A stretch of 62,500 nucleotides of DNA, taken from Opitutales bacterium. Its GTDB lineage: Bacteria > Verrucomicrobiota > Verrucomicrobiia > Opitutales > UBA953. Location: assembly GCA_030725715.1 (NCBI GenBank), contig JANRFG010000015.1:1-62500 (forward strand), given 5' to 3'. The translations under genes were made by a program, and so were the position numbers. The notes under the pieces are model-generated. The model worked only from the letters and a program-made list of their open reading frames with translations, ran no database searches and had not been told where the DNA came from. Shown in pieces: positions 1 to 62,500 of this stretch (position 1 is its first letter; the number at the start of each line of letters is the position of its first letter).

Positions 1-123
1 CGCGACGGCCGGACCGACCTCGAGAACCTCTTCCTGATCGGCACGGACCAAGGTTTTCTGGGGGTTACGGGGGCAATGTTGTCTGGCATTTCCATGGCCA
101 ATCTGCACGGTCTGAAGGCGTAA
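1..123 (+). CDS. C-terminal end of an FAD-dependent oxidoreductase (partial)
   Basis: An open frame enters from the left edge and stops with TAA at 121-123, leaving the last 40 residues. The segment NLFLIGTDQGFLGVTGAML followed by a short helix resembles the C-terminal FAD-contacting end of phytoene-desaturase or amine-oxidase type flavoproteins, where NLFL-G precedes a Gly-rich turn and a final helix. The substrate cannot be judged from this fragment. An MFS transporter starts 10 bp downstream on the same strand, so the two are probably co-transcribed. The family call rests on one short motif, so confidence is modest; the N-terminal Rossmann GxGxxG needed to confirm it is outside the window. 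Confidence 0.55.
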   Translation, partial: RDGRTDLENLFLIGTDQGFLGVTGAMLSGISMANLHGLKA

Positions 124-133
124 CCCCGCCATC

Positions 134-1471
134 ATGAGCACCCCTGATTTTCCGGACCAGCAACGCCCTCTCTGGAAGGATCTGCTGCAGCCCGCCGTCA
201 TCGTCGGCGCTCTCGGGTATTTCGTCGATATCTACGACCTCACGCTGTTCATGACCATCCGTAAGGACAGCCTGACCAGTCTCGGCCTCGGCCACCTGAT
301 CAGCGGCGCGGCTTGGTATCAGGACCTGCTTTCCTGGCAGATGGCCGGCATGCTGATCGGCGGCATCCTCTTCGGCATCCTCGGCGACCGCATGGGCCGC
401 CTGACGACCCTCTTCGGTTCCATCCTGCTTTACTCCGTCGCCAACATCGCCAACGGACTCGTCCATAGCTTCGAGGCCTATGCGACCTGGCGCTTTATCG
501 CCGGCCTTGGCCTCGCCGGCGAGCTGGGTGGGTGCATCGCGCTCGTGTCCGAGACCCTCTCCAAGGAGCGCCGCGGTTACGGCACCGCCCTCGTCGCGAC
601 CGTCGGCGTCTTCGGCGCCGTCGTCGCCGGCTTCATGGCCGATCATGTGGGCGACATCGGACGGGTCGTCGGCGGTTTCTTCGGCGCGCCCGTCGAAGGT
701 TGGCGCATGAGCTACTTCATCGGCGGTGGCCTCGGCCTGATGCTCCTCGCCTTGCGGGTCGGCGTGCGCGAATCCGGCATGTACCATCAGGCCCGCGATC
801 ACGCGGACGAAGGTTCGGTCGCGCGCGGCAACTTCTTCGCGCTCTTCTCGAATCGCGACCGTTTCCTGCGCTATCTCCGGTGCATCCTCATCGGTCTCCC
901 CACCTGGTTCATGATCGGCATCCTCGTGCAGCGTGCGTCGACCGTGTTCGCCCCCGCCAATGGCATCACCGGGGAGCCCATCAAGGACAACTGGTCCGTC
1001 GCCGCCTTTTATCTCGGCCTGACGTTCGGCGACCTTGCCAGCGGGGTCGGCAGCCAGCTCCTGCGCTCTCGTAAGAAGGTCGTCCTCGGCTTCCTGCTCT
1101 TCAGCCTGGCCTGCGTCGGTTTCTATCTCTTCGGCTCCAACGGCTGGAGCTCGGACGCCTACTACCGCCTCATCTTCCTGATGGGCTTCGGGATGGGCTA
1201 CTGGGCGCTCTTCGTGACGATCGCCGCGGAACAGTTTGGCACCAATCTCCGCGCCACCGTGGCGACCACCGTCCCCAACTTCGCCCGCGGTTCGCTGGTG
1301 CCGCTCACGTTCCTCTTCACCTATCTCGCCATGCCGCTCACCCAGGCGCGCGTCTCGCCGCCCGTCGCGGGCGCGATTCTCGGCGTGATCTGCTTCGGCG
1401 CTGCGTTCATCGCCTTGGCGACGATGGAAGAGACCTTCGGCAAGGACCTCGACTACCAGGAGCAGAAGTAA
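134..1471 (+). CDS. MFS transporter
   Basis: A 445-residue inner-membrane transporter of the major facilitator superfamily with about twelve hydrophobic segments. The loop 2-3 signature GDRMGRL (about residues 95-101) fits the MFS GxxxD(R/K)xGR(R/K) consensus. FVDIYDLTLF in TM1 resembles sugar- and organic-acid/H+ symporters (SHS or AAHS type), where an acidic residue lies in TM1. The ATG at 134 lies 10 bp after the upstream flavoprotein stop, which suggests an operon. The substrate cannot be assigned: it could serve the flavoprotein pathway or act as a carboxylate importer. A convergent gene begins its 3' end only 10 bp after this stop. Confidence 0.8.
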   Translation: MSTPDFPDQQRPLWKDLLQPAVIVGALGYFVDIYDLTLFMTIRKDSLTSLGLGHLISGAAWYQDLLSWQMAGMLIGGILFGILGDRMGRLTTLFGSILLYSVANIANGLVHSFEAYATWRFIAGLGLAGELGGCIALVSETLSKERRGYGTALVATVGVFGAVVAGFMADHVGDIGRVVGGFFGAPVEGWRMSYFIGGGLGLMLLALRVGVRESGMYHQARDHADEGSVARGNFFALFSNRDRFLRYLRCILIGLPTWFMIGILVQRASTVFAPANGITGEPIKDNWSVAAFYLGLTFGDLASGVGSQLLRSRKKVVLGFLLFSLACVGFYLFGSNGWSSDAYYRLIFLMGFGMGYWALFVTIAAEQFGTNLRATVATTVPNFARGSLVPLTFLFTYLAMPLTQARVSPPVAGAILGVICFGAAFIALATMEETFGKDLDYQEQK

Positions 1472-1481
1472 GCGACGCCGC

Positions 1482-2546
1482 TTACTTCTGCTCCGGGGCG
1501 GGCAGGTCGGCCACGCAGCGGAAGCCCGCGTGGTTCGTCGACGTCAGCGTGTCGAGGCCTTGGCGGGAGGCGGGCCGGTAGCGGAAGCAGTAGCCTTCGT
1601 CGCAGAGCCAGGAGCCGCCGCGGATCACGTGCTGACCGAAGCCGGTCTGCTCCGGGTCATGACCGACGGCCGGACCGATGGGGCCGTCCTTGGGCGAGAC
1701 CTTGTAATAATTGAGGCCATACCAGTCCTCGCACATCTCCCAGACGTTGCCGGAGACATCGTAGAGGCCATAGCCGTTGGGCGGAAAGGATTTGACCGGG
1801 GCCACGGCGGTGTAGCCGTCCACGCCGCTGTCGCGCTCCGGGAACTTGCCCTGCCAATGGTTGCTCATGATCTTGCCGCCCGGACGTTCTTCGTCACCCC
1901 ACACGAAAGGCTTGTCCTTCAGTCCGCCGCGCGCGGCGAACTCCCACTCGGCCTCGGTCGGCAGGCGCTTGCCGGCCCACTTGGCGTAAGCCTGCGCGTC
2001 CTTGTAGGTCAGGCAGACCACCGGATGATCCATCCGTTGCTCGATCGACGAGGTCGGTCCGTCCGGGTGACGCCAGTTCGCGCCGGCGATGAACTTCCAC
2101 CAGGGCAGGTCGGCGCCGCCGCACTGGAAAGGGTTCACGCCGGAGACGCGATGGAAGATGAGGGCGCCGCCTTTCAGGTATTCCTTGGGGGCGTTGGGGA
2201 ACTCGCGCGGGTCGAGGTCCTTCTCGGCGTCGGTCACGTAGCCGGTGGCGTCGACGAATTTCTTGAACTGGGCGTTGGTCACTTCGGTGACATCCATCCA
2301 GAAGCCTTTGACGACGACCGCGTGCGCCGGGGCTTCTTCCGCGTGCTTCTCGTCGGCCTTGTCGGTCCCCATCGTGAATTCACCGCCCGGGATCCAGACC
2401 ATGCCGGCCAGGTCCTGCTTCGCCGGGGTCGCGGCCGTGGGGCGGAGGCCGAGCAAGACGAACGGAGCGGCCATGAGCACGACGGCGATCGTGATGATCC
2501 AGGTCTTGGCCTGGATTGCTGGGCTTGGGCGGGCGTTGGTTTCCAT
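1482..2546 (-). CDS. Formylglycine-generating enzyme (sulfatase-modifying factor family)
   Basis: A 354-residue protein of the FGE-sulfatase/SUMF1 family. An N-terminal hydrophobic stretch (about residues 13-33) looks like a signal anchor, placing the domain outside the inner membrane. The opening MVWIPGGEFTMGTD, the central TEAEWEFAARGG and the C-terminal GGSWLCDEGYCFRYR are family hallmarks. Cys315 and Cys320 are five residues apart, as are the Cu(I)-binding, oxygen-dependent catalytic cysteines of human FGE (C336/C341). Many bacterial SUMF1-fold proteins lack this pair, so this copy may be a true sulfatase activator that converts Cys to formylglycine. No sulfatase lies in the window. It converges on the MFS gene to its left. 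Confidence 0.85.
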   Translation of the reverse strand: METNARPSPAIQAKTWIITIAVVLMAAPFVLLGLRPTAATPAKQDLAGMVWIPGGEFTMGTDKADEKHAEEAPAHAVVVKGFWMDVTEVTNAQFKKFVDATGYVTDAEKDLDPREFPNAPKEYLKGGALIFHRVSGVNPFQCGGADLPWWKFIAGANWRHPDGPTSSIEQRMDHPVVCLTYKDAQAYAKWAGKRLPTEAEWEFAARGGLKDKPFVWGDEERPGGKIMSNHWQGKFPERDSGVDGYTAVAPVKSFPPNGYGLYDVSGNVWEMCEDWYGLNYYKVSPKDGPIGPAVGHDPEQTGFGQHVIRGGSWLCDEGYCFRYRPASRQGLDTLTSTNHAGFRCVADLPAPEQK

Positions 2547-2649
2547 GGGGTGCTTCTTCTTACGAAAGGGGAGGGGCAGGGCGAACCTTTTGCGGGGGAG
2601 GGCGGATATCGCCTCGCCCAGCGGGACTTTTCTGCCTTATCCAAGGCGC

Positions 2650-3219
2650 ATGAGTTCGACCCAAGAAGAAGTCCTCCAGATCTTCCGTGATTCCAAGGCC
2701 CTCCTGACCGGACACTTCGTCCTCCGTTCCGGCCTCCATAGCGGCCATTTCTTCCAGTGCGCCCAGGTCTGCCAGCACATGGACAAAGTCACCCGCCTCA
2801 TCGAGCTGCTCCGCCCGAAGCTCGCCGCGCATCCCTGCGACACCGTCCTCGCCCCGGCGATGGGCGGACTCGTGGTGGGACAGGAAATCGCCCGTCAGCT
2901 CGGCGTACGTTTCGTCTTCGCCGAAAAGGAGAACGACAAGCTGGTCCTCCGCCGTAATTTCACCTTCCGTCCGGGCGAGCGCGTGATCGTCGCCGAAGAC
3001 GTCGTCACCCGTGGCGGCCGCGCCCAGGAGTGCCTGGACATCCTCAAGGCCGCCGGAGCCACCGCCGTCGGCGTGGCTTCCCTGGTCGATCGCTCGGCCG
3101 GACAGACCCAATTCAGCGTCCCCTTCATTTCTTTGCTGGAGCTGAACTTCCCGACTTACGCGGCGGACGCGGTCCCCGCCGAACTCGCAAAGCTGCCGGC
3201 GACCAAGCCGGGTTCCTGA
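2650..3219 (+). CDS. pyrE: Orotate phosphoribosyltransferase
   Basis: A 189-residue type I phosphoribosyltransferase joining orotate and PRPP to give OMP in pyrimidine synthesis. The PRPP-binding loop AEDVVTRGGR (about residues 115-124) is the expected acidic-pair/glycine-loop motif. SGLHSGHFF near the N-terminus is the orotate-side motif typical of bacterial PyrE. I chose the ATG at 2650 because the frame is open further upstream but that extension is antisense to the FGE gene and has no family similarity. The gene is divergent from the FGE gene, with about 100 bp between them. The family is well conserved, and the length is slightly below the usual 200-210. Confidence 0.93.
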   Translation: MSSTQEEVLQIFRDSKALLTGHFVLRSGLHSGHFFQCAQVCQHMDKVTRLIELLRPKLAAHPCDTVLAPAMGGLVVGQEIARQLGVRFVFAEKENDKLVLRRNFTFRPGERVIVAEDVVTRGGRAQECLDILKAAGATAVGVASLVDRSAGQTQFSVPFISLLELNFPTYAADAVPAELAKLPATKPGS

Positions 3220-3332
3220 GACGCCGGCCTGGCGGGCGGTATTTTGGCTAAAAACGAGGGCTAGGGCGTCGTTTGATACCTTGTGCCTTGCACCAAGGCG
3301 GGGGCTTCCCTACGCCAAACCACTCACTTTCC

Positions 3333-5093
3333 ATGGATCGCAAGAACTTCTTCCTAGGTATGGCCTGCATCGTCGGCGCCTTCGCCCTTTTCTTCCTCAC
3401 CAAGCCGGCCACCCCGCCTCCGGGCGCCACGCCGGCCCCGGCCCCGGCCACCGCCGTCGCCCCCGCCGCTCCGTCCTTGGTCGCCAAGCCTGCGGCCACC
3501 TTGCCCGTCTCCGCTCAGTCCGCTCGCCCGGTCCCCCTTGAGTCGGCCAAGTCCTTCGTCATCGAGAACGAAAAGCTCAAGGTCACGCTCACCGATCGTG
3601 GCGGCGCCATCCGGGAGATCCGCCTGAAGAAGGAATTCGCGGATGTCACCAAGCAGGGCGTCGTCGTCTTCAACGCCCGTAACGACGAATCCGCTCTCGC
3701 GCTTGCGGTGAAGAATCCGCTCACCGGCAAGCTGGAGACGATCCTCTCCGAGTTCGCCGTGCAGCCCGGCGCTTCCGCCGACAAGATCACCTTCGTCGGC
3801 GGCCTCGCCGACGGCACCCGCATCGAGCGTAGCTTCACGCTGGCGACCAAGGATGGCGCCGAGCCTTACTCCCTTGGTTTCGCCACGAAGGTCATTCCCG
3901 CCGCCGGCAAGCCCGCCGCCACGGTCTGGGTCTCGACCGGCTGCTGGCAGCCGACCGAAGGGGATTCCGCCAACCAGTTCCTTTCCGTGCTCGCTTACGA
4001 CGGCGAAGACCTGACCCGCGTCGGCCTCGACGTGTTCACCGATTCCAGCGGCTTCTTCGGTCTCGGCGCCCATAAGGCCCAGGCCGACCACGCCGTCGCG
4101 TCGGTCGCCAAGCCGTTCCTCTGGATCGCCTCCGGCAACCAGTTCTTCTCCTCGATCATCCATCCGGCCGACGCCTCCGCCCGTGGCGCCCGCACCGAAG
4201 TCCTCGTCCTGCCGGTCGGCTTCGAGGGCGGCAAGCGCGGCCTGCAGGCCTTCGCCTCGTGGGAGCCCGTCCCGGCCGCCGACCTCTCCCGCACCTTCGC
4301 CGGTGAATTCTTCGTCGGCCCGAAGGAATACGCGCGCGTCGCCGCTCTGCCGGATGGCCAAGTCGCCGTCCTGCAGTTCTCGAAGCTCCTCGGGTTCATT
4401 TCCTTCGGCGCCGTCTGCAAGCTGCTCCTCGCTGTCCTCGGCGGCGTGCATTGGCTCCTCGAATGGAGCGGCGCCTGGTCCTGGGGTTGGGCGATCGTCC
4501 TGCTCACCTGCCTCATCAAGGTCATCACCTGGCCGCTGACGTCGATCCAGATGAAGGCCGCGAAGAAGATGCAGAAGTTCGCGAAGCCCATGCAGGACAT
4601 CCGCGAGAAACATAAGGACAACCCGGAGAAGATGCAGAAGGAGCTCATGAAGCTCTACACCGAGAACAAGATCAACCCGTTCGCCGGCTGTCTCCCGATC
4701 CTCATCCAGATGCCGATCTTCTTCGGCCTCTACACGTCCTTCCAGACCACCGTCGAACTCCGCCTGCATTCGTTCCTCTGGATCGCCGACCTCTCGGCGC
4801 CGGATACGATCTTCGAACTGGGCGGCTTCCCGGTGAACCTCCTGCCGGTGCTGATGGGCGTCACGATGTGGCTCTCGATGCGCATGAGCCCGCAGCCTTC
4901 CGGCGACGGCTCCCAGAAGACGATCTTCCTGATGATGACGCTGCTGTTCCCGGTCATCTGTTACCCGATGGCCTCGGCCCTCACGCTGTACATGACGATC
5001 CAGAACCTGTTGACGATGCTGCAGACCTGGCTTACCAAGGACGAACCGGATGTCGTGGTGATCCCGCCCGCGACGAAGAAGGTCAAAGGCTGA
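3333..5093 (+). CDS. yidC: Membrane protein insertase YidC/Oxa1
   Basis: A 586-residue inner-membrane insertase, full-length Gram-negative form. The start MDRKNFFLG is followed by TM1 (about residues 8-22), an Ala/Pro-rich linker, a large periplasmic beta-supersandwich domain (roughly 70-350), then the conserved Oxa1 core with several TMs. The core contains the NKINPFAGCLPILIQMP segment that includes the hydrophilic-groove helix. YidC inserts Sec-dependent and Sec-independent membrane proteins. I placed the start at 3333 rather than upstream because the upstream extension has no hydrophobic or family features. It is followed 21 bp later by yebC. The usual rnpA-rpmH neighbourhood is not present here. 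Confidence 0.95.
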   Translation: MDRKNFFLGMACIVGAFALFFLTKPATPPPGATPAPAPATAVAPAAPSLVAKPAATLPVSAQSARPVPLESAKSFVIENEKLKVTLTDRGGAIREIRLKKEFADVTKQGVVVFNARNDESALALAVKNPLTGKLETILSEFAVQPGASADKITFVGGLADGTRIERSFTLATKDGAEPYSLGFATKVIPAAGKPAATVWVSTGCWQPTEGDSANQFLSVLAYDGEDLTRVGLDVFTDSSGFFGLGAHKAQADHAVASVAKPFLWIASGNQFFSSIIHPADASARGARTEVLVLPVGFEGGKRGLQAFASWEPVPAADLSRTFAGEFFVGPKEYARVAALPDGQVAVLQFSKLLGFISFGAVCKLLLAVLGGVHWLLEWSGAWSWGWAIVLLTCLIKVITWPLTSIQMKAAKKMQKFAKPMQDIREKHKDNPEKMQKELMKLYTENKINPFAGCLPILIQMPIFFGLYTSFQTTVELRLHSFLWIADLSAPDTIFELGGFPVNLLPVLMGVTMWLSMRMSPQPSGDGSQKTIFLMMTLLFPVICYPMASALTLYMTIQNLLTMLQTWLTKDEPDVVVIPPATKKVKG

Positions 5094-5114
5094 TTTTCCA
5101 ACCCCCACCCCATC

Positions 5115-5855
5115 ATGTCTGGTCATAGCAAGTGGCACACGACGAAGCGGCACAAGGCCGTCATTGACGCCAAGCGCGGCAAGATCTTCTCCGTCCTCGC
5201 GAAGGAGATCACCCTCGCGGCGCGCGCCGGCGGCGGCAGCCCTGAATCCAACGCGCGTCTCCGCACGCTCATGGACAAGGCCCGCGCCTCGAACATGCCG
5301 TCGGATAACATCAAGCGCGCGGTCCAGAAGGGCACCGGCGAGATCCCCGGCGTCGTCTACGAAGAGATCGTCTACGAGGGCTATGCGCCGGGCGGCGTCG
5401 GCCTCATCGTCGAAGTCACCACCGACAACAAGAACCGCGCCGCGGCCGAAGTCCGTCAGGCTTTCAACGATAACGGCGGCAACATGGCCCAGACGGGCGC
5501 GGTCTCCCATAGCTTCCAGAAGAAGGGCCAGTTCCTCATCGGCGCCTCCCAGATCGGCGAAGACGCCCTGATGGAGCTCGTCCTCGAGGCCGGCGCCGAA
5601 GACGTCATCAACAATGGCGACCACTTCGAGGTGCTTTCCCCGATCGCGGCCTTCGATGCCATCTCCAAGGCGCTGCAGGAGAAGTCCATCAAGCCCGAGT
5701 CGGCCGAGCTTTCTTATATTTCCAGCATCCCGGTGCCGGTCGGCGACGCCGCCGTGGCCAAGCAGGTGATGGAACTGATCGACGCCCTCGAGGCCCTGGA
5801 CGACGTCAAAGCCGTCCACGGCAACCAGGAGATCGACGAGAAGCTGATGTCCTAA
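5115..5855 (+). CDS. yebC: YebC/PmpR family protein (TACO1-type)
   Basis: A 246-residue cytoplasmic protein beginning with the diagnostic MSGHSKWHTTKRHKA and continuing in three domains typical of YebC. It includes the acidic internal segment with YEGYAPGG (about residues 89-96). Family members have been described as DNA-binding regulators and, more recently, as translation factors that relieve ribosome stalling on proline-rich stretches, like mitochondrial TACO1. Which role applies here is not shown by the sequence. It follows yidC by 21 bp and could be co-transcribed with it. The window encodes several Ala/Pro-rich proteins, so a stalling-relief role would be consistent with context, but that is inference. 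Confidence 0.93.
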   Translation: MSGHSKWHTTKRHKAVIDAKRGKIFSVLAKEITLAARAGGGSPESNARLRTLMDKARASNMPSDNIKRAVQKGTGEIPGVVYEEIVYEGYAPGGVGLIVEVTTDNKNRAAAEVRQAFNDNGGNMAQTGAVSHSFQKKGQFLIGASQIGEDALMELVLEAGAEDVINNGDHFEVLSPIAAFDAISKALQEKSIKPESAELSYISSIPVPVGDAAVAKQVMELIDALEALDDVKAVHGNQEIDEKLMS

Positions 5856-5919
5856 GCCGGGCGGATTCCGCCCACGCTTTACGGCTTCACTGTCCGGCTG
5901 GTCCGGGTAGTGTCGCCTC

Positions 5920-6414
5920 GTGTCCGCTCCTCGTCGCCAGTCCGGCAGTGTTTCCTCCGGGGTCCGGACGGCGGCTCGTGCCGTCATCCTCCGCGGCGGT
6001 GATATCCTGACGGTCCGCATCCGCACCGAAGAGGGGGAGTTCCTGGTCCTGCCGGGCGGCGGCCAGAATCACGGCGAGACGTTGCGCGACACCGTGAGCC
6101 GCGAAGTGTTGGAAGAGCTGGGCCTCAAGGTCGTACCCCAGGGTCTCCTGTACCTTCGCGAATACGTCGGCAAGAACCACGCGATGCATCGGATCCATGG
6201 CCACTTTCATCAGGTCGAGGCCGTCTTCCACTGCGTCTGCGAGGACCTTTCCCCGATCGGGGAGGGTCGGGAACGCGATCGTCGGCAGGTCGGTTTCGAA
6301 TGGCTGCCGTTGGCCCGTCTGGCGGATTACCCCCTTTCGCCCAAGGGCTTGGGCGACGTCATCGCCAAGGCCCTCAAAGACGGTTCGGCCACCTATCTCG
6401 GGGACGTACATTGA
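5920..6414 (+). CDS. Nudix hydrolase
   Basis: A 164-residue Nudix-fold hydrolase. The complete Nudix box runs over residues 47-69: GGQNHGE, seven residues, then REVLEELGL, which matches GX5EX7REUXEEXGU and supplies the metal-binding glutamates. The family cleaves nucleoside diphosphates linked to another moiety; the substrate cannot be read from the sequence. The start is a GTG at 5920; no in-frame ATG exists before the conserved beta strand AVILRGGDILTVRI. It sits between yebC and tRNA-Val on the same strand and may share a transcript with either. Confidence 0.88.
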   Translation: MSAPRRQSGSVSSGVRTAARAVILRGGDILTVRIRTEEGEFLVLPGGGQNHGETLRDTVSREVLEELGLKVVPQGLLYLREYVGKNHAMHRIHGHFHQVEAVFHCVCEDLSPIGEGRERDRRQVGFEWLPLARLADYPLSPKGLGDVIAKALKDGSATYLGDVH

Positions 6415-6463
6415 AGGCTTGCCAGAGGGCGGTCGTCTCCCTTTGTTCACTTTCCTCTTTCTT

Positions 6464-6540
6464 GGGGTTATAGCTCAGTTGGTTAGAGCGCCTGATTGAC
6501 ATTCAGGAGGTCGATGGTTCAAGTCCATCTAACCCCACCA
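6464..6540 (+). tRNA. tRNA-Val (GAC anticodon)
   Basis: A 77-nt cloverleaf. Acceptor GGGGTTA (6464-6470) pairs with TAACCCC (6530-6536), and the D arm has AGCTCAGTTGGTTAGAGC. The anticodon stem CCTGA/TCAGG encloses TTGACAT, giving anticodon GAC, which reads GUC valine codons. The T arm contains GGTTCAAGTCC. The 3' CCA (6538-6540) is encoded in the DNA. Confidence 0.96.
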
Positions 6541-6546
6541 CTTCGA

Positions 6547-6584
6547 AGCCCCGGCCTGGCGAACCCAGTCCGGGGCTCTTGTTT
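6547..6584 (+). terminator. Intrinsic terminator after tRNA-Val
   Basis: AGCCCCGG (6547-6554) pairs with CCGGGGCT (6570-6577), with an inner CTGG/CCAG extension, followed by CTTGTTT. It lies 7 nt after the tRNA CCA and before eno. Confidence 0.8.
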
Positions 6585-6658
6585 GGTGGGTTTTCCGTAG
6601 GGTCGGGCGGGCGAACGTAACACCTTTTTTCTCGCTCAGCCACCCCCCTTGTCCCTAG

Positions 6659-8014
<1,356 letters not shown>

Positions 8015-8034
8015 GCCCTGGTCGCAGGCAAAGC

Positions 8035-8064
8035 AAAGGGCCGCCCGATGGGCGGCCCTTTTTG
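8035..8064 (+). terminator. Intrinsic terminator of eno
   Basis: A perfect 12-bp stem AAAGGGCCGCCC (8035-8046) / GGGCGGCCCTTT (8050-8061) with a GAT loop and a following T run. Because A residues flank the 5' side it could also act leftward on the convergent hydrolase gene. Confidence 0.92.
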
Positions 8065-8083
8065 TTGTCCGATATTAAGCTGC

Positions 8084-9376
8084 TTACTTCGACTCCAGGC
8101 CGGCGGAGTTCACCGCGACGACTTCGTACTTCGCGCCGGCTTTGGCGCCCTTGTCGATGAAGCGCATCGCCGCGAGCGGCAGCGTCGGGGTGTCGCCATA
8201 GGTCACGCCCTGGAAGAGCGGGCGACCGAAGGGATTGGTGAGCTTCTCCGGCACGCGGCCGACGACTTGTCCGTCCTTCTTGATGAGGAACTGGCGGACG
8301 CCGCTCTCGAAGTCGGCGTGCGCATCCCATGTAAGCTCGACGCCTTCGGTGATGGCCTTGATTGCGACGTTGAAGGGAGCGGGCGGCGGGGTGGTGTCGT
8401 TCGTCGCCCCGGTCTTCACGTATTCCGTCCAGGCCTTGGCGAAAGCGGCGTCAGGCAGCCAGTTGGACTCCGCCTTGTCGCCGGCGTATTCGCCCGCTGG
8501 CTTGGCTTCGTTGCCGAGGAGAGGGGAGAGCCAGCCCTTCGACTGGTCGATCTTGCGGAGGGTGTTGCCGGACGCGGGTAAGCGCAGCGCGAGGCAGGCG
8601 TCGAAGAACGCGATGGCGGCGTACCGCTGGTCGCCCGTCTGGTGGGAGGTCAGGGGGTCGGGCGCGAAGGCGATCGGAGCTCCCTTGCTGCGGTATTCCT
8701 TGAACATGGCGAGCGCTCCGGTCCAAGCGCCGTTGAAGCGCTTGTCGCCGTTCTCCTTCACGCCTGGGTTAGCGACCATGGGAATCCCATAGGCTTCGGG
8801 CGAGAGGACGACCGGCGGACCATAACGTCCGGGCTTTCCGTCCGCCTCGTTCTGCCAGTAGGCGTAGGCCGTGCCGGATCGGAACCAGATGGCGACGATG
8901 CGCTCGGGGTATTTAGCCTGCATGATGCTGGCCCAGGAGCCGCCGCCGCTGTGCCCCCAGAGGCACCAGGGGGTCTCCGCCAACTCCGGATGGCCGCTGG
9001 CCTGCCCAAGGTCCTTGAGCGCCTTCAGAAAGCTTAGCCCTGAGCCTTTGCGCGGGTCCGACCACTGCCTGCAGTCCGCCTTTTCCGGCTGATGGATCAC
9101 CGGTCCGAGGAGCGCGCAGTCCCACTTGCGGGCGAGCGCCTGCCAGTGGAGGTCGTCGGCCGCGGTCACGGCGCTCTTATTGGAGCCTTCGCCGCAACCA
9201 TGCTGGTGCACGATGATGCCGCGGACTGTCTTCACCCCCTCCGGGAGCCAGAGGTTGTAGGTGGCGGGGAAGATGAGTTCGCCGGGCTTGTCCGAGGCCG
9301 GATAGCTCACGGAGTATTTGGCGCCGTCGGCCAAGGCGGCCAAAGGCAGGAGGAGCAGGGCGAGGAGGGATCGCAT
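8084..9376 (-). CDS. Exported alpha/beta hydrolase with C-terminal fibronectin-III-like domain
   Basis: A 430-residue protein with a cleavable signal peptide (MRSLLALLLLPLAALA). An alpha/beta-hydrolase domain follows, with the nucleophile elbow GHSGGG (Ser143 at the centre) and an upstream IIVHQHGCG strand-turn that resembles an oxyanion-hole region. From about residue 322 a TPPPAPFNV linker leads into a beta-rich segment containing VELTWDAHAD and YEVVAVNSAGLES, the pattern of a fibronectin type III domain. It is probably a secreted or periplasmic esterase. Its position near the sialidase operon makes an acetyl-esterase role on glycans possible, but two divergently placed genes separate them, so this is weak inference. 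Confidence 0.75.
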   Translation of the reverse strand: MRSLLALLLLPLAALADGAKYSVSYPASDKPGELIFPATYNLWLPEGVKTVRGIIVHQHGCGEGSNKSAVTAADDLHWQALARKWDCALLGPVIHQPEKADCRQWSDPRKGSGLSFLKALKDLGQASGHPELAETPWCLWGHSGGGSWASIMQAKYPERIVAIWFRSGTAYAYWQNEADGKPGRYGPPVVLSPEAYGIPMVANPGVKENGDKRFNGAWTGALAMFKEYRSKGAPIAFAPDPLTSHQTGDQRYAAIAFFDACLALRLPASGNTLRKIDQSKGWLSPLLGNEAKPAGEYAGDKAESNWLPDAAFAKAWTEYVKTGATNDTTPPPAPFNVAIKAITEGVELTWDAHADFESGVRQFLIKKDGQVVGRVPEKLTNPFGRPLFQGVTYGDTPTLPLAAMRFIDKGAKAGAKYEVVAVNSAGLESK

Positions 9377-9462
9377 GGGGTTGTCTTATGGACAGCCAGA
9401 ATCGGTGTTGGTTCAAGCCGACGTTGGCTGGACGGCCGTCCGCTCCCGCTTAGGGTCGGCCT

Positions 9463-10134
9463 ATGTCCGACGCCAAGCCCTTGGCCGAGCAGCTCGTCGA
9501 ATGCGAGCAGTGGTGCGCCGCACGTCCGGAGAAAGAGTATGCGCCGGTCGCGGAGCGCGGCCTGCGCGTCCTTACCCAGCATCACGCCGAGCTGACGAAA
9601 TCTCTGCCCGGCCAGATCCCGCAGGCGGACGGGTGGCTCCTCCGTTCCGACGTGATCGGCTTCCTCGGCTGGTTCCTGGTCGCCTTGGTGTCGGTCGCGG
9701 GCACGGCGATGATCTTCGTGTCGGTCTTCAGGTTCCTCGAGCGTACCGAGCACCCCTTCCTTTACGCGACGTTACTGACCTTGCTGATCTCCGCCTTGAT
9801 GGCCTATGCGCCTCTGCGGATGCTGCTGCGGAGTCACGAGCTCATCTTCGGCGACGACGCCTTGATGATCCGTCGACGCGTCTTCGGTCGTCTCGACCAT
9901 GAGTGGCGGCTGCCGGTGGGCGAAGCAGTCCGCGTCGGGCTTGCCTATCGCGGTGCCCAGGGGCGTCGTCGTGGGAACCGTGGCGGCACTTACGCCAAGT
10001 TGTCCCTGGTCGTGGGGTCGGGCGACGCCGAGATCGCGCTCGGCGATGACCTGAATCACGACGAACGCGCCCGCCTGGCCATCCTCATCGATCACTACTA
10101 TAACGGCTCCGGCGAAGTTCCTCGCCCCGTCTGA
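9463..10134 (+). CDS. Two-TM membrane protein of unknown function (paralogue 1)
   Basis: A 223-residue protein I do not recognise by name. It has a soluble N-terminal region (1-60), two hydrophobic helices (about 66-90 and 98-118), then a beta-rich cytoplasmic domain starting ELIFGDDALMIRRRVFG and containing LPVGEAVRVGLAYRG. It ends with ILIDHYYNG. The layout of TM pair plus a short PH-like domain that follows an 'equation'-type strand is reminiscent of bacterial PH-domain membrane proteins, but that is only a fold impression. It sits 27 bp upstream of a clear paralogue, indicating tandem duplication and probable co-expression. Confidence 0.7.
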   Translation: MSDAKPLAEQLVECEQWCAARPEKEYAPVAERGLRVLTQHHAELTKSLPGQIPQADGWLLRSDVIGFLGWFLVALVSVAGTAMIFVSVFRFLERTEHPFLYATLLTLLISALMAYAPLRMLLRSHELIFGDDALMIRRRVFGRLDHEWRLPVGEAVRVGLAYRGAQGRRRGNRGGTYAKLSLVVGSGDAEIALGDDLNHDERARLAILIDHYYNGSGEVPRPV

Positions 10135-10161
10135 GGCGGTCGCTTCAATCCAAAGAGACAC

Positions 10162-10839
10162 ATGGGACTACGCGAAGAATTCCTGGCCAAATTCGCCCGC
10201 CTCAAGGCCGAGGCGGAAGCCCGGCAGGCGTCGATGGCGGCCGGACGTGAGGCTAAGGTCTTGACCGACGACGAGGTGGCCCGCGGCCATCCGAAAGTGA
10301 AGGTCGAGTCCGGCTTCCAGGGCGTCAGCTACGGCGTACGGCTCGGGACTGCGTTCGGGTGGTTATGGCTGATCTTCACCTGCGTCCACTGTGTCGCGCT
10401 CTTCTATGGGATGTCCCAAGGCTCGGTAAAGGTGAACGGCCGGATGGTCACGCAGCCTGACTGGTGGCACTTCGCGTTGCTGGCGCTCTTCTACGTGCCG
10501 TTCTTCCTGGTCGGCTTCGCCTTCACCATCGCGCGCTACCGCCTGACGCTGACCGATGAGCTCGTGACCCTGCGTTGGCGAATCCTGCCTTATCTCGGCT
10601 GGACGTCGACCTTGCCCGCCGGCGACGCGGTGAAGGTCACTTTGGCTTTCCGGGGCTCCAAGCAGAACAAGCAGCCGGTAGACGCAGTCGTCGTCGCCTC
10701 GCAGGGCAAGGAGATCCACTTCGGCGCGTTCCTCCCGGAGGACGTCAAAGAGCACCTGGCCGGGCTCATCCGACATTACTATGGTGACGCGCCGTCTGCG
10801 GATGTCGGCTCGGCTGCTCCGTTCATCGCGAACCCCTGA
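10162..10839 (+). CDS. Two-TM membrane protein of unknown function (paralogue 2)
   Basis: A 225-residue protein, paralogous to the preceding gene. An N-terminal charged helix rich in Ala/Glu/Lys (about 5-35) precedes two TM helices (about 62-85 and 103-123). A C-terminal domain then contains LPAGDAVKVTLAFRG and LIRHYYGD, aligned with LPVGEAVRVGLAYRG and LIDHYYNG in its neighbour. The N-terminal cytoplasmic parts differ, so the pair has diverged mainly before the membrane helices. No enzymatic motif is visible. The function is unknown; a heteromeric membrane pair is plausible from the tandem arrangement. The stop at 10839 lies 4 bp from the convergent sialidase stop. Confidence 0.7.
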   Translation: MGLREEFLAKFARLKAEAEARQASMAAGREAKVLTDDEVARGHPKVKVESGFQGVSYGVRLGTAFGWLWLIFTCVHCVALFYGMSQGSVKVNGRMVTQPDWWHFALLALFYVPFFLVGFAFTIARYRLTLTDELVTLRWRILPYLGWTSTLPAGDAVKVTLAFRGSKQNKQPVDAVVVASQGKEIHFGAFLPEDVKEHLAGLIRHYYGDAPSADVGSAAPFIANP

Positions 10840-10842
10840 GAC

Positions 10843-11931
10843 TCAGCGGCCGGCCGGATCGATGGCGCGGAACTTGACGACGGTGTTGCTGGCCGGCTCG
10901 TAGAGCACGCCGATACGTCCGTCCTTCAGGAGCGCCATGCTGCTATAAGCGAACGGTCCGGGGAACGCCAAGCGTGAGCTCGCCCAAGTGCGGCCATCAT
11001 CGTGCGTGAGGCGCAGCGTGCCGTTGGCGCGCTTGGGTCCGGCGGCATTAAGGAAGGCGATGGTACGGTCATCCAGACGAAGCAGGCTGCCTTGGCAGAT
11101 GGGGTCGGTCAGGGTGGCGTCCTCGGCGGCCTGGCTCCAGGTCTCGCCGGCGTCTTGTGACCAAGAAATCTTGCGCAGGCTGGACCCGCGACGCCAGCTG
11201 CGAGAATTCAGGTAAAGGCCGCCGCCCGCGGACTCGGCCACCTGAACTTCATTCAATTGGATTGTTTCGGTCTGCGGCACTTTCTCGCCGCGCTTCCAGG
11301 TGGCGCCGGCGTCGTCGCTATAGGCGACCCAGTTGAAGAAGTTCTTCTTTGCGTCCTGAGAGTTGAAGGGGATGACAAGTCGGCCGGCCTTGGGGCCGCT
11401 CTTGAGCTGGATACCGATGCCAGGGCCAGAAGCGGTGGTGATGGCTTCCTTTGGCTTCAGGGTCGCGGAAACATCGGTCGGCTTGCTCCATGTCACGCCA
11501 TCGTCGTCGGAGGTCACGTAGCAAGAGCGATTGCCTTTCGGATCGGCTGGTCCGGCGGGCAGCTTCCCGAATTCATGGCTGCCGCTGGGAAAAACCTGAT
11601 AGAAAAGGAAGATGCGGCCGGACTTGGTTTCCTGGACAAGGCAAGGGTTGTTGCAGCTATCCGCACCTTGTTCGTAGGCGACCTTGGGCTTGGACCACGT
11701 GGCACCTTCGTCCTTGGAGAAGGAGATCACCAAGTCGTTGCCGGCTTGGTCGGTCGGCTTGTCGCGGCCTTCGGCGACGGCGAGCAGCGTGCCCTTCTGC
11801 GTGCGTAGCAGCGAAGGGATACGCACCGAAGGATGCGACAGGTTCTGCTTGGCTTCGAAGACGACGATGTCTGAGCCGTCGGCCGCGAAGGAGTGGACGC
11901 AGAGCAGGCTGAGAAGGAGGGCGAGTCGCAT
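10843..11931 (-). CDS. Exo-alpha-sialidase (neuraminidase), exported
   Basis: A 362-residue six-bladed propeller hydrolase that releases terminal sialic acids. A signal peptide (residues 1-16) is followed by the RIP motif (VRIPSLLRT, residues 36-44), which supplies one of the three arginines binding the carboxylate, then the acidic EGR. At least four Asp-box repeats are visible: SKDEGATW, SDDDGVTW, SDDAGATW and SQDAGETW, with a fifth, HDDGRTW. Near the C-terminus AYSSMALLKDG contains the expected nucleophilic Tyr region. It is the last gene of a leftward operon whose other members import and cleave sialic acid; the NanA-type gene stops 3 bp upstream. Confidence 0.88.
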   Translation of the reverse strand: MRLALLLSLLCVHSFAADGSDIVVFEAKQNLSHPSVRIPSLLRTQKGTLLAVAEGRDKPTDQAGNDLVISFSKDEGATWSKPKVAYEQGADSCNNPCLVQETKSGRIFLFYQVFPSGSHEFGKLPAGPADPKGNRSCYVTSDDDGVTWSKPTDVSATLKPKEAITTASGPGIGIQLKSGPKAGRLVIPFNSQDAKKNFFNWVAYSDDAGATWKRGEKVPQTETIQLNEVQVAESAGGGLYLNSRSWRRGSSLRKISWSQDAGETWSQAAEDATLTDPICQGSLLRLDDRTIAFLNAAGPKRANGTLRLTHDDGRTWASSRLAFPGPFAYSSMALLKDGRIGVLYEPASNTVVKFRAIDPAGR

Positions 11932-11933
11932 GT

Positions 11934-12851
11934 TTAGAAATTCCAGCTGAAGAAGCCGATGGCTTCGAGTTCACCGATCATCTTCTTGGTCTCGGTGGCG
12001 TCGGGGTTGCCGTTGGGTAGGCGGGCGGGGCCGAGCGGCACGCCGAGGTGGCCCATCAAGGCCTTGGCCGCGCCCATGTAGCCATGCTTGGCGAGGATAT
12101 CGACGACCGGTTGGACCTTGGCCTGTTCGGCTTCGGCCTGGGCAGCGTCGCCTTTGGCCTGCGCCGAGATGGTGCGGAGCAAGGGGCCCGGGTTGAAGTT
12201 GTAGGTGCTGCCTACGCCGGCGGTGGCGCCGGCGCGGAGCGCGGCGAGGAAACGTTCATCGATGCCGTAGGGCAGATCGAAGCGGCCGGCTTCGAGCGCC
12301 TGAGCCCGACGCATCGCGTCGAGGTCCGGGTTGGAATACTTCACGCCGGCGAGGTTCGGGATAATCGGCGAAGCTGCCTTCAGGAATTCGTCGACCGGGA
12401 AGCCGCTGATGCTGGTCATGCCGGGGATATCGTAATAATAGAACGGCGTCCGTGGGGCGGCCTGGGCGACCATCGCGCAACTGGCCACGAGGTCCGCCAT
12501 CGTGCGGGGCTTGAAGTAGGATGGCGCGATCATCGACACGGCCTTGGCCTTATTCTTCTCCGCGTGGGCGGCGAGTTGCGCTGCTTCAGTTAGGCAGTTC
12601 GCGCCAACGTGCACGATGACATCGATGCCGGTCGCCGGGCCCACGGCGGCCCAGCGGTCGTTCAGTTCCGCGCGTTCCGTGGCGGTGAGAGAGCTACTTT
12701 CACCGGTGGTGCCGCCGATGAAGACGGACGTGATGCCGTGGCTACGAAGAAAGGCGGCCTGTTGCTCGACGACGGCGAGGTTCATCGACCCGTCGGCATG
12801 GAAAGGCGTGTGGGTGGCCGTGCAGAGGCCAGTGAACTTGAAGGCGGACAT
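11934..12851 (-). CDS. nanA: N-acetylneuraminate lyase / DapA-family aldolase
   Basis: A 305-residue class I TIM-barrel aldolase of the DHDPS/NAL family. GGTTGES (46-52) is the substrate-carboxylate loop, Tyr140 in YYYDIPG is the proton-relay tyrosine, and Lys171 in AGVKYSNPD is the Schiff-base lysine. The gene lies between a sialidase and an MFS transporter in a sialic-acid operon. I therefore assign cleavage of N-acetylneuraminate to N-acetylmannosamine and pyruvate, rather than lysine biosynthesis. The ATG at 12851 is chosen because the upstream open frame runs antisense through the transporter. It starts 3 bp after the MFS stop and ends 3 bp before the sialidase start. Confidence 0.85.
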   Translation of the reverse strand: MSAFKFTGLCTATHTPFHADGSMNLAVVEQQAAFLRSHGITSVFIGGTTGESSSLTATERAELNDRWAAVGPATGIDVIVHVGANCLTEAAQLAAHAEKNKAKAVSMIAPSYFKPRTMADLVASCAMVAQAAPRTPFYYYDIPGMTSISGFPVDEFLKAASPIIPNLAGVKYSNPDLDAMRRAQALEAGRFDLPYGIDERFLAALRAGATAGVGSTYNFNPGPLLRTISAQAKGDAAQAEAEQAKVQPVVDILAKHGYMGAAKALMGHLGVPLGPARLPNGNPDATETKKMIGELEAIGFFSWNF

Positions 12852-12853
12852 GG

Positions 12854-14080
12854 TCAGGAGGTGGTGCTTTCGCGCGGGCGGATGCAGAGCGCGATGAAGA
12901 TGGAGAGCAAGGCGATGCCGGCGAAGACGCCGAAGATAAGGTTCAGTGGCATGTGCTGGTCTCGCAAGACGCCGAAGATCCAATCGGCGAAGCCGCCGCA
13001 GCTGATGCTTACGAAGTTCATCAGGCCATAGCCCGTGGCGCGATGTTCCGGTCCGACCAGCTGGCAGAGGATGGGCATGCTGTTGCAATCGAAGAAGCCC
13101 CAGCCAATTCCGAAGACGATGAGGAAGAGCACGGCCATGAGCAGGGTGGACGCGTTGCCCACGCCGAAGAGGGCCGGCAGGAGCAGGAACGTACCGATTG
13201 CGCTGACAAAGATACGACCGCGGATATTCGTACGCATCCAGCGGTCCGCGAGCCAGCCTCCGAGCACCGCGCCGACAATAGCGGCGACTTGCCAATAAAG
13301 CACCGCGGAGACGCCAGCCTTGCCTTGGCCAAGGTTGAAGCGTTCGCGGAGGATGTCGGGCATCCAGTCGCGCACGACCCATGCCGCCATGGCGGGCAAG
13401 GTGAAGTAAACCACAAGGAGCAGGAAGCTGGGATTGCCAAAGAGCGTGCGGACGGTCGAGGCCGCGGTCGGGCTGACCGTTGCCTGCTCGGTCGCCGGTC
13501 GGTTGCGCAGGAATAGGAAAAGCGGTAAGGAATAGGCGATGCCGAGTAGGCCGCACCACGCGAAGGCGCCGCGCCAGCCGATGGTCGGCTCGTCCGCGGC
13601 GTAGCCGGCGAAGCCACCGATGATCACGCCGATGTAGATGCCCATCTGGTGGAGGCCAATTGCGCGTGAACGCGTCGGTCCGAGGTGGTAGTCGGCGATG
13701 AGCGCGAGCGCGGCGGGAATGTAGAAAGCTTCGCTGACGCCCATGATGGCGCGCGTCCAGAGCAGTTGATCGTAGTTATTGACCTGGCCGGTGGCCCAAG
13801 TGACCGCGGACCACGCGAAGAGGCTGAAGCAGATGACGTGACGTCGGCTGACTCGGTCGGCGAGGTAGCCGCCGATGGGGCTGAAGATTGCGTAGACCCA
13901 TTTGAATGAACCAAGGACCAGGCCCCACTGCGCCTTGGTCTGAATGTCTGGCAGGTCGCCGAGCATGGACGACTTCATCGTCGCGAGCATCTGGCGGTCG
14001 AGGTAGTTGAGCAACGCGACCGGGATGAGTAGCATGACGACCAGCCATGCCGTGCGGGAGGCGGAAGGAGTTTCGCTCAT
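12854..14080 (-). CDS. MFS transporter, probable sialic acid importer
   Basis: A 408-residue inner-membrane permease with about twelve TM segments. TM1 contains LLNYLDRQML, and the loop 2-3 motif GGYLADRVSRR matches the MFS signature. The second-half equivalent is GGWLADRWMR. It lies between a secreted Kelch mutarotase and a NanA-type lyase, so import of N-acetylneuraminate (NanT-like role) is the best guess, inferred from context. I set the start at ATG 14080 because it overlaps the upstream Kelch gene's TGA as ATGA, a translational-coupling arrangement. The longer open frame upstream is Arg/Pro-rich antisense sequence. Confidence 0.83.
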   Translation of the reverse strand: MSETPSASRTAWLVVMLLIPVALLNYLDRQMLATMKSSMLGDLPDIQTKAQWGLVLGSFKWVYAIFSPIGGYLADRVSRRHVICFSLFAWSAVTWATGQVNNYDQLLWTRAIMGVSEAFYIPAALALIADYHLGPTRSRAIGLHQMGIYIGVIIGGFAGYAADEPTIGWRGAFAWCGLLGIAYSLPLFLFLRNRPATEQATVSPTAASTVRTLFGNPSFLLLVVYFTLPAMAAWVVRDWMPDILRERFNLGQGKAGVSAVLYWQVAAIVGAVLGGWLADRWMRTNIRGRIFVSAIGTFLLLPALFGVGNASTLLMAVLFLIVFGIGWGFFDCNSMPILCQLVGPEHRATGYGLMNFVSISCGGFADWIFGVLRDQHMPLNLIFGVFAGIALLSIFIALCIRPRESTTS

Positions 14081-15126
14081 CGGTATTTGGCCGGGATCGG
14101 CCACCGGGTGAGCCTGGGGGTGCGGACGCCGGGGCGCACCTCGCCGCTCACGGTGACAAGGTCGTCGCCCAGTCTTAAGAGCGGCGCGACCGCGACGGGA
14201 TGCGGCCACTCGCCGAGGTCGGTCACCTCGAGGGACTCGAGGTCGATCGCGAAGATGCGGCGGGCGAGACCGGTGTGCGTCTCGTAGGGGTGTCCGTATT
14301 GCGTGCCGTCGTCACCGCCCACGAAGAAAAGGTGCGTCGCCGTCGCCACGCCCGGCCCGGCGGCGCCGGCGAGCGCATGGGGCAGGCCGTGGAAGCGGTT
14401 GCCGGCGTCGAGCGACGACTGGAAGGCGAGGTTCTCGTGGTAGTCGCGGAACGGCTTGCCATCCTTGGCGGAGAGCGAGCAGCCGCCGCCCCAGAGCAGC
14501 AGGTTCGGGCCGGCGCCGACGAGCGGGATGATCCGGCCGAAGCTCGGGTCGGCGTCGGTCGTGCGCCAGCCTTTCTCGGGCGCGTCGAGGTCGAGCGACG
14601 TCAGCGTCGGGATCGCCTCCGTCGCATCCGGTCCGTCCGTCCCGCCGAGGATGACGAGATGTCCTTTGGTCGCGGTGAAGCCGCCGTAGGCCCGCGGACG
14701 CGGGAGGTCGGGCCCGAAGCGGGTCACCTTGCCGTCGAGGCCGATCCGCCAGACGCCGGCGCGGTGGCCGTCGGCCGCGGCGCCGCCGGCGAACACCAGG
14801 GCGTCTCGCCGGGGGGTCGCGCAGAAAGCGGCCCCGACCAATCCTTCGGGCAGTTCGCCGAGTTTGCTCCAGCTCCAGACGCCGTCCTTGCGCGCGAGCC
14901 TGAGGATGTCCTTGTGATATTTCCGCGGGCCGCCTTGCCAGGGCATCTTGTCCGGGAAGTTGCTGCCTCCGGCCGCCACGATGACCTCGCTGCCATCGGC
15001 TTCGCGGAGGACGGCGGCGATCATCCCGGCCCGGCCGAGAGGGTCGGGCAGGTCCGGCAAAGGCTCGCCCTGCGCGCCGGCGAGCGCCGCCACGAACAGG
15101 CCGAGCAATGGGGTGAGGCGGAGCAT
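14077..15126 (-). CDS. Exported Kelch-repeat protein, N-acetylneuraminate mutarotase-like
   Basis: A 349-residue Kelch beta-propeller with a signal peptide (LTPLLGLFVAALAGAQG). Hallmarks of the sialate-mutarotase (NanM / cyclically permuted mutarotase) group are VAAGGSNFPD early in the chain, repeated hydrophobic-GG turns (ALVFAGGAA, LVILGGTDG, LLLWGGGCS, LFFVGGDDG) and the terminal SGEVRPGVRTP. NanM-type enzymes speed interconversion of alpha and beta anomers of sialic acid released by sialidase, helping uptake. It is followed with a 4-nt overlap by the MFS gene and preceded, 55 bp upstream, by a second Kelch gene of the same strand. Confidence 0.8.
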   Translation of the reverse strand: MLRLTPLLGLFVAALAGAQGEPLPDLPDPLGRAGMIAAVLREADGSEVIVAAGGSNFPDKMPWQGGPRKYHKDILRLARKDGVWSWSKLGELPEGLVGAAFCATPRRDALVFAGGAAADGHRAGVWRIGLDGKVTRFGPDLPRPRAYGGFTATKGHLVILGGTDGPDATEAIPTLTSLDLDAPEKGWRTTDADPSFGRIIPLVGAGPNLLLWGGGCSLSAKDGKPFRDYHENLAFQSSLDAGNRFHGLPHALAGAAGPGVATATHLFFVGGDDGTQYGHPYETHTGLARRIFAIDLESLEVTDLGEWPHPVAVAPLLRLGDDLVTVSGEVRPGVRTPRLTRWPIPAKYR

Positions 15127-15181
15127 GGCGCCGGGGTGAGGCGTTTATAGCCCGTCTCCGCCGCCCCGCCAGTCCCAATGA

Positions 15182-16153
15182 TTATTCCGCGCGCAGCAGC
15201 CAGCCTTCGGCGGAGCGCACGAACGGACGCAGCTCGCCGTTGGTCAGGGCGTAACCGCCGGACCACTTCGTGCAACCGGTGGACAGTACGTTGGCGGAGC
15301 CTGCTTCGGCCTCGGTCCAGGTGTCCGTCGATTTGTCGTAAGCGAGGACGGTCTTCGCGTAGCCGGGATGTTTGGCCGCTTCGACCTTGCCCGCCAGCTG
15401 GCCGTCGTCGCCACCGAGCACGAGGATCTCGTTCTCGAACACCGGGCAGGGCGAGGGCGCGCCGGCGACCGGCCGGGGCAGCGCGGAAAGACGGCGCCAT
15501 TCCTTGCCGAGCGTGAAGGCATGGCAGTCGGTGAGGAACTCGCGATCGACGCCCTTGGCGCCGGGGCTCAGCGCGATGCCGCCGAAAAGGTAGAACGTAT
15601 CCTTCGTGCCGGCGGACTGGGCGAGCATGCGGCCCGAGCCGGCGCAGAGCGGGAGTTCCCTCCAGCCGGCGTTGAGGTTCGCGAGGTCGATGGCGAAGGC
15701 GCTGGACGACGCCGCGGTGGCGTCGGGGCGCTCGGTGCCGCCGGCGACGATGACCTTGCTGCCGACGAGGGCGCCGGTCGCGTAGGCCAGCGGGCGTGGC
15801 AGGAAGGGGAAGGGACGGACCTTCAGCTCGCCGTCCTCGACGGCCAGCGTGTAGCAGTCCGCGTAGTGGCGATGGGAATCGGCGCCGCCGATCATGAGCA
15901 GGCCCTGGCGGATCGAGACGCCGACGCCGTAGCCGCAAGGGCGGGGAAGCTTGCCGACCGTCGCCCACTTCTTGGAGCGCGTGCTGCTGAGCGAATAGAC
16001 CGTGTCATGCCAGACCTTCGCGCCGCCTTCCCAGGCCGGCTTGTCGGGATAGTTCGAGCCGCCGCCGCAGAGCAGCAGGTCGCCGGAGGTGCCCACGAAG
16101 GCGCCGCCGACGCCGGGGGCGTTGGGAGTTTCAGGAAGTCGGGTCCAGCGCAT
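15182..16153 (-). CDS. Kelch-repeat protein, second N-acetylneuraminate mutarotase-like
   Basis: A 323-residue Kelch propeller, first gene of the leftward sialic-acid operon. It starts MRWTRLPETPNAPGVGG and soon contains LLCGGGSNYPDKPAWEGG, equivalent to the GGSNFPD motif of its neighbour. Further GG turns are LLMIGGADS, VIVAGGTER, YLFGGIAL and ILVLGGDDG. No signal peptide is seen from this start, nor from an upstream ATG ten codons earlier, so unlike its neighbour it may be cytoplasmic. Two mutarotase-like proteins, one exported and one not, in one operon is unusual. The function is inferred from family and context. Confidence 0.75.
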   Translation of the reverse strand: MRWTRLPETPNAPGVGGAFVGTSGDLLLCGGGSNYPDKPAWEGGAKVWHDTVYSLSSTRSKKWATVGKLPRPCGYGVGVSIRQGLLMIGGADSHRHYADCYTLAVEDGELKVRPFPFLPRPLAYATGALVGSKVIVAGGTERPDATAASSSAFAIDLANLNAGWRELPLCAGSGRMLAQSAGTKDTFYLFGGIALSPGAKGVDREFLTDCHAFTLGKEWRRLSALPRPVAGAPSPCPVFENEILVLGGDDGQLAGKVEAAKHPGYAKTVLAYDKSTDTWTEAEAGSANVLSTGCTKWSGGYALTNGELRPFVRSAEGWLLRAE

Positions 16154-16309
16154 GGGAATACGCACAAGGAAGACAGCCCGCACAGGGGAGTCCAGAGATT
16201 AGGGGGCCGTGGGGTGAATGTCGTCGCGACCCCTGTAGACCTGAGCCTTTTCGGATGATTGCGGTGTTTTTGGCCGGAGGGTGCCTGGTCCGATGGGTCG
16301 AGGATTTGT

Positions 16310-16340
16310 TTGACAGAGCCGCCCTGACCTTGCCTTGATT
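16310..16340 (+). promoter_or_regulatory. Possible promoter of tRNA-Asn
   Basis: A consensus -35 TTGACA lies at 16310-16315 and a weak -10-like TTGATT at 16335-16340, spaced by 19 nt and ending 15 nt before the tRNA. The -35 is exact; the -10 and the spacing are poor. The rest of the 16154-16355 gap shows no ORF. Confidence 0.35.
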
Positions 16341-16355
16341 GGACTCCTTTCGCAC

Positions 16356-16430
<75 letters not shown>

Positions 16431-16521
16431 GAAAGGACTCTTTCCTCTCCCCGGCCCACCGGGGAAGGTCCCTGAACCTTCTCCTTGACCATCCGAAGGG
16501 TTGCGGGAGGATGCTCGGACC

Positions 16522-16641
16522 ATGGGTCAACAGAGCAATAAAGTCATCAAGCGTCGCCGTCGCCGCGCCTACCTCGAGCGCAAGAAGGACCGCGTCAAGA
16601 TCGCCCGCGCCGCCGCGAGCAAAAAGAAGGCCAAGAAGTGA
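16522..16641 (+). CDS. Very small basic protein, AURKAIP1/COX24-domain-like
   Basis: A 39-residue protein, too short for most gene callers: MGQQSNKVIKRRRRRAYLER then KKDRVKIARAAASKKKAKK. About half the residues are Lys or Arg. The core K-R-R-R-R-(A)-Y-(L)-x-R-K-K resembles the AURKAIP1/COX24 domain, whose mitochondrial members (mS38) are small ribosomal-subunit proteins. Short bacterial relatives occur in Bacteroidota and PVC bacteria. The match is from memory of the family pattern, not a search. The stop TGA overlaps the GTG start of the next gene (GTGA), which is good evidence that it is translated. I infer RNA or ribosome binding. Confidence 0.75.
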   Translation: MGQQSNKVIKRRRRRAYLERKKDRVKIARAAASKKKAKK

Positions 16642-17150
16642 GCCGAGCGGTGGGCCAGGCCTCTCTGTGGGCCGCGCTCGCTGCGCTGCTCTTCGCGGGT
16701 TGCGACACCCCGGTGATCTCGTCCGACGAGGTCCCCGGCATCTCGTATGTCAATGAGCGCCGCCGCACGGCCGCCGACGCCGCCCGTGCGTCCGAATTGC
16801 TGGGCGCCAAGGAGGACCATGGTGCCGACGTCGTCTTCCGCACCGACCCTGCCGCCCGCGGAGGCCATTACTACTACATCAAGCTCGCCGACGCTCCGCC
16901 GGCCGACGCCCGTCTCGTGCTGCAGGTCGTCCGCACGGAGAACACTCCCGCGGAGCGTTACGAATTTCCGGCCCGCTTCCGTCCGGGCTTCCCGTTCGGA
17001 GAGGTTGTCATCGGTCTGACCGGCAAGCAGGCCGGCGACGCGAAGTGGCGGCCGATCGCCTGGCGCGTCTCGGTCGTCGACGCCAAGGGCAAGGTCCTCG
17101 CCGCCAAGCACAGCTTCCTCTGGGGCACGCCCCGCGACCTCGGACGCTGA
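16638..17150 (+). CDS. Putative lipoprotein of unknown function
   Basis: A 170-residue protein with an N-terminal hydrophobic segment ending in LLFAGC, a fitting lipobox with acylated Cys at about residue 22, followed by DTPVISSDE. The mature part contains HYYYIKLADAPP and VVRTENTPAERYEFPARF, and looks like a small beta-sandwich. I recognise no family. The start is a GTG overlapping the stop of the preceding 39-residue gene by 4 nt, which argues for translational coupling. It precedes the glycosylase gene by 4 bp, so the three probably form one transcript. Confidence 0.72.
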   Translation: MSRAVGQASLWAALAALLFAGCDTPVISSDEVPGISYVNERRRTAADAARASELLGAKEDHGADVVFRTDPAARGGHYYYIKLADAPPADARLVLQVVRTENTPAERYEFPARFRPGFPFGEVVIGLTGKQAGDAKWRPIAWRVSVVDAKGKVLAAKHSFLWGTPRDLGR

Positions 17151-17154
17151 GTCC

Positions 17155-18069
17155 ATGGCCGCGACGGAGTGGACAGCCTGGCGTCCTTTACGGTTGGCCG
17201 AGGATGTCCCGGCGGCCTTGCTCGCCGAGCAGCTCGACGGCGGCCAGTCTTTTCGTTGGAGCGCGACGTCCGACGGTGCCTGGGTGGGGATTTTCGGCCG
17301 CACGGTCGCCATGCTTCGTTCCGGGGCGGATGGCCTCGAGTGGCGCGGGCTGAAGGGCGCCGCCGGCACGGAGGCGGCGCTCCTCGCTTATCTCGACGCG
17401 GAAGGCGCGCAGGCCCGGCTCTCCGCCGATCTGCCGTGGCGCTCCGACCCCGTCCTCCGCGCGGCGCGCGAGGCCTTTCCGGGGCTGCGCATCCTGCGTC
17501 AGGATCCGCACGAGACGCTCATCGGCTTCCTCTGCAGTTCCAATAAGCGCATCCTGCAGATCCGTGTGATGGTCGCAGGTCTCGCGGAGAAACTCGGTGA
17601 GCCGCTCGGTGCCGGGTTCCACGCCTTGCCGACATGGTCTGCGCTGGCCGCCGCAGACGATGCGGTCCTGAAGTCCTGCGCCTTGGGTTACCGGGCGGCC
17701 TTCCTCCGCGGCACCGCCCAGCGACTGCTCGCCCGCCCGCGTTGGGCCGAAGAATTCGCAGCCCTCGACACGCCCGCCTTGCTCGCCGAACTTCAGTCCT
17801 TGCCCGGCGTCGGTCCGAAGGTCGCCGCCTGCGTGACGCTCTTCGGTTTCGGGCGGCTCGAAAGTTTCCCGGTCGATACCTGGGTCGTCCAGGCGTTGGG
17901 CGATGCCTATGGTCTGCGTAAGTGGAAGCCGGCTCAGCTCGAGCAGTTCGGGCGCGCGCACTTCGGGGCCGCGGCCGGTCTCGCGCAGCAGTATCTCTTC
18001 TCAGCGGCCCGACACGGGAAGCTGATCACGCTTCCGCCTGAGCCGAAGCGCCCCAAGTCGCGGCGATGA
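17155..18069 (+). CDS. 8-oxoguanine DNA glycosylase (OGG1/AlkA-like, HhH-GPD)
   Basis: A 304-residue bifunctional base-excision repair enzyme. The N-terminal part has GGQSFRWS, characteristic of the OGG N-terminal domain. CSSNKRI (127-133) is the conserved strand entering the HhH-GPD domain. SLPGVGPKVAACV holds the helix-hairpin-helix with catalytic Lys222, and FPVDTWV supplies Asp241. The Lys/Asp pair matches OGG1 K249/D268, so excision of 8-oxoG with lyase activity is likely. It starts 4 bp after the lipoprotein gene. Its 3' end overlaps the convergent ABC ATPase gene by 44 bp. Confidence 0.87.
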   Translation: MAATEWTAWRPLRLAEDVPAALLAEQLDGGQSFRWSATSDGAWVGIFGRTVAMLRSGADGLEWRGLKGAAGTEAALLAYLDAEGAQARLSADLPWRSDPVLRAAREAFPGLRILRQDPHETLIGFLCSSNKRILQIRVMVAGLAEKLGEPLGAGFHALPTWSALAAADDAVLKSCALGYRAAFLRGTAQRLLARPRWAEEFAALDTPALLAELQSLPGVGPKVAACVTLFGFGRLESFPVDTWVVQALGDAYGLRKWKPAQLEQFGRAHFGAAAGLAQQYLFSAARHGKLITLPPEPKRPKSRR

Positions 18070-18733
18070 CGTCCGGCGTGAGCGCGGTCGACGGGTCGCC
18101 TGCGGCGGTCAGCCGTCCTTCCGCGAGGACCACGACAAGGTCGCAGCTTCGGGCGAACGAAAGGTCGTGCGTGGCCACGATGGCCGTGCCGCCGGCTTGG
18201 ACGAAACGACGGATCTCCGCCGCGACCAGCGCCTGTCGGGCGACGTCGAGCGAGGCGGCGGGCTCGTCGAGCAACAGCGCGGCCCCGAACGGTTCGGCGA
18301 GGGCGGCGAAGGTCATCGCAAGAAACGCGGCTTTCTGTTCGCCGCCGGACAACTGGGTCAGCCGGCGGTCCGTCAGGTCGGCCAGCGAGAGCCGGGTGAG
18401 GCATTCGGCGTAGGCGTCCGGCGCGCCGACGATCTCGCCGAGGTCCCGGACGCGGTAATCCCAGGCGCAGACGGGCTTCTGCGCGCAGTAGGCGCGGCGA
18501 CGGGCATTGGTCCGGGCGGAAGCCGCGCGCGGGTCCGCGCCGGCGATCCGCAGTTCACCGCTCGCGGCGACCAAGCCCGCGAGGGCGCGCAGGAGCGTCG
18601 TCTTGCCCGCGCCGTTGGGGCCGACCACGGCCACGACCTGTCCTGGCTCCGCCCGCAGTGAGACGCCGTCGATGACGCGACGGCCGTCGTATTCCACGGC
18701 CAAGCCGAGGGCTTCCACGAGACCCTCACTCAT
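18026..18733 (-). CDS. ABC transporter ATP-binding protein (iron/B12/heme type)
   Basis: A 235-residue ATPase. Walker A VGPNGAGKT (38-46), signature LSGGEQKAAFLAM and Walker B ALLLDEPAASLD are complete, with a later H-loop ATHDLSF. The partner permease immediately upstream is a FecCD/BtuC-type protein, so this is the BtuD/FhuC-like subunit of an importer for cobalamin, heme or a ferric siderophore. The start ATG 18733 overlaps the permease stop by 8 bp. The 3' end overlaps the convergent glycosylase gene. No periplasmic binding protein is encoded nearby. Confidence 0.88.
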   Translation of the reverse strand: MSEGLVEALGLAVEYDGRRVIDGVSLRAEPGQVVAVVGPNGAGKTTLLRALAGLVAASGELRIAGADPRAASARTNARRRAYCAQKPVCAWDYRVRDLGEIVGAPDAYAECLTRLSLADLTDRRLTQLSGGEQKAAFLAMTFAALAEPFGAALLLDEPAASLDVARQALVAAEIRRFVQAGGTAIVATHDLSFARSCDLVVVLAEGRLTAAGDPSTALTPDVIAATWGASAQAEA

Positions 18734-19667
18734 GGCGCCCCCTTGCGATCCAGATGAAGAGCGGTGCGCCGAGCACCGCGGTGACGGCGGCGGCGGAAAG
18801 CGGCGCCTGCGGCCAGAGGCCTCGTCCGAGCGTGTCGGCTCCGAGCAACAGCGCCGCGCCCAGGAAGGCCGAGCCAGGCAAGGCCCAGGCATGGCGCGGG
18901 CCGACGATCCTCCGGGCGAGGTGCGGGGCCAGCAGGCCGATGAAGGCCACCTGGCCGACCAGGCAGGTCGCGGCGGCCGCGGCGAGCGCGGTCAGCAGCA
19001 CCGCATCGCGCCGGGCTCCGCTCACGTCGATCCCGAAGCCGCGCGCGGCGTCTTCGCCGAAGGCGAGCAGGTCGAGCGCCCGCGCCGAGGGAAGGAGGAG
19101 CAGCGTCGCCGCGAGGCACAGCAGGATCGGCAGCCAGGTCAGTTCGAACGTCGCCATGCCGAGCCAGTCGCCGTACGCCCCGTTGGTCAGCAGTTCGCGG
19201 GATTCGCCGCTGCGCGAGGCGATCACGAGCGTGCCGGCCGCGGTGAGGGCGTTGAGGCCCAGTCCGGTCAGGAGCAGCCGCGCGGAGGAGCCGCCGCGGC
19301 CGCAGAACACGAGCAGGGCGGAGGTCCCGAGCGCGCCCGCGAACGCCGCCGCGGGGAGGCACCAGGCGCGTTGCCAGGCCGCTTCCGGCGCGACGCCGAG
19401 CAGCAGGGCGATGCCGAAGAGAGCGCCGCCGAAGACTCCCGTCAGTCCCGGGTCGGCGAGCGGATTACGGAAGACGCCTTGCTGCGCGGCGCCGCCGACG
19501 CCGAGCGCCAGGCCGGCGGCCAGCGCCGCCAGCACGCGCGGGGCGCGCAGGAGGGCCCACGCTCCGCCGTCGCCCCAGCCGAAGCCCTGGGCGCCGACGG
19601 AAAGGGCCAGCGCGACGAGCGCCGCCAGTCCGGCGAGGCCGGCCAGGGTTGCGCGCGTCGCCGTCAT
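18726..19667 (-). CDS. FecCD-family ABC transporter permease
   Basis: A 313-residue inner-membrane permease of the BtuC/FecCD/HmuU type with about nine or ten hydrophobic helices. RAPRVLAALAAGLALG, then AAQQGVFRNPLADPGL, is the highly conserved N-terminal family signature. GQVAFIGLLAPHLARRIVG is the cytoplasmic coupling-helix region facing the ATPase. It forms the channel for a metal-chelate substrate that the sequence does not identify. It overlaps the ATPase gene by 8 bp and shares its first base with the end of the AsmA-like gene, so all three are translated from one message. Confidence 0.9.
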   Translation of the reverse strand: MTATRATLAGLAGLAALVALALSVGAQGFGWGDGGAWALLRAPRVLAALAAGLALGVGGAAQQGVFRNPLADPGLTGVFGGALFGIALLLGVAPEAAWQRAWCLPAAAFAGALGTSALLVFCGRGGSSARLLLTGLGLNALTAAGTLVIASRSGESRELLTNGAYGDWLGMATFELTWLPILLCLAATLLLLPSARALDLLAFGEDAARGFGIDVSGARRDAVLLTALAAAAATCLVGQVAFIGLLAPHLARRIVGPRHAWALPGSAFLGAALLLGADTLGRGLWPQAPLSAAAVTAVLGAPLFIWIARGRHE

Positions 19668-22600
19668 CAGCGACCGAGCTCGTTGAGCAGGTCACCCAGA
19701 GGGTTGCGGCGCCGCGGCGGCGCGCCCTGACCGCCGGGAGCGGCCTGCGGAGGCTGGCCGGCCGGCGAGGCCGCGGGGGCGTTGCGCGCGCGGTCGATGG
19801 CGGCCTGGAGCTTCTCGGCGAGGTCGGTGCGGATCTGGTTCAGCGAGCCGGTCACGTTGACGCCCGGGCCGTCGGTGAAGCCGTCGGCGGGCGAGGGGCC
19901 GGCGCCGAAGCCGAGCACCTGGAAGTATTCCGCGAATTCGCCCGCGCCGCGCAGCTGCGTGGTGAACACCATCGGCCAGTCGGCGAAGGCGGACTTCGGG
20001 TCGACGCTGATGCCGCCCTTGGCCGAGAGCTGCAGCGTCGCGCTGCGGATGTCGGCCGTCTCGAGCTTGATCGTGCCCGAGGCCAGGCGGGAGGCCTTGA
20101 TGGTCGCCGAGGTGTAGGCGAATTCGGCGACGGCTTTCTGGAGCTTGGCGGCCGCGGTCATCGCGGCGCCGATCTTGGCGATCTTCTCGCCCTGCTGCTG
20201 GTTCTTGGTGAGGGCGCCGGCGATCAGCGCGAGGCCGCCGAGCGTCTCGCCGATGTCGCCCGCCTTGTTGGCGGACAGCGACATGCTGCTGTTCTTGTCG
20301 CCGAAGGCGCGGATGACGCCGCCGCGGGAGGTGAGCTGCGTGTCGGCCTGGAGGCGGCCGGGCAGTTCGCCCGGGGTGCCGCTCACGCCGGAGACGGAGA
20401 CGGTGGCGTCCCCTTTGCCTTGGAGGAAATCCTTCACGGCCGGGACCGCCTGCGCGACTTCGCCGAAATTGAACTGCGTCAGGTTCAGCGTGCCGGCCAG
20501 CGTGTAAGGTCCGTTGCTCGTGGTCGGCTGGAAGGCCAGCCGGCCCTGGCCGCTGAGCGTGCCTTCCGCGAGCCGCCCGGAAAGCTGGCTCAGCCGCAGG
20601 CCGTTCGGCTGAGCGTCGGCGCGGACGAGGAGTCCCTCGGCCTTGATGCCATAAGCCTTCGCCGTGCCGACCTTGATTTCCAGCGCGCCGGTGTGGCCGG
20701 CCCAGAAAGGAGTCCGGTCCGGCGCGGGCTTCGTCGTGGGCGTCTCGGCCACGGTCTCCTCCGTCTTCGGGAGCAGCGAGAGCACGTCGTCGACGTCGAT
20801 GTTGTCGACCGTGACCTTGGCCTGCCAGTCGGTCTTCGTCCCGGCGACGCGTTGCGTGAGGGTGAACTTGCCGGCGCTGACGTGCGCGGCCTGCAGGCGG
20901 AAGCCGCCCTCGGCGTCGAGCCCGTCCGGCTTGGGCGCGTAGCGTCCCGTGACGGTCGCCTGCGCGATGCGGCCTTCGCTCTGACGCAGGCCGACGTCGC
21001 TGACTTCCAGGGAGACCTTGATCTCGCCGTCCTGCGCGCGATCGGCGCTGGCGCTGTAGCGGCCGCCGGTGACGATGCCCAGCGGGCCCGCGAAAGGTTG
21101 TTCGGCCAAGGCGCCGAGGTCGCCCTGCAGGCGGAGCGTCGTGCCGGCTTCGCCGAGCCCGACCTTGATGTCGCCTTCGGCGAGGACGCGGTGCTGGTTC
21201 TTCAGCGAAGCCTGGTTGAAGCCGATCAGGGTGGACTTTTCGCCGACGAGGAGATCGAGGCTGGCGGCGAGGTCGCAATCCTTGACCCACGCTTTGCCGG
21301 TCCAGGAGGCGCTCGTCCTGGCGAAGGCGAGCGGCGCGCCTTCGGTGCGGACGAAGAGGCCTTCGCGGCTGAAGCCGGCGACGAGGTCGGCGCGGGTGAG
21401 GTCGCCGGACAGTTTGAGTCCCGGGACCACGGCGGCGAGGGATTCGAGCGGCAGGTCGCGTGCGGTGGCTTCGACCAGCACGCCGGTCGGCCTGGCTCCG
21501 GCGGTCGGCAAGGGCTGGCGCAGTTTCAGGGCGAGCAGGTTGCGGCCCTCGCGGAAGATGCGCGCTTCGGCGGAGGCGACCACGGGGGCTTGTCCGGCGG
21601 CGCGTTCCACGGCGGCCTTCGCGCTGATGCGGATGCCTTTGAGTTTGTCCACGGGCAGGTCTTCCCAGTTCGGCTGCGAAGCGAGCTCGACGATGCCGAC
21701 GTCGACGTCGGCGAGCACGGTCCATGCGCCGTCGGCGCCGGGCCGGAGGGTGAGGCGTCCGCCCGCGATCTCGCCGGCGGCGCAACGCACGCTGAAGGGT
21801 CCCAGGGCGATCGCGCCGTCGGCCGAGCTCACGGGGAGTTCCGCGTCGATGCCGCGCAGGAGGGGCTTCCCGCCCTGTTCCAGGGTGACGCCGCGCAGGC
21901 TGTGCGTGCGGACGCTGCGTACGGCGGGCTGGCCGTCCTTGAAGGATACCGAGGCTTCGCCGGTCCAGCGTCCGGACGTCGCGATGACGCCCGCGGAGGC
22001 GAGGAAAGGATTCAGCGCGACGAGGTCGGCATCCTCGGCGGCGATGGTCACCGTCGCCTCGTCGGCGTTCACCGGCAGGAGGCCGTCCTTCCAGGTGAGG
22101 GTCTGGGGAATCGCGATCCTCACGCCGTGTCCCGTGACCGCGAGGCGATTGACGGCGAAGCCCGTGTCGGTGCTCTGCGCGTTCGCCGCCAGACGCCATT
22201 CGGAACGGCCGCCTTTGGGGAGGACCGGCGAGAATTTCCCGAGGTCCGCCCAGAGCGCCTTGAGGTCCGCGTCGGCCTGCCAGCGCGTGCCATCCAGTTC
22301 GCCTTTGGCGCCGCCGGTGATGCGGACGTCAGGGAGCTGCCGGCTGAGGATGCCGAAGCGTGAGGGGTCGACGTCGAGTTCGGCGGCGACCGCGGTGCGG
22401 CCGGCGAGATGTTCGCCGCGGAGCTTCACCGCGGGCCGTCCGGCTGAGTCGCTCATCGTGCCCGTGAAAGTGACGCCCGGTTTTCCCGGGACGGTGGCGG
22501 CGTCCAGGATGAAGCCGACGGAACCGACGGCGGCGGGGCTGGCATCCTTCGCCGCGAGCTCCATGCGGAGCGTCGCGAGGTCGTCGAAGAGCGCATCGGG

Positions 22601-23230
22601 CGTGACGCCTTCGGCGCCGAGGGGACGACGGAACGAGGCCTTCAGGGAGACCTCGCCGCGCGGGTCGGTGGTCTGCTTGCCGACGACGAAGCCGGGCCAC
22701 GCGATGCCGGCGCGGAGATCGGCCTGACCGCTGGAATCGAAGGCGTCGCCGCGGACGCTGAAGCGCAGCAGCGTGCCGTCGGCCAGCCGGACGCGTCCCG
22801 TCGCGGCATACGGTCCGAGGACGAAAGGCGGCAACGTGGTCTTCGTCGTCGCCTGGTCGGGAGCGGTGGTCGGCGTCGCGACGGGACGGCGCGTGCTCAG
22901 GTCGACGTCGACCGTCTTGAGCTCGAGGCTGCGCAGCGCGTAGGTGCCGCCGATGACGGCGAAGAGGTCGGCTTCGCCTTTGAGCGAAGCCGCGGCGACC
23001 TTGGTGCCGTCCGCCAGGACGAGGTCGATGCCCTCGGCGGAGAACTTGCCGTCGAGCGACGCCTCGATGCGGACGAGGCCGCCCTTGATGCCGGCGTCGG
23101 CGAGCAGGCCTTTGACGCGGGCGCCGAGGGGTTCGGGACGGAGCTGGGATTCGACCCAGAAAAGGGTGGCTCCGACGGCGACGGCGAGGAGGCCGACGCT
23201 CCAGAGGGTGATGCGGAGAGCGCGGGACAT
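19667..23230 (-). CDS. AsmA-like / TamB-like large envelope protein
   Basis: A 1187-residue protein with one N-terminal TM helix (about residues 7-27) followed by a very long periplasmic region of alternating short beta strands, typical of AsmA/TamB/YhdP-type proteins. These form hydrophobic grooves bridging inner and outer membranes for phospholipid transport. Recurrent segments such as FRLQAAHVSAGKFTL, and a C-terminal region ending in an Ala/Pro/Gln-rich tail (about 1130-1187) with NPLGDLLNELGR, fit an AsmA-like C-terminal region. It is the first gene of an operon with an FecCD permease and its ATPase. A direct functional link to metal-chelate import would be unusual and is unproven. Confidence 0.75.
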   Translation of the reverse strand: MSRALRITLWSVGLLAVAVGATLFWVESQLRPEPLGARVKGLLADAGIKGGLVRIEASLDGKFSAEGIDLVLADGTKVAAASLKGEADLFAVIGGTYALRSLELKTVDVDLSTRRPVATPTTAPDQATTKTTLPPFVLGPYAATGRVRLADGTLLRFSVRGDAFDSSGQADLRAGIAWPGFVVGKQTTDPRGEVSLKASFRRPLGAEGVTPDALFDDLATLRMELAAKDASPAAVGSVGFILDAATVPGKPGVTFTGTMSDSAGRPAVKLRGEHLAGRTAVAAELDVDPSRFGILSRQLPDVRITGGAKGELDGTRWQADADLKALWADLGKFSPVLPKGGRSEWRLAANAQSTDTGFAVNRLAVTGHGVRIAIPQTLTWKDGLLPVNADEATVTIAAEDADLVALNPFLASAGVIATSGRWTGEASVSFKDGQPAVRSVRTHSLRGVTLEQGGKPLLRGIDAELPVSSADGAIALGPFSVRCAAGEIAGGRLTLRPGADGAWTVLADVDVGIVELASQPNWEDLPVDKLKGIRISAKAAVERAAGQAPVVASAEARIFREGRNLLALKLRQPLPTAGARPTGVLVEATARDLPLESLAAVVPGLKLSGDLTRADLVAGFSREGLFVRTEGAPLAFARTSASWTGKAWVKDCDLAASLDLLVGEKSTLIGFNQASLKNQHRVLAEGDIKVGLGEAGTTLRLQGDLGALAEQPFAGPLGIVTGGRYSASADRAQDGEIKVSLEVSDVGLRQSEGRIAQATVTGRYAPKPDGLDAEGGFRLQAAHVSAGKFTLTQRVAGTKTDWQAKVTVDNIDVDDVLSLLPKTEETVAETPTTKPAPDRTPFWAGHTGALEIKVGTAKAYGIKAEGLLVRADAQPNGLRLSQLSGRLAEGTLSGQGRLAFQPTTSNGPYTLAGTLNLTQFNFGEVAQAVPAVKDFLQGKGDATVSVSGVSGTPGELPGRLQADTQLTSRGGVIRAFGDKNSSMSLSANKAGDIGETLGGLALIAGALTKNQQQGEKIAKIGAAMTAAAKLQKAVAEFAYTSATIKASRLASGTIKLETADIRSATLQLSAKGGISVDPKSAFADWPMVFTTQLRGAGEFAEYFQVLGFGAGPSPADGFTDGPGVNVTGSLNQIRTDLAEKLQAAIDRARNAPAASPAGQPPQAAPGGQGAPPRRRNPLGDLLNELGR

Positions 23231-23273
23231 GGGAGGCGGAAGCCCATCTTGCCCGGCCGTCCGGAGCGGGCAA

Positions 23274-23306
23274 CAAAAAGCCCGGTGGAATCGCTTCCAC
23301 CGGGCT
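23274..23306 (-). terminator. Intrinsic terminator of the VWA gene
   Basis: A 12-bp perfect stem AGCCCGGTGGAA (23279-23290) / TTCCACCGGGCT (23295-23306). On the minus strand the loop reads GCGA, a GNRA tetraloop, and is followed by a T run (A5 at 23275-23279). It separates the VWA gene from the AsmA operon. Confidence 0.9.
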
Positions 23307-23329
23307 GAAATCCGAGGTCCTTATGCCGT

Positions 23330-24685
23330 TCAGGCCTGCGGGGTCTGGCCGCCCTGCGGGGGCTTCGGCTTGGTGGCCTGGCCGTCGGCGCGCTTGCGGC
23401 GCAGGTAGGCGGCCTTCTTCGCCTCGAGGTCCTCGTCGACCCGCATGCTGTAGCAGGCCATGACCGATTCCTTGGTCTGGCTCATCATGCGGGTTCGGCC
23501 GTAGCGCGTCTCCTTCGCGGCCATGTTCTCGTCCTCCTCGAGGAGTTGCTTGAGGTATTCGATCTTCTGCTTGGCCCAGTCCGAGAGGCCCGGTCGCTTC
23601 AGCAGTTCCTCGAAGCCCAGTTTGGCTTCGGCGAACTTGCGGGCGCGCGTGAGCGCCTCGATGGCCTCCATCTTCTCGGCGACGATCGCCTCGTCGATGA
23701 GGGCCGCCACGTCGGCGTCGACCGGCAGGACCGAGAACGCGGCGAGGTCGAGTTCCGGGAGCGCGATGAGCTCGGGGCCGAACTTCACGGCTTCGCCTTC
23801 CTTCGTGACCGCTTCGAAGTTCACGGCGGCGAGCGCGTCGGGCTTGGCGCCGGCGCCGATCTTCAGCTCGACGACCGCGACCAGCGAAGCGTCCCAGGGC
23901 AGGGTGCCGAGCTTGCGGGTGCGGGTGGCGCCGTTCTCGAGGAGCTCGCCGACCAGACGGGCCTGCACGTCGCTGCCGCCCTGCACGCTGACCTTGACCT
24001 GACGCAGGAAGGAGTTCGACAGGATGGCGAACTGTTCTTCGAAGGCCTCGTCGAGGTCGTCCGCGGTCTGGCCGAAGTTGGCGACGCCCTCGCCGGCGGT
24101 CGCCATGCCGGTCATGAGCGATTCGTTGAAGCCGTGGCCGAGGCCGACCGTGGAGGTCGTGATGCCGGCGCCGGCGGCCTTGGTGACGCGGGCGAAGATC
24201 TCCTGCTCGTTCACGAGGCCTTGGTTGGCCTGGCCGTCGCTGAGGAGGATGACGCGGGCGATGCGGTCCTTGCGGGTGAAGGGCGCGAGCTGCTTGACGG
24301 CCTCTTCCCAGCCGCCGAAGAGGTCGGTGGAGCCGCGGGCGTCGATCGAACGGATACGCTGGACGAGCGAGGTGCGGTCGGTGGCCGCGACGAGCGGCTG
24401 GACGACTTCGATCTCGCTGTCGAAGGCCACGACGGCGACACGGTCGTCGCTACGCAGGCCGCTGACGATGCGGGCGGCGCTTTCGAGGGCGGCCTCGAGG
24501 GGGCGGCCGGACATCGAGCCGGAGCGGTCGATGACCAAGGCGAGGTCGAGCGGGGCGCGGGGAGTGGCGACGACGTCAGCCGGCTGGCTGGGGGCGACGA
24601 TGCGGACGAGGACGTGCGTCGCTTCGGAGGCGGCGCGGAGGAAGCCCTTCTTCAGGGGCAGGATTTCGATCTTGGGTTGGCTCAT
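23330..24685 (-). CDS. VWA-domain protein
   Basis: A 451-residue protein with a von Willebrand factor A domain over about residues 45-215. The MIDAS motif DRSGSMS is intact and is followed by the expected T (STDLFGG) and D (LLSDGQANQG) ligands. The middle (about 225-330) is beta-rich, and the C-terminal third is helical with many Lys/Glu. There is no signal peptide from ATG 24685, so it is probably cytoplasmic. Similar architectures occur in CoxE-like and YfbK-like proteins. The upstream neighbour is a MerR-like gene on the same strand, and a set of TGACAG repeats lies in between. A regulated metal- or partner-binding scaffold is a guess; the substrate is unknown. Confidence 0.78.
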   Translation of the reverse strand: MSQPKIEILPLKKGFLRAASEATHVLVRIVAPSQPADVVATPRAPLDLALVIDRSGSMSGRPLEAALESAARIVSGLRSDDRVAVVAFDSEIEVVQPLVAATDRTSLVQRIRSIDARGSTDLFGGWEEAVKQLAPFTRKDRIARVILLSDGQANQGLVNEQEIFARVTKAAGAGITTSTVGLGHGFNESLMTGMATAGEGVANFGQTADDLDEAFEEQFAILSNSFLRQVKVSVQGGSDVQARLVGELLENGATRTRKLGTLPWDASLVAVVELKIGAGAKPDALAAVNFEAVTKEGEAVKFGPELIALPELDLAAFSVLPVDADVAALIDEAIVAEKMEAIEALTRARKFAEAKLGFEELLKRPGLSDWAKQKIEYLKQLLEEDENMAAKETRYGRTRMMSQTKESVMACYSMRVDEDLEAKKAAYLRRKRADGQATKPKPPQGGQTPQA

Positions 24686-24725
24686 GGGAGGAATCATCCC
24701 CACCACCATGCCCCAACCCCTTATG

Positions 24726-24782
24726 CTGTCAACATCGAATAAGATACTGTCATACAACTAACATCAAACTAACACTGTCATA
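24726..24782 (-). promoter_or_regulatory. TGACAG repeat array, likely operator/promoter of the VWA gene
   Basis: Three minus-strand TGACAG elements lie at 24726-24731, 24747-24752 and 24775-24780. The last two are parts of an exact 9-bp repeat (ACTGTCATA on the plus strand, 24746-24754 and 24774-24782). The stretch is strikingly AT-rich for this genome. A candidate -35 TTGATG (24762-24767) and -10 TCTTAT (24739-24744) are 17 bp apart, with the middle repeat in the spacer, as in MerR-family operators. The assignment is inference from position and repetition. Confidence 0.5.
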
Positions 24783-24783
24783 A

Positions 24784-25617
24784 TTATAAATACTTCTTCA
24801 TCAAGGCTTTGCTGAAATTGTCTGCGATTTCTAGCAGTTCTTCTTTGGTCGGGGTCACGCGACTATCGATGTTGAAGTGGGCTTCGCACCAGTGGGTCAG
24901 CCGGACTTTGGTCCATCTTTCGGTCTTGGGTTCATCGCCGCGGGAGGTCGGATTGAAAGCCAGGAGCTGATCCAAAAGGCTGCGGGCGGCTTGATTGAGA
25001 TCATCCCGGGCTAGCTCCTTTTTTATCATCAGCCGGAGGGCTTCGGCGGGGGATTCCTCGGCGTCGGCCACTTGCTTCATCTGCTGGACCATCGTGAAGC
25101 TGGACTTGCGCACGGGCTTGTAGGCGGGGGCGGCGGATTCACCGTCGTCGTCGCGTCGGGAGTAGGCGATCGGCGACCTCGCGCGATGCACGCTGGGTTC
25201 TTCGAGGCCTAGGGCGGCGGCGCTATCGGCGGCGCTGGAGCGGGTCCGGAAGAAGAGCTTTTCCGCTTCGGTGGGCGTGGCTAATTCGTCGATCAGCTTG
25301 TTGAGGGCGCTGATTTCCAGGTTCTGCAGGAGGAGGGTGCGGATCCGGTCGAGGTCCCAGCCACGCTCGGCGAGCAGGCGGGCGAGCAGGAGCTGGCGGA
25401 CCTGCAGCTGACCGAAGAGGCGCTGGCGTCCGTCGTCGGGGGCTTTTTCCGGTCGGCTCAGGAGTTTCTGGTAGGCGTAGAAGCGGACCAGGCGCTCGGA
25501 GGAGCGGTGGCGCTCGCCGAAGCCGAGCTCGGCCAGCTTCTCGGACACGAAGGTGGCTAATTCCTCGGCGGTGCCTTGGAAGTCCCGGTCATTCAATTGG
25601 GCGGAGATTTTAAGCAT
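24784..25617 (-). CDS. MerR-like DNA-binding protein (putative regulator)
   Basis: A 277-residue protein. The segment SERLVRFYAYQKLLSRP (about 39-55), followed by RLFGQLQVRQLLLARLLAERGWDLDRIRTLL, resembles a winged-helix MerR N-terminal domain: a helix-turn-helix then 'gRrfY...dv..L..I..L...G.sL..I'. The usual first helix seems degenerate. The middle (about 120-200) is low-complexity with Arg/Ser. The C-terminal helical part begins VQQMKQVADAEESPAEALRL. No effector domain is recognised. The gene precedes the VWA gene by about 98 bp on the same strand. TGACA-type elements also lie upstream of its own start (25641-25646 region and 25685-25690), so autoregulation is possible. Confidence is moderate. 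Confidence 0.55.
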   Translation of the reverse strand: MLKISAQLNDRDFQGTAEELATFVSEKLAELGFGERHRSSERLVRFYAYQKLLSRPEKAPDDGRQRLFGQLQVRQLLLARLLAERGWDLDRIRTLLLQNLEISALNKLIDELATPTEAEKLFFRTRSSAADSAAALGLEEPSVHRARSPIAYSRRDDDGESAAPAYKPVRKSSFTMVQQMKQVADAEESPAEALRLMIKKELARDDLNQAARSLLDQLLAFNPTSRGDEPKTERWTKVRLTHWCEAHFNIDSRVTPTKEELLEIADNFSKALMKKYL

Positions 25618-25699
25618 GGCGGACGAATGAAGACATTCTGGTGTCAGTATTCTAAAGTTGGCAATTCCATAGTAGACCCGGCCACTGTCAGGAAATCCC

Positions 25700-25736
25700 T
25701 CAAAAGAAGCAGGCCGTCCGGCATCGGACGGCCTGC
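25700..25736 (-). terminator. Intrinsic terminator of amt-1
   Basis: A perfect 12-bp stem GCAGGCCGTCCG (25709-25720) / CGGACGGCCTGC (25725-25736) with a 4-nt loop. Read leftward it is followed by TTCTTTTGAG. It lies 24 bp after the amt-1 stop. Confidence 0.85.
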
Positions 25737-25760
25737 GAGCCGGCTTCCCTGGAGGGGGGC

Positions 25761-27236
25761 TCAGGAGTTGTGGCTGTAACCTTCTTCGCCGTGGTCCGAG
25801 ATATCGAGGCCGCGGGCCTCTTCTTCTTCGGTCGGGCGGAGGCCGATGAGGGCCTTGATCACGTAGGCGAGGATCGCGGTGGCGACCAGGGAGATCAGCA
25901 GGGTGATACCGATCGCCTTGAACTGTTCGGTGAGCAGGGTCTTGCCGACGACGTCCTTGAGGTTCGTGTTCAGGTTGCCGTTGACGTCGCCCGAGGCGAG
26001 GACGCCGGTCACGATGGCCCCGAGGGTGCCGCCGACCGCGTGGACGCCGAAGGTGTCGAGCGCGTCGTCATAGCCCAGCTTGGACTTCATGTAGACGACG
26101 GCCAGGAAGGGCACCACGCCGGCGAGGACGCCGATCAGGACCGCCGAGCTGGCGCTCACGAAGCCTGCGGCCGGAGTGATCACGACGAGGCCGGCGACCG
26201 CGCCCGAGCAGAGGCCCAGGATGCTGGCGTGCTTGCGGAGGACCCATTCGAGGGCGCCCCAGGTGAAGGCGGCGACGCCGGCGGCGAGCGTGGTGGTCAT
26301 GAAGGCCTGGGCGGCGACGCCGTCGGCGGAGAGGGCCGAGCCGGCGTTGAAGCCGTACCAACCGACCCAGAGCATGCCGGTGCCGATGGCGCAGAGGACC
26401 ATGCTGTGCGGGGTCATGGGCTTCTTGCCGAAACCGATGCGGGGTCCGAGGATGATGCAGAGCAGGAGCGCGGACCAGCCCGAGGTCATGTGGACGACCG
26501 TGCCGCCGGCGAAGTCGATCGCCTTGATGGCGGCCTTGGCGTTCCAGACACCGTTCATCTCGCCGGTGATGCCCCAGATGTGGTGCGCCATCGGGAAGTA
26601 GACGAGGAACATCCAGCCGAGCATGAAGAGCATGACCGCGGAGAACTTCATGCGCTCGGCGATGGCGCCGACGATGAGGGCCGGGGTGATGATCGCGAAC
26701 ATCAGCTGGAACATCGAGAACACGTTCTGGGAGATCCAGTAGGCGTAATCGCCGTTCGGGGCGCTGGTGACGCCGTCCAGGAAGAAGAATTCGCTGCCGC
26801 CGAAGATCCTGCCGAGGAAGGTGCCGTCGAAGCTCTTGCCGAAGACCAGGGAGTAACCCACGGCCCACCAGAGGATCGCCACCATGCCGGCCAGGCCGAA
26901 GCACTGGGCGACCACGGAGAGGATGTTCTTGGAGCGCACCAGACCGCCGTAGAAGAGGAAGAGGCCGGGCAGCGTCATGAAGAGCACCAGGGCGGCGCAC
27001 ACCATGATGAAGGCGTTGTGGCCCGGGCCCGGGGAAGCGGCGATCGGACCGGCGGCGACCTTGTCGTCGCCCGCCTTCGGGCCCGCGTTGTTCACGTAGG
27101 CTTCGAGATCGGCCACGCGCTGTTCAAGGGCGGCCGCCGCGGGGGCGGGTTTAGCGTCAGCGGGAGCGGCCTGCTGTCCCGCGAGGGGGGAGGTCAGGGC
27201 ACATAGGGTCAGGAGGAGGGCGGAGAGAAATCTCAT
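25761..27236 (-). CDS. amt: Ammonium transporter (Amt family), copy 1
   Basis: A 491-residue ammonium channel. A signal peptide (MRFLSALLLTLCALTSPLAG) is followed by a short predicted coiled coil (ALEQRVADLEAYVNN, about 35-50), which is absent from the third copy, then eleven TM helices starting at FIMVCAALVLFMTLPGLFLF. The twin-histidine pore residues are present in HMTSGWSALLLC and GVHAVGGTLGAI. The aromatic vestibule is seen in MFQLMFAIITPALI and HHIWG. The C-terminal tail ends with GLDISDHGEEGYSHNS, the P-II-contacting type. The promoter is a sigma-54 site 20 nt upstream. No glnK gene is adjacent. Confidence 0.95.
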   Translation of the reverse strand: MRFLSALLLTLCALTSPLAGQQAAPADAKPAPAAAALEQRVADLEAYVNNAGPKAGDDKVAAGPIAASPGPGHNAFIMVCAALVLFMTLPGLFLFYGGLVRSKNILSVVAQCFGLAGMVAILWWAVGYSLVFGKSFDGTFLGRIFGGSEFFFLDGVTSAPNGDYAYWISQNVFSMFQLMFAIITPALIVGAIAERMKFSAVMLFMLGWMFLVYFPMAHHIWGITGEMNGVWNAKAAIKAIDFAGGTVVHMTSGWSALLLCIILGPRIGFGKKPMTPHSMVLCAIGTGMLWVGWYGFNAGSALSADGVAAQAFMTTTLAAGVAAFTWGALEWVLRKHASILGLCSGAVAGLVVITPAAGFVSASSAVLIGVLAGVVPFLAVVYMKSKLGYDDALDTFGVHAVGGTLGAIVTGVLASGDVNGNLNTNLKDVVGKTLLTEQFKAIGITLLISLVATAILAYVIKALIGLRPTEEEEARGLDISDHGEEGYSHNS

Positions 27237-27253
27237 GGCGGTTCGCCCCCTGA

Positions 27254-27271
27254 TTGCATTTAGCGTGCCAA
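27254..27271 (-). promoter_or_regulatory. Sigma-54 (RpoN) promoter of amt-1
   Basis: The minus strand reads TTGGCACG-CTAA-ATGCAA, with the -24 GG and -12 GC exactly 10 nt apart as required for sigma-54. The only departure from consensus is ATGC for TTGC. The GC lies about 20 nt before the ATG at 27236, so the transcript would have a leader of only about 8 nt. Confidence 0.75.
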
Positions 27272-27293
27272 GACTGATTTTAAGCAGCCCGAA

Positions 27294-27323
27294 ACAAAAA
27301 GGGCCGTCTTGCGACGGCCCTTT
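27294..27323 (-). terminator. Intrinsic terminator of amt-2
   Basis: Stem AAAGGGCCGTC (27298-27308) / GACGGCCCTTT (27313-27323). On the minus strand the loop is GCAA (GNRA) and a T run follows. It is 24 bp after the amt-2 stop, so the amt genes are transcribed separately. Confidence 0.92.
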
Positions 27324-27347
27324 GGGGGAATTTATGAGTTTCAGGGC

Positions 27348-28763
27348 TTACTTGGCCGACTTCACGAAGTCCGGGTAGGCTTCGTTGCCGTGTTCGCCGA
27401 GGTCCAGGCCTCCGGTCTCTTCTTCGGCGCTCACCCGCAGACCCATGACAGCCTTGATGATGAGGAAGAGGACGTAGGCGAAGACGAAGGTGAAGAGACC
27501 GACGGCCGCCACCCCGATGAGCTGGCTGACGAGCTGGGCCATGCCGGCCATGGCCCCGAAGAGTCCGACGCACAGGGTGCCCCAGATACCGCAGACCAGG
27601 TGGACGGAGAGCGCTCCGACCGGGTCATCGAGCTTAAGCTTGTCGAAGAAGAACACCGAGAGGACCACGATCACGCCCGAGGACAGGCCGATGATGATGG
27701 AGGAGTTCATGTTCATCTGGTCGGCGCCGGCGGTGATGCCCACCAGGCCGGCGAGGATGCCGTTGAGCACCATCGAGAGGTCGGGCTTCTTGATGATGGC
27801 CCAGGAGGCGACCATCGAGCCGACCGCGCCGGCGGCGGCCGCGATCGACGTGGTCACGAGCGTCAGGGAGACCAGGCCGGGTTCGGCGGAAAGGACCGAG
27901 CCGCCGTTGAAGCCGAACCAGCCGAGCCAGAGGAGAAAGACGCCGATCGTGGCGAGGGGCATGCTGTGTCCGGGCATCGGGACGGCCTTGCCGTCGGCAC
28001 GGTAGCGGCCGAGGCGGGGTCCGAGCAGCAGGACGCCGGCGAGGGCGCCCCAGCCGCCGACGGAGTGAACCAGGGTCGAGCCGGCGAAATCATAGAAGGG
28101 CACTTCCATGGTGTTCAGCCAGCCATTGCCCCACTTCCACATGCCGGTCATCGGGTAGCTGATGGCGACGAACAGCGTCGAGAAGACGAGGAAGCTGGAG
28201 AGCTTCACGCGTTCGGCGACGGCGCCGGAGACGATCGTGGCGGCGGTGGCGGCGAACATGGCCTGGAAGAGGAAGTCCGTCCAGTAGGTGTAGCCGGCGT
28301 TGTAGACGTCGGTGAGCGCGGCGACGTCATCCGTCACCGAGACCCCGAAGCCGGCGAAGCCGAACCACTTTCCGGCGTAGTCCGTTCCCGGATACATGAG
28401 GTTGAATCCGACGACGGCGTAGGTCAGGATGCCGATGCAAGGAATCAGGCTGTTCTTGAACAGGATATTGACGGTGTTCTTCGAACGTGTGAGTCCGGTC
28501 TCGAGCGTCGCGAAGCCGAGGTGCATGATGAACACCAGTCCGGCGGAGAGCATCATCCACGTGTTGTTCACCGTGAAGGTGGAATAACCGGGCGATTCCT
28601 TGAAGGCCGCGACATCCTTGTACTTCGGCGCCGCCGGCGCCGCCGCGGCCGCCGCGGCGGGAGGATTGTCCGCCGGAGCCGCGGCGGGGGCGGTCTGCGC
28701 CCAGGACAGGCAGGGCACTGCCGCCAGGGCGAGGATGGTGAGAGTTCGTAGCAGGGATTTCAT
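27348..28763 (-). CDS. amt: Ammonium transporter (Amt family), copy 2
   Basis: A 471-residue ammonium channel, the most divergent of the three. A signal peptide (about 1-22) is followed by an Ala/Pro-rich linker and VNNTWMMLSAGLVFIMHLGFA, where the other copies have LFLFYGG-type TM1 ends. The pore histidines are in LVHSVGGWGALAG and VHLVCGIWGTL, and the aromatic gate is in LFQAMFAATAA. The tail ends in LDLGEHGNEAYPDF, close to the P-II-contacting C-terminus of the family. Sequence differences from copies 1 and 3 suggest a distinct affinity or regulation. It has its own sigma-54 promoter and its own terminator. An MSLLRT-type alternative start was not supported. Confidence 0.94.
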   Translation of the reverse strand: MKSLLRTLTILALAAVPCLSWAQTAPAAAPADNPPAAAAAAAPAAPKYKDVAAFKESPGYSTFTVNNTWMMLSAGLVFIMHLGFATLETGLTRSKNTVNILFKNSLIPCIGILTYAVVGFNLMYPGTDYAGKWFGFAGFGVSVTDDVAALTDVYNAGYTYWTDFLFQAMFAATAATIVSGAVAERVKLSSFLVFSTLFVAISYPMTGMWKWGNGWLNTMEVPFYDFAGSTLVHSVGGWGALAGVLLLGPRLGRYRADGKAVPMPGHSMPLATIGVFLLWLGWFGFNGGSVLSAEPGLVSLTLVTTSIAAAAGAVGSMVASWAIIKKPDLSMVLNGILAGLVGITAGADQMNMNSSIIIGLSSGVIVVLSVFFFDKLKLDDPVGALSVHLVCGIWGTLCVGLFGAMAGMAQLVSQLIGVAAVGLFTFVFAYVLFLIIKAVMGLRVSAEEETGGLDLGEHGNEAYPDFVKSAK

Positions 28764-28777
28764 GGCAGAGACGCTTT

Positions 28778-28794
28778 CGCAACCCCCGTGCCAA
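28778..28794 (-). promoter_or_regulatory. Sigma-54 (RpoN) promoter of amt-2
   Basis: The minus strand reads TTGGCACG-GGGG-TTGCG, a full match to the -24/-12 consensus with correct GG-N10-GC spacing. The -12 GC lies 16 nt before the ATG at 28763, leaving a leader of roughly 5 nt. Confidence 0.88.
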
Positions 28795-28856
28795 CCCCCG
28801 AGATCTCCTTTTTGCCCCTGATTGTGCTTAAATTAGGACGAACGCCTTCACCTGGG

Positions 28857-28874
28857 GTGCTCTTTTAAAAGCAC
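28857..28874. repeat. 18-bp imperfect palindrome between amt-3 and amt-2
   Basis: GTGCTCTTTTAAAAGCAC is a near-palindrome (GTGCT ... AGCAC) lying about 63 bp upstream of the amt-2 -24 element. That is a position where sigma-54 activators bind. The half-site order is the reverse of the NtrC consensus (GCAC ... GTGC). It could instead be a weak amt-3 terminator, but no T run follows. Confidence 0.4.
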
Positions 28875-28903
28875 GCCACCGGTGAGCTTACTGAAAAAGA
28901 GGC

Positions 28904-30184
28904 TTAATTCGCGTTGTAACCTTCTTCGCCGTGGTCGGCGATGTCCAGGCCCTGCGCTTCCGCTTCTTCCGAGGGACGCAGTCCGATGGTCACGGCGACG
29001 AGCTTCGCGATGATCCAGGTCATGCCGAGCGAGACGACGATGCAAAGCAGCATGGCCGTCAGCTGGCCCTTGAGCAGGCCCTGGGCGACGAGCTTGCCGC
29101 CGGCTTCGTTGACGGATCCGTCCATGAGCAGGGCGGTCGCGAGCGCGCCGATCGTCCCGCCGACGCCGTGCACGCCGAAGGTGTCGAGGGCGTCATCGTA
29201 GCCGAACTTCGGCTTGAGCACCGAGCAGGCCCAGTAGGAGATGCCACCCGCAAGGATGCCGATGATCACGGCCGAACCGCCGGAGACGAAGCCCGCGGCG
29301 TTCGTCACGGTGGCGAGTCCGGCGATCGCGCCCGAGCAGAGACCGAGCACCGAGACCTTCCCGCGGTGGAGCTTCTCGACGAGCGCCCACATCATCGTGG
29401 CCGTGGCGGCGCCGAGCGTCGTGGTCAGGAAGGCCTGCAGGGCCACGCCGTCGGCGGCGAGGGCCGAGCCGGCGTTGAAGCCGTACCAGCCCGCCCAGAG
29501 CAGGCCGGTGCCGATCACGCAGAGGACCATGCTGTGCGGAGGCATCGCGCGCTTGCCGAAGCCGATGCGCGGTCCGATGAGCACGCAGAGGAGCAGGGCC
29601 GACCAGCCCGAGGTCATGTGCACGACGATGCCGCCGGCGAAGTCCGCCGCCTTGAAGGCGGCGCCCGCGTTGGCGAGGCCGGCGAAGTCGCCGGTGGCGC
29701 CCCAGACGGCGTGCGCGACGGGGTAATAGACGAATACCGTCCAGAGGAAGGAGAAGAGCAGCACGGCGGAGAATTTCATGCGTTCGGCGACGGCACCGAT
29801 GATGAGCGCGGGCGTGATCGCCGCGAACATGGCCTGGAAGAGGGCGAAGGTGCCGGAAGAAATCCCGGCGGCGTAGGCGGTGTCGGGCGTGAAGCCGAGG
29901 CCGGCGAAGCCCAGGTGCTCGCTGCCCCCGAAGAGGTGTCCGAGGAACCCGCCCGCGAAGTTCTTGCCGAAGACGAAGCTGTAGCCGAAGGCCCACCACA
30001 TGAGGATGCCCATGGCGGTCAGCGCCAGGCACTGCGCCGCGACCGAGAGCACGTTCTTGCCGCGGACGAGCCCGCCGTAGAAAAGGAAGAGCCCCGGGAT
30101 GCACATCATCAGGACCAAGGCGGTGCTGATCAGGACCCAGACGTTATCGGCGGTGTTCGGCGCAGGAGTGGCAGAAATAAGCAT
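28904..30184 (-). CDS. amt: Ammonium transporter (Amt family), copy 3
   Basis: A 426-residue channel of standard length without a cleaved leader: MLISATPAPNTADNVWVL leads straight into TM1 (LVLMMCIPGLFLFYGGLVRG). The twin histidines are in HMTSGWSALLLCV and GVHGVGGTIGAL. The aromatic residues of the outer vestibule are in LFQAMFAAITPALI, and the tryptophan in AHAVWG. It is close to copy 1 (shared C-terminus GLDIADHGEEGYNAN), so the two look like a recent duplication, while copy 2 is older. A perfect sigma-54 promoter lies 16 nt before the start. No glnB/glnK gene is encoded in the window. Confidence 0.95.
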   Translation of the reverse strand: MLISATPAPNTADNVWVLISTALVLMMCIPGLFLFYGGLVRGKNVLSVAAQCLALTAMGILMWWAFGYSFVFGKNFAGGFLGHLFGGSEHLGFAGLGFTPDTAYAAGISSGTFALFQAMFAAITPALIIGAVAERMKFSAVLLFSFLWTVFVYYPVAHAVWGATGDFAGLANAGAAFKAADFAGGIVVHMTSGWSALLLCVLIGPRIGFGKRAMPPHSMVLCVIGTGLLWAGWYGFNAGSALAADGVALQAFLTTTLGAATATMMWALVEKLHRGKVSVLGLCSGAIAGLATVTNAAGFVSGGSAVIIGILAGGISYWACSVLKPKFGYDDALDTFGVHGVGGTIGALATALLMDGSVNEAGGKLVAQGLLKGQLTAMLLCIVVSLGMTWIIAKLVAVTIGLRPSEEAEAQGLDIADHGEEGYNAN

Positions 30185-30197
30185 GTTGCGACATATT

Positions 30198-30215
30198 AAG
30201 CAAAAATCGTGCCAT
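30198..30215 (-). promoter_or_regulatory. Sigma-54 (RpoN) promoter of amt-3
   Basis: The minus strand reads ATGGCACG-ATTT-TTGCTT, an essentially perfect -24/-12 element with GG-N10-GC spacing. The -12 GC lies 16 nt before the ATG at 30184, again predicting a leader of about 5 nt. The divergent gene at 30281 is on the other side. Confidence 0.88.
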
Positions 30216-30280
30216 AAAACGACCAGCGCCGCCTACCCGCTTGCCATCTAAGATTTTCGGGAATAATTTATTTATATACG

Positions 30281-31180
30281 ATGAAACGGCTGCACAAAGT
30301 TGAGCAAATCGGCTTAATTTGCTCATTATTACTCATCTCCACGGAGTCCCTCGGCCAGACCCAGCCCAAGCCTTGGCTGCTGATGGCCGACGCGCAGCAT
30401 CGCGCCGCCGATGTCATCTCCCACTCGGGCGGCGTGACGGGTTCCTTCGGTCGTTCCCGCTCCGGCGCCGAACTGATCTACCAGACCGAGGACCGCGCCA
30501 TCGACCTGGAGTGGTATCGCTATGCGCACGACTTTTCCGGCGCGGTCGCCGGGACAGATCGCTCTTACGGTGACACGCAGGACCTGATGCTGTCCGGCTT
30601 CCGTCAGTGGAAGCTGTCCGACAAGTATGCGGGGCAGGTGATCTATGGGCTGGAGCTCGCCGCCGAAGAATCGGTCGGCCTGGCCGATGGCTTCCGCTGG
30701 GGCCTGGGCGGCGCCTTGCGCTGGCAGCCCGACGACGAGACCGACGTCGCGCTCGGTCTGATGTTCCAGGACCGCTTCGAGAACTCGATCCTGCCGGTCC
30801 CTTACGTGAAGGCCTTCTGGCGTCCGTGCCGTTACGCCGAAGTCGAACTCCGCGCGACGGGCCTGCAGAACGGCATCATTTTCCGTGGCTTCCCCACGGG
30901 TGACCGCGCGACGACGGTGGACATGTCGGTGGCCTACGAGACCCTCAACTTCCGTCTCGCCGACGCCGCTTACGGCAGCCGGGCCGTCATCGTCGGCGAA
31001 GTGCCGATCCGCTTCGGCGTCACGCAATTCCTCGAGGCTTCCGGCACTTGGTTCGTGCGCGCGCAGTTCGAGTGGGTGCCTTTCGCCCGGCATAGCTTCA
31101 AGCATGACGGCGAGACCCAAGGAGCCTTTCAGCCGGGCGCGACCTGGGGTCTGGGCGGACGCGTCGGCGCCCGCTTCTGA
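30281..31180 (+). CDS. Outer-membrane beta-barrel-type protein of unknown function (DUF6268-like)
   Basis: A 299-residue protein with a Lys-rich start and hydrophobic signal segment (GLICSLLLISTESLGQ, cleaved near residue 26). The rest alternates short amphipathic strands ending in aromatic residues (YRYAHDF, GFRWGLGGALRWQP, VKAFWRP, AQFEWVPF) and terminates in GGRVGARF, a C-terminal Phe typical of outer-membrane barrels inserted by BamA. I recall a verrucomicrobial family, DUF6268, with this appearance; that identification is from memory. The gene is divergent from amt-3. The upstream 96 bp is AT-rich and includes AATAATTTATTTATATACG just before the ATG, which may contain its promoter. Confidence 0.65.
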   Translation: MKRLHKVEQIGLICSLLLISTESLGQTQPKPWLLMADAQHRAADVISHSGGVTGSFGRSRSGAELIYQTEDRAIDLEWYRYAHDFSGAVAGTDRSYGDTQDLMLSGFRQWKLSDKYAGQVIYGLELAAEESVGLADGFRWGLGGALRWQPDDETDVALGLMFQDRFENSILPVPYVKAFWRPCRYAEVELRATGLQNGIIFRGFPTGDRATTVDMSVAYETLNFRLADAAYGSRAVIVGEVPIRFGVTQFLEASGTWFVRAQFEWVPFARHSFKHDGETQGAFQPGATWGLGGRVGARF

Positions 31181-31248
31181 TCAGCGTCGTCGCGCGGCGA
31201 GCGCGTGGAAGGCGACGATCGCCAGGAGCCGGAGCAAGGTCATGGCGT

Positions 31249-31488
31249 TCAAGCGGCGTCCGCGCGCAGCGCTTCGTCGCGGCGACGGATGGCCAGCTCG
31301 AGGTCGTGGGTGCGCAGCGAACGGCGGACGCGGCGCTTGGTGAAGTCCGCGAGGTGCTCGGTGTAGTGCAGCCACCAGGTCCCGTTGTTGTTCCAGAGGT
31401 GGTGCAGGCGGTTGGCCTCGCTGACGCGGATGGACAGCTTGGCGGGGACGGGGGCGGGGCGGGCGGTGGTGTCTTGGGTGTTGATCAT
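31249..31488 (-). CDS. Small orphan protein resembling a tyrosine-recombinase N-terminal domain
   Basis: A 79-residue basic protein. NNNGTWWLHYTEHLADFTKR, then RVRRSLRTHDLELAIRRRDE, resembles the arm-type DNA-binding N-terminus of phage-like integrases ('W...y....g.r.r.Slgt.d...A..r.de'). The protein ends with ALRADAA and the catalytic recombinase domain is absent; no catalytic R-H-R-Y motif follows in any frame nearby. It may be a remnant of an integrase or a free-standing DNA-binding protein. It lies about 630 bp from the 3' end of tRNA-Leu, a typical integration target. Confidence that it is a real gene is moderate. Confidence 0.45.
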   Translation of the reverse strand: MINTQDTTARPAPVPAKLSIRVSEANRLHHLWNNNGTWWLHYTEHLADFTKRRVRRSLRTHDLELAIRRRDEALRADAA

Positions 31489-31797
31489 GGTGGGCGGCGG
31501 TGAAGGGGACGCGCAGCACGATCAATCCTCAGGGGACTGTGATTTTTAGCCTTTCGGCTCTCATCTCGGCGCCTTGCGGCTCCGATGACCACCGTGGCCC
31601 GTGAAGGGCTCGGTTGGTGCAGGTTCGGCTTTCGCCCGTCCTGCTCGTGATGCGACTATTGAATGAACTGAGTCCAATATGGGCGGGTGGCCGCCGGAAG
31701 GCAAGCGGGACCTGCGTTGCAGAGTGTCATAAGAAAGCAGGCGATGGCCCGGCAGGCGGGCTTGCCTGCCCTCGGACGGCCGCCACGCTGGCTCCCG
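31489..31797. other. 309-bp gap without a recognisable gene
   Basis: I find no convincing ORF, RNA or terminator here. The part around 31545-31600 contains small inverted repeats (GCCTTTCGGC; CGCCTTGCGGC). Near the right end CGGCAGGC...GCCTGCC can form a hairpin around 31752-31771. The region looks like relict intergenic sequence next to tRNA-Leu. Confidence 0.4.
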
Positions 31798-32064
31798 ATG
31801 GGTTTCTTCCGCTTCCGCAAAGTCATCCCCCTCGGCCGTCTCTTCCGGATCAACGTCTCGAAGACCGGGCCGTCGCTTTCCGTCGGCCGTCCGGGCGCGA
31901 CCGTCAACGTGCGCAAGGATCGCGTCGACGGCACGGTGGGGATTCCCGGCAGCGGCCTCTCCTATAAGGAACGTCTGTCGAACCGCGGCTGCGCTTCCGT
32001 GCTGGTGCTCGCGCTCATGCTTGCTACCGCGCTCGCCGCCGCCGTCGTCGTCTCCGCGCGCTGA
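31798..32064 (+). CDS. DUF4236-type small membrane protein
   Basis: An 88-residue protein starting MGFFRFRKVIPLGRLFRINV and continuing SKTGPSLSVGRPGATVNV and GTVGIPGSGLSYKERL. It ends in a hydrophobic TM segment (CASVLVLALMLATALAAAVVV). The order of R-F-R-K, S-K-(S/T)-G, G-x-P-G and G-T-G-L-S-Y matches DUF4236, a small domain of unknown function often near mobile or phage-like genes. The earlier in-frame starts add only an Ala/Arg-rich lead, so the start at ATG 31798 is chosen. A neighbour is an integrase-like orphan, and the tRNA-Leu 3' end is about 50 bp away. Confidence 0.7.
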   Translation: MGFFRFRKVIPLGRLFRINVSKTGPSLSVGRPGATVNVRKDRVDGTVGIPGSGLSYKERLSNRGCASVLVLALMLATALAAAVVVSAR

Positions 32065-32116
32065 ACGCGGGTTCGCGCGACGAGGCTTGCGCGACGTCGG
32101 CGATCTTCGCCGCAAG

Positions 32117-32200
32117 TGCCCGGGAAAGGACTCGAACCTTCACGCCTTTAGAGGGCGGCGGATTTTGAGTCCGCTGCGGCTGCCATTTCGCCACCCGGGC
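32117..32200 (-). tRNA. tRNA-Leu (CAA anticodon)
   Basis: An 84-nt tRNA with a long variable arm. Acceptor GCCCGGG pairs with CCCGGGC, and the anticodon stem GCGGA/TCCGC encloses CTCAAAA, giving anticodon CAA (reads UUG). The T arm contains GGTTCGAGTCC. The 3' CCA is not encoded: the DNA after the discriminator A reads CTT. Confidence 0.94.
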
Positions 32201-32294
32201 GGATTGCGTGCCTGCATTCATTCCGCGAGCGTTCGCTCGTGCAAGAAAAACCGTGCCTGTCGGCGCGGGATGCGTGGTGCGCGGACACGGCCAA

Positions 32295-32322
32295 CAAAAA
32301 AGGCGCTCCTTGCGGAGCGCCT
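32295..32322 (-). terminator. Intrinsic terminator of the HU gene
   Basis: Stem AGGCGCTCC (32301-32309) / GGAGCGCCT (32314-32322). The minus-strand loop is GCAA (GNRA), followed by a run of T (A at 32296-32301). It lies about 24 bp after the HU stop. Confidence 0.92.
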
Positions 32323-32345
32323 TTCAGCGAGCATCTCGTGAGAGA

Positions 32346-32633
32346 TTACTTGGCGCCGAGGATCGCGTCCTTGGCGGCCTTGGCCACGCGGAACTTCACG
32401 ACCTTCTTAGCCTTGATCTGGATCGTTTCGCCGGTGGCCGGGTTGCGACCCTGGCGAGCCTTGCGGTTGACGAGGACGAGCTTGCCGAGGCCCGGGAGCG
32501 TGAAGGAGTTCTTCGCGTTCTTGTAGGCGAGGGCGGCGATGATCTCGAGGATCGCGGTGGCCTGCTTCTTGCTGATCTCAGCTTTTTCGGCGATGGCACC
32601 GGCGATTTGGGACTTGGTGAGGGCTTTGGACAT
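32346..32633 (-). CDS. hup: HU-family DNA-binding protein
   Basis: A 95-residue nucleoid protein. It begins MSKALTKSQIAGAIAEKAEI and has the DNA-wrapping arm segment RQGRNPATGETIQI, the most conserved part of HU/IHF, then KKVVKFRVAKAAKDAIL. It binds and bends DNA as a dimer. The upstream region has no Shine-Dalgarno; the start is preceded by CCCACAAACAAC. It is monocistronic, with a strong terminator at its 3' end. Whether it is HU-alpha, HU-beta or IHF-like is not resolvable. Confidence 0.95.
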   Translation of the reverse strand: MSKALTKSQIAGAIAEKAEISKKQATAILEIIAALAYKNAKNSFTLPGLGKLVLVNRKARQGRNPATGETIQIKAKKVVKFRVAKAAKDAILGAK

Positions 32634-32807
32634 GTTGTTTGTGGGTTGGTTGTGCAGTGATGCGGGTGTATTAAGTAGCGAACCGTGCGCTGAAAACCAG
32701 CGAAAAATAAGGGCAGGGTGAAGGTTTCTTCCGGGCCCTGCTTACAGGCGAAAAATCTTTTGCATGCGCCCGCCTTCCGGCTTAGGTGTCTTTCACGCCC
32801 CCAAGCC

Positions 32808-34133
32808 ATGCGTCTCCGCTCGTCCGCCGCCCTCCTTTTCTCGCTCCTCCTCGGGATGACTTCCGCCGTCGCGCAAGACGCGGTCGTCCGCCTGGAGCCT
32901 GCCTTCGGGGACATGAAGTTCAGCCTCCCGGTCGCGGTCGCTCCTCTGCCCGGAAGCAAGGATGTCGTCTTCGTGATCGAGAAGGGAGACCCGGTTCCCG
33001 GCTCCTCCACGGACAAGAAGAAGAAGGGGGGCGACTTCCTCGGCGGGAAGGTTCAGATGATCTCGGGTCTGACCGCGGGTAAGCCGGTCAAGACGGAGGT
33101 CTTCCAGCTCAACCCCAAGGACGGCAAGTTCGACGCCGCCGGAGAGTGCGGTTTCCTCGGTTTCGCCGTCCACCCGAAGTATAAGGAAAATAAGCAAGTC
33201 TTTGTCTATTATAGCCTTAGAATTGATGGTAAGCTTCACCAGCGCGTCTCCCGCTTCCTGCTTTCGAGCGTTTCGCCCTTCAAAGTAGACCCCCATTCCG
33301 AGCAACCGTTCATCACCCAGCTCGACCCGGCGGCTAACCATAACGGTGGCGACCTGCACTTCGGCCCCGATGGCTACCTCTATATCAGCTGCGGCGACGG
33401 CGGTTCTGGCGGCGACGCCTTCGATACGGCGGGTTACATCAACAAGGGCTTCCATGCCGCGGTCTACCGGATCGACGTCGATAAGAAGGCCGGCAACCCG
33501 GCCCCCAACCCCCACGCCTCCGTCGTGACCGACGCCAAGGGCCAGGCCTTCTACGCCGTCCCGGCCGACAACCCCTTCCTGAAGGTCACCTCCCATCGCG
33601 GACGCCCCGTCGAACCCGCCTCGGTCCGGACCGAGGCCTGGGCCACCGGCCTGCGCAACGCCTGGCGCTTCTCCTTCGACCCCCAGACGGGCGCCTGCTT
33701 CGCCGGCGACGTCGGCCAGGGTCTCTACGAGGAGATCGACATCCTGGTGGCCGGCGGCGACTACGGCTGGCACGACGTCGAGGGTTTCCACCTCTTCAAC
33801 CAGAAGGACTCCGGCGGCAAGAAGGCCAAGCCCGCCCTCGCCCCCGCCTCTGCGTTCAAGGCCCCGATCCACGAGTACGACCGCAAGCTCGGCAACTCCG
33901 TGACCGGCGGCGTCGTCTGCCGCGGCGAACGCGTCCCGGCCATCGCGGGCGCCTACGTCTTCGGCGACTTCGCCTCGGGCCGGATCTTCTCCCTGCACGA
34001 ACGCGGCGGCCGCTGGGAGTCCCGTGAGATCGCCCGCGACGCCACGATCGCCGGCTTCGGCCACGACCCCAGCAACGGCGACGTGCTCGTCGCTTCGCTC
34101 ACCGGTCAGGTGAAGCGCATCGTCCGCAAGTAA
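32808..34133 (+). CDS. PQQ-dependent sugar dehydrogenase (soluble aldose/glucose-sorbosone type), exported
   Basis: A 441-residue protein with a signal peptide (MRLRSSAALLFSLLLGMTSAVAQ). It is a six-bladed GSDH-type propeller: NHNGGDLHFGPDGYLYIS and ISCGDGGSGGD, the catalytic-His/substrate region, followed by ATGLRNAWRFSFDP (about 285-298), which is the classic YliI/s-GDH 'GlRNp.rf' motif. Later segments are YEEIDILVAGGDYGWHDVEG and GDFASGRIF. PQQ is expected as cofactor. It starts MRLRS at ATG 32808; the longer open frame upstream has no signal-peptide character. It is followed 4 bp later by a TIM-barrel protein. Confidence 0.88.
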   Translation: MRLRSSAALLFSLLLGMTSAVAQDAVVRLEPAFGDMKFSLPVAVAPLPGSKDVVFVIEKGDPVPGSSTDKKKKGGDFLGGKVQMISGLTAGKPVKTEVFQLNPKDGKFDAAGECGFLGFAVHPKYKENKQVFVYYSLRIDGKLHQRVSRFLLSSVSPFKVDPHSEQPFITQLDPAANHNGGDLHFGPDGYLYISCGDGGSGGDAFDTAGYINKGFHAAVYRIDVDKKAGNPAPNPHASVVTDAKGQAFYAVPADNPFLKVTSHRGRPVEPASVRTEAWATGLRNAWRFSFDPQTGACFAGDVGQGLYEEIDILVAGGDYGWHDVEGFHLFNQKDSGGKKAKPALAPASAFKAPIHEYDRKLGNSVTGGVVCRGERVPAIAGAYVFGDFASGRIFSLHERGGRWESREIARDATIAGFGHDPSNGDVLVASLTGQVKRIVRK

Positions 34134-34137
34134 GCCG

Positions 34138-35040
34138 ATGCTCTCCCGCCGTTCGCTGCTGGGTCTTTCCGGTTCGCTGATGGCGGGAGCGATGCTCCGG
34201 CCTTTGCTCGCGGCGACGCCCTCGCCGCAGGCCCCTGCCTTCAGTCTCTTCACGAAGCATCTCGTCGGCCTGCCTTACGACCAGCTCGCCGAGACGGTCG
34301 CGGAGCTCGGTTTCAAGGGCGTCGAAGCGCCCGTGCGCAAGGGCGGACACGTCGAGCCCGCGCGCGTCGAAGAAGACCTGCCGAAGCTCGTCGAGGCCTT
34401 CAAGAAATGCGGCGTGGCGATCACGCTGATGACGACCGACATCAATACGGTCAATGCGGCCGACCGCACGGAGAAGGTGCTCCGTACCGGCGCCGCCCTC
34501 GGCATCCCGAGCTACCGCATGAAGTGGTACGCCTACGCCGCCGGCAAGTCGCCGTGGGCGCAGCTCGATGAGATCAAGCCGCAGCTGCGCGACCTCGTCG
34601 CCCTCAGCCGCGAAGTCCGCATCCTGCCGGGTTATCAGAATCATTCCGGCGCCAAGTATGTCGGCGCGGGCGTCTGGGACATGGCGCTGCTGATGAAGGA
34701 CTACCGCCCCGACGAACTGTCGTGGAATTTCGACTTCTTCCATGCGATGGTCGAGGGCGGCCTTTCGTGGCCCAACGAACTCGCCTTGGCCCGCGACCAC
34801 GTCTCGATGGTGTATTACAAGAGCTTCCAGTGGGAGGGCAGGGTGCCGGTCGGTTGCCCGTTGTCCGAAGGCTCCGTGGGCAAGGACTCGGTGGCGTTGC
34901 TCCGCAAGTCCGGCTACGCCGGGCCGGTCTGCCTCCACGTGGAATACCTCAAGGGCAAGGTCACGGACCCGGGAGCCCTGCAGGCGGCGGTTGCCGCGAC
35001 GCGTAAGGACTTCGCCACGCTCCGCCAGTGGTGGGCCTGA
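34138..35040 (+). CDS. Tat-exported TIM-barrel sugar isomerase/epimerase
   Basis: A 300-residue protein whose N-terminus MLSRRSLLGLSGSLMAG is a twin-arginine signal: SRRSLLG followed by a hydrophobic stretch. The mature part is a xylose-isomerase-like (AP endonuclease 2 family) barrel, with AETVAELGFKGVEAPVRKG near its start, ITLMTTDIN and a late SWNFDFFHAMVEGG. Members often act on sugars or their keto forms in PVC bacteria, where Tat-exported versions sit beside membrane-bound dehydrogenases. It is 4 bp downstream of the sugar dehydrogenase and 80 bp upstream of the heme protein, so a shared periplasmic sugar-oxidation pathway is plausible but inferred. Confidence 0.78.
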   Translation: MLSRRSLLGLSGSLMAGAMLRPLLAATPSPQAPAFSLFTKHLVGLPYDQLAETVAELGFKGVEAPVRKGGHVEPARVEEDLPKLVEAFKKCGVAITLMTTDINTVNAADRTEKVLRTGAALGIPSYRMKWYAYAAGKSPWAQLDEIKPQLRDLVALSREVRILPGYQNHSGAKYVGAGVWDMALLMKDYRPDELSWNFDFFHAMVEGGLSWPNELALARDHVSMVYYKSFQWEGRVPVGCPLSEGSVGKDSVALLRKSGYAGPVCLHVEYLKGKVTDPGALQAAVAATRKDFATLRQWWA

Positions 35041-35119
35041 GCTGAGGCAGGGTAGGGGCGCTTCCGAAAAGTTAGGCTGGAACTTGCAGGCCTCGGGGAT
35101 GTAGAAACCTTCACCCCCC

Positions 35120-37849
35120 ATGATCCCCCGTACCGCGCTTTTCCTCCTGGCCGCCGCGTCCCTCGTGGCCGCCCCCAAGCCCGCCCCGGCCGCCAAGCCG
35201 GCGCCCGAGCCTTATAAGCCTTCCGAAGGCGGCTCCCTGCCGGCCGGTATCTTCCAGCTGCCCGAAGGTCTCGAGGTCACGCTCTGGGCTCGTTCGCCCA
35301 TGCTGGCCAACCCGACGAACATCGACTTCGACGCCCAAGGCCGCCTCTGGGTCAATGAAGGCGTCAATTACCGTACCTATAACAAGGGCGGCAAGCGTCG
35401 CGTCGAAGGCGACCGCGTGATCGTGCTCAGCGACTCCAAGGGCCAGGGCTTCGCGGATTCCGTCCAGACGTTCGTCCAGAATCCCGATTGGACCTCCCCG
35501 CTCGGCATCGCCGTGATCGACAACGTCGTCTACGTCTCGCACGCCCCGACCATCACGAAGTACACCGACGTGAACCGCGACGGCAAGTTCGACGCCGCCG
35601 TCGACCAGCAGGAGACTTTCCTCACGGGCTTCGGCGGCCAGGATCATGACCACTCGCTCCACGCCGTGGTCGCCGGTCCGGATGGCAAGCTTTACATCAA
35701 CTCCGGCAACTGCGGCGCGGTCGTGACCGACAAGTCGGGCAGGACCTTCCGCGTCACCAGCGGTTATGTCGACGAACGCGGCGGCAAGTGGCCCTTCGAC
35801 GCGCGCGCCAACATCGGCGCGAAGAGCGACGACGGCTTCGTCTGGTCCTCCGGCTTCTCCGGCCGCCTCAACGCCGACGGCACGGGCCTCGAGATCCTCG
35901 GCAACGGCTATCGTAACAGCTACGAGAGCTTCCCGTCCTCCCTCGGCGACCTCTTTCAGGGCGACAATGACGACTCCCAGAGCTGCCGCACTTCCTTCGT
36001 CCTCGAATACGGTTCGGCCGGTTACACCACTCCGACCGGTGCGAGCTACCGCTCCGTCAAGCGTCCTGGCCAGTCGATGCCCCGCGCGCACTGGCGTCAG
36101 GATGATCCCGACACCATGGACGTCGGCGACGTCTACGGCGGCGGCTCGCCCACCGGCATCACGGTCTACGAGAACGGCGCGCTCGGCGAAGCCTGGGCCG
36201 GCACGCTCCTGAACTGCGAGCCTTCGCGCAACACGGTCCTCGCCTACAAGCTGGCTCCGCAGAAGGGCACCTACGCCCTCAACGAGACCACGCGCAAGGA
36301 CCTGATCACCTCGAACCCGGCCCGCGAATTCGTCGGCACCGACTTCAAGAAGATCTCGCCCGAGGAAGCCGCCAAGCCCAACGAACGCATCCTCTTCCGT
36401 CCGTCCGACGTCACCGTCGGCCCCGATGGCGCCATCTACGTCGCCGACTGGTACGACTCCCGCGTCGGCGGCCACCAGACCCTCGATGACACCTGCACCG
36501 GCGCGATCTACCGTATCGCTCCGAAGGGCTTCAAGTCCGTCGTCCCGAAGATCGACCTCTCCACGCCCGCCGGCGCCGCCGCGGTGCTGCGCAACCCGGC
36601 CGTCAACGTCCGCCACCTGGGCTTCAATGCGCTCAAGGGTTTCGGCGCGAAGGCCCTGCCGGAAGTCGCCGAGATCCTGCGCGACGCCAACCCGTATGTC
36701 GCCGCCCGCGGCGTCTGGCTCCTGCCTCACCTCGGCGAGGAAGGCGTCACCCGTGCCAAGGCGCTCCTCAAGGACACGAATCCTTCGCTGCGCCGCCTGG
36801 CCTTCCAGTCGCTCCGCCGCGCCGGCCATGACACCCTCGGCATCGCCGCCGAACTCGCCGCCGACGCCGATGTCGCCGTCCGTCGCGACGTCGCCACCTC
36901 GCTCCATGCCGCGCCGGCCGACAAGGCCGTCCCGATCCTGATCGAGCTCGCCCGTCGCCTCGACGTCTCCGACAAGAACTCCGTCGCCGCCTTCGGCATC
37001 GGCTCCGCCAACAAGCAGGACGCCGTCTGGTCCGCCGTGAAGTCCACGCTCGCCAAGGACGGCGCCGAAGCCTGGTCGCCCGAAGTCGAACGCATCGCCT
37101 GGCTGCTGCACCCCGCCTCGGCCGTGCCGGAGTTCCTGGCCCGCGCATCTTCCGCCAAGGTCTCGCAGGCCTCCCGCACCCTCGCCGTCGAGTCCCTCTC
37201 GTTCGTAGACAGCAAGGAAGCCGCCCTCGCGATGATCAAGCTCTGCGCCGACGGTTCGCCCTCCGCCTCCGAGGCCAAGGGCTGGGCGCTGATGCGCATG
37301 ACCGGCCTCTGGTCGGCCTACGACATCCGCACCGAGCTCAGGAACGCCGGCGTCTATGACGCCAAGAAGGTCGTCGTGAACGCCATCGAAGTGGCCGAAG
37401 CTCCGGCCGGCACCTACACCGAGCAGGACGTCCTCGCCAAGACCGGCGACGCCGCCAAGGGCGCCGCCCTCGCCCAGCGCTGCATCATGTGCCACCAGCT
37501 CAACGGCAACGGTCCGGCTTACGGTCCGGAACTCAAGGGCTGGGCCGCCCGCCAGAGCCGCGAGGCCCTGGTCCGTGCCATCGTCAACCCCTCGGCGGAC
37601 ATCGCCCTGGGCTACGAAGGCGTCTCCCTCAAGCTGAAGGCCGGCGGCCGCATCGACGGACGCCTCCAGTCCAACAACGACCCGATCGTCATCACCTCGA
37701 CCGGCGGCCTCACCCAGCTCGTCCCCAAGGATCGCGTCGCCGGAGGGCAGACCAAGATGACCCGCTCCCTCATGATGTCCGGCGAGCAGCTCGGTCTGAG
37801 CGCCCAGGACGTGGCCGATATCGCCGCCTTCCTGGCCTCCTACAAGTAA
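35120..37849 (+). CDS. Exported heme-binding 'membrane-bound dehydrogenase' protein
   Basis: A 909-residue protein of the PVC-type dehydrogenase/heme family. A signal peptide (about 1-18) is followed by a linker of Ala/Pro/Lys. A propeller domain then contains IDFDAQGRLWVNEGVNY, HDHSLHAVVAGPDG and DVTVGPDGAIYVADWYDSR. A HEAT-like helical region (about 480-740) has repeated 'ALL..' helices, and a C-terminal cytochrome c-like domain has CxxCH at 788-792 (CIMCH). It probably oxidises a sugar or alcohol and passes electrons to a c-type acceptor. The substrate is unknown. A terminator follows the stop. It is far longer than typical single-domain cytochromes. Confidence 0.85.
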   Translation: MIPRTALFLLAAASLVAAPKPAPAAKPAPEPYKPSEGGSLPAGIFQLPEGLEVTLWARSPMLANPTNIDFDAQGRLWVNEGVNYRTYNKGGKRRVEGDRVIVLSDSKGQGFADSVQTFVQNPDWTSPLGIAVIDNVVYVSHAPTITKYTDVNRDGKFDAAVDQQETFLTGFGGQDHDHSLHAVVAGPDGKLYINSGNCGAVVTDKSGRTFRVTSGYVDERGGKWPFDARANIGAKSDDGFVWSSGFSGRLNADGTGLEILGNGYRNSYESFPSSLGDLFQGDNDDSQSCRTSFVLEYGSAGYTTPTGASYRSVKRPGQSMPRAHWRQDDPDTMDVGDVYGGGSPTGITVYENGALGEAWAGTLLNCEPSRNTVLAYKLAPQKGTYALNETTRKDLITSNPAREFVGTDFKKISPEEAAKPNERILFRPSDVTVGPDGAIYVADWYDSRVGGHQTLDDTCTGAIYRIAPKGFKSVVPKIDLSTPAGAAAVLRNPAVNVRHLGFNALKGFGAKALPEVAEILRDANPYVAARGVWLLPHLGEEGVTRAKALLKDTNPSLRRLAFQSLRRAGHDTLGIAAELAADADVAVRRDVATSLHAAPADKAVPILIELARRLDVSDKNSVAAFGIGSANKQDAVWSAVKSTLAKDGAEAWSPEVERIAWLLHPASAVPEFLARASSAKVSQASRTLAVESLSFVDSKEAALAMIKLCADGSPSASEAKGWALMRMTGLWSAYDIRTELRNAGVYDAKKVVVNAIEVAEAPAGTYTEQDVLAKTGDAAKGAALAQRCIMCHQLNGNGPAYGPELKGWAARQSREALVRAIVNPSADIALGYEGVSLKLKAGGRIDGRLQSNNDPIVITSTGGLTQLVPKDRVAGGQTKMTRSLMMSGEQLGLSAQDVADIAAFLASYK

Positions 37850-37875
37850 GCCAGACCCCTGAAAGCGGGTTTCGA

Positions 37876-37910
37876 GGGGGTTTTCCACCAGGAAGACCCC
37901 CTTTTAATTT
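37876..37910 (+). terminator. Intrinsic terminator after the heme dehydrogenase
   Basis: GGGGGTTTTCC (37876-37886) pairs with GGAAGACCCCC (37891-37901) around ACCA, with one G-T pair, followed by TTTTAATTT. It is 26 bp after the stop at 37849. Confidence 0.88.
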
Positions 37911-38024
37911 ACCGCTTGCTTCTGGGGCCGGGTTTATCAGGTTCGACCCTCCTTTCCCTAGGCGAGGCACGGCCGCATGACGCGGGTCCGCGACTCACTG
38001 GGCACCAAAAGACCTTATACCAAC

Positions 38025-38699
38025 ATGAAGCAGCTCACCCTTAACGTCAACAGCCGCGCGCTCCATGGCCGCGGACCCGCCCGACGCCTCCGCGTCGAAG
38101 GCTCCATCCCCGCCATCATCTACGGCAAATCCGGCAACCAGAGCGTCGCCGTCAAGCAGGAGGCCTTCCGTGACCTCATGCGCGCCAAGGGCAACGCCGC
38201 CTCCCTCATCAGCCTCGATGTCGACGGCAAGAAGATGCTCTCCCTCATCAAGGAGTTCCAGCGTCACCCGATCACCCAGAAGTTCCTCCATATCGACATC
38301 ATGGAGATCGATCCGAACTCCCCGATGACCGCGGCCATCCCGGTGCGCGCCGTCGGCGAAGCCTACGGCGTCAAGACCGAAGGCGGCACCCTCGCCATCG
38401 TCTCCCAGACCATCAACGTCCGCTGTCTCCCGAAGGACCTCCCTGAGTTCATCGAGATCGACGTCACCGAGCTCAAGGTCAACGAGTCCATCCACGTGGG
38501 CGAGGTCAAGGCCCCGGCCGGGATCTCCTTCCCTGGCGACCCCAAGCGCGTCATCATCGTCTGCTCCGAGATGGCCGAAGAAGAAGCCGCCGCCGAGGCC
38601 GCTCCTGCCGCCGGTGCCGCCGCCGCTCCGGCCGAAGGCGCCGCCGCCGCTCCGGCCGCGGGCGCTGCCGCCGCCGCCGCTCCGGCCGCCAAGAAGTAA
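38025..38699 (+). CDS. rplY: Ribosomal protein bL25 (CTC form with C-terminal extension)
   Basis: A 224-residue 5S rRNA-binding protein of the large subunit. MKQLTLNVNSRALHGRGPAR, then RRLRVEGSIPAIIYGK, is the L25 domain, and the remainder (about 100-190) is the TL5/CTC beta domain containing IHVGEVKAPAGISFPGD. The last 40 or so residues are an Ala/Pro/Gly/Glu low-complexity tail ending APAAKK. The start at ATG 38025 is chosen because upstream in-frame residues do not match the family. It begins a translation cluster with pth and rpsF. Confidence 0.93.
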   Translation: MKQLTLNVNSRALHGRGPARRLRVEGSIPAIIYGKSGNQSVAVKQEAFRDLMRAKGNAASLISLDVDGKKMLSLIKEFQRHPITQKFLHIDIMEIDPNSPMTAAIPVRAVGEAYGVKTEGGTLAIVSQTINVRCLPKDLPEFIEIDVTELKVNESIHVGEVKAPAGISFPGDPKRVIIVCSEMAEEEAAAEAAPAAGAAAAPAEGAAAAPAAGAAAAAAPAAKK

Positions 38700-38741
38700 T
38701 TTCCGCGCCGGGCGTTCCCGGTACCTGTTCTTTGAAGTCAA

Positions 38742-39326
38742 ATGCCATTCTCGGTCATCGCCGCCCTCGGCAATCCGGGCCGAGAATATGCCGCCACCCG
38801 CCACAACGCGGGCTGGATCGTCATCGACGCGCTCGCCGCCCAGGCCGGCGCGGCGTGGAAGGAAGAGAGCCGTTTTTCGGCCTCGGTCGCGAAGATCACG
38901 TTCGGAGGTTCCTCCGTCCACCTGGTCAAGCCGCTCACCTTCATGAACGACAGCGGGTCGCCTCTGGCGGCCTTCCTCCGGTTCCACCGGATCGAGCTCC
39001 CTGAGCTCGTCGTCCTCCACGATGACATCGCCTTCGAGCCCGGCCAGCTCCGCCTCTCCCTGGGAGGTTCCGCCGCCGGCCACAACGGCGTCGCCAGCTG
39101 CATCCGCCACCTCGGCGAGCAGTTCGTCCGCGCCCGGCTGGGCATCGGACCGAAGAAGCACCCCGGCCAGGATCTCGCCGACCACGTCCTCGGACGTCTC
39201 CCCGACGCCGACCTCGCCACCCTGACCCAACGCATCCCCGACTTCATCAGAAACCTCGAAACCCTCCTTTCCCAAGGCCTCCCGGCCGCCCAAAACCTCA
39301 CCAACAGAAAATCACCATCACCATGA
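38742..39326 (+). CDS. pth: Peptidyl-tRNA hydrolase
   Basis: A 194-residue monomeric hydrolase that frees tRNA from stalled peptidyl-tRNA. ALGNPGREYAATRHNAGW contains Asn11 and the catalytic His21 (equivalent to N10 and H20 of the E. coli enzyme). LVVLHDDIAFE supplies the acidic residue near D93, and GSAAGHNGVASC the glycine-rich loop with Asn. The start ATG 38742 is 42 bp after rplY, and the stop overlaps the rpsF start by 4 bp (ATGA), so pth and rpsF are translationally coupled. The C-terminal tail is Asn/Lys-rich. Confidence 0.94.
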   Translation: MPFSVIAALGNPGREYAATRHNAGWIVIDALAAQAGAAWKEESRFSASVAKITFGGSSVHLVKPLTFMNDSGSPLAAFLRFHRIELPELVVLHDDIAFEPGQLRLSLGGSAAGHNGVASCIRHLGEQFVRARLGIGPKKHPGQDLADHVLGRLPDADLATLTQRIPDFIRNLETLLSQGLPAAQNLTNRKSPSP

Positions 39327-39628
39327 CCACCGCCACGATCCGCCGCGCCTACCGCGCCAGCCTCATCCTCGACCTCCGCGGCTCGACGGATGCGCCCGAG
39401 ACCGTCATCGACAAGCTCAAGGACATCCTGAAGTCCATCGACTGCAATGTCAGCGAAGTCGAGAACCTCGGCCAGAAGGAGTTCTCGCGCGTCGTCGACC
39501 GCAAGTTCCCCTCCGGCCTGTACGTCCAGTTCCACTTCGAAGGCCCGGTCAGCGCCCCGACCACCTTCCGCGAGAAGCTCCGTCTCGACCGCACCGTCAA
39601 CCGCCTGCTCGTGCAGGTGACCAAGTAA
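39323..39628 (+). CDS. rpsF: Ribosomal protein bS6
   Basis: A 101-residue small-subunit protein. RRAYRASLILDLRGSTD and a central NLGQKEFSRVVDRKFPSGLYVQF fit the S6 fold, and LRLDRTVNRLLVQVTK is the conserved C-terminal helix region. It normally pairs with bS18. Its ATG overlaps the pth stop by 4 bp, and ssb starts 20 bp after its stop. The usual rpsR gene does not follow ssb here. The N-terminus has one more residue run than many S6, but the alignment region is clear. Confidence 0.9.
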   Translation: MTTATIRRAYRASLILDLRGSTDAPETVIDKLKDILKSIDCNVSEVENLGQKEFSRVVDRKFPSGLYVQFHFEGPVSAPTTFREKLRLDRTVNRLLVQVTK

Positions 39629-39647
39629 TCCCCGACCCCGCCTCGCC

Positions 39648-40085
39648 GTGGCCTCTTCCTTCAATCGCGTGATCCTCGCGGGCAACATGACCCGCGACCC
39701 CGAGGCCCGCGCCCTTCCGTCCGGCCAGGCCCTCACGAAGTTCTCCCTCGCCGTCAACCGCGCCTACACCACCAAGGAAGGCGAGAAGCGCGAGGAAGTC
39801 ACCTACGTCGACATCGAGAGCTACGGCAAGCAGGCCGAGATCATCGCCAAGTACTGCGGCAAGGGCTCCGGCATCCTCGTCGAAGGCCGCCTCAAGCTCG
39901 ACCAGTGGGAAGACAAGAAGACCGGCGAGAAGCGTTCGCGCCTCGGCGTCGTCCTCGAGAACTTCACCTTCATCGGCGGCAAGTCCCAGGGCGGGGAAGA
40001 GGGCGGTTCCGCCCCCCGTTCCCGCGGCGGCAACGACACCCCGGCTCCTTCCGGCGACCACGGCGGCGACGACGTCCCGTTCTAA
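39648..40085 (+). CDS. ssb: Single-stranded DNA-binding protein
   Basis: A 145-residue SSB with a GTG start at 39648, since no ATG precedes SFNRVILAGNMTRDPEAR. The OB fold continues with ALTKFSLAVNRAYT and KYCGKGSGILVEGRLKLDQW, then a Gly/Ser-rich linker and the acidic C-terminal tip DDVPF, which recruits partner proteins. It lies between rpsF and rplI in the conserved replication-translation cluster. The linker (about 108-138) is short, with many Gly and Arg. Confidence 0.95.
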   Translation: MASSFNRVILAGNMTRDPEARALPSGQALTKFSLAVNRAYTTKEGEKREEVTYVDIESYGKQAEIIAKYCGKGSGILVEGRLKLDQWEDKKTGEKRSRLGVVLENFTFIGGKSQGGEEGGSAPRSRGGNDTPAPSGDHGGDDVPF

Positions 40086-40121
40086 ACTTTCCCTCCCCAA
40101 CCTTATAACCCAAGCAAGATC

Positions 40122-40685
40122 ATGGCATTCACCGAAGTCCTCCTCATCAAGCCCGTCGACGGCCTAGGCGCCGAAGGCGAACAGGTCCGCGTCCGTGCGG
40201 GCTTCGCCCGTAACTTCCTGCTCCCGCAGGGCATCGCGCTCCCCGTCAACCGCTCCAACACGAAGTACGTCGAGGCCCTCAAGAAGGCCCGCGAAGTCCG
40301 TGAGGCCCGCGACCTCGAGGTCGCCAACGAGACCGCCGCCAAGCTGGCCGCCATCAAGCTCGTCTTCGCCGTCAAGACCGGCGAAGGAGGCAAGATGTTC
40401 GGCGCGATCAGCACCGCCGAGATCTCCGCCAAGCTCGCCGAGCACGGCCTCGAGATCGAGCGCAAGCGCATCCACCTCGGCCAGGGCCCGGTCAAGCTCC
40501 TCGGCAAGCACACCACGAGCATCCGCCTCCATGGCTCCGTCATGGTCGAGCAGGAGTTCGAGGTGGTCTCCGAGAACCCGATCGAAGTCGCCGCCGAAGA
40601 GGCCCCCGAGGCCGAAGAGCGCGAGTACCGCGACGACAAGAAGGCCCGCAAGCCCCGCAAGGAAAAGGCCGCCAAGTCCGAGTAA
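40122..40685 (+). CDS. rplI: Ribosomal protein bL9
   Basis: A 187-residue large-subunit protein. MAFTEVLLIKPVDGLGAEGE followed by QVRVRAGFARNFLLPQGIAL is the conserved N-domain. A long connecting helix and a C-domain with GGKMFGAISTAEISAKLAE follow. It is about 40 residues longer than E. coli L9, because of a charged Glu/Lys/Arg tail (about 155-187). It comes straight after ssb, with rpsR missing from the usual position. A terminator follows and dnaB begins about 100 bp beyond it. Confidence 0.94.
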   Translation: MAFTEVLLIKPVDGLGAEGEQVRVRAGFARNFLLPQGIALPVNRSNTKYVEALKKAREVREARDLEVANETAAKLAAIKLVFAVKTGEGGKMFGAISTAEISAKLAEHGLEIERKRIHLGQGPVKLLGKHTTSIRLHGSVMVEQEFEVVSENPIEVAAEEAPEAEEREYRDDKKARKPRKEKAAKSE

Positions 40686-40703
40686 GCGGAGCCGGCTCCC
40701 CGG

Positions 40704-40740
40704 AAAGGCGCGAAGCATCCGCTTCGCGCCTTTTTCTTTT
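40704..40740 (+). terminator. Intrinsic terminator of the rplI operon
   Basis: Stem AAAGGCGCGAAGC (40704-40716) / GCTTCGCGCCTTT (40721-40733) with an ATCC loop and TTTTTCTTTT following. It separates rplI from dnaB. Confidence 0.93.
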
Positions 40741-40842
40741 CCGGTGCAGCCGCGCCTGTGAATAGGCCGTGAACAAGGCGTGAACGACCCGCCTGTTTGG
40801 CGCTGTCCACCGGACTCCCCGCATCCATAGTGCTCCTTTCCC

Positions 40843-42273
40843 ATGGCCGAACGACCCCAGCGCCAGCGCCGCGAAGCCGCCCCCAATTACGGCGACCGCG
40901 TTCCTCCTCATAACCTCGACGCCGAGCGCGGCCTGATCGCGAGCATCGTCATCGACGGCGGCGACACCCTGCAGCGCTGCCTCGAGCAACGCGTCACGCC
41001 GGATTACTTCTTCGATCCCAAGCACCAGGACATCTACGAGATCGCCGTCAAGCTGGCCCAGGCGAGCACGGGCATCGACGAGATCACGCTCACGGAACAG
41101 CTGCGCCGCGACGGCAAGCTGGAGTCCGCCGGCGGCGCGACCTACGTCAACGAGCTGACGGGCCTGATCTCCTCGAGCGCGCACGCTCCTCACTGGCTCG
41201 CCATCATCCGCGAGAAGCACTTCCTGCGGCAGCTGATCTCCACCGCCGTCACGACGGTCGAGAAGGCCCACACGCACGCCGAGGGCATCGAGCGGCTCCT
41301 CGAGGAGGTCGAGCAGTCCTTCTTCCGCATCAGCGAGGACCGCATCTCCGAATCCGCCCAGACGATCGACGGGCCCATCGCCGAGGCGATGGAGCTCGTC
41401 CAGCGCATCATCCGCGATCGTAACTCGGTCCAGGGCGTCCCGACGGGCTTCCCGGACCTCGACGCGATGACCTTCGGCTTCCAGCCGGGCCAGATGATCG
41501 TCGTCGCCGCCCGTCCCGGCATGGGCAAGACGTCCATCGCGCTCAACTTCATCGAGGCCGCGCTGTTCCCCAAGCCCAGCGAGAACCGCAAGCCTTCCAA
41601 CGTCCTGCTGTTCTCCCTGGAAATGCCCGCCCGTGAGCTCGCCCTCCGTCTGCTCTGCTCCCGCGCCCGCGTGAACATGCAGAAGCTGCGCACCGCCCAC
41701 CCGGACGAACGCATGCAGGTCGACCTCGTCCAGGCGGCCAACGAATACAAGGGACTCCCCCTGGTGGTCGACGACAACGGCGGCCAGAACATCCTCGAGA
41801 TCCGCGCCAAGTGCCGCCGCGTCCACGCCCGCACGCCCCTGGACATGGTGGTCATCGACTACATCCAGCTCATCAACGGCCTGGATTCGGGCCTGCCCCG
41901 CGAACAGCAGATCGCCGAGGTCTCCCGCAGCATCAAGGCCATGGCCAAGGAGTTCAAGATCCCGATCATCGCCCTGGCCCAGCTCAACCGTAAGTCCGAG
42001 GACGAGGCCCGCCAGCCGCGCATGTCCGACCTCCGCGAGTCCGGCTCCATCGAGCAGGACGCCGACATCGTCATGCTCATTTCCAAGCCCCCCGTCAGCC
42101 AGGGCAAGGCCGCCGAGGCCGAGGCGGAACAGGCCGGCCAGGACGGATGTTACGCCCGTCAGCTGATCGTGGCGAAGAATCGTAACGGACCGACCTCCGA
42201 CATCAACTTGCTCTTCAATCCGGGGCTGACACGCTTCGAATCTCCGGCTAGAGACTACCGCAATAATGAATAA
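40843..42273 (+). CDS. dnaB: Replicative DNA helicase
   Basis: A 476-residue hexameric helicase. The N-terminal DnaB domain begins PPHNLDAERGLIASIVIDGG. The C-terminal RecA fold has Walker A ARPGMGKTS (223-231), Walker B VVIDYIQLI, and LNRKSEDEARQPRMSDLRES with the conserved R finger region. The C-terminus ends EARQL.. and YRNNE. No intein is visible. The stop overlaps the bamA start by 8 bp. The upstream 100 bp contains a rplI terminator and no clear Shine-Dalgarno. Confidence 0.97.
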   Translation: MAERPQRQRREAAPNYGDRVPPHNLDAERGLIASIVIDGGDTLQRCLEQRVTPDYFFDPKHQDIYEIAVKLAQASTGIDEITLTEQLRRDGKLESAGGATYVNELTGLISSSAHAPHWLAIIREKHFLRQLISTAVTTVEKAHTHAEGIERLLEEVEQSFFRISEDRISESAQTIDGPIAEAMELVQRIIRDRNSVQGVPTGFPDLDAMTFGFQPGQMIVVAARPGMGKTSIALNFIEAALFPKPSENRKPSNVLLFSLEMPARELALRLLCSRARVNMQKLRTAHPDERMQVDLVQAANEYKGLPLVVDDNGGQNILEIRAKCRRVHARTPLDMVVIDYIQLINGLDSGLPREQQIAEVSRSIKAMAKEFKIPIIALAQLNRKSEDEARQPRMSDLRESGSIEQDADIVMLISKPPVSQGKAAEAEAEQAGQDGCYARQLIVAKNRNGPTSDINLLFNPGLTRFESPARDYRNNE

Positions 42274-44752
42274 GACCTCCCTTCGTCGCAGCTGGCTCCG
42301 CGCCGCCTGCTTCGCCCTCGCCTTGGCGCCGCTCGTCGGCGGGGCCCAGAACGCCCTCGGACCGAAGGACCCCAAGGTCCGGACCATCCGCATCCAGGCT
42401 TCCGGCTCCGCGGTCTCCGAGCAGTTCGTGCGCGGCTTCGTCGCCCTGCGCGAAGGCGAGTCCTTCTCCAAGGAAGCCGTCGCCAGCACCGTCCGTTCCC
42501 TTTACGCCACGGGTCGCTTCGCCCAGGCCACGGTCGAGCCGGTCCTCGACCCGAAGACCGGCCTGGTCGACGTCGTCGTCACCGTGGAACCCCGTCCGAT
42601 CCTCAAGGGGATCGAATACATCGGCGGCGAAGGTATCGTCGGACCCGACGCCTCCTGGTTCGGCGGCGAAGAACTCGAGGGCATGCGCCTCGGGGAGCCG
42701 CTCGACATGGCCCAGCTCCGGCGCGCCGAGGTCGGCCTGCAGGAAGCCCTCCGTAAGAAGCGCCCGTTCACGCGCGTCTTCTCCCAGCTCCGCGACGTCC
42801 CCGGCGGCAAGATGGTCTCGGTCGTCGTCGACGAAGGCATCGAGCTCAAGATCGACACCTTCCGCTTCGAGGGCGCGAAGTCCTTCACTTCCGCCGAACT
42901 GGCGGAGGGCGCCGGTCTCAGCACCAGCGAGCATCGCTGGTACAAGTTCTCCTGGCTGGTCGGCTCGGGCCGCCTCGATCCGGAGGAGTATCGTGACGAC
43001 TGCCGCAAGCTCCGGGAGTTCTACCGCTCCAAGGGCTACCTGGACGTGCAGGTCGAGGACACCGACCCCCAGAAGATCTGCGTCGTCAAGGATGTCAGCG
43101 ATTCCGAAGGCTGGCTGGACGTCGTCTTCAGGCTGACCGAGGGCCGCCGCTACACCGTCGGCGCCATGGCCATCGAGGGCAACCGCCTCGGCGCCGCCGA
43201 CCCGTTGTTCACGGACGCCGCGCTCCGCAAGGTCATCGCCGAGCCGTCGCTCCGTCGGGGAGCGCACCCGGCCGAGTTCGACCAGCTGAAGTCCGGCGAC
43301 GCGTTCGCCGTCCCCGCCGTCGAGGCCGCCGCCGACAAGCTCAAGGAATACTACGGCCAGATGGGCTACATCAACGCCCGCGTCGAGACGGTCCGTAAGC
43401 CCGACCTCACGACCGGCGCCATCGGCCTCCGTTTCGTCATCGAGGAAGGCCAGCGCCATACCGTCCGCGCCATCGAGATCCAGGGTAACACGAAGACCCG
43501 TTCCACCGCCATCGCGCGCGAGCTCGCGCTGGGCCCCGGCGAAGTCTTCGACCTCGCCCGCGCCCGCGTCTCCGAGGCGCGCCTGCGCAACACGCAGTTC
43601 TTCCAGGAGGTCCGCGTGTCCCCCGTGCCGACGCCCGTCCCCGGCCAGAGCGACCTGCGCGTGTCGGTCAAGGAAGGTCCGACCGGCCAGCTCAGCTTCG
43701 GCGCCGGCTTCAGCACCGTCGAAGGGCTCGTCGGATTCGTCGAATACGCCGAGGCCAACTTCGACTACTCCAACCCCGAGGGCTGGTATCGCGGCGACGG
43801 CCAGAAGTTCCGCGTCCGTCTCTCGGTCGGCAGCCTGACCAACTCGATCGAGCACTCGTTCGAGGAGCCTTCCCTCTGGGAACGCGACGTCGCGGTGGGC
43901 TATTCCATCGAGCGGCGTTTCGCCGGTTTCGCCTCCGCCGACTACGCGGTGCTCACCGAGGGCGTGAACCTCTACGCCCGCCGCCGCGTCTTCGGCAACG
44001 TCGAGGGCCGCGTCGGTTACAACCTGCGCCGTCTCTCCGTCGACAACGTGAGCGCCACGGCGCCGCTCGAGGTCGCGAACGAGGGCGCCGCCGGCGGCAA
44101 GGTGATCTCGTCGGTCTCCGCTTCCCTGATCTACGACACCCGCGACGAGTTCAACTTCCCGACCCGCGGTTCGCGTATCTCGCTCTCCGAGGAGCTCGCC
44201 GGCAACGGCTTCGGCGGCGACCTGCAGTATCTCCGTTCCGAACTCCGGACCGGCCGCTGGTTCCTGGTCTCCCCGACGGCGGAGCAGACCCTCGGGATCA
44301 TCGGCCGCGTCGGCCTGCTGACCGGCACCGCCGGCCAGCTCCCGTTCTACGAGCGCTTCTACCTCGGCGGCGCCTACGACATGCGCGGCTTCAACTTCAA
44401 CGACGTGGGCGGCTACTCGACCTACGACACGCAGTTCGGCAACGAGCCCATGGGCGGCCTGACCTACGGCTACTTCAGCGCGGAATATACCATCAAGGTG
44501 GCCGACAACCTCCGTTTCGCCGCCTTCTATGACCATGGTCTGGTCAACCGGGGTGAGACCGATTTCAGCCTGTCCGAAGCCAACTCCAGCTATGGGGTCG
44601 GCATGCGCATCCTGCTCGGCGGCGCGGTGATGCGCCTCGACTTCGGCTTCCCCCTCCAGATGACCAAGGTCCCGGCCGGACAGCCCAACGCCGGCGCCAA
44701 CGTCAACGAGGGCGGGATGAAGTTCAACTTCAGCTTCGGCACGGTCTTTTGA
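42266..44752 (+). CDS. bamA: Outer membrane assembly factor BamA
   Basis: An 828-residue Omp85 protein. A signal peptide (SWLRAACFALALAPLVGGAQ) is followed by five POTRA domains (roughly 30-430), including VEAAADKLKEYYGQMGYINARV, and a C-terminal 16-strand barrel. The barrel has GAYDMRGFNFND, the region of the conserved (V/I)RGF substrate loop, and a terminal Phe (FSFGTVF). It inserts beta-barrel proteins in the outer membrane. Its start overlaps dnaB by 8 bp, a somewhat unusual partner. The skp and lpxD genes follow, giving the conserved bamA-skp-lpxD envelope order. Confidence 0.94.
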   Translation: MNKTSLRRSWLRAACFALALAPLVGGAQNALGPKDPKVRTIRIQASGSAVSEQFVRGFVALREGESFSKEAVASTVRSLYATGRFAQATVEPVLDPKTGLVDVVVTVEPRPILKGIEYIGGEGIVGPDASWFGGEELEGMRLGEPLDMAQLRRAEVGLQEALRKKRPFTRVFSQLRDVPGGKMVSVVVDEGIELKIDTFRFEGAKSFTSAELAEGAGLSTSEHRWYKFSWLVGSGRLDPEEYRDDCRKLREFYRSKGYLDVQVEDTDPQKICVVKDVSDSEGWLDVVFRLTEGRRYTVGAMAIEGNRLGAADPLFTDAALRKVIAEPSLRRGAHPAEFDQLKSGDAFAVPAVEAAADKLKEYYGQMGYINARVETVRKPDLTTGAIGLRFVIEEGQRHTVRAIEIQGNTKTRSTAIARELALGPGEVFDLARARVSEARLRNTQFFQEVRVSPVPTPVPGQSDLRVSVKEGPTGQLSFGAGFSTVEGLVGFVEYAEANFDYSNPEGWYRGDGQKFRVRLSVGSLTNSIEHSFEEPSLWERDVAVGYSIERRFAGFASADYAVLTEGVNLYARRRVFGNVEGRVGYNLRRLSVDNVSATAPLEVANEGAAGGKVISSVSASLIYDTRDEFNFPTRGSRISLSEELAGNGFGGDLQYLRSELRTGRWFLVSPTAEQTLGIIGRVGLLTGTAGQLPFYERFYLGGAYDMRGFNFNDVGGYSTYDTQFGNEPMGGLTYGYFSAEYTIKVADNLRFAAFYDHGLVNRGETDFSLSEANSSYGVGMRILLGGAVMRLDFGFPLQMTKVPAGQPNAGANVNEGGMKFNFSFGTVF

Positions 44753-44792
44753 TTGCCAAGCCACCGCCTAACCGCTACCTAAAACCCACCTC

Positions 44793-45416
44793 ATGAAGTC
44801 CTTCTTCGCCCTCCTCCTCGCCTCCGCTTCCGTCTTCGCCGCCGCCCCCAACGTCGGCCTCATCGACGAGCAGGAGATCTTCAAGACCTACGCCAAGTCC
44901 GCCGACCTGCAGGCGGAGATCCGCAAGTCCGAGGACGCCGCCCAGGCCTCCGTCGGCGAGCGCGTCAAGGTCGTCGAGCAGCTCCAGGCCGACCTCGTCG
45001 CCGCCCAGAAGCGCGGCCAGGACCCGATGCTCAGCGAGAACGGCAAGAAGGCCGTCGAGGCCGAGCTCCAGCAGAAGAACGGCGTCTTCCAGCAGCGCCG
45101 CGCCGAGCTCCAGAACTTCGTCAACGAAGCCCGCGGCGCCATCCAGCAGCGCGTGGGTGAGATGAACAAGCAGATCCTCGCCGACGCCCGCGCCCAGGCC
45201 GAGAAGGTCGCCAAGGCCAAGGGCCTCCAGCTCGTCCTCGGCAAGAGCCAGGCTTTCTTCGCCGACGCTTCCCTCGACATCACGCAGGACGTCCTCAAGG
45301 AGCTCAACGCCGCCTACAAGGCTTCCGCTCCCGCCGTCGCGCCGGCCGCGCCGGCCGCGCCTGCCGCGCCTGCCGCGCCTGCTCCCGCCGCCGGCGACAA
45401 GCCGGCCGCCAAGTAA
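44793..45416 (+). CDS. skp: OmpH/Skp-type periplasmic chaperone
   Basis: A 207-residue protein with a signal peptide (MKSFFALLLASASVFAA). The OmpH domain (about 20-160) is predicted to be mostly alpha-helical, rich in Lys/Glu/Gln (DLQAEIRKSEDAAQ, VGERVKVVEQLQADLV), as in the tentacled trimer of Skp. GLIDEQEIFKTYAK near the start matches 'vgvvD.q.v...'. From about residue 180 there is an Ala/Pro repeat (APAAPAAPAAPA) not found in E. coli Skp. It escorts barrel proteins to BamA, which is encoded just upstream. Confidence 0.87.
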   Translation: MKSFFALLLASASVFAAAPNVGLIDEQEIFKTYAKSADLQAEIRKSEDAAQASVGERVKVVEQLQADLVAAQKRGQDPMLSENGKKAVEAELQQKNGVFQQRRAELQNFVNEARGAIQQRVGEMNKQILADARAQAEKVAKAKGLQLVLGKSQAFFADASLDITQDVLKELNAAYKASAPAVAPAAPAAPAAPAAPAPAAGDKPAAK

Positions 45417-45461
45417 GACTCTGCCGCGCCCCTGCCAGTCAGGGGCGCTTCATTTAGGACC

Positions 45462-46505
45462 ATGACGACTTCCTTCACCATCGCCGAACTCGCGGCCCTC
45501 ACGGGGGCCGAAGCCGTCGAGGGTGCCTGCGCAGGTCCGGTCACCGGCGTCGCCGCCCTGGCTGAAGCGACTTCCGCCGACCTTTCTTTCCTCGGCAACG
45601 CCAAGTACGCCGACGGCGTGGCCGTTTCGCGCGCTGGTGCGATCCTCGTGCCGGTGGCCTTCGCGGGCAAGCCGGCCGCCGGCCAGGCTTTCCTGCGCGT
45701 CGCCAATCCTTCCTATGCGCTCGCGCTGTTCTGCGGCGTGCTCGAGGCCCGCCTCTGGCCGCGCCCTCCGGCCGGCATCCATGCCACCGCCGTCGTCGCC
45801 GCTTCGGCCAAGGTCGATCCCGCCGCCCACGTCGGTCCGCTTTGCGTGATCGGCGAAGGCGCGATCGTCGCCGCCGGCGCCGTGCTCGAAGCCCGTTGCC
45901 ATGTCGGCGCCCGCGCCTCCCTCGGCGCTGATTGCTGGCTCAAGCCCGGCGTCGTCGTCGGCGACTACTGCGTCCTTGGAGCCCGCTGCCGGATCCAGTC
46001 CGGCGCCGTCATCGGCTCCGACGGCTTCGGCTATGAGCCCGTCAACGGCGAGATCCGTCGTATCCCGCAGATCGGCAACGTGGTCCTCGAAGACGACGTC
46101 GAGGTCGGCGCCAACTCGACCCTCGACCGCGCCCGCTTCAGCCAGACGGTCGTCGGCCGGGGCACCAAGATCGATAATCTCGTCCAGATCGCCCATAACG
46201 TGCGCATCGGCCGCCAGTGCCTCATCACCGCGCAGGTCGGCATCGCCGGCAGCACGACCCTCGGCGACCATTGCGTCCTGGGCGGCCAGTCCGGCGTGGC
46301 CGGCCACCTGACCCTCGGCGACCGCGTCAAGCTCGGCGCCCAGACGGGCCTCTTCGAGGACGTCCCGGCCGACGGCTTCATGAACGGCACGCCCGCCGTG
46401 CCCTTCGGCCTGGAGCGTCGCCTGGTCGTCCTTTCGCGCCGTCTGCCCGATTTGTTCAAAAAGGTTGATTCGCTGACCGCCTCCTTGGACTCTGCTAGAC
46501 GCTAA
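45462..46505 (+). CDS. lpxD: UDP-3-O-acylglucosamine N-acyltransferase
   Basis: A 347-residue lipid A enzyme that adds the N-linked 3-hydroxyacyl chain. The N-terminal domain (about 1-100) is followed by a left-handed beta-helix of hexapeptide repeats ([20 protein letters not shown]) and the catalytic histidine in IAHNVRIG, equivalent to H239 of E. coli. A C-terminal helix ends ASLDSARR. Genes run skp, lpxD, prs. Having lpxD shows this organism makes lipid A and so a Gram-negative outer membrane. Confidence 0.94.
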
Positions 46506-46510
46506 CCGAC

Positions 46511-47464
46511 ATGAGCCTCCCTGAGATGAAGATTTTCACCGGCAACGCCAACCCGGCGCTGGCCAAGGAAATCTGCGAACATCTCGGCGTCCCGCTCGGC
46601 ACCGCGACCGTCAACCGTTTCCCCGACGGCGAGACGTTCGTGCAGATCAACGAGAACATCCGCGGCTGCGACGTCTACGTCATCCAGCCGACCTGCGCCC
46701 CGGCCAACGACCGCATCATGGAGCTGCTGATCATGATCGACGCGCTCCGCCGCGCCTCCGCCGCGCGCATCACGGCCGTGATCCCGTTCTTCGGTTACGC
46801 CCGTCAGGATCGTAAGGACAAGCCCCGCGTGCCGATCACGGCCAAGCTCGTCGCCAACCTGCTCACCGCCGCCGGCGCCAACCGCGTCCTGACGGTCGAC
46901 CTGCACGCCCAGCAGATCCAAGGCTTCTTCGACATCCCCGTCGACCATCTCTACGCCTCGCCGGTCTTCTATAAGCACATCAAGGACAAGCCTTGGCTCA
47001 AGGACGCCACGGTCTTCTCGCCCGACGTGGGCGGCCTTAAGTATGCCTCGGCCGTGGCCGACATGCTCAATCTTCCCTATGGCTTCGTGGCCAAGCGCCG
47101 CACGAGCGCGACCACCGTCCAGGCCACCAGCCTCGTCGGCGAAGTCGAAGGCCGGGACATCATCCTGGTCGACGACATGACCGAGACCGCGGGCACGCTC
47201 GTGGCCGCCGCGGAACTGCTCAAGAAGAACGGCGCCCGCTCCGTGCGCGCGGTGGTCTCCCACTGCATGATCCAGGAGATCGCCTTCGAGCGCCTCCGCC
47301 GCGGCGTCATCGACGAGGTGATCACGACCAACTCCGTCCCGGCCGACTGGCCGAAGGACCTGCCGATCACGGTGCTTTCCATCGCCCCGCTGCTGTCCGA
47401 CGCGATCCGTCGCATCCACGGCAACAACAGCGTGACCGACCTCTTCCCGATCAAGGGTCACTGA
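46511..47464 (+). CDS. prs: Ribose-phosphate pyrophosphokinase
   Basis: A 317-residue enzyme making PRPP from ribose 5-phosphate and ATP. It contains TVNRFPDGETFVQI (residues about 35-48), PFFGYARQDRKDKPR (the flexible loop), DLHAQQIQGFFDIPVDHLYA and the PRPP loop DIILVDDMTETAGT (about 216-229). The length is standard. It follows lpxD by 5 bp, probably on the same transcript, and ends at a strong terminator. PRPP made here feeds pyrE and purine pathways. Confidence 0.96.
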   Translation: MSLPEMKIFTGNANPALAKEICEHLGVPLGTATVNRFPDGETFVQINENIRGCDVYVIQPTCAPANDRIMELLIMIDALRRASAARITAVIPFFGYARQDRKDKPRVPITAKLVANLLTAAGANRVLTVDLHAQQIQGFFDIPVDHLYASPVFYKHIKDKPWLKDATVFSPDVGGLKYASAVADMLNLPYGFVAKRRTSATTVQATSLVGEVEGRDIILVDDMTETAGTLVAAAELLKKNGARSVRAVVSHCMIQEIAFERLRRGVIDEVITTNSVPADWPKDLPITVLSIAPLLSDAIRRIHGNNSVTDLFPIKGH

Positions 47465-47484
47465 GGTCCGCGTCAGGACGTAAA

Positions 47485-47512
47485 AAAGGCCGCCTCGATC
47501 GAGGCGGCCTTT
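47485..47512 (+). terminator. Bidirectional intrinsic terminator between prs and the peroxiredoxin
   Basis: AAAGGCCGCCTCGATCGAGG and its mirror CGGCCTTT form one self-complementary hairpin at 47485-47512, with A6 on the left (giving T6 for the minus strand) and TTTCTG on the right. It serves the convergent peroxiredoxin gene as well. Confidence 0.9.
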
Positions 47513-47534
47513 CTGTTGGCGGTGGGCGCAGGGC

Positions 47535-48047
47535 TTACTTCTTCGCGCCGGCGAGGAAGGCGAGGATCACCTGGGCCTGGTCGCCGGTGTGTCCTTTGTG
47601 GTCGGCGTAGACGCACTTGCCGTCCTTGAAGAGGAAGGCGCTGCGGCCGGCCATGCCGATTATGTTCTTCACGCCGAAGGCCTCGGTCACGGCTTTCTTT
47701 TCCTTGTCGGCGAGGAGGCGGAAGGGGAACTTCTGCTCTTCCTTGAATTCCTTCTGGAGCTTCTCGTCGTCGGTGCTGACGCCGAGGACGTTCACGCCGG
47801 CCTTCTGGAGTTCGGCCCAGTTGTCGCGGAGCGAGCAGCCCTGCTTGGTGCAGCCGCCGGTCTTGGCCTTCGGGTAGAAGTAGACGAGCAGGGTGCCCTT
47901 GGCGCCTTCCTTGGCGAGAGAGACGGCGTTACCGTCCTGGTCATTGCAGGTGACGTCCGGGATGGAGGCGCCGACGGCGAGCTTTTCAGCCGCGTCACCG
48001 AAGAAGGGAAGGAGGGACATGAGGAGGGTGGCGAAGAGGGTCTTCAT
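47535..48047 (-). CDS. Exported peroxiredoxin, Bcp/AhpC-TSA type
   Basis: A 170-residue peroxiredoxin with a signal peptide (MKTLFATLLMSLLPFFGDAA), so it acts in the periplasm. The active site is KTGGCTKQGCSLRDNW, in which the peroxidatic Cys is about residue 66 and a second Cys lies five positions later, the Bcp spacing. The expected TPGC is TGGC here: the usual Pro before the Cys is Gly. FPFRLLADKEKKAVTEAFGV matches the Bcp 'f.lLsD.....'. It reduces peroxides using thiols. It converges on prs across a shared terminator. The longer open frame upstream overlaps the fabZ leader and is not used. Confidence 0.85.
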   Translation of the reverse strand: MKTLFATLLMSLLPFFGDAAEKLAVGASIPDVTCNDQDGNAVSLAKEGAKGTLLVYFYPKAKTGGCTKQGCSLRDNWAELQKAGVNVLGVSTDDEKLQKEFKEEQKFPFRLLADKEKKAVTEAFGVKNIIGMAGRSAFLFKDGKCVYADHKGHTGDQAQVILAFLAGAKK

Positions 48048-48141
48048 GTCCCTGAAGATGTGGGTCGCCCGGCAAAAGGCAAATGCGGGCGGAGGTGTTT
48101 TCGTGTCGCTTGTCCGTCTTTCCGGAGGCAAAAATGACGCC

Positions 48142-48582
48142 ATGTTGCAGGCTGTCCTCGACACCATCCCTCATCGTCCGCCGTTCCTCTTCCTGGATCG
48201 CATCGACGAGGTCCGGGCTGACGGGGCTACCTGCACCCGCACCTTCCGGGCCGACGAGCCTTTCTACTCCGGGCATTACCCGGGTAATCCGATCACCCCG
48301 GGTGTCCTGCTCTGCGAGTCCGTCTTCCAGGCGGGCGCGGTCTTCCTGACCAAGAAGCTCCAGTCCGAAGGCGGCGCCCCGGACGGCAAGACCCCGGTGC
48401 TCTGCCGCATCGAAGAGGCCAAGTTCAAGGGCATGGTGAAGCCTGGCGATACGGTCTCGATCGAGGTGAAACTCGTCGAGACGCTCCAGCAGTTCCACTT
48501 CCTGACGGGCACGGTGCGTCGCGATGGCAAGGCCGTCCTGACCATCCGCTTCGCCCTCGCCCTCGTCGACCAACCCGCCTGA
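48142..48582 (+). CDS. fabZ: 3-hydroxyacyl-ACP dehydratase (FabZ)
   Basis: A 146-residue hot-dog-fold dehydratase of fatty-acid elongation. It begins LQAVLDTIPHRPPFLFLDRI, the FabZ opening, with the catalytic histidine in SGHYPGNPITPGV and Glu in LLCESVFQAGAV, then CRIEEAKFKGMVKPGD. The start at ATG 48142 fits the family length; the reading frame is open further left but antisense to the peroxiredoxin. It begins a four-gene operon with fabI, oleA and oleB (3 bp to fabI). The dehydratase supplies trans-2-enoyl-ACP to FabI. Confidence 0.93.
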   Translation: MLQAVLDTIPHRPPFLFLDRIDEVRADGATCTRTFRADEPFYSGHYPGNPITPGVLLCESVFQAGAVFLTKKLQSEGGAPDGKTPVLCRIEEAKFKGMVKPGDTVSIEVKLVETLQQFHFLTGTVRRDGKAVLTIRFALALVDQPA

Positions 48583-48585
48583 CCT

Positions 48586-49392
48586 ATGTCCTTCCTTGGC
48601 CTCACCGGTAAGACCTATCTCGTCCTCGGCGTCGCGAACAAGAAGTCCGTCGCCTGGCACGTCGCCAAGACCCTCGAGTCCGAAGGCGCCAAGGTCGTCT
48701 ACTCCGTTCGCTCCCAAGCCCGCCTGGATTCGTTGAAGGGCCTCCTCGACGGCAAGCCGGTCTATCTCTGCGACCTCGAGCACGAAGCGCAGACGCAGCA
48801 GCTCGCCGCCGCCGTCGGCCGCGAGCACGGCCCGTTGGACGGTGTCCTGCACAGCGTGGCGTTCGCCAATTTCTCCAAGGGCATGCAGCCGTTCCACGAG
48901 ACGGTCCGCGCCGACTTCCTGCAGGCCACCGCGATCTCCGCGTTCTCGCTCGTCGAGCTGGCCCGTGCGCTCAAGCCGCACCTGAAGTCCGACGCGTCCG
49001 TCGTCTCGATCGGCATCTCCTCGCAGGTGACCGCCTCGAACTACGGTTACATGTCGCCGATCAAGGCCGCCCTCGAATCCGCCAGCCGCTTCCTCGCGAA
49101 ATCCTTCTCGGCCGATTCGCGCGTGCGTTTCAACTCCGTCAACGCCGGCCCGCTCAAGACGAGCGCGAGCGCCGGCATCCCGGGTTATCTCCATAACTAC
49201 CTGCACGCCGAGAAGATGACCTTCCGCAAGGAAGCCCTGAAGACCCAGGAGGTCGCCGACACGGCCGTCTGGCTGCTCTCGCCGCGCTCGAGCGGCGTCA
49301 ACGGTCAGGGCATCGTGGTCGACGCCGGCATGGGCTGGAATTTCTTCGACGAAGAACTCGTGGCCGCTTCTTCCCGTCTCCCCGGCTCGTGA
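48586..49392 (+). CDS. fabI: Enoyl-ACP reductase (FabI)
   Basis: A 268-residue NADH-dependent SDR. The N-terminus LTGKTYLVLGVANKKSVAWH has the FabI-specific glycine region. Catalytic Tyr153 and Lys160 are seven apart, in SNYGYMSPIK, and GISSQVTAS precedes them. KTSASAGIPGYLHNY is the substrate-binding loop. It completes each elongation cycle. It lies between fabZ (3 bp upstream) and oleA (4-bp overlap). FabI is the triclosan target; whether this enzyme is sensitive cannot be judged. Confidence 0.92.
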   Translation: MSFLGLTGKTYLVLGVANKKSVAWHVAKTLESEGAKVVYSVRSQARLDSLKGLLDGKPVYLCDLEHEAQTQQLAAAVGREHGPLDGVLHSVAFANFSKGMQPFHETVRADFLQATAISAFSLVELARALKPHLKSDASVVSIGISSQVTASNYGYMSPIKAALESASRFLAKSFSADSRVRFNSVNAGPLKTSASAGIPGYLHNYLHAEKMTFRKEALKTQEVADTAVWLLSPRSSGVNGQGIVVDAGMGWNFFDEELVAASSRLPGS

Positions 49393-50426
49393 TCTTCCAG
49401 CGCACCGTCCTTTCCGGCCTCGTCGCCGAACTGCCTCCCGAGGTCTGGACCTCCGACGAGGTCGAACGTCGCCTGGCTCCGCTCTATGGCCGATTGAAGC
49501 TGCCAGAGGGGCGTCTTGAGCTGATGACGGGCATCCGTGAGCGCCGCTTCTGGCCGCAGGCCATCCGCCCGTCCGCCGCTTCCGCGTTGGCCGGTCGTCG
49601 CGCGATGCAGGCCGCCGGCGTGGGCCCCGCCGACCTCGACCTGCTCATCCACTCGTCGGTCTGCCGTGATCGCCTCGAGCCTTCGACCGCCGCGTATGTG
49701 CACGGACTGCTCGGCCTCGGCCCGCAGGCGCAGATCCTCGACGTCTCCAACGCCTGCCTGGGCTTCCTCAACGCCGTCGCGCTCGCCGCGGGCATGGTGG
49801 AGTCCGGCCAGATCCGGCGCGCGCTCGTCTGCTCCGGCGAAGATGGTCGTCCGCTCGTGGAGCGCACGATTCGCATGCTGAACGAAGACCTCGCGCTCAC
49901 GCGTGAGACCATCAAGCCGTACTTCGCCAACCTCACCATCGGCGCGGGTGGCGCGGCCGCGGTGGTCTCTCGTGACGACCTCGCCGGCCCGGGCGCGATC
50001 CGCCTCCTCGGCGGAGCCGCCGAAACCGATTCCTCCGCGAACGGCCTCTGCGAAGGTGATACTTCCTTCGCCGAACTCGACATGCGCACCGACTCCGAGG
50101 CGCTGCTCGCCGCCGGCGTCGCGCTGGCCCAGCGTTGCTGGGGTCGTTTCAAAGGCGTCACCGGCTGGGACGAAACCACGCCGCATCGCGTGGTGACGCA
50201 CCAGGTGGGTCGCCGCCATTCGTCGCTGCTGTTCGAGAAGCTCGGCCTCGACCCCGCGAAAGACTACCAGAGCTTCGATCGGCTCGGCAACGTGGGGTCG
50301 GTCTCCGTGCCCGCCACGCTGGCGCTCGGAATCGCCGAAGGCCGGATCAAGCCAGGTGAACGCGTCGCGCTGCTGGGCATCGGCAGCGGCCTCGCCAGCA
50401 TGATGCTCGCCGTCGAATGCCAATGA
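49389..50426 (+). CDS. oleA: OleA-type thiolase (head-to-head acyl condensation)
   Basis: A 345-residue thiolase-superfamily enzyme, GTG start overlapping the fabI stop as GTGA. The early LKLPEGRLELMTGIRERRFW is close to the OleA signature and not to typical FabH. Active-site Cys123 in SNACLGF, Glu97 in RLEPST, His271 in THQVG and Asn301 in LGNVGSVS correspond to the Cys-His-Asn triad and the OleA-specific Glu (E117 of Xanthomonas OleA). It would join two fatty acyl-CoAs to a beta-keto acid, the first step of long-chain olefin synthesis. OleB follows with a 4-bp overlap. A plain FabH is the alternative but less likely. Confidence 0.86.
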   Translation: MIFQRTVLSGLVAELPPEVWTSDEVERRLAPLYGRLKLPEGRLELMTGIRERRFWPQAIRPSAASALAGRRAMQAAGVGPADLDLLIHSSVCRDRLEPSTAAYVHGLLGLGPQAQILDVSNACLGFLNAVALAAGMVESGQIRRALVCSGEDGRPLVERTIRMLNEDLALTRETIKPYFANLTIGAGGAAAVVSRDDLAGPGAIRLLGGAAETDSSANGLCEGDTSFAELDMRTDSEALLAAGVALAQRCWGRFKGVTGWDETTPHRVVTHQVGRRHSSLLFEKLGLDPAKDYQSFDRLGNVGSVSVPATLALGIAEGRIKPGERVALLGIGSGLASMMLAVECQ

Positions 50427-51307
50427 ACGCCTCCGACCTTTCGCCCGCCGTGCAGGCGCTCTATCCCTTTGCGCCGAAGGATTTCGCCGCGCTCTCGGGA
50501 CGCATGAGTTACGTCGACCACGGTCCCCGTGACGGCCGTCCGGTGCTGCTGCTCCACGGCAATCCGTCGTGGTCGTTCCTTTGGCGTGACCTGATCCTGA
50601 AACTCGCCGCCCAAGGACGTCGCGTGATCGCCCCCGACCATGTCGGCATGGGCCTGTCCGCCCGCCCCGATCGTTTCCTCCGTCTGGCCGACCGCATCGC
50701 CGACGTCGAAGCCCTCATCGCCCATCTCGGACTCAAGGAGTTCGACCTAGGGGTGCACGACTGGGGTGGCGCCATCGGCTTCGGGGTGGCCGGCCGTCGT
50801 CCGGAGAGGGTGGGGAAGATCCTCGTCACCAACACCGGGGCGTTCCTCTCTGAACGCATCCCGGCCCGGATCGCCCTGTGCCGGGCGCCCTTGATCGGCC
50901 GATTCATCGTCCAAGGCCTCAACGGCTTCGCCTGGCCGGCCACCTGGATGTCGGTCGAAAAGCCGCTTAGCCCGGCCGCTAAGGCCGGTTTCCTGGCCCC
51001 CTATGGGTCGGTTTCGGTCCGCCGGGCGGTCGCGGACTTCGTGGCCGATATCCCCATGGAGGCCGAACACCCCACTCGGAGCGTGTTGGCGGGGGTGGAA
51101 GCCTCTCTGGCGGGCCTGAAGGCCAAGCCCATGCTGCTTTGCTGGGGCATGCGGGACTTCTGTTTCGACCAGACCTTCTTTGAGGGGTTCGTCCGGCGCT
51201 TCCCGTCGGCCCAGCAGCTCCTTTTCCCTGACGCCGGCCACTATGTCTTCGAAGACACGGGCGAGGCGGCGCTGGGTCCGATCGCGACCTTTTTCGGACC
51301 CTCCTGA
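50423..51307 (+). CDS. oleB: OleB-type alpha/beta hydrolase (beta-lactone decarboxylase)
   Basis: A 294-residue haloalkane-dehalogenase-like hydrolase. HGNPSWSFLWRDL (residues about 45-57) gives the oxyanion/halide-site Asn47 and Trp. The nucleophile is Asp113 in HDWGGAIGF, and the late LLCWGMRDFCFD and PDAGHYVFED carry the acid and the catalytic His. These features match OleB, which decarboxylates beta-lactones to cis-olefins. I set the start at ATG 50423, overlapping the oleA TGA; an ATG six bases earlier is also possible. OleC and OleD do not follow; gyrB does. Confidence 0.84.
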   Translation: MNASDLSPAVQALYPFAPKDFAALSGRMSYVDHGPRDGRPVLLLHGNPSWSFLWRDLILKLAAQGRRVIAPDHVGMGLSARPDRFLRLADRIADVEALIAHLGLKEFDLGVHDWGGAIGFGVAGRRPERVGKILVTNTGAFLSERIPARIALCRAPLIGRFIVQGLNGFAWPATWMSVEKPLSPAAKAGFLAPYGSVSVRRAVADFVADIPMEAEHPTRSVLAGVEASLAGLKAKPMLLCWGMRDFCFDQTFFEGFVRRFPSAQQLLFPDAGHYVFEDTGEAALGPIATFFGPS

Positions 51308-54171
<2,864 letters not shown>

Positions 54172-54207
54172 TCGCCCTGACGAACCTGACCCTAGACCTC
54201 TTCGAAC

Positions 54208-56697
54208 ATGTACTCTGACAAGGAAAAGCTCACGTCCGCCAACATCACGGACATCATGCAGACGGCCTACATCGATTACTCGATGTCCGTCATCGTCTCC
54301 CGCGCCCTCCCGGACGCCCGCGACGGCCTGAAGCCCGTGCAGCGCCGCATCCTCTACGCGATGCTCCGCGAAGGCCTCGTCCACAACCGCCCGTTCGACA
54401 AGTGCGCGGGCGTCGTCGGCGAAGTGCTGAAGAACTACCACCCGCACGGCGACAGCTCCGTGTACGACACGCTCGTCCGCCTCGCCCAGAACTGGGTGAT
54501 GCGTTACCAGCTGATCGAGCCGCAGGGCAACTTCGGCTCCGTCGACGGCGATCCGCCCGCGGCCTACCGTTACACCGAGTGCCGCCTCTCCGAAGTCTCC
54601 TCCGAGCTCCTCGCCGACATCGACGAGGACACGGTCGACTTCACCCCGAACTACAAGGAGTCGACCACCGAGCCGACCGTCCTCCCGTGCGCCTTGCCCC
54701 ACCTGCTGATGAACGGTTCGACCGGCATCGCGGTCGGCATGACGACCAACATCCCGCCCCATAACCTCGAGGAGCTCGTCGAGGCCACCTGCCTCATCAT
54801 CGACAAGCCCAGCGCCACCGTCGAGGACCTCGAGAAGATCATCATCGGTCCGGACTTCCCGACCGGCGGCGTCATCAACGGCAAGGAAGGCATCAAGCAG
54901 TATCTCCGCACGGGCCGTGGCATCATCCGCGTCCGCGGCGTCGCCCACACCGAGGAGCTGAAGAACGGCAAGGAGCAGATCGTCCTCACGGAGCTGCCCT
55001 ACAACGTCAACCGCTCCTCCCTGGTGAAGCACATCGCCGAGCTCTGCTCCGAGAAGGTCCTCGACGAGGTCTCCGACCTCCGCGACGAGTCCGACGAGAA
55101 CACCCGCGTGGTCATCGAGCTCAAGCGCAACGAGAACCCGAAGGTCGTCATCAACAAGCTCTACAAGCACACGAACTTCGAGAACTCGTTCGGCGTCATC
55201 CTGCTGGCCCTCGACAAGCGCCGCCCGAAGCAGATGAACATCCGCGAGCTGCTCGAGTGCTTCGTCGAGCACCGCCGCGACGTCGTCACCCGCCGCACCC
55301 GCTTCCGCCTCCGCAAGGCCGAGGACCGCGCCCACATCCTCGAAGGCTTCAAGATCGCCCTGCGTAACCTGGACGACTTCGTGAAGATCATCCGCGCCGC
55401 GTCCAACCGCGACGAGGCCCGCGTGAAGCTCATGGCCAAGTACGGCCTCAGCGAGCGCCAGGCCGTGGCCATCCTCGACCTCCGCCTCTACCAGCTCACC
55501 GGCCTGGAGCGCGACAAGATCGAGGCCGAATACCGCGAACTGATGGCGCTCGTCGAAGAGCTCCGCGGCATCCTCTCCAGCGAGTCGAAGCTGCTCTCCC
55601 TCATCAAGAAGGAGCTGCGCGACGCCGCCAAGAAGCACATCGGACCCCGCAAGACGAAGGTCAATGCCCAAGAAGGGGACCTTTCGATGGAAGACATCGT
55701 GGCCAACGAAGGCTGCGTGGTCACCGTCTCGCACGCCGGCTTCATCAAGCGCACCCCGGTCGCCCAGTACCGCCTCCAGAAGCGCGGCGGCAAGGGCACG
55801 AAGGGCGCCGAGCTCTCGAAGGCCGCTTCCGACGAGGACAGCGACTTCATCGAGCACCTCTTCACGGCCAACACGCACGACCATATCCTGTTCTTCATGA
55901 ACAACGGCCGCGTCTACGTGGAGAAGGTCTACGAGATCGAGGAGGCCAACCGCGCCTCGCGCGGCAAGTCGATCGCCCGCCTGCTCGACCTCAAGGACGA
56001 CGAGAAGCTGGCCGCCATGGTCTGCGTCTCGAACTTCGACGAGGGCAAGTTCCTCATGATGTGCACCGCCAACGGCACGATCAAGAAGACCGAGATCTCG
56101 AAGTACGCCAACTACCGCAAGGGGGGCATCATCGGCATCAACATCGAGCACGGCGACCGCCTGATCTCCACGAAGCTGACCAACGGCGACAACGAGGTCG
56201 TGATGATCTCGCAGTCCGGCATGTCCATCCGCTTCCATGAGTCCGACGTCCGTTCGATGGGCCGCGACACGACCGGCGTGATCGGCATGAACCTCGACAG
56301 CGGCGATCTGGTCAAGGCGATGGAAGTCGTCGACCCGGCCTGCACGCTCCTCGTCGTCGGCATCGACGGCATCGGCAAGCGCACGCCCTTCGACGATCCT
56401 GAATCCAAGGAGCCCGTCTACCGCAAGCAGTCCCGCGGCGGCAAGGGCGTCATCGCCATCGCCACCGAGGTCGGCGTCGCCGGCGCGCTCAGCGTCCAGG
56501 AAGAGGACGAGGTCATGCTCCTCACCAAGGGCGGCCAGTCCATCCGTACCAAGGTGTCCGACATCCGCTGCACCGCGGGCCGCAACACCAAGGGCGTCCG
56601 CGTCATGCGCCTCAAGGACGGCGAGTCGCTCCTGGGCATCTCCAAGGTCGAGCGTTCCGAGGAAGAGGAAGAGAACGCCGCCAAGCCGCAGGCCTGA
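54208..56697 (+). CDS. gyrA: DNA gyrase subunit A
   Basis: An 829-residue subunit that cleaves and rejoins DNA. RALPDARDGLKPVQRRILYAM, then the quinolone-resistance region HPHGDSSVYDTLVRL, shows Ser and Asp at the positions usually altered in resistant strains, so it is the sensitive-type sequence. AAYRYTECRLS holds the catalytic Tyr at about residue 116. The GyrA box is QKRGGKGTKG, which distinguishes it from ParC. The six-bladed C-terminal pinwheel follows. It lies 36 bp after gyrB and ends before a strong terminator. Confidence 0.96.
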   Translation: MYSDKEKLTSANITDIMQTAYIDYSMSVIVSRALPDARDGLKPVQRRILYAMLREGLVHNRPFDKCAGVVGEVLKNYHPHGDSSVYDTLVRLAQNWVMRYQLIEPQGNFGSVDGDPPAAYRYTECRLSEVSSELLADIDEDTVDFTPNYKESTTEPTVLPCALPHLLMNGSTGIAVGMTTNIPPHNLEELVEATCLIIDKPSATVEDLEKIIIGPDFPTGGVINGKEGIKQYLRTGRGIIRVRGVAHTEELKNGKEQIVLTELPYNVNRSSLVKHIAELCSEKVLDEVSDLRDESDENTRVVIELKRNENPKVVINKLYKHTNFENSFGVILLALDKRRPKQMNIRELLECFVEHRRDVVTRRTRFRLRKAEDRAHILEGFKIALRNLDDFVKIIRAASNRDEARVKLMAKYGLSERQAVAILDLRLYQLTGLERDKIEAEYRELMALVEELRGILSSESKLLSLIKKELRDAAKKHIGPRKTKVNAQEGDLSMEDIVANEGCVVTVSHAGFIKRTPVAQYRLQKRGGKGTKGAELSKAASDEDSDFIEHLFTANTHDHILFFMNNGRVYVEKVYEIEEANRASRGKSIARLLDLKDDEKLAAMVCVSNFDEGKFLMMCTANGTIKKTEISKYANYRKGGIIGINIEHGDRLISTKLTNGDNEVVMISQSGMSIRFHESDVRSMGRDTTGVIGMNLDSGDLVKAMEVVDPACTLLVVGIDGIGKRTPFDDPESKEPVYRKQSRGGKGVIAIATEVGVAGALSVQEEDEVMLLTKGGQSIRTKVSDIRCTAGRNTKGVRVMRLKDGESLLGISKVERSEEEEENAAKPQA

Positions 56698-56714
56698 ACC
56701 GGCCGGCCAAGCAG

Positions 56715-56743
56715 AAGGGGCGCCTTGCGGCGCCCCTTTTTTT
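56715..56743 (+). terminator. Terminator between gyrA and the 23S/tRNA methyltransferase gene
   Basis: Stem AAGGGGCGCC (56715-56724) / GGCGCCCCTT (56729-56738), then a T run. On the minus strand the loop is GCAA (GNRA). It can serve gyrA and the convergent methyltransferase gene. Confidence 0.9.
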
Positions 56744-56760
56744 GTGCCCTGAAAGGTCGC

Positions 56761-58002
56761 TTACGCCCGTTCCAGCGCGGCGATGCACTCGACGTGCCGG
56801 GTCTGGGGGAAGAGGTCGAACGGACGGACCGAGACGACCTTCCAGCCCTTGGCGCAGAGATACTTCACGTCGCGGGCCTGGGTGTCGGGCGCGCAGCTGA
56901 CGTAGACGATGCGGCGCGGGCTGAAGGCGTCCAGCTGGTCGAGGAACGCTTCGTCGCAACCCTTGCGGGGCGGGTCGACGATCACGGCGGACTCGCTGCC
57001 TTCGACCGGGATCTTCTTGAAGATGGATTCCGCGGAGCCGGCGATGAAGCGGCAGTTGAGCAGGTGGTTGAGCGTGGCGTTCTCGGCGGCCTTGCGGGCG
57101 GCCTCGGCGCTGACCTCGATGCCGTTGACGGACTCGAAGAGGCGGGCGCCGGACAGGGCGAAGAGGCCCGAGCCGCAGTAGGTGTCGACGAGGTGCTTGG
57201 CGCCGGATTCATGCGCGAGCTTGATGGCGTGGCCGACGAACTGCTCGAGGACGGACGGGTTGTTCTGGAAGAACTCGCCGGCGAGGAACTTGAGCTGGAT
57301 CGCGCCGACCTTCTCGGTGACGACCTGGCGGGAGTCGGTGATGACGCCTTCTTCGCAGTCGCGGAAGAGCAGGGTGGCGCCGCGCTCGAAGCGGCCGGGG
57401 TTGGCCTTGATGTCCTTGCGGGAGCGGGCGTAGGCGGCGTTGATGGCGTCCGTCGCGATCGGGCACTTCGGCACGTCGACGACGCGGCGGGAGGTGCCGG
57501 CGGCGAGGAAGCCGATCGGGAAGTCCGCGCGGCGGGGCGTCATGAAGTGCGGCGTGATCTTGGAGCGGTAGCCGTACTGCTTCGGCGAAGGATGGCAGGG
57601 ATCGACCTTGGTCTTGATGCCGCCGAGTCGCTCGAAGGCCTCCGCGACCTGCTTCTGCTTCCACTCGAGCTGCTGCGGGTAGGCGAGGTTCTGGTACTGG
57701 CAGCCGCCGCATTCGCCGAAGAGGTCGCAGCGGGGCTGGACGCGGTGGGGCGAAGGGACGACGACGCGGACGAGGTCGGCGCGGGAGAAGTTGGCGGCGT
57801 TATGCCAGATGCGGGCCACGACCTTCTCGCCCGCGAGCGCGCCGGCGATAAAGACGACCCAGCCGTCGACGCGGGCCACGCCCTCGCCGAGGTTCGTCAG
57901 GCTCGCGATCTCGACCTCGATCTCCTGGTGATAGGTGAACTTGCCCTCCCGGAACTTGGAGGAGTCGGGTTTGCGGGACTGAGGCGGCTCGAATTCGGAC
58001 AT
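56761..58002 (-). CDS. RNA (uracil-5-)-methyltransferase, RlmD/TrmA/RumA family
   Basis: A 413-residue SAM-dependent methyltransferase. A TRAM-like N-terminus (about 22-80) is followed by C-x5-C-x2-C (Cys92, Cys98, Cys101, CDLFGECGGC), which binds a [4Fe-4S] cluster as in RumA/RlmD. The SAM domain has DTYCGSGLFAL and VIVDPPRKG, and the catalytic nucleophile is Cys370 in YVSCAPDT. It methylates C5 of uracil in 23S rRNA or tRNA; the target cannot be separated within the family. A Gln-rich N-terminal lead precedes the TRAM domain. It converges on gyrA. Confidence 0.87.
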   Translation of the reverse strand: MSEFEPPQSRKPDSSKFREGKFTYHQEIEVEIASLTNLGEGVARVDGWVVFIAGALAGEKVVARIWHNAANFSRADLVRVVVPSPHRVQPRCDLFGECGGCQYQNLAYPQQLEWKQKQVAEAFERLGGIKTKVDPCHPSPKQYGYRSKITPHFMTPRRADFPIGFLAAGTSRRVVDVPKCPIATDAINAAYARSRKDIKANPGRFERGATLLFRDCEEGVITDSRQVVTEKVGAIQLKFLAGEFFQNNPSVLEQFVGHAIKLAHESGAKHLVDTYCGSGLFALSGARLFESVNGIEVSAEAARKAAENATLNHLLNCRFIAGSAESIFKKIPVEGSESAVIVDPPRKGCDEAFLDQLDAFSPRRIVYVSCAPDTQARDVKYLCAKGWKVVSVRPFDLFPQTRHVECIAALERA

Positions 58003-58082
58003 GGCGATAAAGTCCGCCTCCGGGCGGAGAGGTCGAGACTTATCCCCGCCGAAGGCCTATCCTTGCCCTCGGGCGTCCCTTG

Positions 58083-58901
58083 GTGCTCACTTCGCCCGTG
58101 CCCGACGAGGTCATCCAGAGCCGACAGAATCCCCGCGTGCAGGCGTTGGCCCGCCTGCGCGACCGCGCCGAGCGCGAAGCCCGCGGCCTGTTCATCGCCG
58201 AAGGCCTCCGCGAGCTTTCCCGGGCCATCGAGCGTAAGGTCGAGGTGCTCGAGATCTATTTCTGTCCGTCGATGTTCCGCGGCTCCGAGGCCGCCGAACT
58301 GGTGACCAACGCCCGCGTCGCCGGCGTCGACTGCTGCGAGCTGGGCGCCTCCGCCTTTGAGAAGGTCAGCGGCCGCGAAGGCCCCGACGGCCTGCTCGGC
58401 GTCGCCCGGACCTGGAACTGCTCCCTCGACCGGCTCAAGCCTTCGGCCAATCCGCTCCTGCTCGTCGCCGAATCGGTCGAGAAGCCGGGCAATCTCGGCG
58501 CGTTGCTCCGTACGGCGGACTCCGCCGGTTGCGACGCCCTCATCGTCTGCGATCCGATCACGGACGTCTTTAATCCGAACGTCGTCCGCTCCTCGCAGGG
58601 TGCGCTCTTCTCCATGCCGGTCGCCGTCTGCACCTCGCAGGAAGCCGCCGCCTGGATGAAAGCCAAGGGCGTACGTTCGCTCGCGACCTCGCCGGCGGCG
58701 ACCAAGGCCTATTGGGACGTCGATTGTCGCGGCCCGGTGGCTTTGCTGCTCGGCTCCGAGAAGGATGGGCTGACGAATTTCTGGCTCAAGGGCGCGGATG
58801 AGAAGATTTCGATCCCGCAGGCCGGTCTGTCGGATTCGCTCAATGTCTCTAATGCGGCGGCGATCTGCCTGTTCGAGGCCGTCCGTCAGCGTCGGAAATA
58901 G
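58083..58901 (+). CDS. SpoU/TrmH-family RNA 2'-O-methyltransferase
   Basis: A 272-residue SPOUT methyltransferase. The N-terminal substrate-binding part (SRQNPRVQALARLRDRAERE) precedes the catalytic domain with motif 1 EKPGNLGALLRTADSAG, motif 2 LLLGSEKDGLTNFW and motif 3 ISIPQAGLSDSLNVSNAAAI, which form the trefoil knot. It acts on rRNA or tRNA ribose. The start is not certain: a TTG at 58080, the GTG chosen at 58083 and a GTG at 58098 are all in frame, and no ATG exists. It is divergent from the uracil methyltransferase gene and is followed 3 bp later by a small membrane protein. Confidence 0.88.
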   Translation: MLTSPVPDEVIQSRQNPRVQALARLRDRAEREARGLFIAEGLRELSRAIERKVEVLEIYFCPSMFRGSEAAELVTNARVAGVDCCELGASAFEKVSGREGPDGLLGVARTWNCSLDRLKPSANPLLLVAESVEKPGNLGALLRTADSAGCDALIVCDPITDVFNPNVVRSSQGALFSMPVAVCTSQEAAAWMKAKGVRSLATSPAATKAYWDVDCRGPVALLLGSEKDGLTNFWLKGADEKISIPQAGLSDSLNVSNAAAICLFEAVRQRRK

Positions 58902-58904
58902 GCC

Positions 58905-59102
58905 ATGAACCGCCGCTATTTCATCGCGGCAGTCCTTTGCTTCTGCGCTTCCTGGACGTGCCAGATGCTCTATGCGCGCAAGGGCGCGACCGTCGATCAG
59001 GACGGCATGCTGCACGAGCAGTTCGGGTTCATTCCGCTAGGCTGGCTGCTCGATCTGGTCGGCTTGGTCTTGCTCGTACTGGCTTGGGTCCGCCGCAAAT
59101 AA
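58905..59102 (+). CDS. Small membrane protein of unknown function
   Basis: A 65-residue protein with two hydrophobic stretches: RRYFIAAVLCFCASWTCQML (residues 3-22) and LGWLLDLVGLVLLVLAW (about 45-61), linked by KGATVDQDGMLHEQFGFIP. Its Cys-containing first helix is not a lipobox (no cleavable Cys motif). It is 3 bp after the methyltransferase, suggesting co-translation. I recognise no family; a small inner-membrane protein is the best description. Confidence 0.6.
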   Translation: MNRRYFIAAVLCFCASWTCQMLYARKGATVDQDGMLHEQFGFIPLGWLLDLVGLVLLVLAWVRRK

Positions 59103-59103
59103 G

Positions 59104-59133
59104 AAGGCCGGGCTTGGGGCCCGGCCTTGCTTG
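59104..59133. terminator. Bidirectional hairpin after the small membrane protein and tal
   Basis: AAGGCCGGGC (59104-59113) pairs perfectly with GCCCGGCCTT (59119-59128) with a TTGGG loop. The flanks (GCTTG right; CTTATTT on the minus strand) make only modest T tracts. It could end both convergent transcripts. Confidence 0.7.
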
Positions 59134-59150
59134 AAGGACTGACAGTGCTC

Positions 59151-59246
59151 TTAGCCGATGGCCTTGGCGATCGCGGCGACTGCGCGGATTGAGGGGGCTT
59201 GGCCGTGTCCTTCGGACCCGGCCTGACCCGCCTCAGCCCTCGGCCT
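59151..59246 (-). other. In-frame segment beyond the tal stop with a duplicated gene end
   Basis: Downstream of the tal TGA (59247-59249), the same frame stays open for 31 codons and ends with AIAKAIG then TAA at 59151-59153. The tal product ends VAKAIG. The DNA GCCAAGGCCATCGGCT occurs at both ends. The in-between part is Ala/Gly/Arg-rich with no family likeness. Confidence 0.6.
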
Positions 59247-60200
59247 TCAGCCGATGGCCTTGGCGACCAGGTCGTCGAGCTTCTTGCCGTCGACGGCGAA
59301 GGCGCGGATGCCTTCGGCGGTCTTCTCGGTGGCCATGGCGTCTTCGTTGTGGTGCCAGCGGAATTCCTTCTCGCCCCAGGCCTTGGCGGCTTCGCCTTCG
59401 GACTTGGCGGCGGCTTCGTCGAGCACCTTAGGCACCGTGGCGGAGTCCTTGGAGAGCTCGTCGAGGAGGTTCGGGGCGATGGTCAGGAGGTCGCAACCGC
59501 AGAGGGCCTTGATCTGGCCGCAGTTACGGAAGGAGGCGCCCATGACTTCGGTCTTGATGCCGTTACGCTTGTAGTAGGCGTAGATGCGGCGGACGGACTG
59601 CACGCCGGGGTCGTTGGCGCCCGCGGAGGCGGCTTCGTTCCAGTTGGCGCCCTGGGCCTTCTTGTGCCAGTCGTAGATGCGGCCGACGAACGGCGAGATC
59701 AGCTGGACCTTGGCATCGGCGCAGGCGACGGCCTGGGCGAAGGAGAAGAGGAGGGTCAGGTTGCAGCGGATGCCTTCCTTTTCGAGCTCGGCGGCGGCCT
59801 GGATGCCTTCCCAGGTGGAGGCCATCTTCACGAGGATGCGCTCCTTGGGGATGCCGGCGGCCTTATAGAGAGCGATGAGCTCGCGGGCCTTGGCGACGGT
59901 GGCGGTCTTGTCGAAGGAGAGGCGGGCGTCGACTTCGGTGGAGACGCGGCCCGGGACGATCTTGAGGATCTCGGTGCCGAAGGCGATGAGGAGCGCGTCG
60001 ACGGCGGCCTGGACGCCCTTGCTCTTGTTGTCCTGGGCGGCCTTCTGGAGGAGGGCCTGGTATTCCGGCATCTGGACGGCCTTGAGGATGAGGCTCGGGT
60101 TGGTCGTGGCGTCCAAGGGCTGGAAGGCCTTCATGGCGGCGAAGTCGCCGGTGTCGGCGACGACCTTGGTGTGTTGGCGAAGCTGTTCGAGTGCGTTCAT
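59247..60200 (-). CDS. tal: Transaldolase
   Basis: A 317-residue class I transaldolase of the TalB type, exactly the usual length. [16 protein letters not shown]-like N-terminus ([15 protein letters not shown], about 25-39). Schiff-base Lys125 lies in [12 protein letters not shown], and [13 protein letters not shown] and [13 protein letters not shown] follow. It moves a dihydroxyacetone unit between sugar phosphates in the pentose phosphate pathway. It ends VAKAIG with TGA at 59247-59249. A hairpin with a T run lies in the leader (60252-60275). The gene is divergent from asnS. Confidence 0.96.
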
Positions 60201-60251
60201 GTGGAAGGCTTGCGAGCGTGTTAAAGGACTCAGAGTTGTCCAGCCCGACCC

Positions 60252-60275
60252 GAAAAAACGGGCATCTCCGCCCGT
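60252..60275 (-). promoter_or_regulatory. Terminator-like hairpin in the tal leader
   Basis: On the minus strand ACGGGC (60275-60270) pairs with GCCCGT (60263-60258) around GGAGAT, directly followed by TTTTTT. It lies about 52 nt before the tal ATG, so it looks like an attenuator or a guard against leftward read-through. GGGCATCTC occurs twice in this stretch. Confidence 0.45.
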
Positions 60276-60324
60276 CCGGGCATCTCTCGCTTGTTTCGGC
60301 GGTCAGGCTGGTGCAAATTGCCCC

Positions 60325-61701
60325 ATGCGAATCAAGGTCAAGCAGGCGCTCGCCGCCGAGCAGCCGCTTACGGGTGTCACGGTCTCGGGCTGGGTCCGCA
60401 CCCGTCGCGACGCCAAGGACTTCTCCTTCGTCGAGCTCAACGACGGTTCCTGCTTCAAGAACCTCCAGGTGGTCGTGGACGCCGGGGCTCTGGGGGGCGA
60501 ACACCTGAAAGACGCGCTGACGGGCTCTTCTGTCAGCGTGGACGGCGAGCTGGTGCCGTCGCCGGCCAAGGGCCAGAAGTGGGAGCTCAAGGCCTCGGCC
60601 TTCCGCTTGCTCGGGCGGGCCGACGAGACTTTCCCGCTCCAGAAGAAAGGGCACACGGTCGAATTCCTGCGGACCATCCCGCATCTGCGTGCCCGCACCA
60701 ATCGCCTCGGATCGATGATGCGCGTCCGCAGCCGCATGGCCATGGCCGTGCATGAGTTCTTCCAGCAGCGCGGCTTCGCCTATGTGCACACGCCGATCGT
60801 GACGGCCAGTGACTGCGAAGGCGCCGGCGAGCTCTTCCGTGTGACGACGCTCGATCCGGTCGCGCCGCCGAAGACCCCCGAGGGCAAGGTCGACTGGGCC
60901 GCGGATTTCTTCGCCAAACAGGCGTATCTGACGGTCTCCGGCCAGCTCGAGGGCGAGACCCTCGCGTGCGCCTTGGGCGATGTCTATACGTTCGGGCCGA
61001 CGTTCCGGGCCGAGAATTCGCACACGAGCCGTCACGCCAGTGAGTTCTGGATGATCGAGCCGGAGATGGCTTTCTGCGACCTCGAGGGCGACATGCGTTG
61101 CGCCGAGGAACTGGTGAAACACCTCGTAAAGACGGCCTTGGAGCAATGCGCCGATGAGCTCGAATTCTTCAATGCCTTCGTCGACAAAGGCCTCCTGGAG
61201 CGCCTGCGTTTCGTGGCCGAACGGCCGTTCGCCCGCGTGACCTATACCGCGGCCGTGGAGCTTCTGCTCAAGTCTGGTCGCAAGTTCGAGTATCCGGTCG
61301 TCTGGGGCGAGAACCTCCAGTCCGAGCACGAGCGCTACCTCACCGAGGAGCACTTCAAGTGCCCCGTGACCGTCCGCGACTATCCGAAGGCCGCGAAGCC
61401 CTTCTATATGCGCCAGAACGATGACGGGAAGACCGTCGCCGCCATGGACGTGCTCGTGCCCGGCGTCGGTGAGATCGTCGGTGGCAGTCAGCGCGAAGAG
61501 CGCCTGGATCGACTCGTCGCGGCCATGCAGGCCCACGGCCTCGATCTGGAAGGCTATGGCTGGTATATCGACACGCGTCGCTTCGGCTCCGTCCCGCATG
61601 CCGGTTTCGGCCTCGGCTTCGAGCGTCTGCTGATGTTCGTGACCGGCGAAGGCAATATCCGCGACGTCATCGCGTACCCGCGGACGCCCGGCCACGCCTG
61701 A
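60325..61701 (+). CDS. asnS: Asparaginyl-tRNA synthetase
   Basis: A 458-residue class IIb synthetase. The anticodon-binding OB fold ([21 protein letters not shown]) leads to the catalytic core, with motif 2 [21 protein letters not shown] and motif 3 [15 protein letters not shown], the latter with the ATP-binding Arg. It charges tRNA-Asn, whose gene lies at 16356. The start at ATG 60325 is chosen because the longer open frame to the left is antisense to tal. It is divergent from tal. The stop lies 7 bp from the convergent protease gene. Confidence 0.95.
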
Positions 61702-61708
61702 TCTCGGC

Positions 61709-62500
61709 TTACTGAGCGCGGGTCAGCCGGAGGATCGCCTTGGCCGTCGCGCAGTTATGCCGCACCATCTGCTGGCTCGGCGTCGTCGGCTTGGAGTCCT
61801 TGGAGGCCGTATGCGTGAGGGTAGGGGAGGTGAAGACCGGCGACGTCGAGGCCACCATGCCCACGGCGTTGCCGAAGGCATCCATCACCGGTCCTCCGCT
61901 CGAGCCGCGTGCCCAGTCGGCGGTGATCTGCATGAAGACGGATCCGTTGCGCTCAGGCTCGTTCATCCGGAAATAACGGGCGATGATGCCTTCCGAGATG
62001 AATCCGAAGGAGTTGGCCGGATGGCTGTAGCAACGGACCGGCGAGCCGGCGGGGGCGTCGTCGCGCAAGGGGAGGAATGCCAGGTCCTCGGCGTCGACGC
62101 GGAGCAGGGCGACGTCGTGGGCCTTGTCCGCTGCGAGGACTTCGCGCACCGGGAAGAAGCGGCCGTCGGCGGTCATCACGCCCATCGCTTCGGCATCGGC
62201 GGTCGCGGCCACGTGATGGTTGGTCGCGATGATGCCGTCCGCCGCGACGGCGAAGCCTGAGGCGAGCGTGTTGTGCCACTTCGAGCACTTGGCGCACTTA
62301 TAGGAGGCTCCGATGAGCACGGCGGCCTGGGCTCCGCGACGATAGATCTCCGCGCCATCGAGCGGAGCACCCGCAGCGGTGCGCGTGGTGAGACGTACCG
62401 CGTCGGTACGGGTACGCTTGCATTGTTCCAAGCGTAGGACTCGGCCGACGGCGACATCGCCTTTCTCCGCGAGCGCGTTGGTCTGTTGCTCCAGCTTGCG
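61709..62500 (-). CDS. Trypsin-like serine protease (5' end outside the window)
   Basis: An open frame enters from the right edge and runs to the stop at 61709. The catalytic triad is present: His in ATNHHVAAT, Asp in KAHDVALLRVD and Ser in RGSSGGPVMDAFG. It belongs to the S1/DegP-like trypsin fold. A YKCAKCSKWH pair of cysteines lies before the His. Residues upstream of the first TTG (RKLEQQTNALAEKGDVAVGR) show the gene extends off the window; that lead looks coiled-coil-like. No PDZ domain follows the protease, since the chain ends LRLTRAQ. It converges on asnS with a 7-bp gap. Confidence 0.83.
   Translation of the reverse strand, partial: RKLEQQTNALAEKGDVAVGRVLRLEQCKRTRTDAVRLTTRTAAGAPLDGAEIYRRGAQAAVLIGASYKCAKCSKWHNTLASGFAVAADGIIATNHHVAATADAEAMGVMTADGRFFPVREVLAADKAHDVALLRVDAEDLAFLPLRDDAPAGSPVRCYSHPANSFGFISEGIIARYFRMNEPERNGSVFMQITADWARGSSGGPVMDAFGNAVGMVASTSPVFTSPTLTHTASKDSKPTTPSQQMVRHNCATAKAILRLTRAQ

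Follow-up and report, generated by a model that had tools for sequence, protein, structure and literature searches.

Sigma-54 sites close to the start codons of ammonium transporter genes in an Opitutales bacterium predict leaderless or near-leaderless transcripts within a probable nitrogen regulon

The unusual feature of the ammonium transporter (amt) genes described here, which the original prediction for this DNA had overlooked, is the closeness of the start codon to the sigma-54 site. An in-frame ATG exactly 16 nt past the C of the −12 box was found in 69 of the 81 amt genes of the family, including amt-1 and amt-2. The most likely reading, with rather few doubts, is that these genes belong to an RpoN nitrogen regulon in which an NtrC-like activator acts on a palindrome, TGC-N10-GCA, and in which the amt mRNAs are leaderless or near-leaderless. 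The DNA studied, referred to as the window, comprises positions 1 to 62,500 (62,500 nt) of contig JANRFG010000015.1 (Opitutales bacterium, assembly GCA_030725715.1), and all coordinates are those of the window. The predicted starts (+1) in the following list were derived from promoter geometry.

25709..25736, − strand: terminator-like hairpin downstream of amt-3 (terminator scan)
25761..27236, − strand: amt-3, ammonium transporter, 491 aa (PF00909 above cut-off)
27243..27244, − strand: predicted +1 of amt-3, leader of 7–8 nt
27256..27270, − strand: amt-3 sigma-54 site TGGCACG-CTAA-ATGC, one mismatch; 20 nt from the −12 C to the A of the ATG
27280..27286, − strand: half-element TGCTTAA adjoining the amt-3 −24 box, present in 3 of 5 amt-2-holding loci
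27298..27323, − strand: terminator-like hairpin (11-bp stem) and T run downstream of amt-2 (terminator scan)
27348..28763, − strand: amt-2, ammonium transporter, 471 aa, signal-peptide-like start (PF00909; TIGR00836 above cut-off)
28766, − strand: predicted +1 of amt-2 at a T-G step, leader GCC (3 nt)
28779..28793, − strand: amt-2 sigma-54 site TGGCACG-GGGG-TTGC, perfect match; 16 nt from the −12 C to the A of the ATG
28858..28873, − strand: enhancer-like element of amt-2, TGCTTTTAAAAGAGCA, matching the conserved 16-bp element
28904..30184, − strand: amt-1, ammonium transporter, 426 aa (PF00909, 2e-110; TIGR00836 above cut-off)
30187, − strand: predicted +1 of amt-1 at a C-A step, leader AAC (3 nt)
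30200..30214, − strand: amt-1 sigma-54 site TGGCACG-ATTT-TTGC, perfect match; 16 nt from the −12 C to the A of the ATG
30281..31180, + strand: divergent gene, 299 aa, signal-peptide-like start; its first codons contain the amt-1 element
30291..30306, − strand: enhancer-like element of amt-1, TGCTCAACTTTGTGCA, within the opening codons of the divergent gene
30310..30325, − strand: degenerate second element upstream of amt-1

All three amt genes match PF00909 above its cut-off. The best NCBIfam match of amt-2 is TIGR03644 ("marine subtype"), under the cut-off of that family, and amt-3 has a signal-peptide-like start that is unlike that of amt-2. The divergent gene has no match in Pfam or NCBIfam. 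As originally predicted, each amt gene carries a −24/−12 element on its own strand, with a spacing of 10 nt between GG and GC in all three sites. The sites agree with the sigma-54 consensus TGGCAC-N5-TTGC and its GG-N10-GC core (as quoted in PMC3333780), in amt-3 with one mismatch. The perfect pattern TGGCACGN4TTGC occurs twice in the whole 1.93-Mb genome, and these two occurrences are the amt-1 and amt-2 sites. Sites with up to one mismatch are not enriched in the genome (24, versus 26 for a reversed control pattern), and neither are sites with up to two mismatches in the window (15 observed versus 21.7 expected). Because these counts reveal no excess, conservation was chosen as the test.

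The comparison covered 48 of the 49 amt-bearing relatives; it omitted G171 entirely and, in G159, G166, G176 and G182, the fragment rows located on side contigs. In 82 of the 85 amt rows scored, a site with at least 13.5 of 15.5 lies within the 400 nt that precede the aligned part, and the three rows without a site are all cut by contig ends. As the best-scoring site per stretch was taken, a few of the 82 sites may be due to chance (that of L219 looks so), and the family counts are not independent, because the genomes are related. Exclusion of two amt-1 fragments (L191, L201) and one row at a contig edge (L197) from the 85 left 82 regions for the palindrome analysis; an amt-1 remnant in G068 is outside the 81 genes but is included in these 82 regions and in the 30 amt-1 loci discussed below. 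Among 35 same-genus amt regions scored, near-ATG sites were found at two amt genes in 25 and at three in 4. Thus, tandem sigma-54 amt genes, which had been considered unusual, are common in the genus.

An rpoN gene is present in the genome, with all three sigma-54 domains (PF04552, PF04963 and PF00309), and so are two genes for NtrC-family activators, L005 and L006. Both activators match PF00158 and contain GAFTGA, the loop that is a feature of sigma-54 AAA+ activators. L005 (G000:C18) has a REC-AAA-Fis architecture, and its best NCBIfam match is TIGR01818 (ntrC); its score of 491.8 bits lies below the equivalog cut-off of 558.6, and therefore it is termed NtrC-like. Together with the recurrence of the sites across the family, the presence of rpoN and of two NtrC-family activators, for which the original prediction had proposed to search, makes a separate RpoN promoter for each of the three amt genes well supported, and we infer that the three genes are transcribed independently. 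Terminators had been claimed after both amt-2 and amt-1. The former was recovered by the terminator scan, whereas no minus-strand terminator was found 3′ of amt-1. The presumed amt-1 terminator perhaps corresponds to the palindrome at 28858–28873, which is better read as a candidate enhancer than as a terminator.

Most of the 12 amt genes of the family that lack a start at 16 nt still have an ATG nearby: in 11 it lies at 11–21 nt, and in L219 there is none near. The constant 16 nt compares with distances of 69 to 240 nt, across 34 pairs, from an amt stop codon to the next amt site. For other lineages, 31 of 80 amt loci, of our own choice, were examined. In 12 of these 31, the best site scored at least 13.5; in none of the 12 does an in-frame start occur at 16 nt, and the nearest in-frame ATG lies 41 to 413 nt from the site.

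Among the 69 amt genes with the ATG at 16 nt, 68 have a pyrimidine-purine step at positions 12–13 after the −12 C, and the runner-up position has such a step in 29. A purine 3 nt before the ATG could alternatively reflect the start context. The ntrC-like promoters argue against this as the principal cause: there, the step holds at 12–13 while the ATG shifts. In these promoters the ATG is located at 13, 14, 15 or 16, and CA is present at 12–13 in 18 of 18, versus a step at −4/−3 relative to the ATG in 9 of 18. In 5 of the 18, which have the ATG at 13, the step and the start codon share their A. For the amt and ntrC-like mRNAs of the family, leaders of 0–3 nt are thus predicted. The amt-3 gene of the window fits least: its distance is 20 nt, a pyrimidine-purine step is missing at 12–13, and a strict 16-bp element of its own is lacking within 200 nt. 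Short leaders are not the rule for the entire regulon, because the PII genes (48–50 nt) and the glutamine synthetase-like genes (27–54 nt) keep real leaders.

Alternatively, these could be ordinary sigma-54 promoters whose tight fit to the ATG goes back to a small number of ancestors and is functionally meaningless. Every locus is from one family, and the amt-1-class intervals from −12 box to ATG resemble each other, which speaks for this explanation. However, the intervals of 16 nt comprise 47 different sequences that hold one length, and the amt-1 and amt-2/3 intervals, although dissimilar, have in common both the 16 nt and the step at 12–13. Furthermore, the distance is also short at the ntrC-like gene and at an outer membrane-like gene (L034, named by eye), and it is 16–21 nt in 35 of 74 site-ATG matches on amt-free contigs, versus 20% expected for an even distribution. 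Inheritance without function is therefore unlikely. A still less probable explanation is that the sites are real and the working transcripts come from another promoter further upstream, with normal leaders. The GGGGG that precedes the amt-3 ATG would be in line with such leaders; however, a scan that covers E. coli-type promoters only detected no sigma-70-like promoter before the three amt genes, and the 12–13 step tracks the −12 box. That the −24/−12 matches are due to chance, as the missing overall enrichment might suggest, can practically be dismissed, given that the genome's two perfect matches both stand before amt genes and that the sites recur across the family.

The putative activator site was recognized upstream of the amt sites. 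TGC-N10-GCA is present in 56 of the 82 regions (up to 200 nt each), versus a mean of 3.5 and a maximum of 8 in 100 single-base shuffles. With other spacers from 4 to 18, TGC/GCA was found in at most 7 regions each, and the N11 spacing of the 17-bp E. coli NtrC site, found in 1 of 82, was ruled out. The element is absent from 26 of the 82 regions and from upstream of the genome's own PII gene and L034. It starts about 80 nt upstream of the site in amt-2 and 92 nt in amt-1. At 25 of 30 amt-1 loci it falls within the divergent gene; a strict second element lies 109–113 nt before the site in 15 of the 30 amt-1 loci, at the place of the degenerate copy in the window. Across 61 genomes, the combination of site and element yielded 90 matches, versus 7 for a reversed control. 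The window's own genome shows this combination at amt-1, at amt-2 and at the ntrC-like gene and nowhere else; relatives additionally carry it in front of PII and glutamine synthetase-like genes. Altogether, the nitrogen assimilation targets in the family genomes are amt, ntrC-like, PII-like and glutamine synthetase-like genes (the last named by eye).

The DNA itself shows the sites, the genes for RpoN and the activators, the 16-nt distance, the pyrimidine-purine step and the palindrome, and these are consistent with the following mechanism. The three sites would be RpoN promoters within one nitrogen regulon. L005 probably binds TGC-N10-GCA upstream of the site and would open the promoter when nitrogen is limiting. 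The start of transcription probably lies 13 nt past the −12 C, which would result in leaders of 3 nt for amt-1 and amt-2 and of 7–8 nt for amt-3; translation of these mRNAs would therefore be leaderless or near-leaderless.

Only tentatively, we extend this mechanism to a regulon that is split by leader length. The amt and activator messages would start at the AUG or at most 3 nt from it, whereas the PII and glutamine synthetase messages would retain theirs, so that a nitrogen-starved cell could make its uptake and regulator proteins by the leaderless route and the others via ordinary initiation. In addition, the activator, when bound within the opening codons of the divergent gene, might turn this gene off as amt-1 is turned on. 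Sigma-54 promoters serve as the textbook case of control from a distance by an activator; a family with start codons held at a fixed distance from the −12 box would demonstrate that leaderless translation can be supplied by a polymerase that depends strictly on an activator. The ntrC-like genes, with the ATG at predicted +1, +2, +3 or +4, would form a natural series for the leader-base requirement of the ribosome, and the likely activator site would provide a rule for locating the nitrogen regulon in this group.

Start contexts in the genome at large allow no firm claim about genome-wide leaderlessness. In 104 mechanically chosen ORFs, a set that includes spurious ORFs, 18 Shine-Dalgarno-like tetramers occur over the 9 offsets 5–13 nt before the ATG (2.0 each), versus 24 over 16 control offsets from 29 to 44 (1.5 each), and for TANNNT no distinct peak is visible. 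Two patterns for the 16S 3′ end were found neither in the own genome nor in any of 38 same-genus genomes; as both are unmatched, this end is perhaps absent, masked or different.

The NtrC/RpoN regulon of enterobacteria includes glnK-amtB, glnA and ntrBC. The regulon predicted here resembles it in combining an RpoN site, an upstream palindrome and an NtrC-type activator gene, and the site-palindrome pair is carried by amt, PII, glutamine synthetase-like and activator genes. In contrast to the enterobacterial regulon, the amt and ntrC-like genes are predicted to be almost without leaders, and in the window's genome PII and amt genes are on separate contigs. The element is a 16-bp TGC-N10-GCA, unlike the 17-bp E. 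coli NtrC site TGCACCAnnnTGGTGCA, as given in PMC8743547. In Deinococcus-Thermus, according to PMC12340547, a −10 motif adjoining the ORF gives rise to leaderless genes. There, as here, the promoter core lies a few bp from the start codon, with leaderlessness predicted in our case; the difference is that the core here is the −12 box of an activator-dependent sigma-54 promoter. Akkermansia and IMCC26134, Shine-Dalgarno-scarce Verrucomicrobia of the same phylum, exhibit little Shine-Dalgarno pairing; in the sections of PMC10783764 considered, rRNA-mRNA pairing is predicted, and short leaders are not linked to sigma-54 promoters. The main text of PMC12316311 does not contain the terms "ammonium transporter" and "start codon". 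It describes matrix-predicted sigma-54 promoters across classes, including some at nitrogen genes in Opitutia, and the regulon proposed here is similar in having predicted sigma-54 promoters at nitrogen genes.

The three -24/-12 elements predicted upstream of the ammonium transporter genes, one per gene, were recovered at the following positions:

27254-27271, minus strand: sigma-54 element of amt-3
28778-28794, minus strand: sigma-54 element of amt-2
30198-30215, minus strand: sigma-54 element of amt-1

All three genes matched Amt by Pfam and NCBIfam profiles, and a PF00909 profile search found no further Amt genes in the genome (1.93 Mb, 37 contigs, 94.9% complete). The window corresponds to bases 1-62500 of its contig C15. 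Among the matches listed, the nearest named relative of amt-2 was a Cephaloticoccus sp. MAG (76% identity); an Opitutaceae bacterium was also present (48%). These matches point to Opitutales in the phylum Verrucomicrobiota, although amt-2 on its own gives only weak guidance on placement. Both the sigma factor and the type of activator invoked in the original prediction are encoded: there is a single rpoN gene, with activator-interacting, core-binding and DNA-binding domains, and there are two REC-AAA-Fis genes, L005 and L006. The former is nearest to NtrC, yet scores under the NCBIfam equivalog cut-off, and three more PF00158 matches are partial (20-35 bits). One PII gene was detected, on a different contig from the amt genes. 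Perfect TGGCACGN4TTGC sites occur just twice in the genome, upstream of amt-1 and of amt-2, and the amt-3 site has one mismatch; looser sites are not enriched, either genome-wide (24 versus 26 in the reversed control, at most one mismatch) or in the window (15 versus 21.7 expected, at most two). The main point, a sigma-54 promoter for each amt gene, was right, and tandem sigma-54 amt genes are common in the genus rather than unusual. Terminators had been proposed after amt-2 and amt-1; the scan detected one after amt-2 and none on that strand after amt-1, and can serve only as a guide, with 5 detected over both strands versus 3.4 expected.

Eight of the 24 genomic sites with at most one mismatch read as directly upstream of a plausible gene. 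The ATG begins 16 nt past the -12 C in amt-1, amt-2, the L005 gene and the outer-membrane-like gene L034, 20 nt past it in amt-3, 13 nt in the ATP-grasp-like gene L018, 7 or 13 nt in a 97-residue ORF (L015) and 50 nt in the PII gene. In an order-wide search (132 genomes, perfect sites followed by an ATG at 5-34 nt), distances of 16-21 nt accounted for 14 of 19 matches in the family (10 genomes) versus 31 of 109 elsewhere, 20% being expected if even, with match lengths copied by hand and sites with two ATGs in some cases counted twice. Amt matches are present in 50 of the 61 family genomes, and the main amt region was taken from 48 of 49 relatives. A good site (at least 13.5 of 15.5, within 400 nt upstream of the aligned part) was found for 82 of 85 amt entries. 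With one remnant left out, an in-frame ATG lies exactly 16 nt past the -12 C in 69 of 81 genes, five of which carry an additional ATG at 13; in 11 of the other 12 the ATG is at 11-21 nt. The 15-nt interval occurs in 16 forms among 28 amt-1 genes (mean 5.5 mismatches between forms) and in 31 forms among 41 amt-2/3 genes (mean 7.2), and against this fixed length, the stretch between an amt stop codon and the following site varies from 69 to 240 nt over 34 pairs. Judged from these sequence comparisons, the interval is conserved in length while its sequence drifts. Exceptions with ordinary distances in the same regulon are the PII gene, at 48-50 nt, and, at 27-54 nt, a glutamine synthetase-like gene. 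On contigs lacking amt, 35 of 74 matches in a TGGCACR search of the 61 genomes were also at 16-21 nt. None of 31 amt loci of other lineages, picked from 80, has a start at 16 nt from a site scoring at least 13.5.

A pyrimidine-purine step occupies interval positions 12-13 in 68 of the 69 genes (runner-up position, 29 of 69), as C-A in amt-1 and as C-G or T-G in most amt-2/3 genes. This step could be start-codon context, the purine being 3 nt before the ATG. However, in 18 promoters of the ntrC-like gene (6 from earlier loci and 12 newly fetched; 17 chosen among matches to site plus enhancer-like element), the ATG is at 13 (5), 14 (2), 15 (2) or 16 (9), and CA stays at 12-13 in all 18, whereas 9 have a pyrimidine-purine step at -4/-3 relative to the ATG. 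Because CA keeps its place while the ATG shifts, the purine 13 nt past the -12 C is the most likely +1. Transcription of amt-1 would then start at 30187 with a 3-nt leader (AAC) and that of amt-2 at 28766 with a 3-nt leader (GCC). In the five ntrC-like cases where the ATG lies at 13, its A doubles as the purine of the step, and these messages of relatives are predicted to start on the A of AUG. Six of 11 amt genes checked with other distances have the step and 5, including the window amt-3, do not; the predicted amt-3 leader is 7-8 nt. By eye, many gene starts in the window are preceded, 10-25 nt from the ATG, by a CTAG-, TTAG- or TATA-like motif, while Shine-Dalgarno-like tetramers are few, a hint that short leaders may be frequent across the genome; a TANNNT count upstream of gene starts gave no clear peak.

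TGC-Nk-GCA palindromes, with k ranging from 4 to 18, were sought in regions of up to 200 nt upstream of 82 amt sites. The palindrome with k = 10 was found in 56 of these regions, where shuffling gave a mean of 3.5 and a maximum of 8; no other k exceeded 7. For most amt-2/3 genes its start is 79-80 nt upstream of the site, and for most amt-1 genes 90-94 or 109-113 nt. The palindrome previously taken for a terminator may be the amt-2 copy (28858-28873). Pairs of site and element occur in 41 of 61 genomes (90 matches; reversed control, 7). In the window's own genome there are exactly three, upstream of amt-1, amt-2 and the ntrC-like gene; the last fits autoregulation, and L005 is the candidate binder. 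The strict element is missing before the PII site and L034. The E. coli NtrC element, according to PMC8743547, is 17 bp rather than 16 bp and thus differs in spacing. At 25 of 30 amt-1 loci the strict element (window copy, 30291-30306) lies within a divergent ORF, which is present at all 30; in the window this gene (30281-31180) encodes 299 residues with a signal-peptide-like start and has no Pfam or NCBIfam match. At L015 (G000:C6:91469-91483), a one-mismatch site is accompanied by a TGCCTAATTTTAGGCA element starting just 36 nt upstream of it.

Twenty-eight genes of the same genus that have the ATG at 16 combine a body of the amt-3 type (83-95% identity to the window amt-3) with a first 69 nt that resemble the window amt-2 (61-93% identity, versus 32-45% to amt-3). 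At the five loci holding amt-2, that promoter and signal peptide sit on amt-2, and amt-3 has a different signal peptide and a site whose distance to the ATG is 13-21 nt, without a strict element. The simplest reading is insertion of an amt-2 body downstream of the older promoter and signal peptide, with amt-3 acquiring a new promoter, which would account for amt-3 fitting least. The promoter and signal peptide of amt-2 (window 27236-28793; L174-L207) match those on the second amt gene, with an amt-3 body, of two-gene relatives, so the inserted gene seemingly captured both. One relative retains an amt-1 remnant (L175, G068:C5:78650-78877), a fragment that has an internal TGA and is still preceded by a sigma-54-like site.

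Among papers on leaderless messages in connection with sigma-54, Verrucomicrobia or Opitutus-related bacteria, no title or abstract opening presented leaderless transcripts from sigma-54 promoters as a trait of a family. Leaderless genes and sigma-54 promoters have both been mapped in Sinorhizobium meliloti, and these maps may list single leaderless sigma-54 cases (PMC3616915). The present system differs from the known one in the distance between promoter and start codon, in the initiator step and in the 16-bp element, and this variant is open to direct testing.

Close sigma-54 sites also occur at other genes of the family. In genus g2, where none of the 8 sampled genomes has an amt match, near-perfect sites lie 13-20 nt upstream of chaperone and protease genes, an arrangement that resembles a heat-shock regulon driven by RpoN in which leaders are short. 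Chaperones among the targets of sigma-54 and CXXC proteins in Opitutia are discussed in a 2025 survey (PMC12316311). In the window's genus, a conserved site lies 20-21 nt upstream of a membrane-anchored protein gene. The loci, all named by eye, are:

dnaK-like, g2: L234, L252
htpG-like, g2: L231, L232, L253, L263, L269
clpB/clpC-like, g2: L230, L233, L265
clpP-like, g2: L264; McsA-like, g2: L235
AsmA-like, window's genus: L239, L247, L254, L256, L258, L259, L266 (ORFs of 152-260 residues, some perhaps cut at the stretch end)
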